Shown: piece after piece, positions 1 through 64,000 of the stretch | How positions within the stretch are numbered: the first letter of the stretch is position 1 | How the letters are laid out: each line of letters starts with the position of its first letter | Source of the DNA: Rhodocytophaga aerolata | GTDB taxonomy: Bacteria > Bacteroidota > Bacteroidia > Cytophagales > 172606-1 | Reading direction: 5' to 3' | Assembly: GCF_030503435.1 (NCBI RefSeq) | Contig: NZ_JAUKPO010000014.1 | Span: forward strand, 62,001-126,000 | DNA length: 64,000 bases | Notes under the pieces: generated by a model | The model's input: the letters and a program-made list of their open reading frames with translations, nothing else | Told to the model about the DNA's origin: nothing | The model's database searches: none | Made by a program: the position numbers and the translations under genes

Positions 1-1
1 A

Positions 2-1009
2 AAAGCAAAAGTAGCTGGTAAAGCCATTCTGTTCATAGATGAAATTCACCGCTTCAACAAATCGCAGCAGGATGCCTTACTGAATGCTGTAGAAAAAGGA
101 ATTATAACGCTGATTGGTGCTACTACGGAGAATCCTTCTTTTGAGGTAAATGGAGCATTGCTTTCCCGCTGTCAGGTATATACGTTGAAGTCTTTGCAAG
201 AAGATGAACTAATCCGGTTGTTGCAGCGGGCTATGCAGGAAGATACGTATATAAAACAGAGAACGATCCAACTGAAAGAGACAGCAGCGTTGCTTAACTT
301 ATCTGGCGGCGATGCCCGTAAATTGCTGAATTTGTTTGAACTAGTGGTTAACTCTTTTGCTCCTGGAGAGGAAATGAGGGTAACAGATGCTTTGGTGATG
401 GATGTGGCCCAGCGGAAAGTTGTGATATATGATAAGAGTGGGGAGCAGCATTACGATGTTATTTCAGCCTTTATTAAGTCTATCCGGGGCAGCGATCCGA
501 ATGCTGCCGTATATTGGCTTGCCCGGATGATAGAAGGCGGTGAAGATGTAAAATTTATTGCCCGGCGCTTGCTGATCCTGGCTTCTGAAGATATTGGCAA
601 TGCTAACCCTAATGCTTTGCTAATGGCTACCAATTGCTTTCAGGCAGTAACTATGATAGGATATCCAGAATCTGACATTATTTTATCTCAGACGGTGGTA
701 TATCTGGCTTCTTCTCCTAAGAGCAATGCTTCCTATATGGCCATCCGGGAGGCACAGGCATTAGTGAGAGAAAAAGGTAGTATGCCAGTGCCGCTGCACT
801 TACGGAATGCCCCTACCAAGTTTATGAAAAACCAGGGCTACGGCAAAGGCTACAAATATGCCCATGATTTTGAAGGTAATTTCACCCCTCAGGAATATTT
901 TCCGCAAGGGTTGGAAAATACTAAACTTTACGAACCAGGCCACAATGCCCGGGAGCATGAACTCCGTAGAAGCTTAAAAAACTGGTGGGGGGATAAGTAT
1001 GACTATTGA
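2..1009 (+). CDS. rarA: RarA/MgsA replication-associated AAA+ ATPase (3' part)
   Basis: The reading frame is open from the first bases, so the gene starts outside the window; 335 C-terminal residues are visible of a family usually a little over 400 long. Visible residues 9-18 carry the Walker B motif ([10 protein letters not shown]), followed by KSQQDALL, the sensor 1 motif [11 protein letters not shown] and the SRCQVY strand, all typical of RarA/MgsA/WRNIP1. The C-terminal part with [15 protein letters not shown] is the tetramerisation domain of this family. RarA is a clamp-loader-like ATPase acting at stalled replication forks. Walker A lies upstream and cannot be checked. Identification is firm; only the 5' end is missing. 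Confidence 0.95.
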
Positions 1010-1019
1010 GAAAGACTTA

Positions 1020-1057
1020 TTAAAAGATAGTGTTTAATGCTCTGTATTATCTTTTAA
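1020..1057. terminator. Possible weak bidirectional terminator
   Basis: TTAAAAGATA (1020-1029) is complementary to TATCTTTTAA (1048-1057) across an 18-base loop, between the convergent ends of rarA and the GIN-domain gene. The A/T-only stem and large loop make it weak, and it overlaps the last codon of the minus-strand gene. Confidence 0.3.
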
Positions 1058-1790
1058 TTAATTTACCCGTGCCTTTAATGGTACTAGTTAATTTTTCCGG
1101 TTCATGGTAGTAAGCCACGTTTCCATTTTGCAAAATGGCTACTGATAACTCTTTCATAGGAAGTACCCGTATTTCATTGCTTCCCCCATGTTCGACTGAA
1201 CATTGCTGTACAGATAAATTTTCTGCATGTACCCGGCCAATGGATTTGTTAAGCCATATAGAAGCCGTAGTGGCTTGTCCGGATAATTCAATAAGTGCAT
1301 GGCTGTTACTGTAGAGAATTAATGAGTTGGTCTGTAGCTTAAGATTAATATTTCCTCCGGCATCTAAAGAAAGAATGTATGCATCCGGTACGGATAAACC
1401 CTCCGAACTGGTAACTTTCCCATATCCCCGGTGAAATAGTGTAAAACTTTCAGGCGTAATAGTTAGGGTTACAGAAACCGGATATTTATAGCTTCTTACC
1501 CATTCACAGGTATTTTTATTAGAGATAAATAAGGTATCATCTTTCTGCCGAAGCTCTATCTTTGGTATCAGATTTTTTCCTGCTTCAATGGTAGCTAGTC
1601 CGGAAGTAGCTGGTTTTAACTGTAAGTTGATATTGTCTTCCAGAATAATGGTGTGAAAGGGGGCAAGCTTTCGTTCTTCCTGTACTATACTGCCTGTGCT
1701 TTTTACACAATCAAACGCATTTTCCTGGTTGCAGGATTGAAAGGAGAAGTTCAACAAAAATAAATAAGCCAGTAATCGCCAGGTATTCAT
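1047..1790 (-). CDS. DUF2807 (GIN domain) putative lipoprotein
   Basis: About 247 residues starting at MNTWRLLAY; an in-frame ATG five codons upstream (1805) is also possible. A hydrophobic N-terminus ends in FSFQSCNQ, a lipobox-like cysteine that suggests lipidation and export. The rest, with FHTIILEDNINLQL near the start and repeating beta-strand segments (SLDAGGNINLKL, ELSGQATTASIWL), matches the putative auto-transporter adhesin head GIN domain (DUF2807), common in Bacteroidota as single-domain surface lipoproteins of unknown role. It converges on rarA with 37 bases between the stop codons. Family assignment is good; function is not known. Confidence 0.8.
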   Translation of the reverse strand: MNTWRLLAYLFLLNFSFQSCNQENAFDCVKSTGSIVQEERKLAPFHTIILEDNINLQLKPATSGLATIEAGKNLIPKIELRQKDDTLFISNKNTCEWVRSYKYPVSVTLTITPESFTLFHRGYGKVTSSEGLSVPDAYILSLDAGGNINLKLQTNSLILYSNSHALIELSGQATTASIWLNKSIGRVHAENLSVQQCSVEHGGSNEIRVLPMKELSVAILQNGNVAYYHEPEKLTSTIKGTGKLIKR

Positions 1791-2034
1791 CAGAAATTTA
1801 AGCAAAACGAACCTATAAATTTACAGCTTCTGATTAAAATGTAGTGAGCCTAAAGTAAAACTAATCATTTTTGCTCAACTTATCTGGTACTTGCAACGCT
1901 TAGCCCACCTATTGCCAGTGCTGAATTTTAGAATAGTTTCTGCCATTCTTCCATCATTTCCGGCAGATTATATAATTTGTTAGGGATAGTCATAGGTAAA
2001 CTTGCTAAATTCGGCCTTCATTTTACCAGTTACC

Positions 2035-3834
2035 ATGCAGCCTTTACAAATATACCAGCAACGCTTACAGCAATTTGAACAAGAAACCGCCGCATGGCAC
2101 AAGCAGTACAATGCCGTATCCTGGATCAGGGTATTTGTTTTCCTGGCAGGTGTGGCTGGTACAATTATCTTGTATCAGATGGGTATTGCTACCTATCTTA
2201 TTGCCGGGTATGCTTTTGTGTGTCTGGGTCTGTTTCTGTTTTTTATGAAAAAGCACAACCAGATAGCCTATACCAGAAACCAGTTCCGCAACCTGGTCAC
2301 TATTAACCAAGATGAAATTAACCGTTTACAAGGAAAGCATTATCCACCAGAAACCGGGCAACTACATGCAGATGCGGCTCATCCCTATGCTACCGATCTG
2401 GACATTTTCGGACGCAGCTCTTTATTTACTTTACTCAACCGGACTACCACCTGGGGCGGAAACCTGCTGCTAGCAAACTGGCTGAAATACAAAGCACCAG
2501 TTGAGCAGATTCATCAGCGGCAGCAAGCCGTACAAGAGTTGGCCTCACAGCTGGGCTGGCAGCAAGAGTTTCAGGCAACCGGTATGCATGCCAAAACAGC
2601 TTCTGAGGATTTAGAACTATTGCTGCAGTGGATTAACACAAAGTCACGTATTAAACCACAGAAACTACTGGTAGCCCTGATTTACGTAATGCCGGTGCTC
2701 ACGTTAACTGCTATTGGTCTGGCCATTTTTACAGATATTACCTATCACCTTCCGGCATTATGTATTCTGATTAACTGGGCAATTTTAGGCTTCACTTTCA
2801 GAGAAGTAAAAGACGCCTCTGAGCAAACTTCCAAAAGTGCCCATATTCTCAAAATCTATGCAAACCTGTTGAAGATTATTGAGAACAGTACGTTTACCTC
2901 AGCGGCTTTGCAGCGGCTGAAAGAGCAGCTGAAATACCCCCACAGTACAGCTTCTGCTAAAATCAAACAACTATCGTCCCTGCTTTATAGCCTGGAAGCC
3001 AGGCAGAATGCCTATTTTTATATGGTAGTCAGTAGTACTACCCTGTGGGATTTGTTTTTTCTGTTACGGCTGGAAACCTGGAAAGAACAAGTAACGGCAG
3101 ATATACAAAAGTGGCTGGATACAGTAAGTGAAGCAGAAGTGTTAAGCAGCCTGGCTGCCTATTCTCATGCGAATCCGACCTACGTCATGCCGGTAATTTC
3201 TCCGGACGATCTATACCTGGAAGCACAAAATATGGCACATCCGCTGATAGTTAAAGGAGAGGCAGTAAGTAATTCTGTTAGTTTGCAGGGAAAAGGAAAA
3301 ACTATTGTGGTAACGGGTTCTAACATGTCAGGAAAAAGTACGTTTCTGCGTACCGTTGGTATCAATGCGGTGCTGGCGATGGCCGGTGCACCGGTCCGGG
3401 CAAGTTACTTTGCTATTTCTTTGTGCCAGGTCTTTACATCTATGCGCACACAAGACTCTCTGGAGGAAAGTACGTCCTCGTTTTATGCAGAACTAAAACG
3501 GCTGAAACAATTAATAGATAGCTTGCCTTCCAATAAACCAATTTTATATTTACTCGACGAAATTCTGAAGGGCACTAACTCCCATGACAGGCATTTGGGT
3601 GCACAGGCGTTAATCCGGCAATTACATAAACACAATGCGTCAGGATTTATCTCTACACATGATCTGGCGTTGGGAGAAATGGCTGAAGAACTTCCTGGTT
3701 CGGTATTCAATTACAGCTTCAACAGTGAAATCGTTAATGATAAACTATATTTTGATTACAAACTCCGGCAAGGGGTCTGCCAGAGCTTTAATGCAAGTAA
3801 GCTCATGCAGCAAATTGGGATAGAGATGGAGTAA
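2035..3834 (+). CDS. Membrane-anchored MutS-family ATPase
   Basis: 599 residues from the ATG at 2035; a TTG 33 bases upstream is less likely. Two adjacent hydrophobic segments (about residues 22-65) precede a soluble domain, another hydrophobic pair lies near residues 210-250, and a MutS C-terminal ATPase domain follows: Walker A TGSNMSGKST near residue 427, Walker B YLLDEILKGTNS near residue 508 and STHD. The N-terminal mismatch-recognition and connector domains of true MutS are absent, and the Smr domain of MutS2 is absent. This architecture is common in Bacteroidota and annotated only as MutS-like; a mismatch-repair role is not supported. It is probably a membrane-tethered ATPase. Substrate unknown. 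Confidence 0.85.
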   Translation: MQPLQIYQQRLQQFEQETAAWHKQYNAVSWIRVFVFLAGVAGTIILYQMGIATYLIAGYAFVCLGLFLFFMKKHNQIAYTRNQFRNLVTINQDEINRLQGKHYPPETGQLHADAAHPYATDLDIFGRSSLFTLLNRTTTWGGNLLLANWLKYKAPVEQIHQRQQAVQELASQLGWQQEFQATGMHAKTASEDLELLLQWINTKSRIKPQKLLVALIYVMPVLTLTAIGLAIFTDITYHLPALCILINWAILGFTFREVKDASEQTSKSAHILKIYANLLKIIENSTFTSAALQRLKEQLKYPHSTASAKIKQLSSLLYSLEARQNAYFYMVVSSTTLWDLFFLLRLETWKEQVTADIQKWLDTVSEAEVLSSLAAYSHANPTYVMPVISPDDLYLEAQNMAHPLIVKGEAVSNSVSLQGKGKTIVVTGSNMSGKSTFLRTVGINAVLAMAGAPVRASYFAISLCQVFTSMRTQDSLEESTSSFYAELKRLKQLIDSLPSNKPILYLLDEILKGTNSHDRHLGAQALIRQLHKHNASGFISTHDLALGEMAEELPGSVFNYSFNSEIVNDKLYFDYKLRQGVCQSFNASKLMQQIGIEME

Positions 3835-3892
3835 CCGTCTTTTTGTTAATTAAAGAAGTGCACATAATTCAAAAGATATTTAATAAAAATAT

Positions 3893-5035
3893 ATGAATGC
3901 GTTTAGCAGCAATTTTAAACTGGGAATTTTAGGCGGAGGCCAGCTGGGCCGGATGCTAATTCAATCGGCTATAGATTTTAATATCTATATTAAAATTCTG
4001 GATGGAGATGCCAATGCACCGTGCCGTCCGTTTGCCCATGAATTTGTGCAGGGCTCTCTAATTGATTTTGATACCGTGTATGCTTTCGGCAAAACAGTAG
4101 ATGTACTTACCATTGAAATAGAACATGTAAATGTAGAAGCACTGGAGAAACTGGAAAGTGAAGGGATCAAAGTATATCCACAACCGGCCGTTATCCGCAC
4201 CATTCAAGACAAGCGGGTACAGAAGCAATTTTATAAAACCCACTTAATACCTACCGCTGATTTTATTTTACTGGAAAATAAAGAGGAAGTACATCAGCAT
4301 AGCCACTTTCTACCTGCCTTTCAAAAACTAGGTAAATCTGGCTACGATGGCAGAGGCGTACAACGGTTAAAAACAACAGATGATCTGGCTAAAGCCTTTG
4401 CAGAGCCCAGTTTGCTGGAGAAAGCAGTAGATTTTGAAAAAGAAATTTCTATTATAGTTGCCAGGAATGCAAGGGGGGAAGTATCGGTTTTTCCACCGGT
4501 GGAGTTAGTTTTTCATCCGGAATATCATCTGGTAGAATATTTATTTGCTCCTGCTCAGCTAGATGAACGAATTATTGCCCAGGCCAACGAGATTGCGACA
4601 GGTGTGGCTGCTAAATTAGGTATTGTAGGTTTACTGGCTGTGGAAATGTTTGTGACCCGTTCGGGTGAAGTACTAGTGAACGAATCGGCTCCGCGTCCGC
4701 ACAACAGTGGCCATCATACTATTAAAGCAAATTACACGTCCCAGTTCGAACAACACCTGCGGGCTATACTGGGCTTGCCCCTAGGAGCTACTGATACGCA
4801 AAGTTATGCAGCTATGGTAAATCTGCTGGGCGAAGAGGGCTATACTGGCGATGCAGTATATCAGGGTATGGAAGAAGCCCTGGCTTTAGGAGGCGTATAT
4901 ATTCATCTATACGGAAAAAAAACCACCAAGCCGTACCGAAAAATGGGCCATATCACTATTATGGATACCGAACTACAGGCATTAAAAGAAAAAGTGCAAA
5001 AGGTAAAAGTTCTGGTAAAAGTAGTAAGCGAATAG
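3893..5035 (+). CDS. purK: 5-(carboxyamino)imidazole ribonucleotide synthase PurK
   Basis: 380 residues, the normal length for PurK. The N-terminus has the family signature GILGGGQLGRML (residues 11-22), the ATP-grasp lid GKSGYDGRGV lies near residue 147, EKEISIIVAR near 183 and NESAPRPHNSGHHT near 263. The enzyme carboxylates AIR to N5-CAIR with ATP and bicarbonate in purine synthesis; it normally pairs with PurE, which is not in this window. It stands alone, 58 bases after the MutS-like gene and followed by a strong hairpin terminator. Very confident. Confidence 0.97.
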   Translation: MNAFSSNFKLGILGGGQLGRMLIQSAIDFNIYIKILDGDANAPCRPFAHEFVQGSLIDFDTVYAFGKTVDVLTIEIEHVNVEALEKLESEGIKVYPQPAVIRTIQDKRVQKQFYKTHLIPTADFILLENKEEVHQHSHFLPAFQKLGKSGYDGRGVQRLKTTDDLAKAFAEPSLLEKAVDFEKEISIIVARNARGEVSVFPPVELVFHPEYHLVEYLFAPAQLDERIIAQANEIATGVAAKLGIVGLLAVEMFVTRSGEVLVNESAPRPHNSGHHTIKANYTSQFEQHLRAILGLPLGATDTQSYAAMVNLLGEEGYTGDAVYQGMEEALALGGVYIHLYGKKTTKPYRKMGHITIMDTELQALKEKVQKVKVLVKVVSE

Positions 5036-5079
5036 TTTACAGAAAAAATATAATCTACAGCGTATTAAGCTTTTAGTAT

Positions 5080-5112
5080 AAACATGCCGGATTATTAATC
5101 CGGCACATGTTT
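5080..5112. terminator. Bidirectional terminator after purK
   Basis: AAACATG-CCGGATT (5080-5093) pairs with AATCCGG-(CA)-CATGTTT (5097-5112) around a three-base loop with one two-base bulge. It lies between the convergent ends of purK and the small membrane protein gene. Confidence 0.7.
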
Positions 5113-5130
5113 CTTAGTTGTTCTGGAGAA

Positions 5131-5658
5131 TCAAGCCCGCTTCTTTAGTAAAACAGCTGGTTGCTGCACATTACTTTTCATCAGAAAGCCTGTCATCCGG
5201 TTTTGAATCTTGGTAAGTTCCTGATTGCAGGAGATAAAAAATAACACTATCCGCAGCAACAAAATAACATTTAACCCAATAATAAAAGCATCGCCTGACT
5301 TTTGGATTAGCAGAAAGGTGCAAACCAGCGTAAACAGAAAAGCAAACCAGTAAAAGCCCATAAGCAACCGGTTTGCCTTTAATTTTATAGCAATCTTGTC
5401 GAAGTTCCGGCCTTTGTCTATTCTCCCTGAAATACTATAAACTACCGAATTCACTTCAATAGGAAAGGTAAATTTAGGTAAGTCGATAACAGGTTTATGC
5501 AACCAGGAAAAAAGCTCTCGTTTAGTGCTTTGCTTAATTCTATACGCTGCAAATAATTCCTGTACTTTACTATCCAGGTCTACCATTTCGGTAGGTACAC
5601 GGGTATGTATTTTTTTGGTAAATAAAATATTCTCTATCAGTTGGTTCAGGCTTGGCAT
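5131..5658 (-). CDS. Hypothetical two-helix membrane protein
   Basis: 175 residues with no family I recognise. The N-terminal 100 residues are soluble and charged, including SWLHKPVIDLPKF. Two hydrophobic helices follow at about residues 99-117 (FYWFAFLFTLVCTFLLI) and 124-143 (DAFIIGLNVILLLRIVLFFI), and the tail is basic (LLKKRA). It lies 44 bases downstream of the pterin dehydratase gene on the same strand and may share its transcript. The open frame and membrane pattern support a real gene; function unknown. Confidence 0.65.
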   Translation of the reverse strand: MPSLNQLIENILFTKKIHTRVPTEMVDLDSKVQELFAAYRIKQSTKRELFSWLHKPVIDLPKFTFPIEVNSVVYSISGRIDKGRNFDKIAIKLKANRLLMGFYWFAFLFTLVCTFLLIQKSGDAFIIGLNVILLLRIVLFFISCNQELTKIQNRMTGFLMKSNVQQPAVLLKKRA

Positions 5659-5702
5659 AGGCTCAGTAAGAAACGATAATGTATAAAGGTAGAATAGCAG
5701 GC

Positions 5703-5942
5703 TTACACAGGGGTATATACCTTATCTATGGCTTTTGCCAGCTTATGATCTTTCTCTGTTACAACGTTGCCTGCATCATGCGTGTTTAGTTCTATCTCAA
5801 CTTTATTGTACACGTTAGCCCACCAGGGATGATGGTTCATTTTCTCAGCAATCAGGGCTACCTTGGTCATAAAGGCAAAAGCTTCCACAAAGTTTTTAAA
5901 CTCAAATGACTTTTTTAGCTTATTATCTTCTTCTTTCCACAT
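5703..5942 (-). CDS. phhB: 4a-hydroxytetrahydrobiopterin dehydratase (PCD/DCoH)
   Basis: 79 residues from the ATG at 5942. The frame stays open upstream to 6080, but those 46 residues do not resemble the family and [15 protein letters not shown] is the expected N-terminus. The signature EKMNHHPWW near residue 33 contains the catalytic histidine pair, and [17 protein letters not shown] matches the family C-terminus. The enzyme dehydrates 4a-hydroxy-tetrahydropterin to recycle the cofactor of aromatic amino acid hydroxylases; no such hydroxylase is in the window. It is divergent from the photolyase gene. Confidence 0.92.
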
Positions 5943-6062
5943 AGGGATAGGTTTTAGGTATGGGTAGGTTTTACACTCCGAAATTGCGAAAAAAAAGGCA
6001 GCCACGCAAAACATTCCTGGTCTTTGCCAACTTATTATTTCAACTAATGAAAAAGATAAGCT

Positions 6063-7388
6063 ATGCATAGTAACAAGCAACCGGTAGCTATTTTCTGGTT
6101 CCGCAGAGATTTACGCATCCATGATAATACAGCATTTTATCGTGCCCTAACCAGTGGTTTGCCTGTATTGCCCTTGTTTATTTTTGACAAAGACATACTA
6201 GATAGATTAGAAGACCGGGATGATGCCAGAGTTACCTTTATTCATGATACGATACTTGCACTGCAAGATACATTTGCAGCTCAGGGAAGTGATTTGCTTG
6301 TGCAGTATGGTAAACCTATAGATATATTCAGGCAACTTCTTTTTGAATATAATATACCGGCAGTTTATATTAACCATGATTATGAGCCGTATGCTACCAG
6401 GCGGGATGCAGAAGTGAAGGCTTTGCTGGCAGAATCTGGAACTGCTTTCCATACTTTCAAGGATCAAGTTTTGTTTGAATACCGGGAAATTGTGAATGGA
6501 CAAGGGCAACCGTATAAAGTATTTACTCCCTACAGCAAGAAATGGCTGACTACACTTTCAGAAGAGCATATAAAAGAGCAGCCTTCCCAAAAGCATTTGT
6601 ATGGCTTATATAAAACAAAAACAGAACCTGTTCCTTCACTGCAAGAAATGGGGTTTATAAGGTCATCTATTGAGATTCCGGCTAGTAAGATACATCAAGA
6701 TGTGTTGGAGAAATATGCCAAAGAAAGAGATTACCCGGCCAGGGAAGCCGCTACCCGTATTGGGATTCATCTCCGTTTTGGCACCATCAGCATCCGGGAA
6801 ACAGTTAAGAAAGCCCAACAACATAGTGCTATATGGCTGAATGAACTCATCTGGAGGGATTTTTACAGCATGCTGCTGGCCAATCATCCACAGTTGGAAC
6901 ATTCGGCATGTAAACCAGGCTATGACCGTATTGAGTGGCGAAACAATGAACAAGAGTTTGAACGGTGGTGCCAGGGAAAAACGGGTTATCCTATAGTAGA
7001 TGCCGGCATGCGCCAGCTAAACCAGACTGGGTATATGCATAACCGCGTGCGCATGATAGCCGCCAGTTTTTTAGTAAAACATTTATTGATCGACTGGCGG
7101 TGGGGAGATGCCTATTTTGCCCGCAAACTTCTGGATTATGAAATGGCTTCCAATAATGGCAGCTGGCAATGGATTGCTGGCAGCGGCTGCGATGCGGCAC
7201 CTTATTTCAGGGTTTTCAACCCCAATGCCCAGGCAGCTAAATTCGATAAAGCCCAAGAATATGTTAGAAAATGGGTGCCCGAATTAGGTACAGCTACCTA
7301 CCCCAAACCTATGGTTGAACACGAATTTGCCCGTGACCGTATGCTAAAGGTATATAAAGCTGCTTTAACAAAACAAGAAATGGTATAG
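6063..7388 (+). CDS. phrB: Class I deoxyribodipyrimidine photolyase
   Basis: 441 residues. The N-terminal antenna-binding Rossmann domain starts [14 protein letters not shown] (residues 9-22). The FAD-binding helical domain includes [12 protein letters not shown] near residue 235, [51 protein letters not shown] and [15 protein letters not shown]. These are the hallmark motifs of CPD photolyases/cryptochromes; the residue set near the active site fits a CPD-repair enzyme more than a cryptochrome, but this is inference. It repairs UV-induced cyclobutane pyrimidine dimers using blue light. A small membrane protein gene follows 31 bases later. Confidence 0.95.
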
Positions 7389-7419
7389 GAAAGCAGCCAT
7401 ACATAGGAAAATTAAGCCG

Positions 7420-7674
7420 ATGAAGATTATCTTGCTGGTAAGCATTCTGATTATTTATTTTCCGGTACTCTATCTTTTTAAAAGAAAGATTATCCGGACA
7501 ATGGGAACAGAAGAGGTGCCTGCCCACTTGAGGTGGTATGAAGGGGCGGGTTATCTTATAAAACATAGCCATGATGATAGCAAAGTAGAAAAGTTAACCC
7601 AATTGCAAAACCAAATACGGATGGCAAGCATAACAGGGATACTTTTGTTCTGGGCAGTGGTGCTTTTTTTCTAG
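7420..7674 (+). CDS. Small hypothetical membrane protein
   Basis: 84 residues beginning MKIILLVSILIIYFPVLYLF, a transmembrane or signal-anchor helix, and ending in a second hydrophobic segment (ITGILLFWAVVLFF). Between them is a soluble loop containing EEVPAHLRWYEGAGYLI. It follows the photolyase by 31 bases and its last four bases overlap the end of the convergent alkane hydroxylase-like gene. I recognise no family. The two-helix pattern and spacing suggest a real gene. Confidence 0.6.
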   Translation: MKIILLVSILIIYFPVLYLFKRKIIRTMGTEEVPAHLRWYEGAGYLIKHSHDDSKVEKLTQLQNQIRMASITGILLFWAVVLFF

Positions 7675-8762
7675 TTTGCTTGCGGATGATGAATAAGTGG
7701 ATTAATTAACCTGAACCACAAAGGAGGAATCATCCCAATATAAAACATTCCAAAATATCCGCTTGGTAGCACATAACTATCTTCGTGCGATTCCAGTAAA
7801 TAATAGGGCTTATAGGCTTTTACATGGTGGTCGGAATGGCGGGAAAGCTCGAATAGGGTAAACCGGCTGGATATAGCATCCGATTGCCAGGAATGATGTA
7901 TATTCACCAGTTCGCCTTTTTGCCGGGCCAGGCCGTAATGCTCTATGTAGTTGACAAACTCCAATAAAAAGAAGGCAAATATACTTTGAATTGCATAGGC
8001 CCAAAATACATTTGTCCCAAGCCATACAGCTAATAAAACCATACGTGTTATCTGGCAGAGCATAGACCGGATAACAAAATTCTGTAAGCCATACCTGCGT
8101 TTCTGCTGCTTTGATAAACGTTTTACTTCAATCTGCAAGCCACTTTTCCACTGTGCCGGAACCGTACGGATAAAGAAGTGATAAAAGCTTTCATTATACC
8201 TTGCCGTTGCCGGATCTTCCATGGTGCCAACCCGTACATGGTGCCCTAGCCGATGTTCTATATAAAAGTGCGTATAATTAGCCAGAAATAAATTCCAAAT
8301 GCCTAGGTTTTGCAGCCACTTTTTCTTCCGGTGAATTAACTCATGTGCGGAGTTTATTCCTAAGATGCCAGAACTAAATCCGGTAGAAATAGCGGCTGCC
8401 CAAATCCACTCCCCGGTGATACTTTCTGTATAAATTCCAAAAATTAACGAAATCACCGCTAAGGCATGGCTAAGCACAGCCAGGAGCAGAATACAATCGG
8501 GAATGGTACCAGCAACAGATTTTGGCTTCTGTGTATTGGTGGGCAGCACCCAATCGGCTAAAGGCAGTAACATCCCTGATAAAATACTATTCATCATGGT
8601 GAAATGGCCTCCCAATACATTACCAGCAATAACTAGTAATGCGGGCAGTAAGCTAACCAAATAGCTAAGCGAACCAGCTTCTTTCCATATATAAGCATAC
8701 TTGTGTTTTAAAAGTAATACAGATGGTTTCATATATTTTATGGAGGAAGGCATACAGAACAA
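7671..8762 (-). CDS. AlkB-like membrane di-iron monooxygenase
   Basis: 363 residues, about 40 fewer than Pseudomonas AlkB. It has several transmembrane segments and the full set of histidine boxes of the AlkB branch of the membrane fatty-acid hydroxylase/desaturase superfamily: HELIHRKK at residues 140-147, EHRLGHH at 169-175, NYIEHYGL near 272 and ELSRHSDHH near 307. The family hydroxylates terminal carbons of alkanes and related chains with rubredoxin as electron donor; no rubredoxin or rubredoxin reductase gene is nearby. The substrate in this organism could be an alkane, a fatty acid or another lipid. An alternative start is the ATG at 8732. Confidence 0.88.
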   Translation of the reverse strand: MFCMPSSIKYMKPSVLLLKHKYAYIWKEAGSLSYLVSLLPALLVIAGNVLGGHFTMMNSILSGMLLPLADWVLPTNTQKPKSVAGTIPDCILLLAVLSHALAVISLIFGIYTESITGEWIWAAAISTGFSSGILGINSAHELIHRKKKWLQNLGIWNLFLANYTHFYIEHRLGHHVRVGTMEDPATARYNESFYHFFIRTVPAQWKSGLQIEVKRLSKQQKRRYGLQNFVIRSMLCQITRMVLLAVWLGTNVFWAYAIQSIFAFFLLEFVNYIEHYGLARQKGELVNIHHSWQSDAISSRFTLFELSRHSDHHVKAYKPYYLLESHEDSYVLPSGYFGMFYIGMIPPLWFRLINPLIHHPQAN

Positions 8763-8820
8763 TTTACATAATTTTCCTCTTTTTATGTATATGTAAGTTT
8801 TATTGAAAAAAAAATGATTG

Positions 8821-9414
8821 ATGATTATTTATGGTATTGATTACGGGAGCAAACTGGCGGGAACTACGGTAGTTGCCTGGGTAGATACACTAGCAAAGTT
8901 TATACACTTGACTAGTTCCCAAAAGAAGGAAGATGCTGATTTATTTATTCATACTACTTTACTAAAGCTTAAACCAGCCACTGTATTTATGGATGCTCCC
9001 TTATCATTGCCTGGAGTTTATACCCATTTAGCCAACTGTCATGATTATTTTTTCCGGGAGGCGGATAAACAACTACAAACTATGTCGCCTATGTTTCTGG
9101 GTGGGTTAACGGCAAGAGCTATAAAGTTAAAAAGGGAGCTAGAAGCTCTTTCTATACCGGTATACGAAACATACCCGGCTGCACAAGCTATCCGATTAGG
9201 TTTGGTAGAAACTGGCTATAAGAAAAGTTCGGTAGCCATACCTGCTATTGTTAGACTATTGGAGAATCATATGACACCTTTTATCCTGCCAAACAATCCG
9301 CTTACTACCTGGCATCAGGTGGATGCGTTACTTGCCTTACTGGCCGGCCTCCGGTTTATGAACAAGCAGCATGAGGTATTTGGCAATGAAGTGGAAGGGG
9401 CCATTCTCGTCTGA
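8821..9414 (+). CDS. DUF429 family protein
   Basis: 197 residues from the ATG at 8821, preceded directly by an in-frame TTG. The start MIIYGIDYGSKLAGTTVVAW has the beta-hairpin with an acidic residue seen in RNase H-like folds; later motifs FMDAPLSLPG near residue 58, ARAIKLKRELE, YETYPAAQAIRLG and HQVDALLALLAGLR match DUF429, predicted to be a nuclease-like domain. The acidic residues in GIDYG, MDAP and HQVDAL would form the active centre by analogy. No experimental role is known. It lies alone between divergent and convergent neighbours. Confidence 0.75.
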   Translation: MIIYGIDYGSKLAGTTVVAWVDTLAKFIHLTSSQKKEDADLFIHTTLLKLKPATVFMDAPLSLPGVYTHLANCHDYFFREADKQLQTMSPMFLGGLTARAIKLKRELEALSIPVYETYPAAQAIRLGLVETGYKKSSVAIPAIVRLLENHMTPFILPNNPLTTWHQVDALLALLAGLRFMNKQHEVFGNEVEGAILV

Positions 9415-9580
9415 CCAAAATTTAGGGTATTTAGAAAGAATAGAAAAGTGTATGCTTGTTCTCTAGGCCACTTCAAGCTAAATACGATGACAGTTAAAGC
9501 CAATGATTTGTATCATTAGCATCACCGTAATAATGTATCAGTCTTGCTTTGCAAGAAATCTTAAAGAGCTAGGTTGTAAC

Positions 9581-9616
9581 AAAATAAAAAGCCCTTCAGA
9601 TATATCTGAAGGGCTT
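9581..9616 (-). terminator. Intrinsic terminator of the 295-aa lipoprotein gene
   Basis: A perfect palindrome AAGCCCTTCAGATA/TATCTGAAGGGCTT at 9589-9616 is followed, read on the minus strand, by a run of T with one interruption (TTTTTATTTT). It sits 20 bases past the stop codon of the lipoprotein gene. Confidence 0.85.
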
Positions 9617-9636
9617 AAAGATATTTTCTTTAAATG

Positions 9637-10524
9637 TTATTGAGCAGTAGCATCTGCAATTTTTACAGTGATATCTATATTACCTGCAGAAGTTCCTGTA
9701 ACTGAGTTAACAAAAATAATTCCTTTTTTACCACCTTCAGTAATAAAACCAATTACTTTATTAGCAGTTAAGTTGTTGATTTTAGTAGCAGTTGCACCTG
9801 TAGCAGCAGTTTCAATAGAAGCAAAAGTAGAAGCCTCAAATTCAGCTTTGGTCATAGTTAATTCTTTGAATTTAGTAGTATTTAACTTAGACCAAGTCTG
9901 TAAGCCTGTAGTGCTGTTGTTATACATCGTTTTTGCATCAGCATCTGAAGGGGTAGCTAAAGTTGCAAGGTTAGTAGCTCCATAAAAATATAAGAAGTCT
10001 ACTTTAGCTGCGTTTGTTTTAGCATCAGCTTGCTTGTAAACAGTACCAGTAGCTTCAGTAGTATAAAAGCTTCCATTAGTAGTGTTATCTTGTCCGTAGA
10101 TCAATTTAGCACTCTGTGTTCTAACACTTCCAGTAGCATCTACTTTAACAGTATGAGTAGCATTTACTACACGGTCTTTGCTATCAGTTACAACAATAGT
10201 AAATTTCAATTCTTTACCACCGGCAGTTGACGGAATAGCATATTTGAAAGAATAATTATCTGAAGTAGAATTAGTGAAATTACTGGTTTTTGTATCCAGG
10301 TCAGCGTTATCTAAACGGGTTACGATACTTTTAATTTTAGATTGAGCTACTACAGCAGCACTTAGGGTAATTTCATCACCAACTTTGGCAGTAGCAGGAG
10401 TAGTAGAAGCAATAGTAGCCGTTGGAGCCGGATCTACTGTATCTTCTTCGCTAGAACAAGAAGTCATGGTGAACATACTTACTGCAGCAAATAAGCTCAG
10501 TAAATGCAAAGAGAGTTTTCTCAT
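9637..10524 (-). CDS. Secreted lipoprotein with Ig-like N-terminal domain
   Basis: 295 residues. A signal peptide ends in a lipobox (FTMTSCSSEE, Cys23), and a Thr/Pro/Ala-rich linker follows. Residues 35-130 contain TATIASTTPATAKVGDEITL and FTIVVTDSKDRVVNATHTVKV, patterns of a bacterial Ig-like or PKD-related beta-sandwich. The C-terminal half (SAKLIYGQDNTT onwards) resembles a family of Bacteroidota lipoproteins of unknown function. It has its own terminator and no co-directional partner close by. The protein is rich in Thr, Ala and Lys with few Cys. Probably displayed at the cell envelope; role unknown. Confidence 0.75.
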   Translation of the reverse strand: MRKLSLHLLSLFAAVSMFTMTSCSSEEDTVDPAPTATIASTTPATAKVGDEITLSAAVVAQSKIKSIVTRLDNADLDTKTSNFTNSTSDNYSFKYAIPSTAGGKELKFTIVVTDSKDRVVNATHTVKVDATGSVRTQSAKLIYGQDNTTNGSFYTTEATGTVYKQADAKTNAAKVDFLYFYGATNLATLATPSDADAKTMYNNSTTGLQTWSKLNTTKFKELTMTKAEFEASTFASIETAATGATATKINNLTANKVIGFITEGGKKGIIFVNSVTGTSAGNIDITVKIADATAQ

Positions 10525-10833
10525 AGTGATTGGTTATTGTTTAATTGTTAAATGGGTTAATGAATTACGATTGACTGATTGTAAACTGCTTAAAATGTCT
10601 AAAGCCATAATCACTAGGTGCGTTTAGGCTATTGCGATTTCATTCACAAAACAAGGCAAAGTCTGATAAAACCAATATGTGTTTTCGCCCGGATTCAGGC
10701 ATATGTAATTTTTTGCGCGGAGTAGCAGCAGTTGCCAATAGGCTATTAGGTAAAGCAGAGGGCTATGATCAATAAAAAACGTCTGTGGAGGTAACCACAG
10801 ACGTTTTAAAAAGGAGTAATAAGTTGAAGGTAT
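10525..10833. other. Intergenic gap between two minus-strand genes
   Basis: The 309 bases hold the upstream region of the lipoprotein gene and, at 10776-10807, the terminator of the next gene. I see no conserved coding frame, no TAnnTTTG box on the minus strand and no RNA gene. The nonanucleotide TAGGCTATT occurs twice (near 10626 and 10740), probably by chance. Confidence 0.5.
10771..10807 (-). terminator. Intrinsic terminator of the MORN-like protein gene
   Basis: Perfect 13-base arms AAAACGTCTGTGG (10776-10788) and CCACAGACGTTTT (10795-10807) flank a six-base loop; on the minus strand the 3' side continues into a T-rich run. Confidence 0.85.
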
Positions 10834-11670
10834 TTAAAATTTACTTAGGTTATCTTTCGCGTTTGCTTCTTTATCAAATATCAGATTGCCTTTTTCATCC
10901 CATTCTTTTAAGGTAAACGGTTCAAAGTTTTTAGTGAAGGCATCCGGCGCAAACTGGATCTCCTTCTTTTTGCGTCGCCTGAATTGATAATATTCACTCC
11001 ACTTCCCAACTTTTATGTTGTTCTCATATTGCCCTTCTACTTCTACCTGGCCACCTTCATAAAAGGCATAATATTTACCACTTTTCACCCCAAATTCAAT
11101 AGGAATCACTTCCTTAATTTTAGTTTTGGCTGCATCATAATAATTAATCTGTGATTCTTCCGGCCATCCACGGTGGTACCTTGTTTTATCGGTCAGTGCA
11201 TAATTACCATTATATTGTTCCCAACGGCCATGCTTTGTGCCTTTATAATAGTATCCTTCTTCTATAATCTTTCCACCTACAAATTTCTTATATGGCCCAT
11301 GTAACGGGCGCATAAATGTTTTGTCAATATTTTTTGACCGGCTGATAGCTTTTTTCTTCATATCATACCAATACACATCCTGGGCATACAAATTAGGATC
11401 TTCATAGGTGTGCATATAATAAAACAACTCGATTACCTGCCGGGGCCCGCTACCCACTTTGGTAAACTGCTTTTTCATTTTTACACCCAGGTATTCTTTC
11501 TTATTTTTCTTCTTTGCCGGTGTTTTTTTCTTTTCTTCCTTCTTTGTACTGGTTACCAAATCAAGCTCTGGCAGTATAGAGTTAGTTAGGCTGTCTTCTG
11601 TAATCTGCGCATGTGCTGCGTTATGCCAGAGGAAGGAAATAAGGAGTAAGGAGAGTAGGTTGATCTTCAT
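10834..11670 (-). CDS. Secreted MORN-variant repeat protein
   Basis: 278 residues with a cleavable signal peptide (ending AAHAQ near residue 22), then a Lys-rich linker (KKEEKKKTPAKKKNKKE, about residues 43-60). The middle and C-terminal parts contain repeated strand pairs of the MORN_2 type: GKIIEEGYYYKGTKHGRWEQY, GGQVEVEGQYENNIKVGKW and WDEKGNLIFD. Such repeats occur in many Bacteroidota exported proteins often misnamed YwqK-family antitoxins. The upstream region carries a minus-strand TAnnTTTG box at 11738-11745. Function is unknown; nothing nearby supports a toxin-antitoxin role. Confidence 0.75.
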   Translation of the reverse strand: MKINLLSLLLISFLWHNAAHAQITEDSLTNSILPELDLVTSTKKEEKKKTPAKKKNKKEYLGVKMKKQFTKVGSGPRQVIELFYYMHTYEDPNLYAQDVYWYDMKKKAISRSKNIDKTFMRPLHGPYKKFVGGKIIEEGYYYKGTKHGRWEQYNGNYALTDKTRYHRGWPEESQINYYDAAKTKIKEVIPIEFGVKSGKYYAFYEGGQVEVEGQYENNIKVGKWSEYYQFRRRKKKEIQFAPDAFTKNFEPFTLKEWDEKGNLIFDKEANAKDNLSKF

Positions 11671-11737
11671 AACTTCAAGAGATGTGTGACATTACCGGTA
11701 ACACCTGGCCAGTACACAGCAGCATGGATTATACATG

Positions 11738-11745
11738 CAAAAGTA
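11738..11745 (-). promoter_or_regulatory. Bacteroidota -7 box (TACTTTTG) for the MORN-like gene
   Basis: On the minus strand this reads TACTTTTG, a match to TAnnTTTG, 68 bases from the start codon of the MORN-like gene. Only one base separates it from the plus-strand box at 11747-11754. No clear -33 TTG element is seen. Confidence 0.45.
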
Positions 11746-11746
11746 C

Positions 11747-11754
11747 TATCTTTG
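11747..11754 (+). promoter_or_regulatory. Bacteroidota -7 box (TATCTTTG) for fcl
   Basis: TATCTTTG matches TAnnTTTG and would give a 5' leader of about 75-80 bases before the fcl start. It abuts a minus-strand box, so the two divergent promoters overlap. Confidence 0.5.
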
Positions 11755-11836
11755 AACGTAATAACATATGTATTTATTTTTAATTGCATATCAGGCAAGC
11801 AATATTTACTACTTATATTAATAAATTTATAATACT

Positions 11837-12775
11837 TTGGAAAAACACGCGAAAATATATGTAGCTGGCCATCGTGGCATGGTGGGTTCGGCTATTGTCA
11901 GAAAGTTACAAGCTGAAGGGTATCATAATTTTGTGTTCAGAAAATCTGCTGAACTGGACTTACGGAACCAGGAAGCAGTACAAACATTTTTCGAGACAGA
12001 AAAACCCGACTATGTATTTCTGGCTGCTGCTAAAGTAGGCGGTATCCTGGCAAATAATATTTACCGGGCTGAGTTCCTGTACGACAACCTGATGATTCAG
12101 AACAATGTTATTCACCAGTCTTATGTATATGGCGTAAAAAAATTGCTGTTCCTGGGCTCATCGTGTATTTATCCAAAGCTTGCCCCGCAACCGCTAAAAG
12201 AAGATTACCTGCTTACCGGATTGCTGGAGCCAACCAATGAGCCCTACGCCATTGCTAAGATTACTGGTATCAAAATGTGTGAAGCCTACAGAAGCCAGTA
12301 TGGGTGTAATTTTATTTCTGTCATGCCTACTAACTTATATGGGCCTAATGATAATTATGACCTGAACAATTCGCATGTATTGCCTGCCTTGATCCGCAAG
12401 TTCCACGAAGCAAAAATAAACAATCAGCCATCAGTTGAGATCTGGGGAACAGGTTCTCCTAAAAGAGAATTTCTACATGCCGACGACCTGGCAGATGCCT
12501 GCTATTATCTGATGCTCAACTATAACGAGCCGCAGTTAGTGAACATCGGTACCGGAGAAGATGTAACTATTAAAGAACTAGCCTTATTGATTAAAGATAT
12601 TGTAGGCTACGAAGGCGAACTCACCTGGAATACCAGCAAACCAGATGGTACTCCCCGCAAATTAATGGATGTTTCCAAGCTAAAAGCTGCCGGCTGGCAA
12701 TACAGCATTGGCTTGAGAGAAGGTATTGAGCGGACCTATAAAGAATTTGCTGAAAATATGGCAGAAAGTATCTGA
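11837..12775 (+). CDS. fcl: GDP-L-fucose synthase
   Basis: 312 residues, full family length, starting at TTG; an in-frame stop 15 bases upstream leaves no ATG, and the next ATG would remove the nucleotide-binding motif. The Rossmann motif [11 protein letters not shown] is at residues 10-20, the catalytic Ser within GSSCIYP near 108, and YAIAK (Y137, K141) is the SDR dyad. [12 protein letters not shown] and [16 protein letters not shown] are typical of GDP-fucose synthases. It epimerises and reduces GDP-4-keto-6-deoxymannose to GDP-L-fucose. The preceding enzyme, GDP-mannose 4,6-dehydratase, is not in the window. Likely supplies fucose to the glycan made by the downstream locus. Confidence 0.95.
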
Positions 12776-12892
12776 TGTATGAAAGATTGCCTATTTGGAA
12801 TAGCATAAGGTATTCCTCATGAATAGCTATGCAATCCCACTTGCAGCTATAGAGTTAAAGTAATAATTGAATTCTAAGAATTGTAATACCAG

Positions 12893-12936
12893 GCGGATGT
12901 ACTTATTTTTGATATAAGTATATCCGCTTTTATTTT
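12893..12936 (+). terminator. Terminator after fcl
   Basis: GCGGATGTACTTAT (12893-12906) pairs with ATAAGTATATCCGC (12914-12927) with one mismatch, followed by TTTTATTTT. It ends eight bases before the start codon of the next gene, and its ascending arm and loop contain a TAnnTTTG box. Confidence 0.7.
12904..12911 (+). promoter_or_regulatory. -7 box (TATTTTTG) inside the fcl terminator hairpin
   Basis: TATTTTTG matches TAnnTTTG; a TTG at 12881-12883 lies 20 bases upstream as a possible -33 element. Transcription from here would give a leader of about 25 bases for the PKD/T9SS gene. Confidence 0.45.
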
Positions 12937-12943
12937 CAAAGAC

Positions 12944-15900
12944 ATGCAAAAAATAGTACTGCTATGCATTTTACTGTTTTTGGTGATACGAATACCATCT
13001 CATAGTCAGTGTCCACAACCTGCTTTTACGCTGCCAGATACAGTTTGTATCAATGAGCCTTTTAATATTATCAACAATAGTACAAATGCAGTCCGTTATG
13101 AATGGGACTTTTGCAGTGGCGATTTAGAAAAAAAACCGACATTACAGACAGTAACTACCCTTACGACTGCTGTTACTCCTACTGATATAACGCATGTATT
13201 TGATGGATTGAATTGGTATGGCTTTGTAAGCAGTAGAGATAACCACAAACTCTTCCGGTTAGATTATGGCAGTAGCTTAGATAATACTCCTGCTATTGTC
13301 GATTTAGGTAATCCTTCAGGTTTGCTATCCCGGCCAGAGCAAATGAAAATAATTAAAGTAGGTTCTGAATGGATAGGTATGGTGGTTAACTTAAACAATT
13401 TTGTCAATGGCTTCAGTGTAACCAAACTTAACTTTGGAAATAGCCTCACTAATGTTCCTGTCGCTATAGTCGTAAATCCTTTAAAAGATTATGTTCAATT
13501 CCCTAGAGGAATTGAACTTATAAATGATAATGGTAATCTTATAGCTTTGATTGCCAATACCCAGTCGAATGTATTAACGATAGTTAACTTCGGAAACTCA
13601 TTCGATAAAGAGTTAGCTGCATTAGACATAAAGTCTGTACCTTTACCTAACACCACCACCGGCCATAACATTATGGGAATCTCCGTATTGAAAGTATGTG
13701 ATCAGTGGGTTGGATTAGCTGTTTCTTACAGCAATAAGATGTATAAATTACAGTTTGGTAATCAATTATTCTCAGCACCTTCTATAACTCCTATTACAGT
13801 TGCAGAATCTTTAAATCTATCTCCGGTAAAAGTATCTTTAACTACTGATTCCGGGAAATATTATGGTTTTGTTATGCATAGTAATGGAAAGTTGCTGCGA
13901 CTTGATTTTGGATCAGATATGGTGACAGACACGCCTCAAGTAAAAGAAATAGCCAGTATAGTAGGTGATATGGTAGGGATGGAGCTTACAAAAACAGCAA
14001 CAAATAAATATTATCTTTATACAGTCGACTGGCAAGCAAAGTATGTTTATAAACTGCCTTTTCCACAGGATTGTTCGGCTAACAATATAAATTCTACTTC
14101 AGCAAGCCCAACAAACATCTCCTACAACACAGGCGGCATACAAAAAATCACCTTAGTTGCCTATAACTCTACAGGAAATTCAAGCATATATGTAGATTCA
14201 GTATTTGTAAGACAGGCAATAACAGCAGATTTTACAGCCACAAATTTATGTGAGGGCAGCCATACACAATTTTTTAGTCCGGCTTCTCCAGTAGGCAATC
14301 AAATTAAATCCTGGCTCTGGGATTTTGGTGATGGCACCACTAGTAACGCCGAAAATCCTATTCACTCATTTGCTACAGCTGGCACAAAACCAGTAAAACT
14401 TATTATAACAGATGTATGTAACAATAGTGTAGCCTTTACTAAAGATATAGGTATTTATAAAACTTCTACAGCCAGTTTTGTAGCTCCTGTAGAGGTGTGT
14501 TCTTACGAAGAGGTCAGCTTTCAGGATGCCTCTACAATAATAGATGATACCATTGTTGCTTGGAAATGGGACTTTGGGAATGGTGATACATTGAAAATTA
14601 AAAATCCAATATATACCTATAAGCAACCTGGGAATTATGCGATAACATTAACGATTACAGGGATCAGTGGTTGTACAGTAAGTGTTACTAAATCTATCGT
14701 AGTTAATCCTGGAGCTAACGTTAACTTCTCTGTAGAGAACGCTTGTTTCGGTAACCAAACCGCTTTTAGAGATTTAACGGAATTTGGCAATGAAACGAAT
14801 TTTGTAGCCAAAACGTGGAACTTTGGGGATGGATACACTTCTGATCTGCTAAATCCTGTTCACCAGTATCAGAATGAAGGCAGTTATACAGTAACCTTAT
14901 CTGTACAGAATGATAGAGGTTGTACTGTCACACACAGCAAAATAATAACTATCAGCCAGCCGCCTCAACCGTCTTTCTCTTATTCTCTGGCATGCAATGG
15001 CGAGCCTACGCTGTTTTTTGATGAAAGCACAGTGCCTCAAGGTGAGATCACATCCTGGTTGTGGAATTTTGGAGATCCATCGAGTGGCGTAAGCAACCTA
15101 GCAGAAAGTCAAAATCCTTCTCATATTTTTTCTGCTTCTGGTAGCTATGCAGTTACGTTAAAAGTACAGACGATCTATGGATGTGTGGATTCTATTTCCA
15201 GAACGATACAAGTAATACAATCACCTCAAAGTAGATTTGCTTATCAATTAGACTGTACCAATAAACAGGTAAACTTTTCAGACCAAACTTTTGCTGCTGA
15301 AGCAATAACCAGCTGGTATTGGGATTTTGGCGATAACAGCAGTTCGACTGAACAAAATCCGGCACATATCTATAGCAATCCGGGAACATATACAGTAAGC
15401 CTGATTACCACTGCTGCTTCACGTTGCACGAATAGTTTTAGTCAGGCCATACAAGTAAACGATGCTCCCATTGCAGATTTTATTTTGCCAGAGTTCGTAT
15501 GCATAAATACTACGTTATTGTTCACAGACCAATCTCGGGCTGCTACCAATGATTATATTATTAATTGGGAATGGGATTTTGGTAGTTTCGGAACTTCTAC
15601 ACAAAGAAGCCCTTCCATTCACTTCGCTTCTGAAAAATCAATCTCTATACCGGTGACTTTGAAAATCACTACCGCCGCTGGTTGTCAGGCCATGCTTACC
15701 AACAATATTTTACTTCAGGCACCTCCTGTAGTTGCTTTTGTTTATAAGGCTGTTTCAACATTTACGCCTTTGCAGTTGCAATTTTCAAGCAGCGCAGATG
15801 GCGAAATGGCCAAGTATTTCTGGGAGTTTGGTGATGGAGAAATCAGTGAAGAAAAAAATCCGGTTCATACGTATAAGCAGAGCGGAACTTATTTGGTGTC

Positions 15901-16522
15901 GCTGAGAGTAGAAAATGCACAAGGTTGCCAGGTTGCATTGGAGAAAGAAATCACATTGAGTACAGTTGCTGATTCATTCGAACTGAAGCTGGAATATATA
16001 GAAGCTATTCCGGTAAATGGTATGCTTCAACTAACAGCGTATATTCATAATAACAGTCCATATACCATTCAAGAATTGGACTTTGTGACAATTTTGAATG
16101 GGCAAGATGAAAACCAGGAAAACTGGCAGGGAAGTCTACAACCTGGGAAGGGACTTAAATATACTTATACAATTGCTCAAAGCAACATTTCATCTATCTG
16201 TATATTTGCTGAAGATGCAGTAAGGCAATACACCAGCAACCGGCAATGTATTAGTTTGAAAAATCAGTTTTCGTTATTAGATCCCTATCCAAATCCGGCA
16301 AACAGAATGGTAACCCTGCCTGTACTAATGCCTGCACAAAGTACCGTTCAAATATCAGTGAGAGATGTTACAGGAAGAAAGGTTTATTCCATTACATCAG
16401 ATTTATTACATACCGGATTTAATGAAATTTCCCTTGGTTTAGCGCCGTTGAAACCCGGTATGTATCTGATACAGCTCAATTATGCAGGAAATAGCCTTTT
16501 TAAGAAATTTATTGTACAGTAG
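12944..16522 (+). CDS. Propeller/PKD-repeat surface protein with T9SS type A sorting domain
   Basis: 1192 residues. A signal peptide (residues 1-22) is followed at about 85-375 by five to six repeats of roughly 55 residues built on a LxFGNSL-type motif (LDYGSSLDN, LNFGNSLTN, VNFGNSFDK, LQFGNQLFS, LDFGSDMVT), suggesting a beta-propeller-like fold. About residues 450-1010 hold seven PKD-type domains with WxWDFGDG cores and NPxHxY motifs; the sixth is shorter. The last 82 residues (LLDPYPNPANRM ... KFIVQ) are a type IX secretion C-terminal sorting domain, normally cleaved when the protein is attached to the surface. Likely a large surface adhesin or matrix protein. It is transcribed alone and followed by its own terminator. 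Confidence 0.9.
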   Translation: MQKIVLLCILLFLVIRIPSHSQCPQPAFTLPDTVCINEPFNIINNSTNAVRYEWDFCSGDLEKKPTLQTVTTLTTAVTPTDITHVFDGLNWYGFVSSRDNHKLFRLDYGSSLDNTPAIVDLGNPSGLLSRPEQMKIIKVGSEWIGMVVNLNNFVNGFSVTKLNFGNSLTNVPVAIVVNPLKDYVQFPRGIELINDNGNLIALIANTQSNVLTIVNFGNSFDKELAALDIKSVPLPNTTTGHNIMGISVLKVCDQWVGLAVSYSNKMYKLQFGNQLFSAPSITPITVAESLNLSPVKVSLTTDSGKYYGFVMHSNGKLLRLDFGSDMVTDTPQVKEIASIVGDMVGMELTKTATNKYYLYTVDWQAKYVYKLPFPQDCSANNINSTSASPTNISYNTGGIQKITLVAYNSTGNSSIYVDSVFVRQAITADFTATNLCEGSHTQFFSPASPVGNQIKSWLWDFGDGTTSNAENPIHSFATAGTKPVKLIITDVCNNSVAFTKDIGIYKTSTASFVAPVEVCSYEEVSFQDASTIIDDTIVAWKWDFGNGDTLKIKNPIYTYKQPGNYAITLTITGISGCTVSVTKSIVVNPGANVNFSVENACFGNQTAFRDLTEFGNETNFVAKTWNFGDGYTSDLLNPVHQYQNEGSYTVTLSVQNDRGCTVTHSKIITISQPPQPSFSYSLACNGEPTLFFDESTVPQGEITSWLWNFGDPSSGVSNLAESQNPSHIFSASGSYAVTLKVQTIYGCVDSISRTIQVIQSPQSRFAYQLDCTNKQVNFSDQTFAAEAITSWYWDFGDNSSSTEQNPAHIYSNPGTYTVSLITTAASRCTNSFSQAIQVNDAPIADFILPEFVCINTTLLFTDQSRAATNDYIINWEWDFGSFGTSTQRSPSIHFASEKSISIPVTLKITTAAGCQAMLTNNILLQAPPVVAFVYKAVSTFTPLQLQFSSSADGEMAKYFWEFGDGEISEEKNPVHTYKQSGTYLVSLRVENAQGCQVALEKEITLSTVADSFELKLEYIEAIPVNGMLQLTAYIHNNSPYTIQELDFVTILNGQDENQENWQGSLQPGKGLKYTYTIAQSNISSICIFAEDAVRQYTSNRQCISLKNQFSLLDPYPNPANRMVTLPVLMPAQSTVQISVRDVTGRKVYSITSDLLHTGFNEISLGLAPLKPGMYLIQLNYAGNSLFKKFIVQ

Positions 16523-16573
16523 ATAGCTGGAAAATGTACTAATAGCTAGTATTAGCTTGCATCTATATAGAAG

Positions 16574-16599
16574 ATACTCACATTGTTGAGTATTTTTTT
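16574..16599 (+). terminator. Terminator after the PKD/T9SS gene
   Basis: ATACTCA (16574-16580) and TGAGTAT (16587-16593) form a stem with a six-base loop, followed by a run of T. Confidence 0.65.
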
Positions 16600-16601
16600 G
16601 T

Positions 16602-16609
16602 TATTTTTG
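16602..16609 (+). promoter_or_regulatory. -7 box (TATTTTTG) for the polysaccharide operon
   Basis: TATTTTTG matches TAnnTTTG, 31 bases before the ABC permease start codon and directly after the preceding terminator. It is the only such box I noticed upstream of the glycan gene array. Confidence 0.5.
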
Positions 16610-16640
16610 AAATCTGTTAGGTGTTACTCAGCTAGATTAA

Positions 16641-17456
16641 ATGCAAAAGTTAATTATTGATGCAAGCAAAAAGAGCATAAGCATTAATACAAAAGAACTG
16701 TTTACTTATAAGGATTTATTTGTAATCCTGGCCTACCGCGATCTGCGCGTACGGTATGCACAAACATTCCTTGGCCTGCTGTGGGCGGTAATACAACCTT
16801 TGTTTACTCTACTCATTTTTGTATTGGTATTTGGTAAAGCCATTAAAATAGATACGGGTGGCGTACCCTATCCTATTTTTGCCCTTTCCGGTTTAAGTGC
16901 CTGGACGTATTTTGCATTTGTGATGAATCAGGCAGGAAATTCCATTGTTGGAGCCCAAAACATGATTCAAAAAATATACTTTCCGCGGCTGATCATTCCA
17001 TTATCAAAGGCAGTTGTGGGACTGGTAGATTTTATAGTGACTTTGCTATTTATGGCAGGTCTTATGCTATGGTATCAGTTTGCGCCATCACACAATCTTT
17101 TTTTTCTGCCCTTATTTATCCTACTTACCATTATCGCAGCCTTAGGTATAGGTATCTGGCTGAGTGCCCTCACCATCCGCTACCGGGATTTTCAGCATAT
17201 TGTTCCTTTTATGGTACAGATAGGATTGTATGCCACCCCTATTGCATATCCGGCATCTATTGTTCCAAGTGAATACCAGTTGCTATACCATATTAATCCC
17301 ATGGCAGGGGTGGTAGAAGGTTTCCGGTGGAGTATAACAGGAGGAAGTTCCCTTGAAGCAGTTGCTTATGTCTCCTTTGGAGTAGCTATCGTTTTATTTA
17401 TATCAAGCTTGTTCTATTTTAGAAAAGTGGAAAGAGTAATGGCTGATATTGTTTAA
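16641..17456 (+). CDS. wzm: ABC-type polysaccharide export permease (Wzm-like)
   Basis: 271 residues with six predicted membrane helices and the ABC-2 permease pattern: YRDLRVRYAQTFLGLLWAV near residue 32, then QPLFTLLIFVLVFG, and near the end ATPIAYPASIVP and NPMAGVVEGFRW. These are typical of Wzm/TagG-family permeases that export undecaprenyl-linked O-antigen, capsule or teichoic acid. It pairs with the ATPase gene that starts 17 bases later. It begins the co-directional glycan array and is preceded by a promoter-like box. Confidence 0.93.
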   Translation: MQKLIIDASKKSISINTKELFTYKDLFVILAYRDLRVRYAQTFLGLLWAVIQPLFTLLIFVLVFGKAIKIDTGGVPYPIFALSGLSAWTYFAFVMNQAGNSIVGAQNMIQKIYFPRLIIPLSKAVVGLVDFIVTLLFMAGLMLWYQFAPSHNLFFLPLFILLTIIAALGIGIWLSALTIRYRDFQHIVPFMVQIGLYATPIAYPASIVPSEYQLLYHINPMAGVVEGFRWSITGGSSLEAVAYVSFGVAIVLFISSLFYFRKVERVMADIV

Positions 17457-17473
17457 AATTCAGTGTAGAGAAG

Positions 17474-18730
17474 ATGTCTGATACAGCAATTAAAGTTGAA
17501 GGTTTAGCAAAGTTATATAAAATAGGTGCACCCAAAAGCAGTTCTTTAAGGGAGAGTATTGCACGGAAATTCTCGTTTCTATCACGAGACAAAGAAGAAG
17601 CTAGTAGTACAGATTATTGGGCTTTGCAAGATGTATCCTTTGAAATTAAAAGAGGAGAAGCAGTAGGCATTATAGGCAAGAATGGGGCAGGCAAAAGTAC
17701 ATTGCTCAAAATATTGTCCCGAATTACGGAACCAACCAAAGGCCGGATAGAAATCAATGGCCGGGTAGCTTCTCTTTTGGAAGTAGGTACCGGCTTTCAT
17801 CCGGAATTAAGCGGACGGGAGAATGTATTCCTGAATGGAACGATCCTGGGTATGACCCGCCGGGAAATAAAGGCCAAATTTGATGAAATAGTGGATTTCT
17901 CTGGTGTAGAGAAGTTTATAGATACACCTGTGAAATTCTATAGCAGTGGTATGTATGTCCGCCTGGCTTTTGCTGTAGCGGCGCATCTCGAGCCTGAAAT
18001 ATTAATTATCGATGAAGTATTAGCCGTAGGTGATGCAGAGTTTCAGAAGAAATGCTTAGGTAAAATGAGTGAAGTGGCAGGGCAGGGAAGAACAGTAATA
18101 TTCGTTAGTCATGATATGCAGGCTGTATCCAGATTAGTTAGTAGCTGTGTGTACTTAAAGCAAGGGGTAATAGTAGCAAAAGGGGAAAAAAATAAGATGA
18201 TTAATAAATATTTAGAGGATATTAACCCTGGAAAGAATGAGTTAGCCTATGTTGATCCAATACTTGAGAACAAGCCCAAAATAACTGCTATCAAATTAGA
18301 AACATCAAAGCCAGGTAATTTTCATGTTAATGCTGATTGTTTAAAAGTATGGGTTAATATTTCTATCCCATATAGAATTAAAAAGACTTGCATTACTCTA
18401 CAAGTAAAAGATAACAGGGGAATAGCTTGCTTGGACTTCTCCTATTTTGATACAAAGTTAGTATGTAGTGATGCTGGTACGTACCAGCTTGAGTGTGTTT
18501 TCCCTTCATTTAGATTATATATGGGTAGATATACAATAACAGCTTATTTTGCTGAACCTCCTGGCGGAGAGTTTTTCCAGCAGATAGAGAATGTTTGTCC
18601 CTTTGAAGTAGTAATGTATGGTGCTACAAGAGGCGATTGGGAATGGCAACCATATACTACAATTTATACAGAAGAATATAATTGGTATATAGCCGAAAGC
18701 TCTACTATTCTAATTCCTAATACTAATTAA
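17474..18730 (+). CDS. wzt: ABC-type polysaccharide export ATPase with C-terminal glycan-binding domain (Wzt-like)
   Basis: 418 residues. The nucleotide-binding domain has Walker A GKNGAGKST (68-76), signature YSSGMYVRLAFA near 156 and Walker B LIIDEVLAVGD near 178. From about residue 245 an additional beta-rich domain (NKPKITAIKLET ... YGATRGDWEWQPY) matches the Wzt C-terminal domain, which in E. coli O8/O9 recognises the capped end of the glycan before export. This implies a polymer terminated by a specific modification. The downstream methyltransferases are candidate capping enzymes. Confidence 0.93.
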   Translation: MSDTAIKVEGLAKLYKIGAPKSSSLRESIARKFSFLSRDKEEASSTDYWALQDVSFEIKRGEAVGIIGKNGAGKSTLLKILSRITEPTKGRIEINGRVASLLEVGTGFHPELSGRENVFLNGTILGMTRREIKAKFDEIVDFSGVEKFIDTPVKFYSSGMYVRLAFAVAAHLEPEILIIDEVLAVGDAEFQKKCLGKMSEVAGQGRTVIFVSHDMQAVSRLVSSCVYLKQGVIVAKGEKNKMINKYLEDINPGKNELAYVDPILENKPKITAIKLETSKPGNFHVNADCLKVWVNISIPYRIKKTCITLQVKDNRGIACLDFSYFDTKLVCSDAGTYQLECVFPSFRLYMGRYTITAYFAEPPGGEFFQQIENVCPFEVVMYGATRGDWEWQPYTTIYTEEYNWYIAESSTILIPNTN

Positions 18731-18784
18731 TTTCCTAATACGATTTAATGTTTTTTACAGAGCATTTCAGCAGAGATATTATAA

Positions 18785-19717
18785 ATGAACAAAATAAAAA
18801 GCCCATTAACAGGTTCTTTGAACACAACTTTAGAACGTTATATAAATAGTAAATATATTATAGAAGGCTACAAAAAATACTTAAATATAGATGTAACAAG
18901 ATTTTTTGAAACTCAGAATAAAGTTAGTATATACAGATGTAATGATACAGGTTTTAGGTTTTATTATCCCTTTGATATTGATGGAGATCCAAACTTTTAC
19001 AAAGATTTGCAAAAGATCGATTGGTATTATAGTGACTGGCGCTGGGAAAATGAAATAGCTAACAACTTGATCAATCCAACTGATAAAGTTTTAGAGATAG
19101 GCTGCGGCAAAGGTGTATTTTTAGAAAGGCTTACCAAAAGAGGTATAGAATGTTTAGGGTTAGAACTTAATGATGATACAGTAGCAATTGGAGAATTAAA
19201 TAATATAACAATACTGAACGAAAATATAGAAGATCATGCCAATTTAAATCCTTCTACATATGATTGGATTGTTACATTTCAGGTTGTTGAGCATATAGCC
19301 TTTGTTAAATCCTTTATTGAAGCATCATTGAAAGCACTTAAACCAGGAGGAAAATTAATTATTTCAGTACCTAATAATGATGCAATTTATTTTAGTTTTC
19401 ATAAAGAAATCGAATTAGAACTTGCTTTTCAACAACGTATATTATTAATGAATATGCCACCTCACCACATGGGTTTATGGAATTCATCTTCATTAAGCAA
19501 GTTAGACTTAGTATTTAATTTAAATGTTGAGAAAATCTATAAAGAACCATTTCCTGAGCATAGAATAGATTTAGTGAGTGAAATTTTTGCGAAAAAATAT
19601 ATGGGCTTTAACAACTATTTAATTAGAAAAATATTTAAAAGTATTATCTATAGATTTAAAAAGACGGTGAATTTAGAGGGTACTACTGTACTTGCGGTGT
19701 ATTCTAAACCATTTTAA
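18785..19717 (+). CDS. Class I SAM-dependent methyltransferase
   Basis: 310 residues. The SAM-binding motif I is VLEIGCGKGVFLERL near residue 102, with acidic motif LGLELND after it; FQVVEHIAFV and LKPGGKLIISVPN correspond to motifs II/III of Methyltransf_11/23-type enzymes. The N-terminal 95 residues contain paired aromatic residues (DWYYSDWRWENEIA). It lies directly after wzt, the position where capping methyltransferases of ABC-exported O-antigens are often encoded, so a glycan methylation role is likely but inferred. From here the DNA becomes clearly more A+T-rich. Confidence 0.85.
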   Translation: MNKIKSPLTGSLNTTLERYINSKYIIEGYKKYLNIDVTRFFETQNKVSIYRCNDTGFRFYYPFDIDGDPNFYKDLQKIDWYYSDWRWENEIANNLINPTDKVLEIGCGKGVFLERLTKRGIECLGLELNDDTVAIGELNNITILNENIEDHANLNPSTYDWIVTFQVVEHIAFVKSFIEASLKALKPGGKLIISVPNNDAIYFSFHKEIELELAFQQRILLMNMPPHHMGLWNSSSLSKLDLVFNLNVEKIYKEPFPEHRIDLVSEIFAKKYMGFNNYLIRKIFKSIIYRFKKTVNLEGTTVLAVYSKPF

Positions 19718-19771
19718 TTTGCATTATATATAAACTTTTGTTTAGAGCATATAATAGTGTTAGTTAAATAT

Positions 19772-20914
19772 ATGAGAATTGCTTTTGTTTCAACCATGTC
19801 TGGCACTCCTTGGGGAGGGAGTGAAGAGCTATGGGTAAAAACTGCTCTTGAGGCCCTCAATCAAGGCCATACTATATTAGCATCGGTTATTGATTGGAAT
19901 GGCATTCATAAAAAACTTCAAGTGCTACAAAATAATGGTGCTTTAATTCATCTACGACCTCGATTCAGAGAATATCCTAGCAATTTACTCTCGCGCATAA
20001 AAAATAAAATAGATCGCACTATATTTAACTCAAACCCTTACTTCGAAGAGATTAAAGATATTATCGATTTCGAACCTGATGTCGTTATTTTTAATCAAAC
20101 AGGGACTTATGGAGTATTATGGGCTAATTCGTTAACTTATTTATTAGATAATTTCTCAATAAAATATTATTTGATTTGCCATGGCAGCTCAGAACATGAC
20201 GTTCTCCCTTATGATTTAATAAAAAAAGCTAGAAAAATTTTTGAAAATGCAAGCCTAATAATATTTGCTTCTAAAAGAAACCATTTAAATGCGGAGAGAG
20301 AACTAGCTTGTAAAATCGAAAACTATAAGATAATTAGAGAAACGTTATCAATTGATGACCTTTCTGTTGTTGATTGGCCATCGGAAGACAGGGTAAGTTT
20401 TGCATCTGTTGGTAGGTTAAGTATTGGTGATAAAGGTCAAGATATACTTTTATCAATATTTAACCAACCTCATTGGAGAACTAGAAATTGGAGGTTAAAC
20501 CTCTACGGTGAAGGAGACGATGAACGATATTTAAGAGATTTATCTAAATTTTACAATATCAGCGATAGAGTAAATTTTTGTGGATATCGTAATATCAGAG
20601 AAATTTGGACGATTAATCATTGTCTTTTGATGCCCTCAATTATTGAAGGCACTCCTATTGCATTAATGGAAGCAATGATAATAGGAAGGCCATCTGTAGT
20701 ATCTGATGTTGGTGGCAATGCTGAGGTGATCACAGAAGGATTAACAGGTTTTGTTGCTGGAACTTATCATGTGAATTGCTTCAGTAAGGCGATTGAAAGA
20801 GCATGGGCAAGTAAAGAAGAATGGAGAAACATTGGACTTGAAGCACATTATTGGTCTTTAAATAATCTCGATCTCTATAGCCACAAAACTTTTTTACAGT
20901 ATATTCTAAATTAA
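19772..20914 (+). CDS. Glycosyltransferase family 4
   Basis: 380 residues from the ATG at 19772 (a GTG five codons upstream is possible). The start MRIAFVSTMSGTPWGGSEELW is the N-terminal strand and glycine loop of GT-B retaining glycosyltransferases. Near residue 210 FASVGRLSIGDKGQDILLSI and near 295 SIIEGTPIALMEAM (the EX7E motif) define GT4. Expected to transfer a sugar from an NDP-sugar to the growing lipid-linked glycan on the cytoplasmic side. Sugar specificity cannot be read from sequence. Confidence 0.88.
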   Translation: MRIAFVSTMSGTPWGGSEELWVKTALEALNQGHTILASVIDWNGIHKKLQVLQNNGALIHLRPRFREYPSNLLSRIKNKIDRTIFNSNPYFEEIKDIIDFEPDVVIFNQTGTYGVLWANSLTYLLDNFSIKYYLICHGSSEHDVLPYDLIKKARKIFENASLIIFASKRNHLNAERELACKIENYKIIRETLSIDDLSVVDWPSEDRVSFASVGRLSIGDKGQDILLSIFNQPHWRTRNWRLNLYGEGDDERYLRDLSKFYNISDRVNFCGYRNIREIWTINHCLLMPSIIEGTPIALMEAMIIGRPSVVSDVGGNAEVITEGLTGFVAGTYHVNCFSKAIERAWASKEEWRNIGLEAHYWSLNNLDLYSHKTFLQYILN

Positions 20915-20926
20915 TCTTCATAATTA

Positions 20927-21892
20927 ATGTATGTCTCTCCATTAGTGTCTATTGTTGTTCCTTGTTTTAACTATGGCCATTATATACTTGAAACTTTGAC
21001 CTCCGTTTTAGAGCAAAGTTTTCCTCATTGGGAATGCATTATTGTGGATGATGGTTCAACAGATAATACACGAGATGTGGTAGTAAAATTTGTAGAGAAG
21101 GATGAAAGATTTAGGTATATCTATCAACCAAATAAAGGAATGTCAGGAGCAAGAAATACCGCTTTTAAAATGGCAAAGGGTTCATATATACAACTGCTTG
21201 ATGCTGATGATTTGCTTGAGTTTGATAAGCTCAATGTTCAGGTAAATTTTTTGCATAATAATCCTGATGTTGATATAGTATATAGCGATGTTCGTTTTTT
21301 TACTGATAAAGATAAAAATACATTGTTGCTAAATTATCCTGGTATGGACGGTATCATTCCTATGCCTCGTATATCAGGAAGAGGTGCAACGATAGTAAAG
21401 GCATTTTTGAGAGGAACAATAAAAATAAATACTGCTTTATTCAGAAAGAGTATCTTAAATAAGATCGGATACATGGATGAGAAGCTTACTATAGCTGCAG
21501 AAGACTGGAATTTCTGGTTAACAGCAGCTATCTATAAATTAAAATTTTTTTATCTTGATATTCCCGATACGTGTGCTCTGGTAAGAGCACATAGTGAAAG
21601 TGTAAGTATGCCAGATAGTAAAAAATTACTAAAGACAAGGCCTTCTACAGAAGCTATGCTGGAGTCAATATATGAAACTTATAGTAGTCTTGAATTACTA
21701 AAAAAATTAGATTCAAAGGTTGTAAGTGAGATATTCGGTAATAAAGCATTAAATGAAATATCTGCAGGAGATATTAAGAAGGGCTTATATTATTTATATT
21801 TAAATATTCTGTGGGGGTATAGAAAGCTTTATTATTTACATCATGGCATATACCATTTAAAAGAAAGATTGATAAAAAATATAATTATCTAG
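20927..21892 (+). CDS. Glycosyltransferase family 2
   Basis: 321 residues. The GT-A domain shows VSIVVPCFNYGHYI at the start, IIVDDGSTDNTRDVV near residue 40 and LLDADDLLEFDKL near 92 with the DXD-like metal-binding acidic pair. An aspartate-rich region AAEDWNFWLTAA near 190 corresponds to the catalytic ED pair. The stop codon overlaps the GTG start of the next gene by one base, indicating translational coupling. Confidence 0.88.
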   Translation: MYVSPLVSIVVPCFNYGHYILETLTSVLEQSFPHWECIIVDDGSTDNTRDVVVKFVEKDERFRYIYQPNKGMSGARNTAFKMAKGSYIQLLDADDLLEFDKLNVQVNFLHNNPDVDIVYSDVRFFTDKDKNTLLLNYPGMDGIIPMPRISGRGATIVKAFLRGTIKINTALFRKSILNKIGYMDEKLTIAAEDWNFWLTAAIYKLKFFYLDIPDTCALVRAHSESVSMPDSKKLLKTRPSTEAMLESIYETYSSLELLKKLDSKVVSEIFGNKALNEISAGDIKKGLYYLYLNILWGYRKLYYLHHGIYHLKERLIKNIII

Positions 21893-23088
21893 TGAATATC
21901 CTTTTTTCTATTGGCACACTTGATGTAGGAGGAGCACAAACTATCGCTTTAAGATTGGCTTCGGAGTTTGCCGCAAAGCAAAATTATAATGTATATTTTT
22001 ATAATGTGGCTTCAGAAAAGATTGAGTCAGAAATGGTAGAAGCTATATTAACTTCGCAAGTTAAATTTCTTTCCATCTATAATTATCCCATAATAAATTT
22101 TTTATTATGGAAGGTAAATGGAATTTTGAAACTAGCTGGTATCAGCTACAACTTCAGAGAAAAAGCTAAAGAGTGGTATTTTAAATTTTGCATTAAAAGA
22201 TATAAAATAAATTTGATAAGCAGCCATTTGATAGGTTCAGATTTGTTCTGCACCAGAATATTAAAGAAGTCTGCAATACCAATAGTTATTACCGAGCATG
22301 GTGATTATGTAGTTCATAAAAAATTAGGAGTAGAGTATCTTGAGCCACAAATGCAGGGTATATTTAGCAGAGCTAATTTTATAGTAACTGTATCAGATTA
22401 CTGCAAAAAAAATATAATAGAGTTTATGAATACTGATACTAAGCCTGTACAAACAATTTATAATGGAATAACTATTGTCAAACAACAATATTATGGCGAA
22501 GCGAGACGCAAATTAGGGATTTCTGAGAAAGCCATTGTATATGGGTTAGTCGCCCGTGGAATAGAAGAGAAGGGTTGGCGCGAGGCTATAGAGGCATTTC
22601 TATGGGTACAGTCCAACACAGGAAAAGAGTTACATTTAGTATTAGTGGGAGCAGGTGAATTTTTAGATAAGTTAAAACAGATATATACTCAATATACTAG
22701 CTCTATTCACTTTGTTGGATATTCTAACAAGCCGGCTTTCTGGATTGAAAGCTTTGATGTAGGATTACTACCTACTTATTTTGAGACTTTAAGCAACACG
22801 GTAATTGAATACATATTTATGGAAAAGCCAGCAATAGTTAGTAATACTGGTGGCGTTCCAGAGGTAGTCTGTAATAATGGAGAGGTAGCTGGTGTCTTAA
22901 TTGATTTAGATAAAGATGGAAAACCATGTATAAAGCAATTAGCAGATGCTATGTTGAAGTACGTTACCTCTACCAATTTAATTAAAAAACACTCTGTTAT
23001 AGCTAAGAAAGCTTTTAAAAAATTTGAAATTGATAGTTGTGTTCAACAATATGAAAAATTATTTATTTATCTCACAAAGAATCAATGA
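21892..23088 (+). CDS. Glycosyltransferase family 4
   Basis: 398 residues starting at GTG, sharing one base with the previous stop. MNILFSIGTLDVGGAQTIAL is the GT-B N-terminal motif; VARGIEEKGWREAIEAF near residue 222 and TYFETLSNTVIEYIFMEKP near 300 are donor-site motifs of GT4. Downstream, the start of the next gene overlaps its stop as ATGA. Role in the glycan pathway is inferred from family and context. Confidence 0.87.
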   Translation: MNILFSIGTLDVGGAQTIALRLASEFAAKQNYNVYFYNVASEKIESEMVEAILTSQVKFLSIYNYPIINFLLWKVNGILKLAGISYNFREKAKEWYFKFCIKRYKINLISSHLIGSDLFCTRILKKSAIPIVITEHGDYVVHKKLGVEYLEPQMQGIFSRANFIVTVSDYCKKNIIEFMNTDTKPVQTIYNGITIVKQQYYGEARRKLGISEKAIVYGLVARGIEEKGWREAIEAFLWVQSNTGKELHLVLVGAGEFLDKLKQIYTQYTSSIHFVGYSNKPAFWIESFDVGLLPTYFETLSNTVIEYIFMEKPAIVSNTGGVPEVVCNNGEVAGVLIDLDKDGKPCIKQLADAMLKYVTSTNLIKKHSVIAKKAFKKFEIDSCVQQYEKLFIYLTKNQ

Positions 23089-23816
23089 TTAATACGCTAA
23101 AAAATAATAAGTTCTTATTCAATGCTGTATGGTTCCTTAGAAGTTTGAGGGGAGTTACACCAGAGCAGTTAAATACAAGTTATTATATACAAAAAAGGAA
23201 GCCCATAATTGAGGCCTATTTTGCAAATAATACAATTAAAAAGTTACAAATAGGATCCTATAAAAATATTTATGATGGTTGGTTAAATGTAGATATTAAC
23301 CCTCCTTCAGACAGTGTTGCTTTTTTAGATGCTACACAACCATTCCCCTTTCCAGACGCATCCTTTGATTATATTTTCACGGAACATATGATTGAGCATA
23401 TAACATTGTCGGAAGCAGAGAATATGCTTTGTGAATGTTACAGAATATTAAAAAAAGGGGGTAAGATAAGGATTTCAACACCTAATATGGATGAAATAGT
23501 AGATCTAAAAGAGCCAGTTAAGGTAGTTCAGCAAGAGTATATCAGCTACAGTCTAAAAAATTATGTAGGTGTAGAATACACAGATAATCCGGCATGGGTA
23601 GTCAATAATATGTTTTATAATTTTGGCCATAAGTTTATTCATAACCTTCATACATTAAGCTTTTTGTTGAATAAAGCAAACTTCAAGCAAATTCATCAAT
23701 ATCAGCCTGGCGAAAGTGATGACCCTATATTCAAAAATATAGAACGTCATGGCTTGTATATTTCAGAGAAGTTCAATCAATTAGAAAGTCTAGTAGTTGA
23801 GGCTGTAAAAGAATGA
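23085..23816 (+). CDS. SAM-dependent methyltransferase (Methyltransf_11-like)
   Basis: 243 residues. LQIGSYKNIYDGWLNVDI near residue 55 replaces the usual glycine-rich motif I with a variant common among predicted polysaccharide-locus methyltransferases; DYIFTEHMIEHITL near 104 and RILKKGGKIRISTPN near 125 are motifs II/III. Both ends overlap neighbours by four bases (ATGA), so it is co-translated with two glycosyltransferases and probably acts on the same glycan. Confidence 0.82.
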   Translation: MINTLKNNKFLFNAVWFLRSLRGVTPEQLNTSYYIQKRKPIIEAYFANNTIKKLQIGSYKNIYDGWLNVDINPPSDSVAFLDATQPFPFPDASFDYIFTEHMIEHITLSEAENMLCECYRILKKGGKIRISTPNMDEIVDLKEPVKVVQQEYISYSLKNYVGVEYTDNPAWVVNNMFYNFGHKFIHNLHTLSFLLNKANFKQIHQYQPGESDDPIFKNIERHGLYISEKFNQLESLVVEAVKE

Positions 23817-24829
23817 AAGGTGTAAGTGTGGTTATATGCTGTTATAATAGTGAGAAAAGACTGTCTCCAACCATCAAACATTTAGCTGAACAAAATGTGC
23901 CTGATTATATTATGTGGGAAGTAATTGTTGTAGATAATAATTCGACTGATAATACAGCAAAAATTGTAAGAAGTTTATGGAGCGGCTATAAAATCAGTGA
24001 AACTATTAGGCTTAGGGTTGTAAATGAGAACCGAGCAGGCTTATCTCATGCACGGACAAGAGGTATGACTGAAGCTAGTTTTGATTTAATATGTTTTGTA
24101 GATGATGATAACTGGTTAAATAAAGATTATTTAGCAATAGTATATGAAATTATGACAGCCAATCCTTGTATTGGAGTATTAGGAGGAGTAGGGGTGGCTG
24201 AGTGTGAAATTAATTCTCCTGAATGGTTTACTTCCGTGAAAGAAAATTATGCTGTAGGCAAGCAATCTAATGTATCGGGTGATATTTCTGAAAAGCGGGG
24301 TTATGTATATGGTGCAGGTTTTGTCTTGAAAAGAGAGATTTTACAAAAGTTAGCTTCTATTAACTACTCTAGTTCTTTAACCGATAGGAGAGAAAATAAA
24401 TTAAGTGCAGGTGGAGACTCTGAATTATGTTATTTGACAAGATTGGCTGGATATCTAATCTGGTATGACGAGAGGCTCACTTTCAAACATTTTATCCCAA
24501 AAGAAAGGTTAAGGTGGGAGTACTATAAGAAGTTAATACAAGGTTTTGGAGAAGCACGTTTTTATCTGGAACCCTATCGAATAATATTAAAAGGAGGAAC
24601 AAAAAATTATGTGGGAAAGAATATAGTATGGCTAATAGAGTTCTGGTATAGCCTTTATTATTTGATACAGACATTCATTTTTACTCCTTTTAGTAAAGAT
24701 CGAAAAGCTTTAATGGCTGATTTGATTTACCAAGCCTCTTATTGTAAAATGTTATTAATAAAAAATTACACATTTGATAAAAATCTGGAACAAATATATC
24801 AATTACAACACCATTTACTAAATAGATAA
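23813..24829 (+). CDS. Glycosyltransferase family 2
   Basis: 338 residues. VSVVICCYNSEKRLSPTI opens the GT-A fold; VIVVDNNSTDNTAKIV near residue 42 and CFVDDDNWLNKDYL near 98 give the nucleotide-sugar and metal sites, and GGDSELCYLTRLAGY near 204 holds the acidic catalytic region. The C-terminus has a hydrophobic patch (WLIEFWYSLYYLIQTFIF) that may associate with the membrane. Start overlaps the preceding stop by four bases. Confidence 0.87.
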   Translation: MKGVSVVICCYNSEKRLSPTIKHLAEQNVPDYIMWEVIVVDNNSTDNTAKIVRSLWSGYKISETIRLRVVNENRAGLSHARTRGMTEASFDLICFVDDDNWLNKDYLAIVYEIMTANPCIGVLGGVGVAECEINSPEWFTSVKENYAVGKQSNVSGDISEKRGYVYGAGFVLKREILQKLASINYSSSLTDRRENKLSAGGDSELCYLTRLAGYLIWYDERLTFKHFIPKERLRWEYYKKLIQGFGEARFYLEPYRIILKGGTKNYVGKNIVWLIEFWYSLYYLIQTFIFTPFSKDRKALMADLIYQASYCKMLLIKNYTFDKNLEQIYQLQHHLLNR

Positions 24830-24856
24830 TAATGATAGTGGGAAAGATTATATTTT

Positions 24857-25861
24857 ATGCTTTTGCTTGATAGTGAAAATATTACAAGAAATCACCCGGT
24901 AAATCTTCGGCCGGAGCATCAGAGATACTTCGAAAAAGAATACAATAAAACACTTCCTTCGGTATACCTTAAAATGCATAAGAATGTATTGCTTACTAGT
25001 GAAGGAATTATATTTAAGAACTTAACACTTATTAAAGAATCTCTCTTAATGCCTGAGCATGGAACTACTTTTAATCTAAGGTATATTATTTCAGTAGTAC
25101 TTCGTAGAAAGAAAGTGGTTTTGCAAGATGGTAATTATCTATTCGTATTCAACGTATGGTATCAAGGATATTTTCATTGGTTGACTGAGTGTTTACCTAA
25201 ATTGTATCTGATTAAGGATTTTTTGCATCAATACACGTTACTCTTGCCAGATAATATATCATCATTTCATCGATCGAGCCTAAAAGCTTTTCAATTTAAA
25301 GAGATTCTGTATTTTTCTACAAACGAATACTTAGCCATTCCTAACTTGGATATTATTACACAGCTTGCTGAAACTGGCAGTTATAATATACAGCTCATAA
25401 AACATATGCGGAGTTATTTTAATGACTACTTCTCTTTTACTGAAACTTCTATTTTAGCGGAGAAAATATATATATCACGCAGAAAAGCATCACGCAGAAA
25501 AATTATTAATGAGGAGCATGTAGAAAAGTTACTCTCAGATGCAGGTTTTTATTCAATAATAATGGAGGACTTCTCTTTTGAGGAGCAAATTGCTATAATG
25601 CGTCAATGCAAATATCTAATATCTATGCATGGTGCAGGGTTAACAAATATGTTATTTATGCCTACTAATACCTGCGTTTTAGAATTTAGACCAGAAGGAG
25701 ATGAATCTAATTTATGCTATTTTTCTTTAGCTTCTGCATTAAATATCTTCTATTTCTATCAGTTTGGCCTACCTAATAATCTTAAAAATATCCATAATGC
25801 CGATATCCTAATAGATGTACCTTTACTGCAACAGACAGTTGAGCAGATGTTAAAATATTAA
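24857..25861 (+). CDS. Glycosyltransferase family 61 (DUF563)
   Basis: 334 residues. The motif YHWLTE-like GYFHWLTECLPKLYL near residue 104, IYISRRKASRRKIINEEHV near 206 and ISMHGAGLTNMLFM near 257 are the defining features of GT61 family proteins, which in bacteria occur in capsule and O-antigen loci. No signal peptide or membrane anchor is seen. It is the only GT61 member here. Confidence 0.87.
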   Translation: MLLLDSENITRNHPVNLRPEHQRYFEKEYNKTLPSVYLKMHKNVLLTSEGIIFKNLTLIKESLLMPEHGTTFNLRYIISVVLRRKKVVLQDGNYLFVFNVWYQGYFHWLTECLPKLYLIKDFLHQYTLLLPDNISSFHRSSLKAFQFKEILYFSTNEYLAIPNLDIITQLAETGSYNIQLIKHMRSYFNDYFSFTETSILAEKIYISRRKASRRKIINEEHVEKLLSDAGFYSIIMEDFSFEEQIAIMRQCKYLISMHGAGLTNMLFMPTNTCVLEFRPEGDESNLCYFSLASALNIFYFYQFGLPNNLKNIHNADILIDVPLLQQTVEQMLKY

Positions 25862-25871
25862 TCCTACATAA

Positions 25872-26669
25872 GTGATCAGCAATACCATAAAAAAAATATT
25901 TACCGTATTTGGCCTTGAAATAAGGAGGAAGCAGTTGCAGAAGAAACAACTTATAACACCTCAGCGTACTTCCATGCAGGCCTCTCTACAGCACATAAAA
26001 TCTTTGGGATTTAACCCGCAAACAATAATCGATGTGGGAGCAGCTCATGGAACCGATGCGCTTTTTAATGTTTTTCCAGATTCGAAGCATATATTGATTG
26101 AACCGTTAAAAGAATTCAAGGAACGGCTTACTGCTCTAAATAAAGAATACAGCATAATTTATATTCCTAAAGCGGTCGGCGCTCAAAAAGGAGAATTAAA
26201 AATAAATGTACATCCTGATTTATATGGTACCTCATTACTTCAGGAAACAGATGGAAACTTATACGATGGAATAGCACGTACAATAGAGGTTACTACTTTA
26301 GATGATATTTATAAGGAAAATGCTCTAGTTGCTCCAATTATATTGAAGGTAGATGTGCAGGGATATGAAATACAAGTATTGGAGGGAGGGAGCTTAGTGA
26401 TGCAGCAAGCAGAGGTTGTTGTTTTGGAATCATCCTTGTTTAAATTCATGAAAGAGGGTGTAGACTTTTATGAAATAATTCATTATATGAAACAAAAGGG
26501 GTTTGTTGTGTATGATATGGTAGAAGGGCATAATCGTCCTTTAGATGATGCTTTGGCACAGGTAGACTTAGTCTTCGTGAAAGAAAAAGGACAACTTCGG
26601 AATAATCATAATTGGGCTACTCCTCAGCAACGTAGGGAGTTACAGGAAAGAGTAAAACATTATAATTAA
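25872..26669 (+). CDS. FkbM family methyltransferase
   Basis: 265 residues from GTG. Motif I is IIDVGAAHGTDALFNVF near residue 51, the acidic motif is HILIEPLKEF, and ILKVDVQGYEIQVLEGG near 158 is the FkbM signature. The first 40 residues are basic and amphipathic (KKIFTVFGLEIRRKQLQKKQ), possibly a membrane-binding helix. FkbM enzymes O-methylate sugar or polyketide hydroxyls; three occur in this locus. Substrate inferred to be the exported glycan. Confidence 0.88.
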   Translation: MISNTIKKIFTVFGLEIRRKQLQKKQLITPQRTSMQASLQHIKSLGFNPQTIIDVGAAHGTDALFNVFPDSKHILIEPLKEFKERLTALNKEYSIIYIPKAVGAQKGELKINVHPDLYGTSLLQETDGNLYDGIARTIEVTTLDDIYKENALVAPIILKVDVQGYEIQVLEGGSLVMQQAEVVVLESSLFKFMKEGVDFYEIIHYMKQKGFVVYDMVEGHNRPLDDALAQVDLVFVKEKGQLRNNHNWATPQQRRELQERVKHYN

Positions 26670-26677
26670 TATTAGCT

Positions 26678-27463
26678 ATGAGTGAGTTATGTGTTGTGGT
26701 GATGTCATGTGATAAGTATTCTGATATATGGCAATCATTTTACACCTTATTTGATAAATACTGGTCTGACTGTCCTCTTAAGGTATATCATATATCAGAA
26801 ACAAAAAAGCTGAATCATCCTAAAGTAGTTTCGTTGGTTGCAGGTGCAGGAACAGAGTGGAGTGAAAGATTAGCTTGGGCTTTAGCTAAAATTCCAGAAA
26901 GATATGTGCTATTCCTACTGGAAGATTATTTGTTGATAGATTATGTAGACACTAAAAGAATTATAGATTTAGTAAACGTTATCAAAGCAGAAGAAGCAGG
27001 TTACATGCGTATTTTTCCTTGTCCTGCACCAGATATAAATTATAAAGAATATAAAGATATTGGGCTAATTCTTAAACATAGCCCCTATAATGTAACTACT
27101 CAAGCCACTATCTGGGACAAAGAAATACTAAAAAGTATACTTGTACCTACAGAAACAGTTTGGAAGTTTGAAATAGAAGGCTCTAAAAGAACTACACAAA
27201 TAGAAAAGATCTTTTTAGGCTTACAGGAGAAAAATAGCAGGATCTTTAAACCAAGTGATTATCCTTACCCTTACTTTTGCACAGCTGTATTTAAAGGTAA
27301 ATGGATGCGTGGTGCTGTAGAACATTGCACTAAGGAAGGTATCAAGTTAGATTTAGAATATAGGCCAGTAGAAAGTAGTATGGATGAATTTTACAGAGTT
27401 TATTATCCTAAGTCTCCAGTTTTTATTCAACACATAATGGATTTTGTAAAATCCAGGGTATAA
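26678..27463 (+). CDS. Glycosyltransferase-like protein of a capsule/LOS family
   Basis: 261 residues. The opening LCVVVMSCDKYSDIWQSFY resembles GT-A N-termini in place of VSIIIPTYN, and RYVLFLLEDYLLIDYVD near residue 83 may provide the acidic metal site. FKIF-like residues and WDKEIL near 148 also occur in related polysaccharide-locus proteins. It lacks a standard DXD, so the assignment to a glycosyltransferase rests on fold-like pattern and context and is tentative. It sits between two FkbM methyltransferase genes. Confidence 0.6.
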   Translation: MSELCVVVMSCDKYSDIWQSFYTLFDKYWSDCPLKVYHISETKKLNHPKVVSLVAGAGTEWSERLAWALAKIPERYVLFLLEDYLLIDYVDTKRIIDLVNVIKAEEAGYMRIFPCPAPDINYKEYKDIGLILKHSPYNVTTQATIWDKEILKSILVPTETVWKFEIEGSKRTTQIEKIFLGLQEKNSRIFKPSDYPYPYFCTAVFKGKWMRGAVEHCTKEGIKLDLEYRPVESSMDEFYRVYYPKSPVFIQHIMDFVKSRV

Positions 27464-27480
27464 CATTAAAACATTCTAAA

Positions 27481-28287
27481 ATGATATCACTGAGCAAGCC
27501 TGTTCTAAAAAAGATTTATAAAATGCAAGGGAAAAAAAGGTTTCATAAATTATTTGAAATTATGCATAATCTTTCTTTGCCTGGAATGAATTATGGGGGG
27601 GGAGGAGATATAATGTTGAGTGGAGAAAAGTTTGTACTGGAATACTTACAGAAAACATTAAGTCAAAAACAATGTATAACTGTTTTCGATGTAGGCGCAA
27701 ACATTGGGACCTTTACGAGGGAAGTGCTTGCTACACTAGGCGAAAAAGCTCAGGTTTATTGTTTTGAGCCATCGGCATATACTTTTAAAATTCTGTCTAA
27801 AAATATAGGTAGTTGCCCGAAGGTTAAGCTTTTTAATATAGGATTAGGAAGCACCAATACTGATAAATTATTATTTTACAATGATAAAGGTTCTATTTTA
27901 GCTTCTATGTATGAGCGTGACTTATCTAAATATAATGTAACGCTTGACAAGCAAGAAATAGTTACACTCGAGGAACTGGATTCTTTTTGTAATAATAATA
28001 AAATCTATAACATAGATTTCCTTAAATTAGATGTAGAGGGTTTTGAATTTGAGGTATTGAAGGGAAGTAAAAGTATGATAGCTAATAGAAAAATAGACCG
28101 TATACAATTTGAATTTGGAGGTACACAAATTGATTCAAGAACCTTTTTTAGAGATTTTTTTCTTTTGCTTTCGCCAAGTTATAACATCTACAGGATATTA
28201 AAGGATGGATTATATCTTATAGATAGGTATACGGAAAGTCTTGAGATTTTTCTGACTTCTAACTTTTTAGCAGAGCTAAAAGCATAA
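27481..28287 (+). CDS. FkbM family methyltransferase
   Basis: 268 residues. VFDVGANIGTFTREVL near residue 68 is motif I, VYCFEPSAYTFKIL the acidic motif and FLKLDVEGFEFEVLKGS near 181 the FkbM signature; RIQFEFGG follows. It starts with a basic segment (KPVLKKIYKMQGKKRFHKL). It differs substantially from the other two FkbM proteins in the array, so the three probably modify different positions rather than being recent duplicates. Confidence 0.88.
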   Translation: MISLSKPVLKKIYKMQGKKRFHKLFEIMHNLSLPGMNYGGGGDIMLSGEKFVLEYLQKTLSQKQCITVFDVGANIGTFTREVLATLGEKAQVYCFEPSAYTFKILSKNIGSCPKVKLFNIGLGSTNTDKLLFYNDKGSILASMYERDLSKYNVTLDKQEIVTLEELDSFCNNNKIYNIDFLKLDVEGFEFEVLKGSKSMIANRKIDRIQFEFGGTQIDSRTFFRDFFLLLSPSYNIYRILKDGLYLIDRYTESLEIFLTSNFLAELKA

Positions 28288-28300
28288 TCTATAAATTAGA

Positions 28301-29077
28301 ATGAAGTTTTTAAGCAATAAATTCAGCACAGGCTTAAATCTGTACAGGAAATTCCTTCATCCCTTTGGAAGCCCTGTACGTATTATACCAACTATTACGA
28401 AGTACCTGTCCTATTTTTCTGATTTAAAAAAATATAAGCAGATGAATAGAGATGAAAAGATAAAAATTGCGGATTTAAAACCCATTTTATTAGAAAAGAC
28501 GAGTATCCAGCCTTTCGATAGTCATTACTTTTATCAAGATATATGGGCGTTCAAAAAAATCATGCAATCTAACACTGCCAATCATGTGGATATTGGCTCA
28601 AAATTGGATTTTGTTGGTTTTCTGACTGCAATTACTAAAATTACATATATTGACATCAGGCCAATGTATGCCAATCTGGAAAATTATGAAGGTAAGCAAG
28701 GAAGTATATTGAACATACCATATAAGGATAATTCTTTGACATCAATCTCTTGTTTACATGTAGCTGAGCATATAGGTCTAGGCAGATATGGAGATCCCAT
28801 AGATCCTGCCGGCACTATAAAAGCTTGTAAAGAATTAATGAGAGTTCTAAAAAAAGAAGGTAACCTGTATTTTTCTTTACCAGTAGGAAAATATAAAATT
28901 TGCTTTAATGCGCATAGAGTACATTCGCCAGAGCAAATCATAGATTATTTTAGAGGATTGAAATTAAAAGAATTATCTGGTGTAGATGATAAAGGAAATT
29001 TTGTGCAAAATATAGATATAGAAACCTTGAAGAATGCTGAATATGCCTGTGGCTTATTTCATTTCGTAAAGCAATAG
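28301..29077 (+). CDS. DUF268 methyltransferase-like protein
   Basis: 258 residues. CLHVAEHIGLGRYGDPIDP near residue 149 is the hallmark of DUF268, a family with a methyltransferase-like Rossmann core; ANHVDIGSKLDFVGFLTA near 92 corresponds to a diverged SAM-binding motif I, and LKKEGNLYFSLPVGKYKICFNAHRVH continues the fold. DUF268 proteins occur in surface-polysaccharide loci. Activity is not established for the family; methylation is inferred. Confidence 0.8.
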   Translation: MKFLSNKFSTGLNLYRKFLHPFGSPVRIIPTITKYLSYFSDLKKYKQMNRDEKIKIADLKPILLEKTSIQPFDSHYFYQDIWAFKKIMQSNTANHVDIGSKLDFVGFLTAITKITYIDIRPMYANLENYEGKQGSILNIPYKDNSLTSISCLHVAEHIGLGRYGDPIDPAGTIKACKELMRVLKKEGNLYFSLPVGKYKICFNAHRVHSPEQIIDYFRGLKLKELSGVDDKGNFVQNIDIETLKNAEYACGLFHFVKQ

Positions 29078-29088
29078 ATCTAATAAGT

Positions 29089-29721
29089 ATGAAAACTATA
29101 CTCAAAAAAATACTTTATCCTGTAGCCGGAAGATACATCCGAGCATTTCAAGAAGAAAAACAGATAAGTCAATGGAAAAATGCAGGTAGTCCTGTACCTC
29201 CAATACATATTGTCAAGCAGCGGGAGATCAAGAAATATACTGGTATATACAATATTAAAACTTTAGTAGAAACAGGTACTTATCAAGGAAATATGGTGGA
29301 AGCAATGAAAAATAATTTTGATGCAATATTTTCTATAGAACTAGATGAAGATCTGCAAGAGAAAGCGAAGAAGAAATTTTCTGCTTACAATCACATCAGA
29401 ATACTGAAAGGAGATAGTAGTGAAGTGATAGGTAATCTTCTTACAAACGTAATTAAAGAAAGATGTTTATTCTGGCTGGATGGGCATTATTCTGGCGGAG
29501 TTACAGCTAAAGGTGCTTTAAATACGCCCGTACTTCAAGAACTTATACATATTAAAAATCATATCATTAAAAATCATATTATATTGATTGACGACTTACA
29601 TTGCTTTGATGGAACAAACGATTATCCGACTCTAGAGGCTTTGAAAAAATTTGCACAAGAGAATTTCCCCAGACATAACATCCAAACGGCTTATAATATA
29701 ATTTACCTTTTGCCTAATTAA
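29089..29721 (+). CDS. Methyltransferase-like protein in glycan locus
   Basis: 210 residues. LVETGTYQGNMVEAMKNNF near residue 62 resembles a SAM-binding motif I, FSIELDEDLQEKAKKKF the acidic motif after strand 2, and LFWLDGHYSGG near 126 with LIDDLHCFDG near 166 the later strands of a class I methyltransferase. Such proteins are common as hypothetical members of polysaccharide clusters. It could use a substrate other than SAM. Placed between the DUF268 gene and a GT2 gene with 11-12 base gaps. Confidence 0.65.
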   Translation: MKTILKKILYPVAGRYIRAFQEEKQISQWKNAGSPVPPIHIVKQREIKKYTGIYNIKTLVETGTYQGNMVEAMKNNFDAIFSIELDEDLQEKAKKKFSAYNHIRILKGDSSEVIGNLLTNVIKERCLFWLDGHYSGGVTAKGALNTPVLQELIHIKNHIIKNHIILIDDLHCFDGTNDYPTLEALKKFAQENFPRHNIQTAYNIIYLLPN

Positions 29722-29733
29722 TACTTCACGGTT

Positions 29734-30735
29734 TTGCTAAAAAATAATTTTCCACGGATCTCTATTATTACCCCCTCATATAATCAAGGACAATATATTG
29801 AGCAGACTATACAATCTGTTTTAAATCAGAATTATCCTAATTTAGAATATATAGTTATTGACGGAGGAAGTACTGATGAGTCAGTGAAAATAATTAAGAA
29901 ATATGAGAGATTTTTAACTTATTGGATAAGCGAAAAAGATAAAGGACAGAGTGATGCTATCAATAAAGGCTTGCAAAAAGCTACCGGAGACATCATTAAT
30001 TGGCTAAATGCAGATGATTATTATGAGCCAACCGCTTTGTTGAAAGTTGCTAAAGTTTTCAATCATACAAATGCTTTGATGGTAAGCGGAAAAAGCCGTT
30101 TGTTTAAGAATAAAAATGAAACTGTGGAATATTCCAGTGGTACATGTATTTATCCCGGAAATCTGGCCAAGACTATTGGATGGGCAAAAATCGATCAACC
30201 TGCTACTTTTTTTCATTCTTCAGCTATTCAGAAAATAGGTCTATTAAATAATAATCTTCATTATATAATGGATAAAGATTGGTTGATACAGTATTTATTT
30301 CATTTTGGCCTTGACAAAATTGTCCAGATACCTGATGTACTTGTTAATTTCCGGCTTCACGATAATTCCAAAACAGTTTCACTGAAAGAAAGCTTCGTGG
30401 TAGAAAATGATGCCTATTACTGTACTTTAGCTAATGCTTTCAATCTTCATCATTTCACAAGATCGCTAAATCATGCTGTATTCAAAGACGATCAAGTTAC
30501 CTTAAAGAACCTGCAAAATTGTGATATTAAATTAGTTGAAGCAGCATTAAATTATTATATGCTGTTGAAAGCCATAGAAGCATATATTGTATATAATAAA
30601 AGTCTAACGAAGAAATTTTTTAATAATATAAAGGCAGATATACTTGCAATGGAAGATAGACAGTTATGGCAGAGACTAGGTTTTAAAATCAAATACGTTC
30701 CTTTTGTTTTAATTAAGCTTTTAAAAAAACAGTGA
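29734..30735 (+). CDS. Glycosyltransferase family 2 (TTG start)
   Basis: 333 residues. The only standard start near the conserved N-terminus is TTG at 29734. ISIITPSYNQGQYIEQTIQS, VIDGGSTDESVKII near residue 44 and WLNADDYYEP near 90 match the GT2 subgroup with an NADDYY-type metal motif, as in colanic-acid-like loci. YIMDKDWLIQYLFHFG near 178 holds the catalytic acidic residue. Its stop overlaps the GTG start of the next gene. Confidence 0.86.
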   Translation: MLKNNFPRISIITPSYNQGQYIEQTIQSVLNQNYPNLEYIVIDGGSTDESVKIIKKYERFLTYWISEKDKGQSDAINKGLQKATGDIINWLNADDYYEPTALLKVAKVFNHTNALMVSGKSRLFKNKNETVEYSSGTCIYPGNLAKTIGWAKIDQPATFFHSSAIQKIGLLNNNLHYIMDKDWLIQYLFHFGLDKIVQIPDVLVNFRLHDNSKTVSLKESFVVENDAYYCTLANAFNLHHFTRSLNHAVFKDDQVTLKNLQNCDIKLVEAALNYYMLLKAIEAYIVYNKSLTKKFFNNIKADILAMEDRQLWQRLGFKIKYVPFVLIKLLKKQ

Positions 30736-31646
30736 AAGTTTCACTTATTATTCCTACTTACAATGGCGCAAGTAAAGTGCTAAATATACTGAAAGCTTTA
30801 GAGAAACAAACCTTTCGAAATTTTGAAGTGATTGTTGTTATAGATGGCTCTTCAGATAATACTAAAGAAACTTTAGAAAATTTTAAAACAGGATTAGATT
30901 TAAAAATTTTTTATAGACAGAATGGTGGCCGAGCTGTAGCCCGAAATACAGGTGCTCGAGAAGCTAAAGGAGACTTATTAATATTTTTTGATGACGATAT
31001 GCGTCCTATGCCTGATTGTGTGGAGCAACATGTGACTCATCACCAGAAATACATAAATTCTATTTGTGTAGGAAGCGCCATGGATGATAGAAATTTTGTA
31101 AAAACTGATTTTCATGCCTTTCGAATATATATTAACAACACATGGAGCAAAAATCTGCCTGTTTATCCTATACCAATGAATAGCCATAATCTGCTTTTGG
31201 CAGCAGCTAACTGCTCTATAAACAAAATGTCATTTCTACAATTGGGTGGCTTCGATGAACGATTGACTGATGCAGAAGATTTTGAGTTAGGTACAAGGGC
31301 GCACGAGAAAGGTTTTTCAATTTATTATAATTCTCAGGCACGGGCATTTCATGATGATCCGGTGACTTGTCGTTCGTATATTCGTCGTCAACGGGAATAT
31401 ACAAAAGCACACATAAAGCTACATAAAATACGGCCGGAAATTGTTGGGAACTATAGTAATGCGAGTATTTATAAGCCATCTCCGCTGAAGAAAGTTGTAT
31501 TTTGTCTTTTTGCTAATAAGTTTTTTGTTCATACCATTGATCATTTTAACTTTTATCGGTTTGTTATGCCTCAAAAAGTTCGCTACAAATTATACGATCT
31601 AGTAGTTTGGGGAATGGCTAAAGTTTTTCCTGATAGACAATTATAG
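30732..31646 (+). CDS. Glycosyltransferase family 2
   Basis: 304 residues from GTG, overlapping the previous stop by four bases (GTGA). VSLIIPTYNGASKVLNIL, VIDGSSDNTKETL near residue 37 and LIFFDDDMRPMPDCV near 88 form the GT-A donor site; GGFDERLTDAEDFELGTRA near 174 is the catalytic region. The pattern is close to enzymes that add sugars in O-antigen and exopolysaccharide assembly. Confidence 0.87.
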   Translation: MKVSLIIPTYNGASKVLNILKALEKQTFRNFEVIVVIDGSSDNTKETLENFKTGLDLKIFYRQNGGRAVARNTGAREAKGDLLIFFDDDMRPMPDCVEQHVTHHQKYINSICVGSAMDDRNFVKTDFHAFRIYINNTWSKNLPVYPIPMNSHNLLLAAANCSINKMSFLQLGGFDERLTDAEDFELGTRAHEKGFSIYYNSQARAFHDDPVTCRSYIRRQREYTKAHIKLHKIRPEIVGNYSNASIYKPSPLKKVVFCLFANKFFVHTIDHFNFYRFVMPQKVRYKLYDLVVWGMAKVFPDRQL

Positions 31647-31661
31647 AAAAACCTATCGAAA

Positions 31662-32771
31662 TTGCGGACCAGAATAACATATATACTCTCTAACATCAAT
31701 AAAGCGTTAGCATTTGAATGGATTACAGACTATTTGGATAAAAATAAATTTGAACTATCTTTTATTCTGCTAAATTCCGGAGAGTCCTTTTTAGAAAGGT
31801 ATTTACAAACCAAAAATGTCAGGATCTGGAGAATTCCCTATCGTGGAAAAAAAAATTTGCCCAAAGCTATTACTAAAATTTACCAGATACTTAAGCAAGA
31901 AAACACACAGCTTGTTCACTGTCATTTATTCGATGCCTGTATAGCAGGTTTAACAGCAGCTAAGCTAGCAGGTATAAAAAAACGGATCTATACCCGCCAT
32001 CATGCTACATTCCATCAAGTGTATTTTCCTAGGGCTGTATGGTATGATAAATTTATTAGTGCTATGGCGACAGATATAGTAGCCATTAGTGAAAATGTAA
32101 GACAGACTTTAATAAATGAAGGGGTGAAAGCCGAAAAAATACATACTATTCATCATGGATTTAAATTAATAGATTTTCAAAATACAAGTAGCAATCAAAT
32201 TCAAATTCTCAAGCAGAAATATAACACTCAGGGTAAATACCCTATAATAGGAGTTATATCAAGGTATTTTGAGTTAAAAGGAATACAATATGTTATTCCG
32301 GCCTTTCAAAAATTATTAAACTCTTATCCCGAGTCATTACTCATTCTGGCAAATGCTACGGGTAATTATGCTTCTGACATAAAACACCTTCTAAAACAAC
32401 TTCCACAAATAAATTATGTAGAGATTACTTTTGAACCAGAAATCTTTGCACTCTATCAATTATTTGACATTTTTATTCATGTACCAATAGATCCTACCCT
32501 AGAGGCATTTGGTCAGACGTATGTTGAGGCATTAGCCGCCGGAATACCTTCTGTTTTTACATTATCTGGCGTTTCAGGTGAGTTTGTACAACATGAGAAG
32601 AATGCCTTAGTAGTTCCTTTTAAAGATTCTGAGGCTATTTATGAAAGTATATTAAAAATATTAGAGAATAGGGATTTAAAAAATAGATTGATAGCAGAAG
32701 GAAAGAAAGATGTGAATAAGTTTTTTGAACTGCAACAGATGATTATGAAGTTAGAACAAATGTATGAGTGA
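31662..32771 (+). CDS. Glycosyltransferase family 4 (TTG start)
   Basis: 369 residues; TTG is the only plausible start because no ATG precedes the conserved region. LVHCHLFDACIAGLTAAKL near residue 85, YTRHHATFH, then IGVISRYFELKGIQYVIPAF near 189 and LEAFGQTYVEALAAGIPSVF near 277 (EX7E) are GT4 features. Its 3' end overlaps the next gene by eight bases. Confidence 0.87.
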   Translation: MRTRITYILSNINKALAFEWITDYLDKNKFELSFILLNSGESFLERYLQTKNVRIWRIPYRGKKNLPKAITKIYQILKQENTQLVHCHLFDACIAGLTAAKLAGIKKRIYTRHHATFHQVYFPRAVWYDKFISAMATDIVAISENVRQTLINEGVKAEKIHTIHHGFKLIDFQNTSSNQIQILKQKYNTQGKYPIIGVISRYFELKGIQYVIPAFQKLLNSYPESLLILANATGNYASDIKHLLKQLPQINYVEITFEPEIFALYQLFDIFIHVPIDPTLEAFGQTYVEALAAGIPSVFTLSGVSGEFVQHEKNALVVPFKDSEAIYESILKILENRDLKNRLIAEGKKDVNKFFELQQMIMKLEQMYE

Positions 32772-33717
32772 ATTATTAAAAGCAATAAGGCAAAATGCAT
32801 TCATTAATAAATTGGTACGTACAGGGTTAAAAAAAATCTCAGAAGTTATACCTATACTTACAAGGCTTAAAAAAAGATGGCCAGTATCAGGTATAGTAAC
32901 TTTGCGATTCGAGGGGACTTCTTTCAAAGCGTATGCAGCCTGTGATGATCATATTATAAACAATCTATTTTATGAATCTACTTATGAGCAGAGAGAGCTT
33001 AAAATTATTTCAATTTTAAGTAAAAGTTGCAAAGTAATTCTAGATATTGGAGCAAATACAGGTATTTATTCAATAGTTGCTTCTCTCAATAATCCTTCGT
33101 TAAAGATTTTTGCTTTCGAGCCGCATCCTCAAAACTATGTAAGATTGCAAAAAAATGTATCGCTAAATCAACCTAATTCTGTTGTGCCGGTTCAAAGTGC
33201 TGTGGGGAACAGTACAGGAACAATAGATTTTTACATCCCTGCAGATGACAGTATAACGGATATATCGTCTGTTTCAAAAGAGTTCTCTGAAAGTATTTAT
33301 CGCATGAATTTCAAGAAAATAGCTGTTGATTTAGTTACTGTGGATGAATTTTTAGAGTTAAGACAAGAGCAAAAAGTAGATGTAATCAAAATTGATGTAG
33401 AGGGATATGAATACGAAGTTATTTTGGGCGCATATAACACTATTAAACAACAGAAGCCTATTATACTTTGCGAAGTATTTTCTTCACCCTGTGAGAGCGA
33501 AGAGTCATTTAAAATAAATCATCCTAATGTATATATGTTGCAGTGTCTATTGATCGAACTGCAGTATCATATATATGAAATTGACGATAATAGTCTGAAT
33601 TATCTAACCTCATTTAACTTTCCTCATAAAAACAGGAATTATATTTTTTTACATAATAAAATTGTGGATAAAAAAATAAGTATAAATAAAGACTTATATA
33701 ATTTAGTATGTAATTGA
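32764..33717 (+). CDS. FkbM family methyltransferase
   Basis: 317 residues, with an N-terminal extension of about 90 residues relative to the others. ILDIGANTGIYSIVASL near residue 98 is motif I, IFAFEPHPQNYVRLQKNV the acidic motif and VIKIDVEGYEYEVILGA near 206 the FkbM signature. The start overlaps the upstream glycosyltransferase by eight bases. Third clear FkbM enzyme of the locus. Confidence 0.88.
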   Translation: MSELLKAIRQNAFINKLVRTGLKKISEVIPILTRLKKRWPVSGIVTLRFEGTSFKAYAACDDHIINNLFYESTYEQRELKIISILSKSCKVILDIGANTGIYSIVASLNNPSLKIFAFEPHPQNYVRLQKNVSLNQPNSVVPVQSAVGNSTGTIDFYIPADDSITDISSVSKEFSESIYRMNFKKIAVDLVTVDEFLELRQEQKVDVIKIDVEGYEYEVILGAYNTIKQQKPIILCEVFSSPCESEESFKINHPNVYMLQCLLIELQYHIYEIDDNSLNYLTSFNFPHKNRNYIFLHNKIVDKKISINKDLYNLVCN

Positions 33718-33719
33718 AT

Positions 33720-34610
33720 ATGCTTCTCTTCTCCATTATTATTCCCACATACAACAGGGCCGATTTTATAGAAAATACTGTAAAGTCTGTGTTAAGGCAG
33801 ACTTATACACAGTTTGAGGTTATCATAGTTGATGATGGGAGCACAGATGATACGGAAACAGTGGTACATTCTATACATGATAGAAGAATTACGTATTATA
33901 AGAAAGAGAATGAGGAACGGGGAGCCGCCAGAAATTTTGGAATGCATAAGTCAAAAGGAGATTATATAACATTTTTAGATTCCGATGATCTGTTCTATGA
34001 AAATTATCTGATGAATGCTTTAGAATCTATTAAAAAATACGATATTCCTTTGTTTTTTCATCTCGGCTACGAGGTTACAGATGAAAATCTTAAAAGTAAA
34101 ATTAAAATAGATTACCTCAAATCTGATGACATTGCTATATTTGTAAAAGGCAATCCATTAAGTTGTTTAGGTGTCTTTCTTCACAAAAGTATTATCAGCC
34201 AATATAAATTTACAGAAGACCGTGATCTTGCCGGTTCCGAGGATTGGGAATTGTGGTTGAGGGTGGTAGCCAATTGTGGTATTAAAACCGATAACCGGAT
34301 CTCTGCCGCTTTGATAGATCATGAAGGCCGGAGTGTGCTAAATTATGAAGAAGATAAATTGATCAAAAGAAAAGAACTTGCTTTAAAATATGCTTTTGAG
34401 GATAAAGCTGTTCAAGAGAAATTTGGGCCATATATGAATAAAATGATTGCTTATTGTGATTCATATATTGCTCTTCATTTGATTTTGTCTAAAAAACATA
34501 AGCAAGGCTTAAAATATATAAAAAGTGCTTTTTTCCGCACCCCCAGTTTTTTGTTTGAGAGACGGTTTGCTGCTATTGTAAAACATTATATTTTAAATTC
34601 TATTTCATAA
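33720..34610 (+). CDS. Glycosyltransferase family 2
   Basis: 296 residues from the ATG at 33720, three codons into an open frame that could also start at TTG 33714. FSIIIPTYNRADFIENTV, VIIVDDGSTDDTETVV near residue 36 and TFLDSDDLFYENYL near 87 are clear GT2 motifs; AGSEDWELWLRVV near 173 holds the catalytic acidic pair. asnB starts eight bases after its stop. Confidence 0.88.
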   Translation: MLLFSIIIPTYNRADFIENTVKSVLRQTYTQFEVIIVDDGSTDDTETVVHSIHDRRITYYKKENEERGAARNFGMHKSKGDYITFLDSDDLFYENYLMNALESIKKYDIPLFFHLGYEVTDENLKSKIKIDYLKSDDIAIFVKGNPLSCLGVFLHKSIISQYKFTEDRDLAGSEDWELWLRVVANCGIKTDNRISAALIDHEGRSVLNYEEDKLIKRKELALKYAFEDKAVQEKFGPYMNKMIAYCDSYIALHLILSKKHKQGLKYIKSAFFRTPSFLFERRFAAIVKHYILNSIS

Positions 34611-34618
34611 AAAAATCC

Positions 34619-36460
34619 ATGTGCGGTATAGCCGGCTATTATTCCAGTTCAATTTTTAACAAACAAGACTTGCAGGCGATGACTCAAACATTGAGTCACC
34701 GGGGGCCGGATGCAGAAGGGTGGTTTACAGATGAAGTTTGTGGCCTGGGGCACCGCCGGTTAAGTATTCTTGATCTTTCAGAAAATGCCAATCAACCTAT
34801 GTACTCGCATAATAAGCGGTATGTGATGGTGTTTAATGGGGAAGTGTATAACTACCAGGATATTGCCCGTAAATATGACCTCGTTTTATCTACTACATCC
34901 GATTCCGAAGTTATTCTTGAAGGTTTTGTAAAACTAGGAGCAGCCATTGTTCATGAGTTGAATGGGATGTTTGTATTTGTCATTTATGATATCTTCCAGC
35001 AGGAACTCTTTATTTTTCGTGACCGGGTAGGTATTAAGCCCCTGTTTTATTACTGGGACGGACAAAACTTTGCTTTTGCCTCAGAGCTTAAATCGCTGGT
35101 GAACTTTCCTCAGATCCATAAAAAAATAGATGTTCATGCCATAGGTCATTTTCTCAGTGTGGGCTATATTCCAGCTCCTCAGACGATTTATGAGAATATA
35201 TTTAAAATGCCAGCTGCAAGTATGTGTAAGCTTACACAAAGAGGCCTGGAGCAAACACCCTATTGGACTATGACCCCCTCTGCTCAAGGGAGTGTTCTGG
35301 AGAATGAGCAACAAGCAAAAACTGAATTGCATGAACTATTGAAAAGTGCAGTAAAGTATCAGCTTATTAGCGATGTGCCTTTGGGTGTATTTCTCAGCGG
35401 AGGAATTGATTCTAGCTTAGTTACTGCACTGGCAGTATCTCAATCAGCCACACGTGTTAATACGTTTTCTATCGGTTTTAAAGAACAAAAGTTTAATGAA
35501 ACACAATTTTCAGGTGGTGTTGCTAAACACCTGGGTACCCAACATCATGAGTTTATTGTCTCTGTAAAGGAAGCCAGAGACCTGGTGGAAACCATGCTAG
35601 ATGTATACGATGAACCTTATGCAGACTCATCCGCTATTCCTACCATGATCGTTTCGGCATTAGCCCGCAAACATGTTACAGTGGCTTTGGGGGGAGATGG
35701 AGCCGATGAGTTGTTCTTTGGGTATGGGATGTATAAATGGGCAAGCCGTTTGGCTACACCAGGTATAGGAATCCTGAAAGATCCACTGTCTATAGTACTG
35801 AAACAGCGGAGTAAATCTAAATACCAGAAAGCTTCCCGCATGTTAGATTTTGAGGATAAGCAGCATTTAGCTCATCATATTTTTTCACAGGAACAAGGTT
35901 TTTTTACACAGAAAGAAGTAAAGGAATTATTAAATGTGGATGTACAGCCGTTTTGTACAAAAAATATAGCAGCTAAATCTGGTTCCCGGTCACTCACCGC
36001 CATGGAGGTTCAGTCTTTGTTTGATTTGAATTTTTATTTGCCTGATGATTTACTGGTTAAAGTAGACAGGGCTTCTATGCAATATGGGCTGGAAGCTAGA
36101 GTTCCGTTTCTGGACCACCGGGTGGTTGAATTTGCCTTAAATCTCTCGCCCCATCTTAAGTATAAAAATGGCGTATCTAAATATATTCTGAAAGAAATTC
36201 TGTACGAATACTTGCCTGCGGAAATGTTTAACAGACCCAAGCAGGGTTTTTCTATACCGTTGCATGAATGGTTGCGCCAAGACCTTCAATACCTAATTCA
36301 TGACTATCTGGATGAAAAAGTAGTAAAACAGTATGCGATAGTAGATAATGCGATGGTTCAGCAGATCAAGCTGCAATTTCTGGAAGGGAATGATTTTGTT
36401 TATAATCGCTTATGGCTATTAATTGTGTTGCACCGTTGGCTGGTAAAGAATGTCAATTAG
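34619..36460 (+). CDS. asnB: AsnB-type glutamine-dependent amidotransferase
   Basis: 613 residues. The N-terminal glutaminase domain begins MCGIAGYYS with the catalytic Cys2 exposed after Met removal; LSHRGPDAEGW and FNGEVYNYQD are glutamine-site motifs. The synthetase domain has the PP-loop LSGGIDSSLV near residue 257, GGDGADELFFGY near 359 and MQYGLEARVPFLDH near 493. Asparagine synthetase is the formal family, but AsnB homologues inside polysaccharide loci are thought to amidate uronic acids, and this location suggests that role. Codon use here returns to a less A+T-rich pattern than the genes before it. Confidence 0.9.
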   Translation: MCGIAGYYSSSIFNKQDLQAMTQTLSHRGPDAEGWFTDEVCGLGHRRLSILDLSENANQPMYSHNKRYVMVFNGEVYNYQDIARKYDLVLSTTSDSEVILEGFVKLGAAIVHELNGMFVFVIYDIFQQELFIFRDRVGIKPLFYYWDGQNFAFASELKSLVNFPQIHKKIDVHAIGHFLSVGYIPAPQTIYENIFKMPAASMCKLTQRGLEQTPYWTMTPSAQGSVLENEQQAKTELHELLKSAVKYQLISDVPLGVFLSGGIDSSLVTALAVSQSATRVNTFSIGFKEQKFNETQFSGGVAKHLGTQHHEFIVSVKEARDLVETMLDVYDEPYADSSAIPTMIVSALARKHVTVALGGDGADELFFGYGMYKWASRLATPGIGILKDPLSIVLKQRSKSKYQKASRMLDFEDKQHLAHHIFSQEQGFFTQKEVKELLNVDVQPFCTKNIAAKSGSRSLTAMEVQSLFDLNFYLPDDLLVKVDRASMQYGLEARVPFLDHRVVEFALNLSPHLKYKNGVSKYILKEILYEYLPAEMFNRPKQGFSIPLHEWLRQDLQYLIHDYLDEKVVKQYAIVDNAMVQQIKLQFLEGNDFVYNRLWLLIVLHRWLVKNVN

Positions 36461-36483
36461 CTAGCAGAAAGTATTGTTACCAT

Positions 36484-36657
36484 ATGAGACAACCTGCTAC
36501 TTTACTCAAGCCTCAAGCAACCACTATATATTTTAAAGGGTTAAATGGTCTGCGGGCTATTTCTGCTTTGGCTGTACTTGGTTTGCATATCAACATGTCG
36601 CTACAACAATTTGGTTTACCTGGGCTTTCTACCCTGGATTTAGCCGGATTTTTATAA
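36484..36657 (+). pseudogene. Truncated acyltransferase-3 (OafA/NodX-like) remnant
   Basis: 57 codons beginning 24 bases after asnB. Residues FKGLNGLRAISALAVLGLHI (18-37) match the N-terminal membrane helix of acyltransferase-3 family O-acetylases, whose normal length is about 350-400 residues; the frame then stops after TLDLAGFL. None of the remaining membrane helices can be found in any frame before the next gene. It appears to be the 5' stub of an inactivated O-acetylase gene. Confidence 0.75.
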
Positions 36658-36679
36658 TAAATAGACCATAAGAAGAGCC

Positions 36680-37960
36680 ATTTTAGAAAATACTATCACT
36701 ATCAAACCGAAAACTACAAATATTCTCTACCTTTCTTATGATGGCCTTACTGACCCATTGGGCCAATCTCAAATATTGCCTTATTTAATCGGATTAAGTA
36801 AATACGGCTATCGTATTACGATTATCAGTGCTGAGAAAAAAGAAAATTTTACCAAACGTAAAGCATTAATAGATGTTAGCATACAGCAGAATCATCTCTC
36901 CTGGGAGCCTATCATCTATTCTAAAAAACCGCCTGTTTTCTCTACCTTGTGGGATATCTATAAGATGAAGCAGAAAGCGCTTCAACTGCATAAAATCCAA
37001 CAGTTCCGGATAGTGCATTGCCGTAGCTATATTACGGCTCTCGTCGGTTTGTATTTAAAGAAGAATAAAGGCATCAAGTTTATATTTGATATGCGAGGAT
37101 TCTGGGCAGATGAACGAGTGGAAGGAGGGCTATGGAACCTGAATAACCGGCTATATAAAGCTATCTATCACTATTTTAAATCCAAAGAAAAGGAATTTTT
37201 ACAGCAAGCCGATTATACAGTTAGCCTCACGTATGGAGCAAAAGAGGATATTCTAACAAGGCCGGAGCTAGAAAATATTCCAATTCAAGTAATTCCTTGC
37301 TGCGTAGATACTACATTATTTACCCATCCGTCAAATACTCCGTATGAATCTGAAAATAACACTGCCAAAAGCTTGCCAGCTAAGCATATAGAACCACAGC
37401 TTGCAGATTCTTCCTTTGTTATTTCCTATCTTGGCTCTTTAGGTACCTGGTATTTATTGGATGAAATGCTACAGTTTTTTAAACGCCTGCTACTGACAAA
37501 ACCTGAGGCTGTTTTCTTATTTATTACACCGGACGATCCAAAGCTAATAGTGCAAAAAGCAGCGTTATATAGTATTCCAGCCGAGAAATTAGTAATCAGA
37601 AAAGCAGAAAGAAGTGAAGTGCCTGAGCTTTTAGCAGCCAGTCATTTGTCTATTTTCTTTATTAAGCCATCCTATTCTAAAAAAGCTTCATCTCCAACTA
37701 AAATGGGTGAGATATTAAGTATGGGTATTCCTGTTATTTGTAATGCAGGAGTGGGAGATACAGATTATTTATTTTCAGCCTATACCCCTGGTTTATTGAT
37801 CGAAAATTTAACGGATGAGGGCTACGATAAAGCTATTTCCCGGCTTGAAGAGGCCTGCCAAATTCCTGCGCAAAACTTACGAAATATTGCCTTAGATTAT
37901 TTTGCCTTAGAAAAAGGAGTAGAAGCATATCATCAGATTTATCAGACAATATTGCAGTGA
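36680..37960 (+). CDS. Glycosyltransferase family 4 lacking a standard start codon
   Basis: Conserved coding sequence begins well before the first standard start (TTG at 36758): upstream in-frame codons read TNILYLSYDGLTDPLGQSQI, the usual N-terminus of this GT4 group. The frame is open back to a stop at 36662-36664 but contains no ATG, GTG or TTG; only ATT (36680) or ATA (36668) could serve. I give ATT as the provisional start. Later motifs include FDMRGFWADERVEGG near the acceptor site and PTKMGEILSMGIPVICNAG near the donor site. Start codon loss may belong to the same deletion that truncated the acyltransferase just upstream. Function otherwise looks intact. Confidence 0.75.
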   Translation: MLENTITIKPKTTNILYLSYDGLTDPLGQSQILPYLIGLSKYGYRITIISAEKKENFTKRKALIDVSIQQNHLSWEPIIYSKKPPVFSTLWDIYKMKQKALQLHKIQQFRIVHCRSYITALVGLYLKKNKGIKFIFDMRGFWADERVEGGLWNLNNRLYKAIYHYFKSKEKEFLQQADYTVSLTYGAKEDILTRPELENIPIQVIPCCVDTTLFTHPSNTPYESENNTAKSLPAKHIEPQLADSSFVISYLGSLGTWYLLDEMLQFFKRLLLTKPEAVFLFITPDDPKLIVQKAALYSIPAEKLVIRKAERSEVPELLAASHLSIFFIKPSYSKKASSPTKMGEILSMGIPVICNAGVGDTDYLFSAYTPGLLIENLTDEGYDKAISRLEEACQIPAQNLRNIALDYFALEKGVEAYHQIYQTILQ

Positions 37961-39024
37961 AAGTTCTGTTTATCTTTCCATATCCATCAGGTACAGCTGC
38001 CTCGCAACGGTTCCGTTTTGAGCAATACCTGTCATGGCTACCCGGAAAAGGAATAAGCTACACATTAGCTCCCTTTTTGGATAAGCCAACCTGGGATATT
38101 CTGTATAAAAAGGGATATACCCTGCAAAAGGCAATGGGTATTATAAAGGGTTTTTTGCGGAGACTACATCTGCTGGTTACCATTCGGCAGTATGATTTTG
38201 TATTTATTCACCGGGAGGCAAGCCCGGTAGGTCCGCCGATTTTTGAATGGTTCATGGCCAAAATAGTTAACAAAAGAATTATTTTTGATTTTGACGATGC
38301 TATCTGGCTGCCGAATACATCTGCCAATAACAAGCTGGCCGCCGGTTTCAAATGGCATCAGAAAACAGCGGCTATTTGCCAATGGGCATATAAAGTAAGT
38401 GCAGGCAATACTTATTTAGCATCCTACGCAAAGCAGTTTTCTACAAAAGTATTTGTAAATCCTACTACCATTGATACAGTCCATCTGCACAACCAGGTAA
38501 AAGATCAGCAGGCCGGGAAACTAGTTATCGGCTGGACCGGTACTCATTCTACAATCGGGTATTTATATGGCATTATACCTGTGTTACAAGAACTAGAGAA
38601 AGAATACGATTTTACTTTTCTGGTAATTTCAGATAAGGCGCCAGACGTACAGCTAGCCTGTTTACACTATCTGCCCTGGAATAAAGAAACTGAAATAGCC
38701 GATTTGCTTAGGATGAATATAGGTATTATGCCACTCACAGACGACAAATGGGCAAAAGGAAAATGCGGATTTAAAGCCTTGCAATATATGGCTTTGGGTA
38801 TTCCTGCATTAGTATCGCCAGTAGGTGTAAATACAGAAATTGTAGATAGTGGGATCAATGGGTTTATCTGTACCACAAATCAGGACTGGAAAGAACACAT
38901 CGGTTTGCTGTTACAGAATAGTTCTTTACGTATACAAATGGGACAAGCTGCCAGAGCAAAAGTAGAAAAGCACTATTCTGTTCAGGCGAATTGCTGTAAC
39001 TTCTTAGACTTTTTCACGGCCTGA
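37957..39024 (+). CDS. Glycosyltransferase (GT4-like)
   Basis: 355 residues from GTG, overlapping the previous stop by four bases. MKVLFIFPYPSGTAASQRFR is the GT-B acceptor-domain start; FDFDDAIWLPN near residue 110, IGWTGTHSTIGYL near 190 and KCGFKALQYMALGIPALVSPVG near 269 are typical of glycosyltransferases in surface-polysaccharide loci. Its last 43 bases overlap the end of a convergent gene. It is the last gene of the co-directional array. Confidence 0.86.
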   Translation: MKVLFIFPYPSGTAASQRFRFEQYLSWLPGKGISYTLAPFLDKPTWDILYKKGYTLQKAMGIIKGFLRRLHLLVTIRQYDFVFIHREASPVGPPIFEWFMAKIVNKRIIFDFDDAIWLPNTSANNKLAAGFKWHQKTAAICQWAYKVSAGNTYLASYAKQFSTKVFVNPTTIDTVHLHNQVKDQQAGKLVIGWTGTHSTIGYLYGIIPVLQELEKEYDFTFLVISDKAPDVQLACLHYLPWNKETEIADLLRMNIGIMPLTDDKWAKGKCGFKALQYMALGIPALVSPVGVNTEIVDSGINGFICTTNQDWKEHIGLLLQNSSLRIQMGQAARAKVEKHYSVQANCCNFLDFFTA

Positions 39025-40310
39025 CTCTGTATGATATACAACGCTGCCAGAAAAAAGGGCATCATCGGAATTTTATACCGGACCAGTGTGCCAAAATTAT
39101 AACTGGAAATTCCTACGGCAAAGGCAAAAGTAACAGAGAAGACAAAGCAAAATAGCAAAACAGGCTGATCGTTCAACATTTTGAACAGTACTTTGATCTT
39201 AAAATTCCGGAACATTTGTATCGTTAAATATAGAAAAAACAAAGCCTCCAAAGCGGATAATAACATAACCGGGTTACGCACCTCCCAGATAAATGGCCTG
39301 TATAACGTAACAACTACCGCTTGTGGAAATTTGGATAACATACTTGTAAATGTACCATCAAATTCTCCCAGTGAATAAACAGACCCTTTCTGTAACGTGC
39401 CCATTTGCGTTAACCATTCAGCCGTTACTTGAGTAGTAGTGGCTATATTTTCCAGCTGATAACGGGCATTATCCTCTGTTACTTTCTCTATAGCCAGATA
39501 CCCTAAAGGTACGGAAGCTACAATCGTAAAAGGCAAGGCTAAAAACTGTAATGCTCTGGATTTGATTTTTGCCCGGTATTCCAGGAAAACCCAGAAAAAA
39601 GCCGCTGGTAAAAAACAAAGCAGAATATATACTTTAATGGCTTTGATAATCAGCAAGCTTACAACTAGAATCAATATATTGCTGATAATGTTTTTTCTGC
39701 TGATCAGGCCGAAATAAAACCCATAAAATGCCCATCCCATAGCACCGAGTGTAATTGTATCTTTCATTAAACCAGATCCCCAGAAAAATACCGATGGAAT
39801 AAAAAAAACCGCTATGGCCATCTTCTTATGCAAGTGCGGATATAAATGGTAGAAAACCTTGTACATAGCCCAGACTCCGGTAAAACTGGCGATGGCAAAG
39901 AAAACAGCTATTAGTGAGTAGGTATGAAAAGTGAAAAAACCAAAAAAACCTGCCAGACGGATAACATGAAATGAATAAGAATCTACATAAAAATAAATAC
40001 GGCGGGTGTATTCATACAAATCATAGTGATATTCACCATCTGCCAATACAATTCGTAAAGCGGTAAGGGGCGAATTGGTAAAAGCCTCCCAGATTACCTT
40101 ACTGTCGTTGAAAAAGTTATAGGTATCGCCTCCATTATAATAGAATTGATAAATAATTCCAAGTGAAATAGCGCCTACTATTTTCAAGGTGAGGGCAGGC
40201 ATAAAATACGCCTTTGTATGCTTATCGCATAGCCTTCTGCGGAACATAAGTGCTACCAGAAAAATAAAAGGCAGGTAGATTGGTGTAAGCAGCAGGTCTT
40301 TAAAATCCAT
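38982..40310 (-). CDS. Polytopic membrane protein of the polysaccharide locus
   Basis: 442 residues with about ten hydrophobic segments spread over the length and a periplasmic-type loop near residues 65-115 rich in Tyr and Asp (NGGDTYNFFNDSK, ADGEYHYDLYEYTRR). A second loop near 280-325 (EDNARYQLENIATTTQ) separates the last helices. The shape resembles O-antigen polymerase/ligase or GT-C-type glycosyltransferases, but I see no decisive motif. It converges on and overlaps the terminal glycosyltransferase gene by 43 bases. Membership of the glycan pathway is inferred from position. Confidence 0.7.
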   Translation of the reverse strand: MDFKDLLLTPIYLPFIFLVALMFRRRLCDKHTKAYFMPALTLKIVGAISLGIIYQFYYNGGDTYNFFNDSKVIWEAFTNSPLTALRIVLADGEYHYDLYEYTRRIYFYVDSYSFHVIRLAGFFGFFTFHTYSLIAVFFAIASFTGVWAMYKVFYHLYPHLHKKMAIAVFFIPSVFFWGSGLMKDTITLGAMGWAFYGFYFGLISRKNIISNILILVVSLLIIKAIKVYILLCFLPAAFFWVFLEYRAKIKSRALQFLALPFTIVASVPLGYLAIEKVTEDNARYQLENIATTTQVTAEWLTQMGTLQKGSVYSLGEFDGTFTSMLSKFPQAVVVTLYRPFIWEVRNPVMLLSALEALFFLYLTIQMFRNFKIKVLFKMLNDQPVLLFCFVFSVTFAFAVGISSYNFGTLVRYKIPMMPFFLAALYIIQSQAVKKSKKLQQFA

Positions 40311-40416
40311 CGTTCAAGTTACAACTTTTTGCACAGGTAGACAAGCTCCTAAAAGTTAGCTCTGTTTCAGAGTGCTGATGATTGGATGTAGTATATCAAC
40401 CTGTTTTCAATGGCTA

Positions 40417-41955
40417 TCATCCGGCCCATCCTTCCCTATCCAGACTACGGTATTGAATGGCTTCTGCCAGGTGTTCTATTTTAATCTGTTCACTGCCGGC
40501 AAGATCAGCAATAGTGCGGGAAACTTTTAGGATGCGGTCGTAGGCTCTGGCTGATAACCCGAGCCGCTCCATGGCTGTTTTTAGCAGCGTTTTCCCTGCT
40601 TCATTTATCTGGCAAAGTTGTTTTACCATCTGGGGCGGCATCAAGGCATTGGAGTAAATATGAGGTGTGTCTTTAAAACGGGCTGTTTGTATATCCCGGG
40701 CTTTAATAACCCGTTCCCTAATCTGGGCACTACTTTCAGCTTTACGGTTGGAAGTCATTTGGTCAAAAGAAACAGGCGTAACCTCTACATGCAAATCAAT
40801 CCGGTCCAGTAGAGGACCGCTTATTTTATTGAGATACTTTTGTACAACGCCAGCCCCGCAAATGCATTCTTTTTCCGGATGATTATAGTAGCCACAAGGG
40901 CAAGGATTCATACTGGCGATTAACATAAAATTGGCCGGAAATTCAACGGATATTTTAGCCCTGGAAATGATTACTTTCCGGTCTTCTAATGGCTGACGCA
41001 TAACCTCAAGAGCTGTGCGTTTGAACTCAGGTAACTCATCTAAGAATAGCACGCCGTTATGTGCCAGAGAGATTTCTCCGGGTTGAGGAATACCACCACC
41101 TCCTACTAAAGCCACATCACTTATGGTGTGGTGAGGGGTGCGGTAAGGACGGGTGGAAATCAGAGAAGACGCTTTGCCTAGCTTCCCGGCTACGGAATGT
41201 ATTTTTGTGGTTTCCAGCGCCTCATGCAACGTCAGTGGTGGCAATATAGAAGGCAGCCGCTTAGCCAACATAGTTTTTCCGGCTCCCGGAGGGCCAATCA
41301 TAATCACATTATGGCCACCGGCTGCAGCTATTTCCAAAGCCCGTTTTATATTTTCCTGTCCTTGTACATTAGAGAAATCGGCTTCATAATCATTCAACGT
41401 ATTATAAAACATGTCTCTGGTGTCAGTCTGCAGGGGCTCAATATGGAGTTTACCTTCAAAGAACTCAATGGCTTCTTGTATGTTTTCCACACCAATTACA
41501 TCAAGATTATTCACAATAGCTGCTTCATTAGCATTTTCTTTAGGTAATACAAAACCTTTATAATGCTGTTTGCGGGCTTCAATCGCTATAGGCAATGCTC
41601 CTTTGATAGGCCTCAATTTACCATCCAACGCAAGTTCGCCCATGATGATGTATCTTTCCAGTTTATCAGTAACAATTTGCTCAGAAGCGGCGAGGATTCC
41701 CAAAGCTATAGGCAGATCATAGGCTGAACCTTCTTTGCGGATGTCGGCAGGAGCTAGATTTACCACCACTTTTTGCCGGGGCATGCGGTATCCAAAGTGC
41801 TTGATGGCAGACTCTACCCGTTGTTCACTTTCCTTCACGGCACTATCTGGCAGGCCTACCATAAAAAATTTAGTGCCTTGACTTACGTTTACTTCTACAG
41901 TAATTATATATGCATTTACTCCATATACAGCACTTCCAAATGATTTTGATAACAT
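40417..41955 (-). CDS. comM: YifB/ComM family Mg-chelatase-like AAA+ ATPase
   Basis: 512 residues, full length. An N-terminal Lon-protease-like ChlI domain (AYIITVEVNVSQGTKFFMVG ...) precedes the AAA+ domain with Walker A IGPPGAGKTMLAKRLP near residue 218 and Walker B GVLFLDELPEF near 303. A cysteine cluster CPCGYYNHPEKECIC near 350 may bind a metal. ComM, the studied member, is a helicase aiding branch migration during natural transformation; most YifB proteins are unstudied. A minus-strand TAnnTTTG box lies 65 bases upstream. Confidence 0.93.
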   Translation of the reverse strand: MLSKSFGSAVYGVNAYIITVEVNVSQGTKFFMVGLPDSAVKESEQRVESAIKHFGYRMPRQKVVVNLAPADIRKEGSAYDLPIALGILAASEQIVTDKLERYIIMGELALDGKLRPIKGALPIAIEARKQHYKGFVLPKENANEAAIVNNLDVIGVENIQEAIEFFEGKLHIEPLQTDTRDMFYNTLNDYEADFSNVQGQENIKRALEIAAAGGHNVIMIGPPGAGKTMLAKRLPSILPPLTLHEALETTKIHSVAGKLGKASSLISTRPYRTPHHTISDVALVGGGGIPQPGEISLAHNGVLFLDELPEFKRTALEVMRQPLEDRKVIISRAKISVEFPANFMLIASMNPCPCGYYNHPEKECICGAGVVQKYLNKISGPLLDRIDLHVEVTPVSFDQMTSNRKAESSAQIRERVIKARDIQTARFKDTPHIYSNALMPPQMVKQLCQINEAGKTLLKTAMERLGLSARAYDRILKVSRTIADLAGSEQIKIEHLAEAIQYRSLDREGWAG

Positions 41956-42019
41956 AGTTGGTATGAGAAAAAAGCTACTGGTAAAGATAAGAGGTAAAGC
42001 CTGTTAAATTTTTTCTTAT

Positions 42020-42027
42020 CAAAATTA
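42020..42027 (-). promoter_or_regulatory. -7 box (TAATTTTG) for yifB/comM
   Basis: On the minus strand the bases read TAATTTTG, matching TAnnTTTG, 65 bases before the comM start codon. No clear -33 element was seen. Confidence 0.35.
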
Positions 42028-42062
42028 GCACGTAATATTGTTTATTAAATTTACCCTTGTGA

Positions 42063-42515
42063 ATGTTATCCAAAAAAGCTAAGTACGCCTTAAAAGCCTT
42101 ATTTGTGCTTTCAGAAAGCAAAGAAAACAAATCCATGATGATTGGAGAAATAGCGGATAAAGAAAATATCCCAAAAAAGTTTCTGGAAGCTATCTTGCTT
42201 GATCTGAAAAACCATGGGATCTTGTACAGCAAACGGGGCAAAACAGGCGGATACTTATTGCGGAGAAGCCCGGATAAAATTACACTCGGACAAATAATCC
42301 GCATCATTGACGGGCCTCTGGCTCAAATTCCCTGTGCCAGCCAGACGGCTTATTTACCCTGTGAAGAATGTAAAGATGTGGCTAGTTGCTCGATCCGGAT
42401 AGTGATGCGCAAAGTACGGGATGCAACCGCACAAATTCTGGATAATACCAGCCTGGCTGATATGACGCATAGCTCCATAGAAGCCATGAGGGATTCCTAT
42501 GATCCGATTATCTAA
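42063..42515 (+). CDS. Rrf2 family transcriptional regulator
   Basis: 150 residues. The winged-helix starts MLSKKAKYALKALFVLSE, with IADKENIPKKFLEAILLDLKNHG as the recognition region and SKRGKTGGYLLRRSP as the wing; ITLGQIIRIIDGPLAQIPC follows. Four cysteines in PCASQTAYLPCEECKDVASC could bind an iron-sulfur cluster or sense redox state, as in relatives such as IscR, RsrR and NsrR, though the spacing differs from IscR. It is divergent from comM and its stop is two bases from the galT stop. Target genes unknown. Confidence 0.9.
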   Translation: MLSKKAKYALKALFVLSESKENKSMMIGEIADKENIPKKFLEAILLDLKNHGILYSKRGKTGGYLLRRSPDKITLGQIIRIIDGPLAQIPCASQTAYLPCEECKDVASCSIRIVMRKVRDATAQILDNTSLADMTHSSIEAMRDSYDPII

Positions 42516-42517
42516 CG

Positions 42518-43567
42518 TTAGCGTATCTTGTACGCATCTACATTTACGTTTTTAAGTTCTGCTGCTTTTTCTTCCGGTATCGTATCTGCCATAAAATTGC
42601 CCCCGCCAATCTCTGGCCCTGCTAAAAATTTAACTAAGCCAGGTTGACGCAAGGGAGGCAGAATTGACATATGCAGATGATAAAGTGGATACTCTTTTCC
42701 GTCTACCGGGGCTTGCTGCACACTCATCACATAAGGAAAACTCATTTCAAAGTTGAGATTGTACCGCCGGATTACTTCCCGGAACACCGCGGCTAAATCG
42801 TATAGTTCTGTATCCGACATAGTAGCTAACGTAGCATGGCGTTTTTTTGGAAAAATCATCACTTCATATGCATATCTGGCAAAAAATGGAATGAAGGCCA
42901 CAGCTCCTGTGTTTTCTGCTACTATCCGTACGCCTTCTTCTGTTTCATTTTCTATGATTTGGCCGAACAGGTTACGGTTGGTATCTTTATAATATTCGTT
43001 TGCCGCCTGAAGTTGTTGTTCAGTATGTTTAAATACAAAATCAGTAGCATATATCTGGCAGTGCGGATGCGGATTAGAAACACCGCACAGTTCTCCTTTA
43101 TTCTCAAAAAGTAAGGCATACTTTATATAAGAGTTCCTAATAAATTCCTGCATCTGACTTCTCCAGGCAGAAAATACCTGGGCTATCTGGGTAATTTCCA
43201 TTTCAGCCAGGGTAACATTATGGCGCGGGTCATAACATACCACTCTGGCAATTCCGAGGGCTTTTTCTTTCCTATATAATCCGTTGCCTTTAACAGCCTC
43301 GCTTACTGAAATTTCTGGTGCCTGAAGGCCTACTACCGGATGATCGTTGTCGAAAATATAAACACCTGTATAGGCAGGATTCTGTCCTCCATGTATTCTT
43401 TGATTCCCTGGACACAAATAGCAGGCAGGATCGTATGCCGGAATTGGCTTTTCTGCTATTATTGACTTACCTGTAGTCCAAGGCCGGTTATTGCGGTGAG
43501 CGGCATAGATTACCCATTCCTGACGTAAGGGATGCCATCTTTTTTCCCATTTTCCTTCAAACAGCAT
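42518..43567 (-). CDS. galT: Galactose-1-phosphate uridylyltransferase
   Basis: 349 residues. The N-terminus ends ... WHPLRQEWVIYAAHRNNRPW near residue 11-30, and the active-site NPHPHCQIYA lies near 165 with the HPH nucleotidyl-histidine. Cys residues near 52 (CYLCPG) may bind zinc. GalT exchanges UMP between UDP-glucose and galactose-1-phosphate in the Leloir pathway; galK and galE are not in the window. UDP-galactose could also feed the polysaccharide locus. It converges on the Rrf2 gene with two bases between the stop codons. Confidence 0.95.
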   Translation of the reverse strand: MLFEGKWEKRWHPLRQEWVIYAAHRNNRPWTTGKSIIAEKPIPAYDPACYLCPGNQRIHGGQNPAYTGVYIFDNDHPVVGLQAPEISVSEAVKGNGLYRKEKALGIARVVCYDPRHNVTLAEMEITQIAQVFSAWRSQMQEFIRNSYIKYALLFENKGELCGVSNPHPHCQIYATDFVFKHTEQQLQAANEYYKDTNRNLFGQIIENETEEGVRIVAENTGAVAFIPFFARYAYEVMIFPKKRHATLATMSDTELYDLAAVFREVIRRYNLNFEMSFPYVMSVQQAPVDGKEYPLYHLHMSILPPLRQPGLVKFLAGPEIGGGNFMADTIPEEKAAELKNVNVDAYKIR

Positions 43568-43807
43568 AGAATACGTAACGCCTGTGAGCGTATGTGTTAT
43601 TTTGTAAGGTGTAATATTTAATGAAAGCTTTGCACATAATTCATAAACATTTTTCCCCAGATTGAGGGAAAAGCATCTCTTTCATTTATAAAGCTAATGT
43701 ACGTAATAAAGCATTCTAATTTGTACTTTCCTTCAAAAGGTTATTTATCGAATTTTGATGAAGTAATTCAAATCAATATATCTCTCAAAATCTTATAATT
43801 ATACTGT

Positions 43808-44077
43808 ATGGCATATCATTTACCACATAAACACCCTGTTACTTCCACAAAAAAATCTCAGACCGGAACAACTGCTTCAGTGAAAGCTTCTAAACATTCC
43901 TTTTCAGATTTTGACTTTGATGAGGACGAAGATGAAGACCTGGGAATCAATCCATTACTGGATGTAGACTTCACCGATCTGGAATTAGATAATCAGAAAG
44001 AGTTCTCTTACCAAGAAGAAGAAGAGGAAGATTATTTTGATGAAGATGAAGACGAAGAATTAGAGGACGAAGAGTGA
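43808..44077 (+). CDS. Small highly acidic protein
   Basis: 89 residues. The first 30 are basic and His/Lys/Thr-rich (MAYHLPHKHPVTSTKKSQ); the rest is dominated by Asp and Glu, with runs such as DEDEDED, EEEEED and DEDEDEELEDEE to the C-terminus. No domain is recognised. It might bind metal ions or basic proteins by its composition, but that is speculation. Upstream of an unknown gene on the same strand 168 bases later. The sustained acidic reading frame supports expression as a protein. Confidence 0.6.
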   Translation: MAYHLPHKHPVTSTKKSQTGTTASVKASKHSFSDFDFDEDEDEDLGINPLLDVDFTDLELDNQKEFSYQEEEEEDYFDEDEDEELEDEE

Positions 44078-44245
44078 TAACAGGCAAAATATTTTAGTTT
44101 TTTCCGTTACCAGCTGCTACCTGGCAGATTATACCCGCACAATACCTATCATTCACAAAAAGTAAACATCCATATAGTTCAGTTACCTGTCTGGCAGGTG
44201 GCAATCATTTCAAACTTTACTCCAATCATTAAAAACGTTACAGTT

Positions 44246-44722
44246 ATGGCAGAATATATACACCAGTGGGACGAAACTCAGTTTATTGCAAGAGTTGAAA
44301 ACCTGTCGAGAAATGGGTTTATCAGCAGAACCGCTTTACGGAGTTTAATGGATAACCGTTTTGCAAGCCCGGCGCTGAAAACGACTATTCATGAAATGCT
44401 TACCAATAATTTAAGTAAGCAACAGTTACATTTAAAGTACGACCTGGGTATAAAAAATCTGAGGCCAGCGCCAATTTTAATATGGAACGAGCAAGAAGTA
44501 GTGAAACAATTGAATGACTTATCAGACAAGCAATTGTATGAGAAGAATGATAACCGCTGGACGGTAGTTACTGTTTCCAGAGCCAGCTTAAAGCAAATGG
44601 TAGACGATTCCAGAGTATCAGAAACCCATCGCAGAGCTATTTCTATTCTGATGGAAAGAAACCCAAGTAAGAAAGTTTTCAAGCCACAAGAAGTGGAATC
44701 ATACTTGAGAAAGAACTTATAA
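44246..44722 (+). CDS. Hypothetical protein with internal duplication
   Basis: 158 residues from the ATG at 44246; a GTG 48 bases upstream is in frame but gives an unlikely extension. No known family is recognised. The two halves resemble each other: ISRTALRSLMDNRFASP near residue 25 and VSRASLKQMVDDSRVSE near 110 are followed by similar helical segments (IHEMLTNNLSKQ and ISILMERNPSKK). This suggests a duplicated helical unit of roughly 80 residues. The protein has no signal peptide and is probably cytoplasmic. It has its own terminator. Confidence 0.7.
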   Translation: MAEYIHQWDETQFIARVENLSRNGFISRTALRSLMDNRFASPALKTTIHEMLTNNLSKQQLHLKYDLGIKNLRPAPILIWNEQEVVKQLNDLSDKQLYEKNDNRWTVVTVSRASLKQMVDDSRVSETHRRAISILMERNPSKKVFKPQEVESYLRKNL

Positions 44723-44845
44723 GATACCTGTATATTGGGATAAGCAGGCTTAGATTAAAGGTACAGTCGTATTCATACAAGACATAAATTCTATATCGAA
44801 AAATACCTTTGATACTGTTTACCTATTGCATGCAGTATAGTCAAC

Positions 44846-44884
44846 CACAAACGCCAGGCAACAACCTGGCGTTTGTGATTTTTG
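44846..44884 (+). terminator. Intrinsic terminator before rpsP
   Basis: Perfect 13-base arms CACAAACGCCAGG (44846-44858) and CCTGGCGTTTGTG (44865-44877) with a six-base loop, followed by a T-rich stretch. It separates the duplicated-domain gene from rpsP; the remaining 44,723-45,074 gap otherwise holds only the rpsP promoter. Confidence 0.85.
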
Positions 44885-45013
44885 CTTGATCTCTTTAAGC
44901 AGATATCGTTATTTCTACCCGGGAAGCTTATTTATTTGATATGCTCATAAAATTATTTCCGGTTTTGTCATAGGTTTATCGGGAATACGGGTACAAGATT
45001 GATTATTTTATAG

Positions 45014-45021
45014 TATCTTTG
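45014..45021 (+). promoter_or_regulatory. -7 box (TATCTTTG) for rpsP
   Basis: A strong match to TAnnTTTG, 53 bases before the rpsP start codon, expected for a highly expressed ribosomal protein gene of this phylum. Confidence 0.6.
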
Positions 45022-45074
45022 CACTCCAAAAGAGACGGACGGGTTCCGTTGTTCAACTAATTTGTAAAGTTAAA

Positions 45075-45590
45075 ATGGCAGTAAAAATCAGATTGGCCCG
45101 CAGAGGCCGCAAAAAACTGGCACTATATGATGTAGTAGTTGCCGATGCTAGAGCTCCACGCGATGGACGCTTTATTGAAAAAATAGGTACGTATAACCCA
45201 AACACCAATCCTGCTACTATTAATTTGAATGAGGAGAAGGCCTTACAGTGGGTAATGAATGGGGCTCAGCCTACGGATACCGTAAAGGCGATGCTTTCTT
45301 ACAGAGGCATTCTTTTAAGAAAACACCTGCAAATTGGTGTAAACAAAGGCGCCATTACACAAGAGCAAGCTGACCAGAAGTTTAACGACTGGAAACAGGC
45401 CAAAGAAAGCAGGATTACTGGTAAAGTAGATACCTTGGCTCAGAAAAAAGCAGAAGATGCAAAAGCCAGATTAGCAGCAGAAGCTAAAGTAAAAGAAGCT
45501 AGAGCCGAAGCAATCAACAAAAAGAAGGTAGTACCTGCTGAAGAAGCACCTGCTGAAGATGCTGCAGCAACCGAAGCTCCTACCGAATAA
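45075..45590 (+). CDS. rpsP: 30S ribosomal protein S16 with extended C-terminus
   Basis: 171 residues. The N-terminal 80 residues ([42 protein letters not shown]) match S16. The remaining 85-90 residues form a Lys/Ala/Glu-rich helical tail ending APTE, a feature common in Bacteroidota S16 and absent in E. coli. It is transcribed from its own promoter and followed by a terminator before rimM, so expression relative to rimM-trmD can be uncoupled. Confidence 0.97.
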
Positions 45591-45612
45591 GACTTAACAT
45601 GCACATGAATCT

Positions 45613-45651
45613 AAAGAGGTAAGAAAGCGTAAGCTCTTCTTACCTCTTTTT
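45613..45651 (+). terminator. Intrinsic terminator/attenuator after rpsP
   Basis: AAAGAGGTAAGAA (45613-45625) pairs with TTCTTACCTCTTT (45637-45649), extended by an AGC/GCT inner stem with one bulged base, and followed by TT. It sits in the 156-base gap before rimM. Confidence 0.8.
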
Positions 45652-45746
45652 ACATTACACCCAAAGCATCAGCCAATAAACAAAGTAGCTTTATTCAAAC
45701 GTTTATAAGAGATAAGGCTTTTATCAGATCACTAGACTACTAATAT

Positions 45747-46316
45747 ATGAATATAGACAATTGCTTTCAGCTCGGATACATTACCAAAACACATGGTGTG
45801 CAAGGGGAGGTTACGTTTGTACTGGATGTAGACAATCCGGAAGAGTACGATCAGCTAGAATCGGTTTTTATAGAAATTAATGGCAAACTGGTTCCTTTTT
45901 TTATTACACATTTTCAGTTACAACGCGAAAAAGCCATAGTAAAATTAGAAGATGTAAACTCATTCGACAGTGCAGATAAACTGGTAGGCCATGCCTTATA
46001 TTTGCCCCTTACCGAGTTGCCCCAGCTAGAAGAAGATCAGTTTTATTACCATGACATTATCGGGTACCAAGTAATAGATGTAACAAAAGGCCCATTAGGG
46101 ACAATAGCTACCATTTACGAGTTGCCCCACCAGGATCTTATTGCTATGACGTATCAGAATAAAGAAGTACTGATTCCGATTACTGATGATATTGTTACCA
46201 AAGTAGATCATAAGAAAAAAGAACTGGAAGTAGACTTACCCGATGGCTTGTTGGAAATATACCTGTCAGACGAAACAGAAAAGCCAGACGATGCAGAAGG
46301 CGAGGAGGAAGCATGA
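45747..46316 (+). CDS. rimM: Ribosome maturation factor RimM
   Basis: 189 residues. [24 protein letters not shown] at the N-terminus and the second beta-barrel domain with [12 protein letters not shown] near residue 104 and [25 protein letters not shown] are RimM signatures. It assists 16S rRNA processing and binds S19. The tail is acidic ([12 protein letters not shown]). Its stop overlaps the trmD start (four bases), giving translational coupling. Confidence 0.97.
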
Positions 46317-46990
46317 GAATAGATATCATTACTTGTTTGCCTTCCTTGCTGGAAAGTTTTTTTGCTGCCTCTATTCTGAAAAGAGCCCAAGACAAACAAT
46401 TAGTAACCGTACAATTGCACGACCTGCGGGCATATGCCATTAACAAACACCGGCAAGTAGATGATTATGCTTTTGGCGGTGGAGCCGGCATGGTATTAAT
46501 GATAGAGCCTATAGCTAAATGTATCCGGGCGCTTCAAGAAAAGCAGGCATATGATGAAATTATCTACATGACACCAGACGGAGAGTTGTTTACGCAGAAA
46601 CAAGCAAATAGCCTCTCGTTAAAAAAAAACCTGATTATTCTCTGTGGACATTATAAAGGGGTAGACGACCGGGTGCGCCAGCATTTTGTAACAAGAGAAA
46701 TAAGCATAGGCGATTATGTGCTTTCCGGAGGTGAACTGGCGGCAGCAGTAGTGGCAGATGCTGTCATCCGGCTTATTCCGGGTGTGCTTTCCGATGAAAC
46801 TTCAGCGTTAACAGACTCATTCCAGGATAACCTCTTAGCTCCTCCGGTATATACCAGGCCAGCCGAATTTGAAGGCATGAAAGTGCCGGAAGTATTGCTT
46901 TCTGGCCATGAAGCCAATATTGAAAAGTGGCGCTCGGAACAATCTTTAGAACGTACCAAGAAACGCCGCCCGGATTTACTGCAATACTGA
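46313..46990 (+). CDS. trmD: tRNA (guanine-N1)-methyltransferase TrmD
   Basis: 225 residues, normal length. [17 protein letters not shown] at the start, [18 protein letters not shown] near residue 48, [12 protein letters not shown] near 110 and [23 protein letters not shown] near 135 form the SPOUT trefoil-knot SAM site. It methylates G37 of tRNAs. The usual partner rplS is not immediately downstream; a different gene follows after 138 bases. Confidence 0.97.
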
Positions 46991-47128
46991 TTGCATACGC
47001 TTAATAAATAGGATTTAAACCTTTTATGGGTTGCAAGAAAGTCTATTTGCCTGAAAATTAGCCTGTAATGTAACCTTCCCCCGCCTCGGCAAGTATACCA
47101 AAGCTGTTAAAAAAAGAAAATATTTGGT

Positions 47129-48315
47129 ATGAGACGGCTAAGTAAAGCAGGTATTCTCCTTATCACACTTGTTGCTGTACTAATAGTAGTTAGATTGTGT
47201 TTGCCTTCTATCGTAAAATATTATGCTAACCAGACGCTACAGAACGACTTAAAAGGCTATACTGGAAGCATACAAGAGATAGATATTCACTTGTACCGTG
47301 GCGCATATGCCATACATGGACTACGCATAGATAAAAAAGTAGGAAAGCTGCCTGTGCCTTTGTAGCAGTAGATAAAGTGGATTTTGCCATTGAATGGCAT
47401 TCTTTATTCAAAGGTGCCTTTGTAGCTACCATAAAAACGTTTAACCCAAAAATTAACTTTGTAGACGGACCCAGCGAAGAACAAAGTCAGACAGGGGAGG
47501 AGGGAAACTGGCAAGAAACAGTAAAATCTTTGTTTCCCTTACAAATAAACACCCTGACTGTTAACAATGGGGAAGTGCATTTTCAAAATTTTACTACCAC
47601 GCCAAAAGTAGATATTGCTATAAATCAGATACATCTGGTAGCCCGTAATTTCACCAATACGCAAAAATTATCTGGCAATGAAATAGCCTCCATCCGTGGA
47701 GAAGCCAAGATGTTAGACAAAGGACAAGTAAACTTGAACTTGGAGTTAAATCCCTTGGAGACACAGCCACCTTTTAATCTGGATTTTTCTTTAAAAGAAG
47801 TCCCGCTAGTGGAGTTAAATGATTTTTTGCGGGCCTATGCAGATATTGATGCAGAAAAAGGCACATTTTCTTTATTTACTGAAATGACCGGCGAAAACAA
47901 TCAGTTTAAAGGATATATTAAGCCTTTGTTTATGGATGTTAAAATCCTGGACGTAAAGGAAGATAAAGCTAAGCCCCTTTCTTTGTTAAAAGAAGCAGGC
48001 ATAGGTTTGGTAAGCATGATCTTCAAAAATTACTCTGTAGATCAGGTGGCCACCAAAATACCAGTTTCTGGTAGTTTCGATGATCCAAAAGTAAATATCT
48101 GGCGCACCATCATGAATGCATTGCGCAATGCTTTTATTGAAGCTATTAATCCTGAATTAGATGGTACGGTGGATATGGGGAAGCTGGTTGAAAATGAAAA
48201 AAATCTAAGAAAGCAACGCAAAGAAGAACGAAGAAAAGAGCGGATAGAAAGACGTGAGGAGAAGAGGGAAGAAAGACAAGCCAGACGTGAAGAGCGGAAG
48301 GAAGAAAATAATTAG
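47129..48315 (+). pseudogene. DUF748/AsmA-like protein gene with a one-base frameshift
   Basis: The first part (from ATG 47129) encodes a membrane anchor LSKAGILLITLVAVLIVV and TGSIQEIDIHLYRGAYAIHGLRIDKK, typical of the DUF748 start, then stops at 47363-47365. In the adjacent frame, FVAVDKVDFAIEWHSLF continues the family sequence for about 310 residues, ending in a long Arg/Glu/Lys coiled-coil-like tail (KQRKEERRKERIERRE). Adding one T to the T3 run at 47359-47361 restores a single 395-residue protein. This may be a real loss-of-function mutation, a slippage-prone site, or a sequencing error. DUF748 proteins are thought to act at the cell envelope, like AsmA lipid-transport proteins. Confidence 0.8.
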
Positions 48316-48409
48316 TAAAATCAGCGTATTGCTGAAAAAAAGCTAACTTTCCACAGAAAATTTGTTCAAATAAGGGAAGGTTATTCTTTCCTGACTAGAG
48401 CTATACACC

Positions 48410-49156
48410 TTGAGGTATTTTATTGAACTTGCTTACCGGGGCACGCGTTATCATGGATGGCAGATACAAGCCAATGCCCTTTCCGTGCAGGAAGCTTTTA
48501 ACAAAGGTCTTAGCACACTGCTCAAAGAAGAAGTGACTACTATTGGCAGTGGCCGTACCGATACTGGCGTACATGCCTTGCAACAATACGTACATTTCGA
48601 TACAGAAAAAGTACTGCTTCCTCATCCGCATATTTATCAGCTCAATGCCCTTTTGCCACCAGATATTGTAGTAAAGCAACTTTTTAGCGTATCCGGCAAA
48701 GCACACGCCCGGTTTGATGCCATAGCCAGAAGTTATGAATACCGCATCAGCACCTGCAAAAATCCTTTTTTAACGGATATGTGTTACTTGTATACCAAAT
48801 CATTGGATGTTTCTCAAATGAATGAGGCAGCCTCAATTCTGTTGCGGCATACTGATTTTGAAAGTTTCAGTTTGGTAAAAACAGATGTTAGCCATTTCAA
48901 ATGCCAGATCTATAAAGCCTGGTGGGAAGTGTCGGGAGAGAAGGTAATTTTTTACATTCAGGCTAACCGTTTTCTGAGAGGTATGGTAAGAGCTATCGTT
49001 GGCACCCTAATGGATGTAGGCTTGGGAAAACTATCCATACAAGAATTCGAGGAAATTATCCAAAGTAAAGACCGCAGAAAAGCCGGCCGGGCCGTACCCC
49101 CACAGGGCTTGTTTCTTACACAGGTGCAATATAATGGCCCCATAGAAAATCTGTAA
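48410..49156 (+). CDS. truA: tRNA pseudouridine synthase A (TTG start)
   Basis: 248 residues starting at TTG; an in-frame stop 18 bases upstream leaves no alternative, and the start RYFIELAYRGTRYHGWQIQ fits TruA. The catalytic motif GSGRTDTGVHALQQ lies near residue 46 with the nucleophilic Asp51. HFDTE and ARSYEYRI near 105, and FLRGMVRAIVGTLMDVGLGK near 190, complete the family. It modifies uridines 38-40 in the anticodon arm. Confidence 0.95.
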   Translation: MRYFIELAYRGTRYHGWQIQANALSVQEAFNKGLSTLLKEEVTTIGSGRTDTGVHALQQYVHFDTEKVLLPHPHIYQLNALLPPDIVVKQLFSVSGKAHARFDAIARSYEYRISTCKNPFLTDMCYLYTKSLDVSQMNEAASILLRHTDFESFSLVKTDVSHFKCQIYKAWWEVSGEKVIFYIQANRFLRGMVRAIVGTLMDVGLGKLSIQEFEEIIQSKDRRKAGRAVPPQGLFLTQVQYNGPIENL

Positions 49157-49291
49157 ATAGGCAAACTTGTAAGAAACAGGGTAATTTCTTACAAGTCGCC
49201 ATTTTTACTCACGAGTTAATTCTATTTAGCTTTCTGTGAATTTTTCTATTTTAGGTATCTGTAGTAACCTTTATGGATAAGTAGTTGATAA

Positions 49292-49299
49292 TAGTTTTG
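49292..49299 (+). promoter_or_regulatory. -7 box (TAGTTTTG) for the histidine kinase
   Basis: Matches TAnnTTTG, 30 bases before the kinase start codon in the 172-base gap after truA. Confidence 0.4.
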
Positions 49300-49328
49300 T
49301 CTCCAATACCGGTGATCCGGGTTCACCT

Positions 49329-50585
49329 ATGAAAAAACCAAGTAGTTATAAAGTATTGATTGTAACAACGGATGAACAAACTTATACACGTTATACTAAA
49401 TTATTAGCCGGGCAAAGCAAATATAATATTGCTGCCCGGCCTGTATATAATATAAATGAAGCCTACTCCCAACTGGTAGATTATCTGCCTGATGCCGTAC
49501 TGCTGGAGAAAGGTATATTGGAAGAAGGTACCGGGTTATTTTTGCAAGAGTTAAAACACAGTAAATCTTTCCGGAAGTATCCGGTAATCTGGCTTACGCA
49601 GGTAAAAGATGGCAAAAAGCATACGAGTGCATTTAAATTAGGCGTGCAAGATATTTTACTAACCGATGAATTAACCGCAGGATCACTGATCAATAGTATT
49701 GTAAAAGTTGTAAAAAACAACCGCCTGATAGAAAAGTTAAAAGAGCAACGGAAAACGTTACTGGAGAAGAACAGAGAGCTGGGCGAATATAAAAAGTATT
49801 TAGAGCTCCGTATGATGAGCAGAACAGCTGAATTAAAAGAATCCTATGAGCAGCTGGTGGAAGAAATGATGTTGCGCAAGCGTATAGAAGAGCAGTTAAC
49901 CTCCCGCAACAAAGAGTTGGATACATTTGTGTATAAAGCTTCTCATGATCTGAAAGGCCCTCTGGCTTCACTAATCGGCGTGACTAATATTGCCAGGCTT
50001 GACCTGACGCAGCCGATGGCTGTTAAGTACCTGGAAATGATCAATGAAAGTGCGCAGAAACTCAATTTTATTCTTGCCAATTTACTGGAAGTTACCAAAA
50101 TAAAATACATTGATCCGGAAATAAAAGTAGTCGATTTTACTGATTTATTAAGAGGGATTGTAGCTGACTTTACTTCCAGATTAGAAGATGAAAAAATTCA
50201 GCTAGATATAAAAATAAGCCAGAAACAAGTATTTATGAGTGATCCGTATCTGATCGCAACTATCCTACAGCATTTACTCGACAACGCCATACATTATAAA
50301 AAAGGCTATGGCGATCCGTTTATTGCTGTTGAAATAACAGATACCACTGGAGGTGTCGAAATCTGTGTAAACGATAATGGCCAGGGTATAGATAAAGAAG
50401 TACAATCCAAAGTATTCGATATGTTTTACCGCCACAATCTTCAATCCAAAGGGTCAGGCTTGGGACTATATATTTCCAGAAATTGTGTGGAAAAACTATC
50501 CGGAGAAATTACACTTAGCAGCCAGGTAAATCAGGGTACAGAAATAAAAATTATGTTACCCGATCTGAAAAAAATAAATGGGTAA
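49329..50585 (+). CDS. Histidine kinase with degenerate N-terminal receiver domain
   Basis: 418 residues. Residues 1-125 form a receiver-like domain with the acidic pair D15/E16 and the conserved T90, but the phosphoacceptor aspartate is E60 (LPDAVLLEKG) and the conserved lysine is missing (T112 near LLTDE). A coiled-coil (135-190, LKEQRKTLLEKNRELGEYKK) links to HisKA with KASHDLKGPLASL (His206), then HATPase_c with LLDNAIHYKKGYG, VNDNGQGID and GSGLGLYISRN. No membrane helix: a cytoplasmic kinase. E60 may mimic phosphorylation permanently. No response regulator gene is adjacent. Confidence 0.88.
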   Translation: MKKPSSYKVLIVTTDEQTYTRYTKLLAGQSKYNIAARPVYNINEAYSQLVDYLPDAVLLEKGILEEGTGLFLQELKHSKSFRKYPVIWLTQVKDGKKHTSAFKLGVQDILLTDELTAGSLINSIVKVVKNNRLIEKLKEQRKTLLEKNRELGEYKKYLELRMMSRTAELKESYEQLVEEMMLRKRIEEQLTSRNKELDTFVYKASHDLKGPLASLIGVTNIARLDLTQPMAVKYLEMINESAQKLNFILANLLEVTKIKYIDPEIKVVDFTDLLRGIVADFTSRLEDEKIQLDIKISQKQVFMSDPYLIATILQHLLDNAIHYKKGYGDPFIAVEITDTTGGVEICVNDNGQGIDKEVQSKVFDMFYRHNLQSKGSGLGLYISRNCVEKLSGEITLSSQVNQGTEIKIMLPDLKKING

Positions 50586-50741
50586 ACCAGTTCTAGCCAA
50601 AGGTTCAATTCGTATGGCTACCGGCCAGTAGAGCTAATCCGTATAAGCCGTATCTATTCAAAAAAATCGCCTTACAGTCAGCAAGTTAAGCTCTATTTAA
50701 ATTAGACTGGTTGTATATTTTTATTTGATAAATACTTTACA

Positions 50742-50749
50742 TATTTTTG
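50742..50749 (+). promoter_or_regulatory. -7 box (TATTTTTG) for the metH transcript
   Basis: Matches TAnnTTTG, ending 11 bases before the first base of the SAM-I riboswitch P1 stem, the position expected for a promoter driving the riboswitch leader. Confidence 0.55.
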
Positions 50750-50758
50750 CCTAAATAA

Positions 50759-50938
50759 ACTTATCCAGAAAGACGGAGGGAATGGACCCCATGATGTCTT
50801 AGCAACCTTATTAGTGACGAATGATTAATGACTGTAGACTACCTTCTCATTAAAATCAATCATTAATCATTTACCAGTTTTCACTGATTTACGGTGCTGC
50901 TTTCCACTTAAGAGCCATAACTCTTAAGAAAGATAAGG
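50759..50938 (+). promoter_or_regulatory. SAM-I (S-box) riboswitch with long P3 arm
   Basis: P1 strands CTTATC (from 50760) and GATAAG (50932-50937) enclose the conserved core: ACGGAGGGA near 50772-50780, ATGATG, TAGCAACC near 50800, GGTGCTGCTTTCC near 50893, then the P4 hairpin CTTAAGAG/CTCTTAAG and AAGAAAGATAAG. All positions match the S-box aptamer except the P3 arm, which is expanded to about 85 bases with an extra TAATGA-type inverted repeat (AATGATTAATGA near 50819 and TCATTAATCATT near 50859). It precedes metH and should repress it when SAM is abundant. The expression platform is unclear. Confidence 0.92.
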
Positions 50939-50986
50939 TCGGTGCTTCACTATAACCTTCCCCTTCTGAATAAGCTGTTTAGTATA

Positions 50987-51025
50987 ATTACTGATGTATG
51001 AGTAGTCAAATACTCAGTCAGTAAT
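50987..51025 (+). other. Stem-loop in the metH leader (possible expression platform)
   Basis: ATTACTG (50987-50993) and TGAGTA (50999-51004) pair with TACTCA (51011-51016) and CAGTAAT (51019-51025). No T-run follows, so it is not a standard terminator; it could act with the riboswitch by occluding the start region. Its 3' strand is part of the AGTAATC repeats. Confidence 0.4.
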
Positions 51026-51040
51026 CAGTAATCAGTAATC
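51020..51040 (+). repeat. Three tandem AGTAATC heptamers
   Basis: AGTAATC occurs three times in tandem directly upstream of metH, followed by degenerate units (ATTTAATC, TTTCATC, TTTCATC). Similar sequence motifs also appear in the P3 insertion of the SAM riboswitch. Confidence 0.7.
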
Positions 51041-51071
51041 ATTTAATCTTTCATCTTTCATCGTTACGATA

Positions 51072-54000
51072 ATGAATATTACAGAGCTTTTAGGCAAGCG
51101 TATCCTGGTGCTCGATGGAGCCATGGGAACCATGATCCAGCGGTATAAACTCGAAGAGGCCGATTACCGGGGAGAACGCTTTAAAGATTTTCCATACGAT
51201 CTGAAGGGAAACAATGACTTGCTTTCGCTTACACAGCCGCAGATTATTAGGGAAATTCACCGCCAATACTTTGAAGCCGGAGCTGATATTGCTGAAACAA
51301 ATACATTTAGCGGCACTTCCATTGCCATGGCTGATTACCATATGGAAGATCTGGTATATGAGCTCAATTATGAGTCGGCCAGAATTGCTAAAGAAGTTGC
51401 TGAGGAGTTTACGAAAGCCAACCCAAATAAACCCCGTTTTGTAGCAGGTTCAATAGGCCCTACCAACCGGACAGCTTCTATTTCGCCAGATGTCAATAAT
51501 CCGGGGTTCCGGGCAGTTTCTTTTGACGAACTGGTGGCTGCTTATACGGAGCAAGTAAAAGGGTTGATAGATGGCGGAGCCGATTTGCTTTTGGTTGAAA
51601 CAATATTTGATACTTTAAATGCGAAAGCTGCTCTATTTGCCATAGAGCAATTTTTTGAAACAATAGGCGAGCGTATTCCGGTGATGGTGTCGGGTACCAT
51701 TACGGATGCCAGCGGACGTACACTTTCCGGGCAAACCGTAGAAGCTTTCTTATATTCTGTTTCCCATATTCCCTTACTGAGTGTAGGCTTTAACTGTGCC
51801 TTAGGAGCAGATTTGCTTCGGCCGTATGTAGAAGAACTGGCACAAAAAGCTCCGTTCTACACGTCTGCACACCCCAATGCCGGGCTGCCTAATGAGTTTG
51901 GCGAGTATGATGAAACGCCCGAACACATGGCTACCATCATTGAAGATTTTTTGCAGCATAATTTTATAAATGTCATTGGGGGTTGTTGTGGCACCACGCC
52001 AGACCATATTAAAGCTATTGCCGATGTAGCCGCCAACTATTCGCCCCGCCAGGTTCCCACCAACGATCATTTACCTAAATTCAGTGGTCTAGAGCCACTT
52101 AAAATATTCCCTGGAGCTAATTTTGTCAATATAGGCGAACGCACCAACGTAACCGGTTCCAAAGCTTTTGCCCGGTTAATTAAAGCTGGCAATTTTGAAG
52201 AAGCTTTATCAGTAGCCCGCAACCAGGTTGAAGGTGGTGCCCAGGTAATTGATGTGAATATGGATGAAGGCATGCTTGATTCAGAAGCTGCTATGGTTAC
52301 TTTTCTCAACCTGATTGCTTCTGAACCAGATATTGCCAAGTTGCCCATTATGATTGATTCCTCTAAATGGTCAGTGATAGAGGCAGGATTGAAATGTGTG
52401 CAAGGCAAGGCCATCGTCAACTCTATTTCCTTAAAAGAAGGAGAAGAGAAGTTTAAAGAATATGCTACCAAAGTAAAACGGTATGGAGCCGCGGCAGTAA
52501 TTATGGCCTTTGATGAACAAGGTCAGGCAGATTCCTACGAACGACGGATTGAAATATGTGAACGTGCTTATAACATTCTTACCAAAGAACTCAACTTCCC
52601 GCCCGAAGATATCATTTTTGATCCCAATATATTAACTGTAGCTACTGGTATTGAAGAACACAACAACTATGCAGTAGACTTCATAAAAGCTACGGAGTGG
52701 ATTAAGAAAAATTTGCCATATGCCAAAGTAAGCGGGGGTGTCAGCAATATATCCTTTAGTTTCCGTGGGAATGATGTAGTCCGGGAAGCTATGCACTCAG
52801 CTTTTCTGTACAGGGCGATCAAAGCCGGTATGGATATGGGTATTGTCAATGCCGGAATGATTGCCGTATATGAAGATATTCCCAAAGATTTGCTGGAGCT
52901 GGTAGAGGATGTTTTATGGAACCGCCGTCCGGATGCGACAGAACGGCTTGTGTCTTTTGCTGAAAATATTAAATCTAAGGGTAAAGAGCAGGTAAAAGAC
53001 GAAAGCTGGCGCCAAGGAAGCGTACAGGATCGCTTAACCCACTCCCTGGTAAAAGGAGTAGTAGATTACATTGATCAGGACATAGAAGAAGCCCGTCAGC
53101 AATACGAAAAACCCCTACAGGTTATTGAAGGTCCATTAATGGATGGAATGAACGTTGTAGGCGATTTGTTTGGCGAAGGGAAAATGTTTTTGCCCCAGGT
53201 AGTAAAAAGTGCCAGGGTAATGAAAAAAGCGGTGGCTTACCTATTGCCGTTTATTGAAGCAGAAAAAGTCAGACATGCGGCTGCAAATCCTAACGAAAAG
53301 GCAGATGGCCGGGGAGATACAGCAGGTAAAATATTAATGGCTACCGTTAAAGGCGATGTGCATGATATTGGTAAAAACATTGTAGGCGTAGTACTCGGGT
53401 GCAATAACTATGAAGTAATTGATTTGGGCGTAATGGTTCCTGCTGAAAAAATTCTGCAGGCGGCCAGAGAGCATAAAGTAGATATAATTGGCCTGAGCGG
53501 ACTAATTACCCCTTCTTTAGATGAAATGGTGCACGTAGCCAAAGAAATGGAGCGGCAAGGGTTTAAAATCCCTTTACTTATTGGCGGGGCTACTACTTCC
53601 CGTATCCATACGGCTGTAAAAATTGCACCTAACTATTCCGGAGCCGTCGTGCATGTACTGGATGCCAGCCGAAGCGTACCGGTAGCTGGTAAACTGGCCA
53701 ACATGAAAACCATGGATGAATTCGCAGTAGAGATTAAGGCAGAATATGAGAAACTTCGTACGGACCATGCCTCCCGGCAAAAGGATAAGAATTATGTTTC
53801 CATAGAAAAAGCCCGTGAGAATAAGACTAAAATAGACTGGGAAACTACGACGGTTACAAAACCTTCATTTTTAGGAAATAAATATTTCCATGACTACGAC
53901 CTGGCCGAAATAGCTAAGTACATAGACTGGACTCCATTCTTCCAGACCTGGCAGTTGCAAGGCAAGTATCCAAAGATATTCGATAATCCGACGGTAGGTG

Positions 54001-54884
54001 CTGAAGCTAAAAAACTATATGAAGATGCCACTAAGCTATTGAAGGAAGTAATAGATCATAAATTATTAACTGCCAAAGCCGTTATTGGGTTTTACCCAGC
54101 TAATGCCGTAGACGATGATGTAATTCTGTATGATTTTGAACCGGTAGAAATTGAAACCCCTTGCGATAAACATGGCGTACACAAATCAGTGAATTACCAG
54201 TTAAAGGCAATGAATGGTTCTGCTGCCAGATATGCCCCAGAGATTACTAAACATTCCAAATTCGAAATTGGCAATAAAATTCATTTCCTACGTCAGCAAG
54301 GTCAAAAAGCTTCTAATGTACCTAATATTTCTCTGGCTGATTTTGTAGCTCCTATCGAGACAGGCAAAGCAGATTATATAGGTGCCTTCGCCGTAACAGC
54401 CGGGATTGGTATAGAGAAACTGATTGAGAAATTTGAGAAAGACCATGACGATTACAACAGCATTATGATTAAAGCCATTGCCGACCGGTTGGCCGAAGCA
54501 TTTGCTGAATTAATGCATGAACGGGTACGGAAAGAGTTCTGGGGCTATGATCGCAAGGAAAAGCTAAGCAACGAAGACCTGATTGACGAAAAATACCAGG
54601 GTATCCGCCCGGCACCAGGCTATCCGGCCTGTCCTGACCATACGGAAAAACGCATTCTGTTCGACTTATTAGAGGCTGAAAGCAAAGTAAATATTCAGCT
54701 AACCGAAAGTTTTGCTATGTATCCGGCATCTTCCGTAAGTGGGTGGTATTTCTCCCATCCGCAATCTAAATATTTCGGTCTTGGCAAAATTGCTAAAGAT
54801 CAGGTACAAGAGTATGCCAAACGGAAAGGTATGTCAGTAGAAGAAGTGGAAAGATGGCTGGCTCCGAACCTTAATTATGACTAA
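51072..54884 (+). CDS. metH: Cobalamin-dependent methionine synthase MetH
   Basis: 1270 residues, full length for the four-module enzyme. The homocysteine domain starts [10 protein letters not shown], with the zinc cysteines in GFNCALG near residue 242 and GGCCGTTP near 303. The folate domain includes [16 protein letters not shown] near 352. The cobalamin domain has [16 protein letters not shown] near 761 with the B12-ligating His764. The activation domain spans about 930-1270 with [12 protein letters not shown] near 1190 and ends PNLNYD. It makes methionine from homocysteine using methyl-tetrahydrofolate. The upstream SAM riboswitch regulates it and metF follows. Confidence 0.97.
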
Positions 54885-54941
54885 TTCAAATAAACAAATA
54901 TCTTCATTCGTACATTACAGAAGTTTTTCTAGCAACAGAAG

Positions 54942-55901
54942 ATGACTAAAATAACTCAATACATTAAAGACGCTAATACCAAAACACTTTTTTCGTTTGA
55001 AATTCTGCCTCCCTTGAAAGGAGAAAGTATTCAAAGTTTATTCGAGGCCATTGATCCATTAATGGAGTTTAAGCCGCCATTTATTGATGTAACTTACCAT
55101 CGGGAGGAATATATTTATAAGAAGCGGGAAAATGGACTGTTAGAAAAAATTTCTACACGTAAACGTCCAGGCACAGTGGGTATTTGTGCGGCTATCATGA
55201 ACCGGTTTCATGTAGATGCAGTACCCCATATAATTTGTGGTGGTTTTACAAAAGAAGAAACCGAAAATGCGTTAATAGACCTGAGTTTCTTGGGAATAGA
55301 AAATGTACTGGTGCTTCGTGGCGACCCTATTAAGACGGAACCTGCATTTAGCCCGGAACCAGACGGCCACCATTATGCTACGGAGCTCTTAAAGCAAGTA
55401 GTGAATATGAACAAAGGCATGTATCTGGATGAAGAAATGAAAACACCGATTGCTACTGATTTTTGCATAGGGGTGGCAGGTTACCCGGAAAAACATTTTG
55501 AGGCTCCTAACCTGAAAACAGATATTAAATACCTGAAAATGAAGCAAGATCTGGGAGCTGATTATATTGTAACTCAGATGTTTTTCGATAATAAAAAATA
55601 TTGTGACTGGGTAAACAAATGCCGTGAAGAAGGAATAACCATACCAATTATTCCAGGCTTGAAACCCATTACTACCAAAAAACAAATTACGGTATTGCCC
55701 CGCATATTCCATATTGATATTCCGGATGAGCTGGCAGAAGCTGTAGAAAGTTGCAAAACCGATGCAGAAGCTAAACAAGTAGGTGTAGAATGGTGCATTC
55801 AGCAATCAAAAGATCTTATGAAGTTTGGTGTACCGGTATTGCATTATTATTCCATGGGTAAATCCGACACCGTTAAAAAAATAGCTTCGGCCCTGTTTTA
55901 A
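54942..55901 (+). CDS. metF: 5,10-methylenetetrahydrofolate reductase
   Basis: 319 residues. FSFEILPPLKGESIQSLF near residue 18 contains the catalytic Glu, and FIDVTYHREE, PHIICGGFTKEETENALIDL, ENVLVLRGDP near 119 and LGADYIVTQMFFDNKKY near 200 are standard MetF motifs. It makes methyl-THF for MetH, 57 bases upstream. Likely co-transcribed with metH and under the SAM riboswitch. Confidence 0.96.
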   Translation: MTKITQYIKDANTKTLFSFEILPPLKGESIQSLFEAIDPLMEFKPPFIDVTYHREEYIYKKRENGLLEKISTRKRPGTVGICAAIMNRFHVDAVPHIICGGFTKEETENALIDLSFLGIENVLVLRGDPIKTEPAFSPEPDGHHYATELLKQVVNMNKGMYLDEEMKTPIATDFCIGVAGYPEKHFEAPNLKTDIKYLKMKQDLGADYIVTQMFFDNKKYCDWVNKCREEGITIPIIPGLKPITTKKQITVLPRIFHIDIPDELAEAVESCKTDAEAKQVGVEWCIQQSKDLMKFGVPVLHYYSMGKSDTVKKIASALF

Positions 55902-55977
55902 TTTGAAAATTTGAGAATGTGGAAATTTGTAAATAGTTTTCATTTTCACATTCTTACATTTCCAATTTTTTAAATTT
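55901..55977. repeat. Imperfect long hairpin between metF and mvaB
   Basis: The bases from the metF stop codon to the mvaB start consist almost entirely of TTTGAAAAT/GAATGTGGAAAT-type units on one side and complementary ATTTTCACATTC/ATTTCCAATTT units on the other, forming an imperfect hairpin of roughly 30-base arms with core GAATGTGGAAAT/ATTTTCACATTC. The hairpin abuts the mvaB start codon. Confidence 0.6.
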
Positions 55978-56826
55978 ATGAAGATTGTAGAGTGTCCACG
56001 GGATGCCATGCAGGGATTGCCAGAGTTTATTGATACAGATACTAAAGTGGCTTATATCAATAAACTGTTAAGGGTAGGCTTCGATACAATTGATTTTGGC
56101 AGCTTTGTTTCGCCAAAAGCTGTTCCACAAATGCGTGACACAGCCGAGGTAGTGGCAAAACTAGATCTAACTCAAACAAATACTAAACTATTAGCCATTG
56201 TAGCCAACCTAAAAGGTGCAGAGCAGGCTATTTCTTATCCTCAAATAACCTATCTGGGGTATCCACTCTCTGTCTCAGAAACCTTTCAGCAAAGAAATAC
56301 TAACAAATCCATTGCCCAGGCATTAAGGGAAGTAGAGCAAATTCAACAGTTGTGCAAGCAAACCAACAAACAACTAGTGGTATATCTTTCTATGGGGTTT
56401 GGTAATCCGTATGGAGAGGAATATAATCCGGTTATTGTACAAGATCTGGCTCAGCAATTAGTACAACTAGGTATTCAAATTATTGCGCCATCCGATACCA
56501 TTGGTTGTGCTACTCCGGAATCTATTTATGCCTTATTTACGGCGCTGGTGAAAGCTTTCCCAGATACAGAATTTGGTGCACATTTGCATTCTACACCGGA
56601 TACGGTTACCGAAAAACTGGATGCTGCCTACAAAGCTGGTTGCCGGCGTTTTGATGGAGCTATAAAAGGTTTTGGCGGCTGTCCTATGGCTACAGATGAC
56701 TTAACCGGAAACATTGCGACAGAAAAAATGATTGCCTATTTTGAAAGCTTATCAATTGATTTGTCTCTGAACAAAACTATATTTAATGAGGCATATCAAT
56801 ATGCACATAAAATTTTTGGAAATTAG
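55978..56826 (+). CDS. mvaB: Hydroxymethylglutaryl-CoA lyase
   Basis: 282 residues. ECPRDAMQG near the start and DFGSFVSPKAVPQMRDT near residue 35 form the acyl-CoA and metal sites, and the catalytic cysteine lies in GFGGCPMATDDLTGN near 230. SDTIGCATPES and FGAHLHSTPD are also conserved. It splits HMG-CoA to acetoacetate and acetyl-CoA, the final step of leucine catabolism. No other leucine-degradation genes are in view, so it may be in a wider catabolic cluster outside the window. Confidence 0.93.
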   Translation: MKIVECPRDAMQGLPEFIDTDTKVAYINKLLRVGFDTIDFGSFVSPKAVPQMRDTAEVVAKLDLTQTNTKLLAIVANLKGAEQAISYPQITYLGYPLSVSETFQQRNTNKSIAQALREVEQIQQLCKQTNKQLVVYLSMGFGNPYGEEYNPVIVQDLAQQLVQLGIQIIAPSDTIGCATPESIYALFTALVKAFPDTEFGAHLHSTPDTVTEKLDAAYKAGCRRFDGAIKGFGGCPMATDDLTGNIATEKMIAYFESLSIDLSLNKTIFNEAYQYAHKIFGN

Positions 56827-56852
56827 AAGCCGTATTTCATCTCTTTATTTTC

Positions 56853-57593
56853 ATGCAAAAACCTATTATTGTAGATATATTTATTCCTTGTTTTGTAGAC
56901 CAGTTAGCGCCGGAAATTGGGTTTAATATGGTAAAAGTACTAGAAAAAGTAGGCTGTATCGTTAATTACAATCCTGATCAAACCTGCTGTGGGCAACCGG
57001 CTTTTAATGCCGGCTACTTTGATGAATCAAAAGAGGTAGCCAAAAAATTTCTGAAAGATTTTCCGCATGCCGACCGCTACATAGTTACCCCGTCAGCCTC
57101 TTGCGGTGGTATGATCCGCAATGCCTACGAAGACTTATTCGATAAAAATTCTCCGCAGTTTGATGATTGCCAGCGGGTTCAAAAAAATACCTATGAGTTT
57201 ACAGAGTTTTTGACAGATGTCTTAGGCATCAATCAAATAGAAGGAGCTAAACTTTCTGGTGTAGCTACCTACCATGATTCTTGCAGCGCCTTGCGGGAAT
57301 GCCAGATAAAAGAAGGGCCTCGTCAACTGTTAGCCGGGGTAGAAGGCCTCGAACTACGGGAAATGGTAGACAATGAAACCTGTTGTGGATTTGGGGGTAC
57401 TTTTGCCGTAAAGTTTGAAGCTATATCCGTAGGAATGGCTGAGCAAAAAGTGTTGCATGCAGTGGAAACCAAAGCAGATTATATCATATCCACAGATTAT
57501 TCCTGCCTCATGCACCTGAATGGCTATATCAATAAAAATAACATGGCTATAAAGGTGATGCATATTGCTGATGTGTTAGCTAGTGGCTGGTAA
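56853..57593 (+). CDS. LutA/LldE-like CCG-domain Fe-S protein
   Basis: 246 residues, the size of LutA/LldE. Two cysteine-rich CCG domains carry QTCCGQPAFNAGY near residue 44, SASCGGMIRN near 88, DSCSALRECQ near 144 and ETCCGFGGTFAVKFE near 180. In other bacteria the protein works with LutB and LutC in lactate oxidation, or in glycolate oxidase and heterodisulfide reductase-like complexes; no partner gene is next to it here. It follows mvaB by 26 bases and precedes an FAD-dependent oxidoreductase, so an electron-transfer role in a different reaction is possible. Confidence 0.85.
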   Translation: MQKPIIVDIFIPCFVDQLAPEIGFNMVKVLEKVGCIVNYNPDQTCCGQPAFNAGYFDESKEVAKKFLKDFPHADRYIVTPSASCGGMIRNAYEDLFDKNSPQFDDCQRVQKNTYEFTEFLTDVLGINQIEGAKLSGVATYHDSCSALRECQIKEGPRQLLAGVEGLELREMVDNETCCGFGGTFAVKFEAISVGMAEQKVLHAVETKADYIISTDYSCLMHLNGYINKNNMAIKVMHIADVLASGW

Positions 57594-57646
57594 CATCTGT
57601 TAAAGAGTTATATACCAGCTGATACTAATTGATCAGACTATACTAA

Positions 57647-59239
57647 ATGAAAGAAATCATCCACTCTTCTTATGATGTAGTAATTGTTGGCGGAGGGCAC
57701 AATGGATTAGTGTCGGCATCTTACCTGAGCAAAGCCGGCCTGCGTGTGTTAGTGGCTGAAAAGAATGCATATTTAGGAGGAGCTACGGTATCCAAAAAAG
57801 TATTTCCCGACTATGAGGCCTATCTTTCTGTATACTCCTACCTCATCAGCCTGTTTCCGCAGAAAATCATACAAGATCTGCAATTAAGTTTGCCATTAAG
57901 AAGTAGATCAATCAGTTCTTTTACGCCATTTACTGAAAATCAATCCCACAAAGGGCTACTTATCAGCAATACATCGGAAGAAGTTACCAGACATTCTATA
58001 GAAGCTCTTGCCGGTGCAAAAGAATACAGAGGTTACAGAAAATTGTTGGCAATGGAGCAGATATTGGCTGATACTATCTGGGACAGTTTTCTTCAGCCCT
58101 TACAAAGTAAAAAATACTTTGAAAAACAGTTCGTTACAGCACAGGAGAAAGCTATCTGGCAGTCTTTTGTAGAAGAGCCGCTAGGTAAAACTATTGAAGC
58201 TCATTTACATCATGACATATTATGTGGAGCTGTGTTTACAGATGCTAAAATAGGGGTATTTACTCACCCGTACGATGAAAGTTTGTTGCAGAACCGAACA
58301 TTCCTTTACCACATTATTGGCAACAGGACTGGTGAGTGGAAGGTGCCGCAAGGAGGAATGCAAACGTTACTGAATGAGTTAACCCGTGCAGCTACCTTAT
58401 ATGGAGCCACCCTGGTAACCAATGCCTTGGTAAATCAACTGAATACAGGAGGCAAACAACATACACTATCAATTGAGTATGCGGGAAAAATATATGAAGT
58501 GCAAGCTAAATATGTATTACTGAATGCAGCTCCACAAGTATTGGATAAATTAACAGGAAGAAAGCAGGAAAGCAAAGATGAAGATGAGGGAGCGGTATTC
58601 AAAATAAATATGCTTTTAAAGAAATTACCCAACTTAAAAAATACAACAGTTAGTTCTACAGATGCTTTCACTGGCACATTTCATATAAATGAGGGCTACC
58701 AACAAATGAAGCAATCGTATGAAGAAGCTAAATCCGGTAAGTTGCCGGCTATCCTGCCTGCAGAGATCTACTGCCATACCCTTACAGATACCTCCATTCT
58801 TTCGCCTAATTTGGTTGCACAAGGCTACCATACATTAACTCTATTTGGATTAGATACACCTTATTCTTTATTTGCTGGCCCAGATGAAAAAGTTATTTCA
58901 CATGAAGCATTAAAGCGTTTTTTAGCGGGTTTGAATGAATTCCTGGATGAACCTATAGAGGCGTGTATAGCGCTAGATTCCTTAGGCAACTTGTGTTTAG
59001 AAGCCAAGAACCCGCTTGATATTAGCCTTGAATTAAGTATGCCCCAGGGAAATATTTTTCACAATGCCTTAAGCTGGTTTTTTAGTGAACATAAACAAGA
59101 GGAAGGTACCTGGGGTGTAGAAACAGACATCGAGCGCCTCTATATTTGTGGTTCAGGAGCCAAAAGAGGAGGTGCCGTTAGCGGTATTCCGGGCCATAAT
59201 GCTGCCATGAAAGTATTGGAGCTGGAAGGCAGACTGTGA
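57647..59239 (+). CDS. PYROXD2/phytoene-desaturase-like FAD oxidoreductase
   Basis: 530 residues. The dinucleotide-binding motif YDVVIVGGGHNGLVSASYL near residue 10 is followed by EKNAYLGGATVSKKVFPDY, and the C-terminus has LYICGSGAKRGGAVSGIPGHNAAM, typical of the phytoene desaturase superfamily and closest to PYROXD2-type proteins. True carotenoid desaturases differ in the C-terminal motif and normally neighbour crtB, absent here. The 53-base gap from the CCG protein gene and shared strand suggest a functional link. Substrate unknown. Confidence 0.85.
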   Translation: MKEIIHSSYDVVIVGGGHNGLVSASYLSKAGLRVLVAEKNAYLGGATVSKKVFPDYEAYLSVYSYLISLFPQKIIQDLQLSLPLRSRSISSFTPFTENQSHKGLLISNTSEEVTRHSIEALAGAKEYRGYRKLLAMEQILADTIWDSFLQPLQSKKYFEKQFVTAQEKAIWQSFVEEPLGKTIEAHLHHDILCGAVFTDAKIGVFTHPYDESLLQNRTFLYHIIGNRTGEWKVPQGGMQTLLNELTRAATLYGATLVTNALVNQLNTGGKQHTLSIEYAGKIYEVQAKYVLLNAAPQVLDKLTGRKQESKDEDEGAVFKINMLLKKLPNLKNTTVSSTDAFTGTFHINEGYQQMKQSYEEAKSGKLPAILPAEIYCHTLTDTSILSPNLVAQGYHTLTLFGLDTPYSLFAGPDEKVISHEALKRFLAGLNEFLDEPIEACIALDSLGNLCLEAKNPLDISLELSMPQGNIFHNALSWFFSEHKQEEGTWGVETDIERLYICGSGAKRGGAVSGIPGHNAAMKVLELEGRL

Positions 59240-59279
59240 GTTTTAACTTTTGCTTAGAATTACCTCCAGCTGATTATTT

Positions 59280-59810
59280 TTAATTATTTCTAGCCTTTTT
59301 ACTGAAGAATAAGAACTTTTTCTTATCAGCCTGCTCCTGAGATTCAACGGGCGCATCGGTTGTTTCAGCAGAGGCAGACACTACTTGTGTGGTAGGTGCA
59401 GGTAACACAGCCGCAGGTTCTGCTACAGCCGGGGTAGATAGTTGAGTGACAGGTATAGAAATTGTTTTGTTTTTTTGTAATTGTGCCACCTCTATCGGCT
59501 GTACAGCTTCTATAATAGTAATAAGTTTTACTTGTGTGCTCTTGGTAGATAAGGTAGTTTGCTGCTTACTTTGAACTGTCTCAAACAGCTGAACACTTAC
59601 CTGGAGTGTATCCAGACGAGGCGTATTTCTAAGGGTGATAGCTTCTTGTTGTTTCTTTTCAAAGGCTATATTGTCTGCAAAAAACAGTTGATCCACAGCA
59701 ATAGTATTTGCTTCGGCAGGTGTGCCTCTCTTAAGAATTTTATAGTACAACGAGTATCCTAGCAATGAACCTAAAATTACAGATATAGTAAAATGAAAGA
59801 AGTTCTTCAT
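59280..59810 (-). CDS. Hypothetical membrane-anchored Pro/Thr/Ala-rich protein
   Basis: 176 residues. An N-terminal helix (FFHFTISVILGSLLGYSLYY, 4-23) could anchor or secrete the protein. The rest is low-complexity and rich in Gln, Thr, Val, Ala and Pro (PAVAEPAAVLPAPTTQVVSA), ending in a basic patch (DKKKFLFFSKKARNN). No family is recognised. It converges on the PYROXD2-like gene. Confidence 0.6.
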   Translation of the reverse strand: MKNFFHFTISVILGSLLGYSLYYKILKRGTPAEANTIAVDQLFFADNIAFEKKQQEAITLRNTPRLDTLQVSVQLFETVQSKQQTTLSTKSTQVKLITIIEAVQPIEVAQLQKNKTISIPVTQLSTPAVAEPAAVLPAPTTQVVSASAETTDAPVESQEQADKKKFLFFSKKARNN

Positions 59811-60063
59811 AGAAAGTTTAGTTCAGGTTGTTAGAAAATATTCTAAATATTACATTAGATATACTTTTTAATAAAATCAATTATTAATTTCCAAGGTACT
59901 GGTTAAAGTAACCACATAACCAGTATCATATTTATAATAACCACATTTACAATGTTTTATAAAAATGAACCAAGTCTGTAAGTAAAGAAAGGTAGGAGTA
60001 TGCTTTGTAATAAAATAGCAATAAGTTTGCCATAGATAGTACACGGTACTAAAGAAATAATAG

Positions 60064-60071
60064 TAGCTTTG
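60064..60071 (+). promoter_or_regulatory. -7 box (TAGCTTTG) for the small lipoprotein
   Basis: Matches TAnnTTTG, 20 bases before the start codon of the 46-residue lipoprotein gene. Confidence 0.4.
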
Positions 60072-60090
60072 TAGAAATAAGAACAGATCA

Positions 60091-60231
60091 ATGAGAAGAT
60101 ATCTGGCAATATTCATTCTTTTGGCTTTCATCTATTCCTGTAGTGGATACCGGTCAAGACCACAGCCCTGGCAGCCCAAACAGCATGGTGGGATGAGTAA
60201 TACTAAGAAACCGAAAGGCTACAGAAGATAA
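60091..60231 (+). CDS. Very small lipoprotein
   Basis: 46 residues from ATG at 60091 to TAA at 60229-60231. A hydrophobic leader (YLAIFILLAFIYS) ends in a cysteine (Cys17) giving a lipobox-like YSC, followed by a Pro/Gln/Lys-rich tail (QPWQPKQHGG, KKPKGYRR). The lipobox, the promoter-like box 20 bases upstream and the basic composition of the mature part support a real short lipoprotein. No family is recognised. Confidence 0.6.
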   Translation: MRRYLAIFILLAFIYSCSGYRSRPQPWQPKQHGGMSNTKKPKGYRR

Positions 60232-60540
60232 ATTATCAGGTTTGGTAGCTGCATCTATCCAAATAGGGAATCATCTACTTTTTGTTAACACGCATTAGCA
60301 TAGATAAGAAGGATTTACAAAGTTCTTATTAGTTCAGGTTCTGTCTACTGAAAGAATTTCGGTTTAAATTATTATTAGTCATAGTTGCATGCTGTGTAGT
60401 AGATTTTTCTAAGGAAAATCATCCAGCCATCCGGGTTACATTTCATAAGATTCATCATAAAAAATACAAACTATACTTATGTGCTTATTTGAAGCAATAG
60501 ATAAGTATTGATTTTTTGTAACCTTCTAACCATATTATTT
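60232..60540. other. Intergenic gap without recognised features
   Basis: About 309 A/T-rich bases between the small lipoprotein and the next secreted protein. I see no conserved frame, strong hairpin or TAnnTTTG box; it presumably holds the promoter of the following gene. Confidence 0.5.
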
Positions 60541-61323
60541 ATGAAAATTAGTTGCTTCGTCATTTTTGCCGCATTATTTCTAGCGGTAAATTCTGTTTCA
60601 GCTCAGGGGCTGAATAAGTTAATGAGAAAAGTAGAAGAAAAGGCTGATAAAGCTTTAGACAAAGCCGTTAGTAACAAGGCTGAAGAAAAAGTTGGCTCTG
60701 CTACCGGTAATTCCTCCACAAGTACCACCCGAACAAAAGCTCAGAATAAGGGTGGTGGGTTGGTTACCACTCCACCAGATGTAAAACAAAACCTGGCCGA
60801 TGCAGAGACTTCTTATAAGGCTGGAAGCTATGGGGAAGCACGGTCTGCTGTACAACAAGCTATGATGGGGGTAGAAATGGAAATAGGCCAAAGTATTCTT
60901 AAATCGTTGCCGGAAACGATTAGTGGATTGAAAAAAGATGCAAGTGCCGACCAGGTTGCCAGTACTGGTTGGGGATGGGCAGGATTAACTATTCAGCGGG
61001 TATACACAGGAGATAATGATAAAGAACTCACTGTAACCGTGGCCAATAATTCTGCTTGGATGTCAGCTGTTAATATGTACATGGCTAACGGAACTTACAG
61101 CCAGACAAGTAATAGTGAACAGAATTGGAAACATACCAAAGTAAAAGGATATAAGGCTATTATTGAATTTAGTGAAGATAGTGGTTATAAATTGAGTGTA
61201 CCTCTGGGGCAGTCCTCTTTACTTGTATATGAAGGAGTAAATTTTGCCACAGAACAGGAGGTAATGGCTGCCGCTAATTCTCTGGATATAGATGGAATAA
61301 AAAAGAAACTTGGTGAACAATAA
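60541..61323 (+). CDS. Secreted protein, first of a paralogous pair
   Basis: 260 residues from the ATG at 60541 (frame open further upstream). A signal peptide ends near AQG (residue 21). Residues 25-70 are Lys/Glu/Ala/Ser-rich, possibly a coiled coil then a linker. From residue 90 (DVKQNLADAETSYKAGSYGEARSAVQQ) it aligns to the end with the next gene, sharing blocks such as EIGQSILKSLPE, VNNSxM, VKGYKAI and SGYKLSVP. Family not recognised. Probably periplasmic or exported. Confidence 0.7.
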   Translation: MKISCFVIFAALFLAVNSVSAQGLNKLMRKVEEKADKALDKAVSNKAEEKVGSATGNSSTSTTRTKAQNKGGGLVTTPPDVKQNLADAETSYKAGSYGEARSAVQQAMMGVEMEIGQSILKSLPETISGLKKDASADQVASTGWGWAGLTIQRVYTGDNDKELTVTVANNSAWMSAVNMYMANGTYSQTSNSEQNWKHTKVKGYKAIIEFSEDSGYKLSVPLGQSSLLVYEGVNFATEQEVMAAANSLDIDGIKKKLGEQ

Positions 61324-61417
61324 TGCACATTGCTCAACACCATTCCTTAGTATACTTTCATTCTATCACCCAATATCAGGTATATCAACTTAACTGCTTC
61401 TAAACGAACATAGTATT

Positions 61418-62014
61418 ATGAAAAAGATATTCTTTCTGTTAGTAACCTTAACCATTTCAGCTTCTGCTTTCTCACAGGAATTTTCCAAAAACCTAACCGC
61501 TGCCCGTACATCGTACACGTCTAATAACTTAAGTGATGCCAGATTTGCTATGGAGCAAATGCTCCGGGATTTGGATGTGGCAATTGGCAAAGAGATTTTA
61601 AAAATGCTGCCAGAAAAAATGGACGCTTTAGCTGCCATTACAAAAGAAGATAACGTAACTGGCAGTGGCAATGCTACCGGCTTATTTGTACACCGTACGT
61701 ATGGCGCGGCACAGAAAAAGGCTACTATAGATATTGTTAACAACTCCCCGATGATTAACTCATTAACAGCTTTACTTTCCATGCCATTTGTAGGCGCTGC
61801 AAAGGATGCAAATCAGAAAATTGTGAAAGTGCAGGGGTACAAAGCGATACTTACCAAAAATGAGAACACTGATACTGGCAAAACAGGCTACGATTTACAG
61901 GTTCCAATGAACAATACGCTGCTTACCTTTACCATGGATGAGGCTGCAGAAGCAGACGTACTACGTCTGGCAAATGATATTCCCCTAGCAAAGATTGCTC
62001 AAATGGCACAATAA
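61418..62014 (+). CDS. Secreted protein, second of a paralogous pair
   Basis: 198 residues. Signal peptide ends near AFSQ (residue 20). EFSKNLTAARTSYTSNNLSDARFAMEQ aligns with the preceding protein, as do AIGKEILKMLPEKM, VNNSPMINSLTALL, VQGYKAILTKNE and GYDLQVPMNNTLLTF. It lacks the charged linker of its neighbour, so this looks like tandem duplication followed by divergence. Function unknown. A very strong terminator follows. Confidence 0.7.
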   Translation: MKKIFFLLVTLTISASAFSQEFSKNLTAARTSYTSNNLSDARFAMEQMLRDLDVAIGKEILKMLPEKMDALAAITKEDNVTGSGNATGLFVHRTYGAAQKKATIDIVNNSPMINSLTALLSMPFVGAAKDANQKIVKVQGYKAILTKNENTDTGKTGYDLQVPMNNTLLTFTMDEAAEADVLRLANDIPLAKIAQMAQ

Positions 62015-62040
62015 GTATATTATAGAAAACGACAGATCAT

Positions 62041-62085
62041 AAATTAAAAAGGGAATACAAAATACTTGTATTCCCTTTTTAATTT
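62041..62085. terminator. Bidirectional terminator
   Basis: A perfect 20-base stem, AAATTAAAAAGGGAATACAA (62041-62060) with TTGTATTCCCTTTTTAATTT (62066-62085), and a five-base loop, between two convergent genes. Confidence 0.9.
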
Positions 62086-62102
62086 GCTTTCAGTAGGCTA
62101 GC

Positions 62103-63143
62103 TTACTTATTATCTCCTTTTTCAAGTTTAAAACTAAATGTTGTTCCTTTGCCCATCTTACTTGTGACACTCACTTTAGACCTGTGGGCTTCTATAATGT
62201 GCTTTACTATAGCCAGGCCAAGCCCAGTTCCACCTTGTTCTTTAGACCGGCTTTTTTCTATACGGTAAAATCTTTCAAATATCCTCTTTAAATGTTCGGG
62301 TTCAATACCAGGGCCATCATCTTTTACAGATACAATCAAATGTTCCTTATCAGAATCAAATGATACAAGCACTTTCCCTTCTTCCCTCCCATATTTTATA
62401 GCATTGTCTATCAGATTGGTCATTACCTGAGTAATTCTATGCCGGTCTGCGTAGGCCCACACAGGCACACTCATTTTTTTGTCGAACTTTAACTGTACAC
62501 GTTTAGCCTCTGCTTTTTCCTCTAATTGCTCAAAAATATCAGAGGTCAGGTGGCCAATATCAAATTTTTCGTAATGCATCTTAATATCTCCGGTTTCCAT
62601 CTGCGACAAGGTCAACAGGTCTTTTACCAGTGCATCAAGGCCATCAAGGCTTTTGGCAGCCTTATCTAAAAATTTATCACGTACACTTTTATCGTCAATG
62701 GCTCCATCAATTAATGTGTGAATAAAGCCTTGTGCAGCAAAAATGGGAGTTTTTAATTCATGCGAGACATTAGCCAGAAACTCTTTGCGAAAATTTTCCA
62801 GCTTTTTTAGCTCATCAATCTCCTGTTGTTTCCGGGTAGCATAGGCAAAAATCTCTTCGTTCAGCCTTTTTAGCGGATTAGTATCAATGACTATCTGTTT
62901 GCGGGGTAGTTTAAAATCCTTCTTTTTGACTTTGTCAATTACCGTGAATATTTTGTTGATTTCGCGGAACACCAGAAACTCCAGCGAAAAGTAAAAGAGG
63001 AGGAAGGAAGAAGCAAAAGCAATACTAAAAGCTACAAAAAGGGCAGAGCCAGGCGTGTCTTTTATTAGAGACAGAAATGCAGTAGTAATAATGGCAACAG
63101 ACCCAGCTAATACAAAGGCAATACCTTTCGGACTAAATAGCAT
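62103..63143 (-). CDS. PhoR-like membrane sensor histidine kinase
   Basis: 346 residues. Two N-terminal membrane helices (about 10-27 and 33-57) with only a short loop between them, then a HAMP-like region, HisKA with NVSHELKTPIFAAQG (His128), and HATPase_c with IDNAIKYGREEG, VKDDGPGIEP and GGTGLGLAIVKHI. The short external loop suggests sensing within or just outside the membrane. It starts 35 bases after the cognate response regulator, the reverse of the more common order in PhoBR pairs but frequent in Bacteroidota. Confidence 0.93.
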   Translation of the reverse strand: MLFSPKGIAFVLAGSVAIITTAFLSLIKDTPGSALFVAFSIAFASSFLLFYFSLEFLVFREINKIFTVIDKVKKKDFKLPRKQIVIDTNPLKRLNEEIFAYATRKQQEIDELKKLENFRKEFLANVSHELKTPIFAAQGFIHTLIDGAIDDKSVRDKFLDKAAKSLDGLDALVKDLLTLSQMETGDIKMHYEKFDIGHLTSDIFEQLEEKAEAKRVQLKFDKKMSVPVWAYADRHRITQVMTNLIDNAIKYGREEGKVLVSFDSDKEHLIVSVKDDGPGIEPEHLKRIFERFYRIEKSRSKEQGGTGLGLAIVKHIIEAHRSKVSVTSKMGKGTTFSFKLEKGDNK

Positions 63144-63178
63144 TAGCTTTTGTGAATAGAATACTTATAAAACTAAAA

Positions 63179-63871
63179 TTAATCGTTAAGATCAAATTTA
63201 TACCCAACACCTTTTACGGTTTTAATATATCCCTCCCCAATTTTTTCCCGTACTTTCCGTATATGTACATCTACCGTTCGGGCAAGCACATATACGTCTG
63301 TTCCCCAGATATTTTGTAATAAGTCATCCCGGCTGAATACTTTGTTGGGGTTTTGAGCTAGGAAGAATAATAATTCAAATTCTTTTTTTGGAAGAGTAAT
63401 AGGCACCCCTTTATTAAACACCGTATAACTTTTCCGGTCAATCATTAAATCGCCAATAGTAACCTTATCGTCAGATTTAGTCTTTTTAGATTCCCGGCGG
63501 AATAGAGCGCCAATACGGCTCATCAGTGCTCTCGGCTTGATAGGTTTGGTAATATAATCATCAGCACCAATATCAAAAGCCGCTACTTCTGAATATTCCT
63601 CTGCCCTGGCTGTCAGAAAAATAATGTAGGTACTGCTTAGTTCAGGCATTTCCCGCATCCGCCGGCCAGTTTCTACGCCATCTATATTGGGCATCATAAT
63701 GTCCATAAGGATCAGATTTGGAACAAAATCTTTAGCAACTTCTAAAGCTTTCTTGCCATCTGGCGCAGTTTTAACCTCGTACCCCTCTTTAATTAAATTA
63801 TATTGTAGTAGTTCTAAAATATCAGGCTCATCATCCACGACAAGTACTTTGTGAGATTGAGTGGTGCTCAT
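63179..63871 (-). CDS. OmpR/PhoB-family response regulator
   Basis: 230 residues. Receiver: acidic pair D13/D14, phospho-acceptor D57 in LILMDIMMPNID, T87, K109 in DDYITKP. DNA-binding domain: LPKKEFELLFFLAQNPNKVFSR near residue 158 and RTVDVHIRKVREKIGE near 200, the OmpR winged helix. Forms an operon with the kinase 35 bases downstream. It may control phosphate or envelope stress, but the target is not evident. Confidence 0.95.
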   Translation of the reverse strand: MSTTQSHKVLVVDDEPDILELLQYNLIKEGYEVKTAPDGKKALEVAKDFVPNLILMDIMMPNIDGVETGRRMREMPELSSTYIIFLTARAEEYSEVAAFDIGADDYITKPIKPRALMSRIGALFRRESKKTKSDDKVTIGDLMIDRKSYTVFNKGVPITLPKKEFELLFFLAQNPNKVFSRDDLLQNIWGTDVYVLARTVDVHIRKVREKIGEGYIKTVKGVGYKFDLND

Positions 63872-63921
63872 ATAAAGAGTAGATGGGATTAGGTACGCAA
63901 GTTAAAAGGTTATTTATTAAA

Positions 63922-63968
63922 AACATAGGCCGCTGTAGAAATTTTAGCTTTCTACAGCGGCCTATGTT
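63922..63968 (-). terminator. Terminator for a leftward gene beyond the right edge
   Basis: Perfect 20-base stem, AACATAGGCCGCTGTAGAAA (63922-63941) with TTTCTACAGCGGCCTATGTT (63949-63968), seven-base loop, followed on the minus strand by a T-rich stretch. No visible gene to its right within the window, so a minus-strand gene probably ends just past 64,000. Confidence 0.75.
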
Positions 63969-64000
63969 AGACGAAATGTCCGATATGGTTGTTTATATGC

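Follow-up and report, generated by a model that had tools for sequence, protein, structure and literature searches.

In the parts of the literature drawn on here, nonconserved stem-loop insertions have been described for many riboswitches (PMC2258182). Among short repeats, TAACTGA heptamers are known from Beggiatoaceae, Cyanobacteria, and some Bacteroidetes (PMC4679880), heptamers have been reported to be over-represented in bacteria and to form inverted pairs in Xanthomonas (PMC4692102), and heptamer-derived satellites have also been mentioned (PMC6749651). A limited literature search yielded no work tying heptamer repeats to riboswitch arms. The locus presented here lies in a window of 64,000 nucleotides (the whole stretch of DNA that was analysed) from Rhodocytophaga aerolata. 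It carries a SAM-I riboswitch before metH, the P3 of which was probably lengthened by a heptamer-armed hairpin of a family that is also dispersed elsewhere in this genome.

Using cmscan, the aptamer was matched to RF00162 above the cut-off over the whole model (E 1.2e-11, model positions 1-108; Table 1). It is located 5' of metH, the ATG of which lies 132 bases past the aptamer end, and a metF-type gene follows. The SAM-I riboswitch that the first-pass annotation had placed upstream of metH was thus recovered, with a TIGR02082 gene downstream. The statement that all conserved aptamer positions are present stood for the match as such, which is full length, but not for the outermost P1 pair and some P3 pairs, which are flagged as non-standard. 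In the predicted fold of the 182-base aptamer, P1 to P4 are all formed, the long P3 included (-45.8 kcal/mol; z -3.57; 1 of 200 shuffles equally good), and the P3 pairs are kept in an unconstrained fold, both of which agree with the earlier view that the aptamer is still foldable. The only other SAM-I match in this 9.07-Mb genome is of normal length (107 nt). The nearest named MetH proteins, compared over the first 209 residues, include those of Sandaracinomonas (77%), Arsenicibacter (76%), Dyadobacter (74%), and Spirosoma (71-75%), which points to Bacteroidota and probably to Cytophagales.

Table 1 Features of the metH leader and the genes downstream (positions in the window)
Feature	Position	Strand	Basis
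TATTTTTG, fit to TAnnTTTG (presumed Bacteroidota promoter box), begins 18 bases 5' of P1 CTTATC	50742..50749	+	Promoter box consensus
SAM-I riboswitch aptamer with expanded P3	50758..50939	+	RF00162, 60.9 bits (gathering cut-off 44.4)
P3 5' arm, three heptamers TTAGTGA/CGAATGA/TTAATGA	50811..50831	+	Inverted repeat, period 7
P3 3' arm, four heptamers TCATTAA/TCATTTA/CCAGTTT/TCACTGA	50860..50887	+	Inverted repeat
CCTTCCCCTTCT, possible partner of GGAGGG (50775-50780) without SAM	50956..50967	+	Unconstrained fold
Small inverted pair ATTACTGAT / ATCAGTAAT, P3-like polarity	50987..51032	+	Inverted-repeat search; forms in predicted folds
TCAGTAA x3.4 array	51018..51041	+	TRF; 0 mismatches to TCANTNN class
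TTTCATC x3.0 array, ends 9 bases 5' of metH ATG	51042..51062	+	TRF
metH, cobalamin-dependent methionine synthase, 1270 aa	51072..54884	+	TIGR02082, 1809.1 bits (cut-off 1010.85)
metF-type methylenetetrahydrofolate reductase, 319 aa	54942..55901	+	TIGR00676, 304.8 bits (cut-off 293.7)

A sequence fitting TAnnTTTG, which we take to be the promoter box of Bacteroidota, starts 13-18 bases upstream of P1 in 11 of the 13 metH-type leaders compared, which places the probable start of transcripts just 5' of P1. A sigma-70 promoter in the leader was considered and rejected (two promoter-like sites, 1.8 expected). As the leader is without a terminator-like site (none within 50586-51120), control at the level of translation would be more likely than control by termination.

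The P3 tip comprises 73 bases, compared to five in the RF00162 model. It contains the inverted pair noticed at first sight of the sequence (50820-50834 / 50857-50871), the arms of which are 93% complementary and 22 nt apart, and the only two exact matches of AATGATTAATGA in the window are the two P3 arms. Period 7 is present in the insert (best lag-7 agreement against dinucleotide shuffles, p 0.004) and in each of its halves against the same kind of shuffles (5' half p 0.007, 3' half p 0.0024). On the minus strand, the 5' arm corresponds to three TCANTAA units with two mismatches; on the other side of the hairpin, 50860-50885 fits the TCANTNN class pattern at one mismatch. The spacer between aptamer and ATG holds CCTTCCCC and, within the TCAGTAA array, the three AGTAATC heptamers reported earlier (51020-51040). 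AGTAATC as a single 7-mer shows no enrichment across the window (14 occurrences against 9.7 expected); its tandem order, not its count, is the unusual feature. The leader's period 7 was reached by 0 of 5000 shuffles, and a period-7 scan of the window returned one array, that of the metH leader; TRF gave two more period-7 rows, of merely 2.1 copies each (18949-18963 and 25611-25625). Among the five leaders tested, period 7 is present in the genome under study (G000), G002, and G023 and absent in G001 and G109.

The exact TCAGTAA triple was rejected as the signature of a family, since it has one match in the whole genome even when three mismatches are allowed; the family emerges only with a degenerate unit. 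With the class pattern TCANTNNTCANTNNTCANTNNTCANT (3.7 units of TCANTNN, at most one mismatch, overlapping registers counted), 95 matches were obtained in G000 against 7 for the reversed pattern, while none occurred in third-order Markov sequence (3.85 Mb) for which the non-coding DNA of G000 had served as training set. Heptamers of the class are thus found elsewhere in the genome, as the first-pass proposal of a repeat family implied. The 95 include both the metH leader and the 3' arm of P3; because the pattern was written after the result for TCANTAA, these two matches are not independent of it, whereas the genome-wide excess is. Three TCANTAA units with at most two mismatches gave 24 matches versus 17 for the reversed pattern and none in the Markov sequence. 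The reversed control is impure in that a genuine (TAATGAC)n array at C147:247047 fits it. This array supplies 5 of 7 control matches in the search for the exact TCAGTAA triple, 5 of 17 in that for TCANTAA, and 5 of 5 in a further search; the remaining control matches are unexplained. Forty places in G000, chosen for spread and not at random among the TCANTNN matches listed, were examined. Thirty-six of them do not fall in a predicted ORF, and at 12 of the 40 both strands carry arrays when two mismatches are allowed. The both-strand places start with the AATGA arm, which is the polarity of P3; one (L370) alternates. A strict scan of 464 kb of G000 for non-coding period-7 arrays returned three, the metH leader among them; of nine other periods scanned in the same way, two gave one array each. 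Sequence comparison thus supports placing P3 and the array of the leader in a single degenerate class of heptamers dispersed in G000.

SAM-I matches were found in 47 of 59 relatives and in 356 of 391 genomes of the order. A regular expression for SAM-I caught 8 of the 80 named metH loci, and cmscan was used instead; above its cut-off, 41 of the 80 loci have a SAM-I aptamer, which exceeds 131 nt in five of the 41. Pattern searches for a long P3 arm had hits in 8 of 391 genomes (including G032, the P3 of which is normal) and in 2 of 390, and in 4 of 200 genomes of the family of G109. A class-wide pattern for an expanded P3 found none in 376 genomes, a weak result since its ending, GGTGCYA, misfits the GGTGCTG of this very window. 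The long P3 inserts were reduced to 15 distinct ones by excluding G005 and G127 (printed matches equal to those of G003 and G047), G776 (same insert as L076), G032 (the match runs to a later GGTGC), and the shorter P3 loops of other loci; L151 joined the set after the first check. Period 7 was significant (p <= 0.025) in six of them (G000, G001, G002, G004, G023, and G109), and nine other periods were significant in 5 of 135 tests on the same inserts. As period 7 was not significant in the other nine (G003, G047, G791, G256, L076, L127, L130, L142, and L151), heptamers are not the sole source of a long P3. Between G000 and G001, 8 of 8 outer P3 pairs are kept, with one double change, and between G002 and G004 two double changes occur among 12 P3 pairs, one pair being non-standard in one genome. 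The P3 insertion was thus not found to be conserved by sequence: close relatives keep the pairing with the sequence changed.

On a MetH tree of 88 rows, in which G004 is absent, no fewer than two changes are required for the heptamer label, and its clustering is not beyond that of shuffles, 44 of 500 being as low. The neighbours of G109 in the tree, Spirosoma and Larkinella, have normal aptamers. TCANTNN and reversed matches number 45 and 8 in G001, 68 and 32 in G002, 95 and 8 in G023, and 1 and 1 in G003. G109 has 81 against 318 reversed, for which its richness in other heptamers may account. Strict non-coding arrays, including those of the metH locus itself in G000, G002, and G109, number three in G000, three in G001, seven in G002, 27 in G109, none in G003, and one in G034. 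Strict heptamer-armed hairpins were found in G109 (14) and G002 (two, one being its metH P3) and not in G000 (464 kb), G001 (400 kb), G003, or G034. A relative with a long, heptamer-free P3 has almost no heptamers genome-wide. Over six genomes, the association of heptamer load with a heptamer-containing P3 is suggestive.

Several observations were made alongside. In 400 kb of G109 (C1:1500001-1900000; L189-L208), 27 non-coding period-7 and 13 period-8 arrays occur, many of them forming near-perfect hairpins, the tips of which are GC-rich in some cases (for example, GGCTCCGC/GCGGAGCC). At L037, L041 (G003, G005), and L039 (G004), metH-type SAM-I aptamers precede ORFs that do not begin like metH. 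In 7 of the 80 named loci (L091, L092, L097, L098, L108, L123, and L133), the region of the metH leader has an antisense match to Flavo-1 RNA (RF01705), about 75-285 bases 5' of metH on the minus strand, with SAM-I also upstream in five of the seven; it is possibly another repeat-like guest of this leader. Cobalamin riboswitches were considered as further hosts. Twenty matches were found in ten genomes, and no clear heptamers were seen by eye in the five that were inspected. The longest of the 20, a 268-nt riboswitch (L237, G004 C36:21486-21753), has an extra AAATAAATGCTT...AAGCATTTATTT hairpin, likewise without clear heptamers by eye.

In solved aptamers the SAM pocket forms near the base of P1 and P3, and SAM-I switches normally turn the gene OFF when SAM is plentiful. 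In the mechanism proposed here, the P3 arm would have been lengthened by a hairpin the arms of which are heptamers, these being of a degenerate family of the form (AATGANN)n - loop - (NNTCATT)n that is dispersed through non-coding sequence in G000 and some relatives. A paired insertion would be tolerated because the P3 tip is remote from the pocket. The array 5' of the metH ATG would be a second copy of P3's heptamer class, and the riboswitch would control metH, and probably metF also, with the response to SAM and its OFF direction taken from the SAM-I family.

Folding predictions for five leaders gave identical P3 pairs whether or not the aptamer was enforced (23/23, 19/19, 40/40, 43/43, and 33/33), and P3 is therefore most likely passive, an arm that is tolerated. 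GGAGGG, the P2 strand, has a pairing partner 3' of the aptamer in all five unconstrained folds; in G000 the partner is 50962-50967, and in G109 it lies within metH. These folds are 4.1-6.7 kcal/mol better than the enforced ones, a difference the sign of which is forced by the method. Shuffled downstream sequence reached the gap in 22, 14, 23, 93, and 26 of 100 cases (G000, G001, G002, G023, and G109, respectively). Since shuffled sequence often reaches it, and often pairs GGAGGG as well, the folds point only weakly to a switching partner of GGAGGG, and the one given in Table 1 is a guess.

Growth in place would account for the locus in another way: polymerase slippage in a long AT-rich P3 and in the spacer, with selection for pairing matching the arms, and no movement. 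This fits equally well as movement of a repeat, and we regard it as a serious possibility, at somewhat less than even chances. Slippage has been proposed as the cause of the over-representation of heptamers in bacteria (in the part of PMC4692102 drawn on here), the heptamer units differ between genomes, and in a sister genome P3 is already expanded and shows period 7 (p 0.016), but no array precedes metH. Slippage alone, however, gives no inverted pairs, and 12 of the 40 places examined are both-stranded with one polarity. The spacer 5' of metH in the sister genome is unlike that of G000 rather than empty. The first-pass suggestion that a repeat family invaded the leader is supported as far as P3 and leader share one dispersed degenerate class, while the movement itself is a conjecture, no empty site (a locus lacking the repeat) having been found. 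That P3 is an ordinary variable insertion, owing its heptamer look to chance in AT-rich inverted sequence, is very unlikely. Stem-loop insertions of a variable kind are common in riboswitches (PMC2258182, in part), most of the long inserts are without period 7, and the p value of the G000 insert, taken alone, is moderate. Yet period 7 recurs in 6 of 15 inserts, compared to the few significant tests at other periods, and the P3 3' arm is a member of the genome-wide class, by which the chance reading is already disfavoured.

The heptamers could also be recognised as binding sites by the ribosome or by an RNA-binding protein. Copies before start codons would then act in translation, with P3 carrying extra ones. 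Of 53 arrays in the 40 places, 21 are followed in the TCATT direction, within 42 nt, by the ATG of an ORF that is 240 nt or longer (18 of the 21 within 14 nt), versus 1 of 53 in the opposite direction; the background is 35 of 741 non-coding points, and the metH array conforms to this orientation. TAACTGA repeats are placed alike, and S1, Csp, and Csr proteins have been proposed to bind them (PMC4679880, in part). There may be a plain reason for the orientation, however: in the AATGA orientation most units would contain an ATG, and avoidance of false starts yields the same bias. The units are also degenerate, the heptamers in P3 are paired, and the array before metH is absent in the sister genome, all of which leaves the binding-site explanation unlikely. 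On contig C180 of G000, a TCATTNN array lies just 5' of the ATG of each of three neighbouring genes, the products of which begin with MLKNY/MFKNY (L376, L377, L313-L315); these arrays may have been copied along with their genes. A wider idea, likewise unlikely, is that a heptamer hairpin family spreading in some Cytophagales-type genomes puts TCATTNN arrays directly 5' of start codons, supplies expansion arms to structured RNAs, and at metH entered both the aptamer and the leader beside the ribosome start site. If so, a single factor that binds the repeat could adjust SAM sensing jointly with translation.

The reading preferred here, lengthening of P3 by a heptamer-armed hairpin of a dispersed family, would show a conserved RNA aptamer absorbing repeats at a permissive arm. 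It names a testable source for riboswitch insertions, for which the part of PMC2258182 drawn on here names none, and repeat family and insertion are present in one genome, with relatives that have them and relatives that do not. The orientation of TCATTNN before start codons raises a genome-wide question on Bacteroidota leaders. Compared with the SAM-I riboswitches of RF00162 (PMC2258182, in part), the locus is alike in having a full aptamer 5' of metH with an insertion that spares the core, and differs in that the insertion has heptamer arms with matches to a family that recurs throughout the genome that carries it. Long stem-loop insertions are thus known, and a dispersed heptamer family as their source, which a limited literature search did not turn up, may be new. 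With the TAACTGA repeats (PMC4679880, in part) it shares direct repeats of seven bases that are mostly intergenic and often directly 5' of start codons in one orientation. The unit is another one: TCANTNN for the class and TCAGTAA at metH, the complement of which, TTACTGA, is one base off, so the array is not a TAACTGA repeat. Inverted pairs are common here and, in the part of PMC4679880 concerned, nearly absent among TAACTGA repeats; the word riboswitch does not occur in that paper. The GGGAATC heptamers of Xanthomonas form dispersed intergenic arrays with many convergent inverted pairs, as do those described here, but their unit is G-rich and has been studied as quadruplexes, with no mention of riboswitches in the part of PMC4692102 drawn on.
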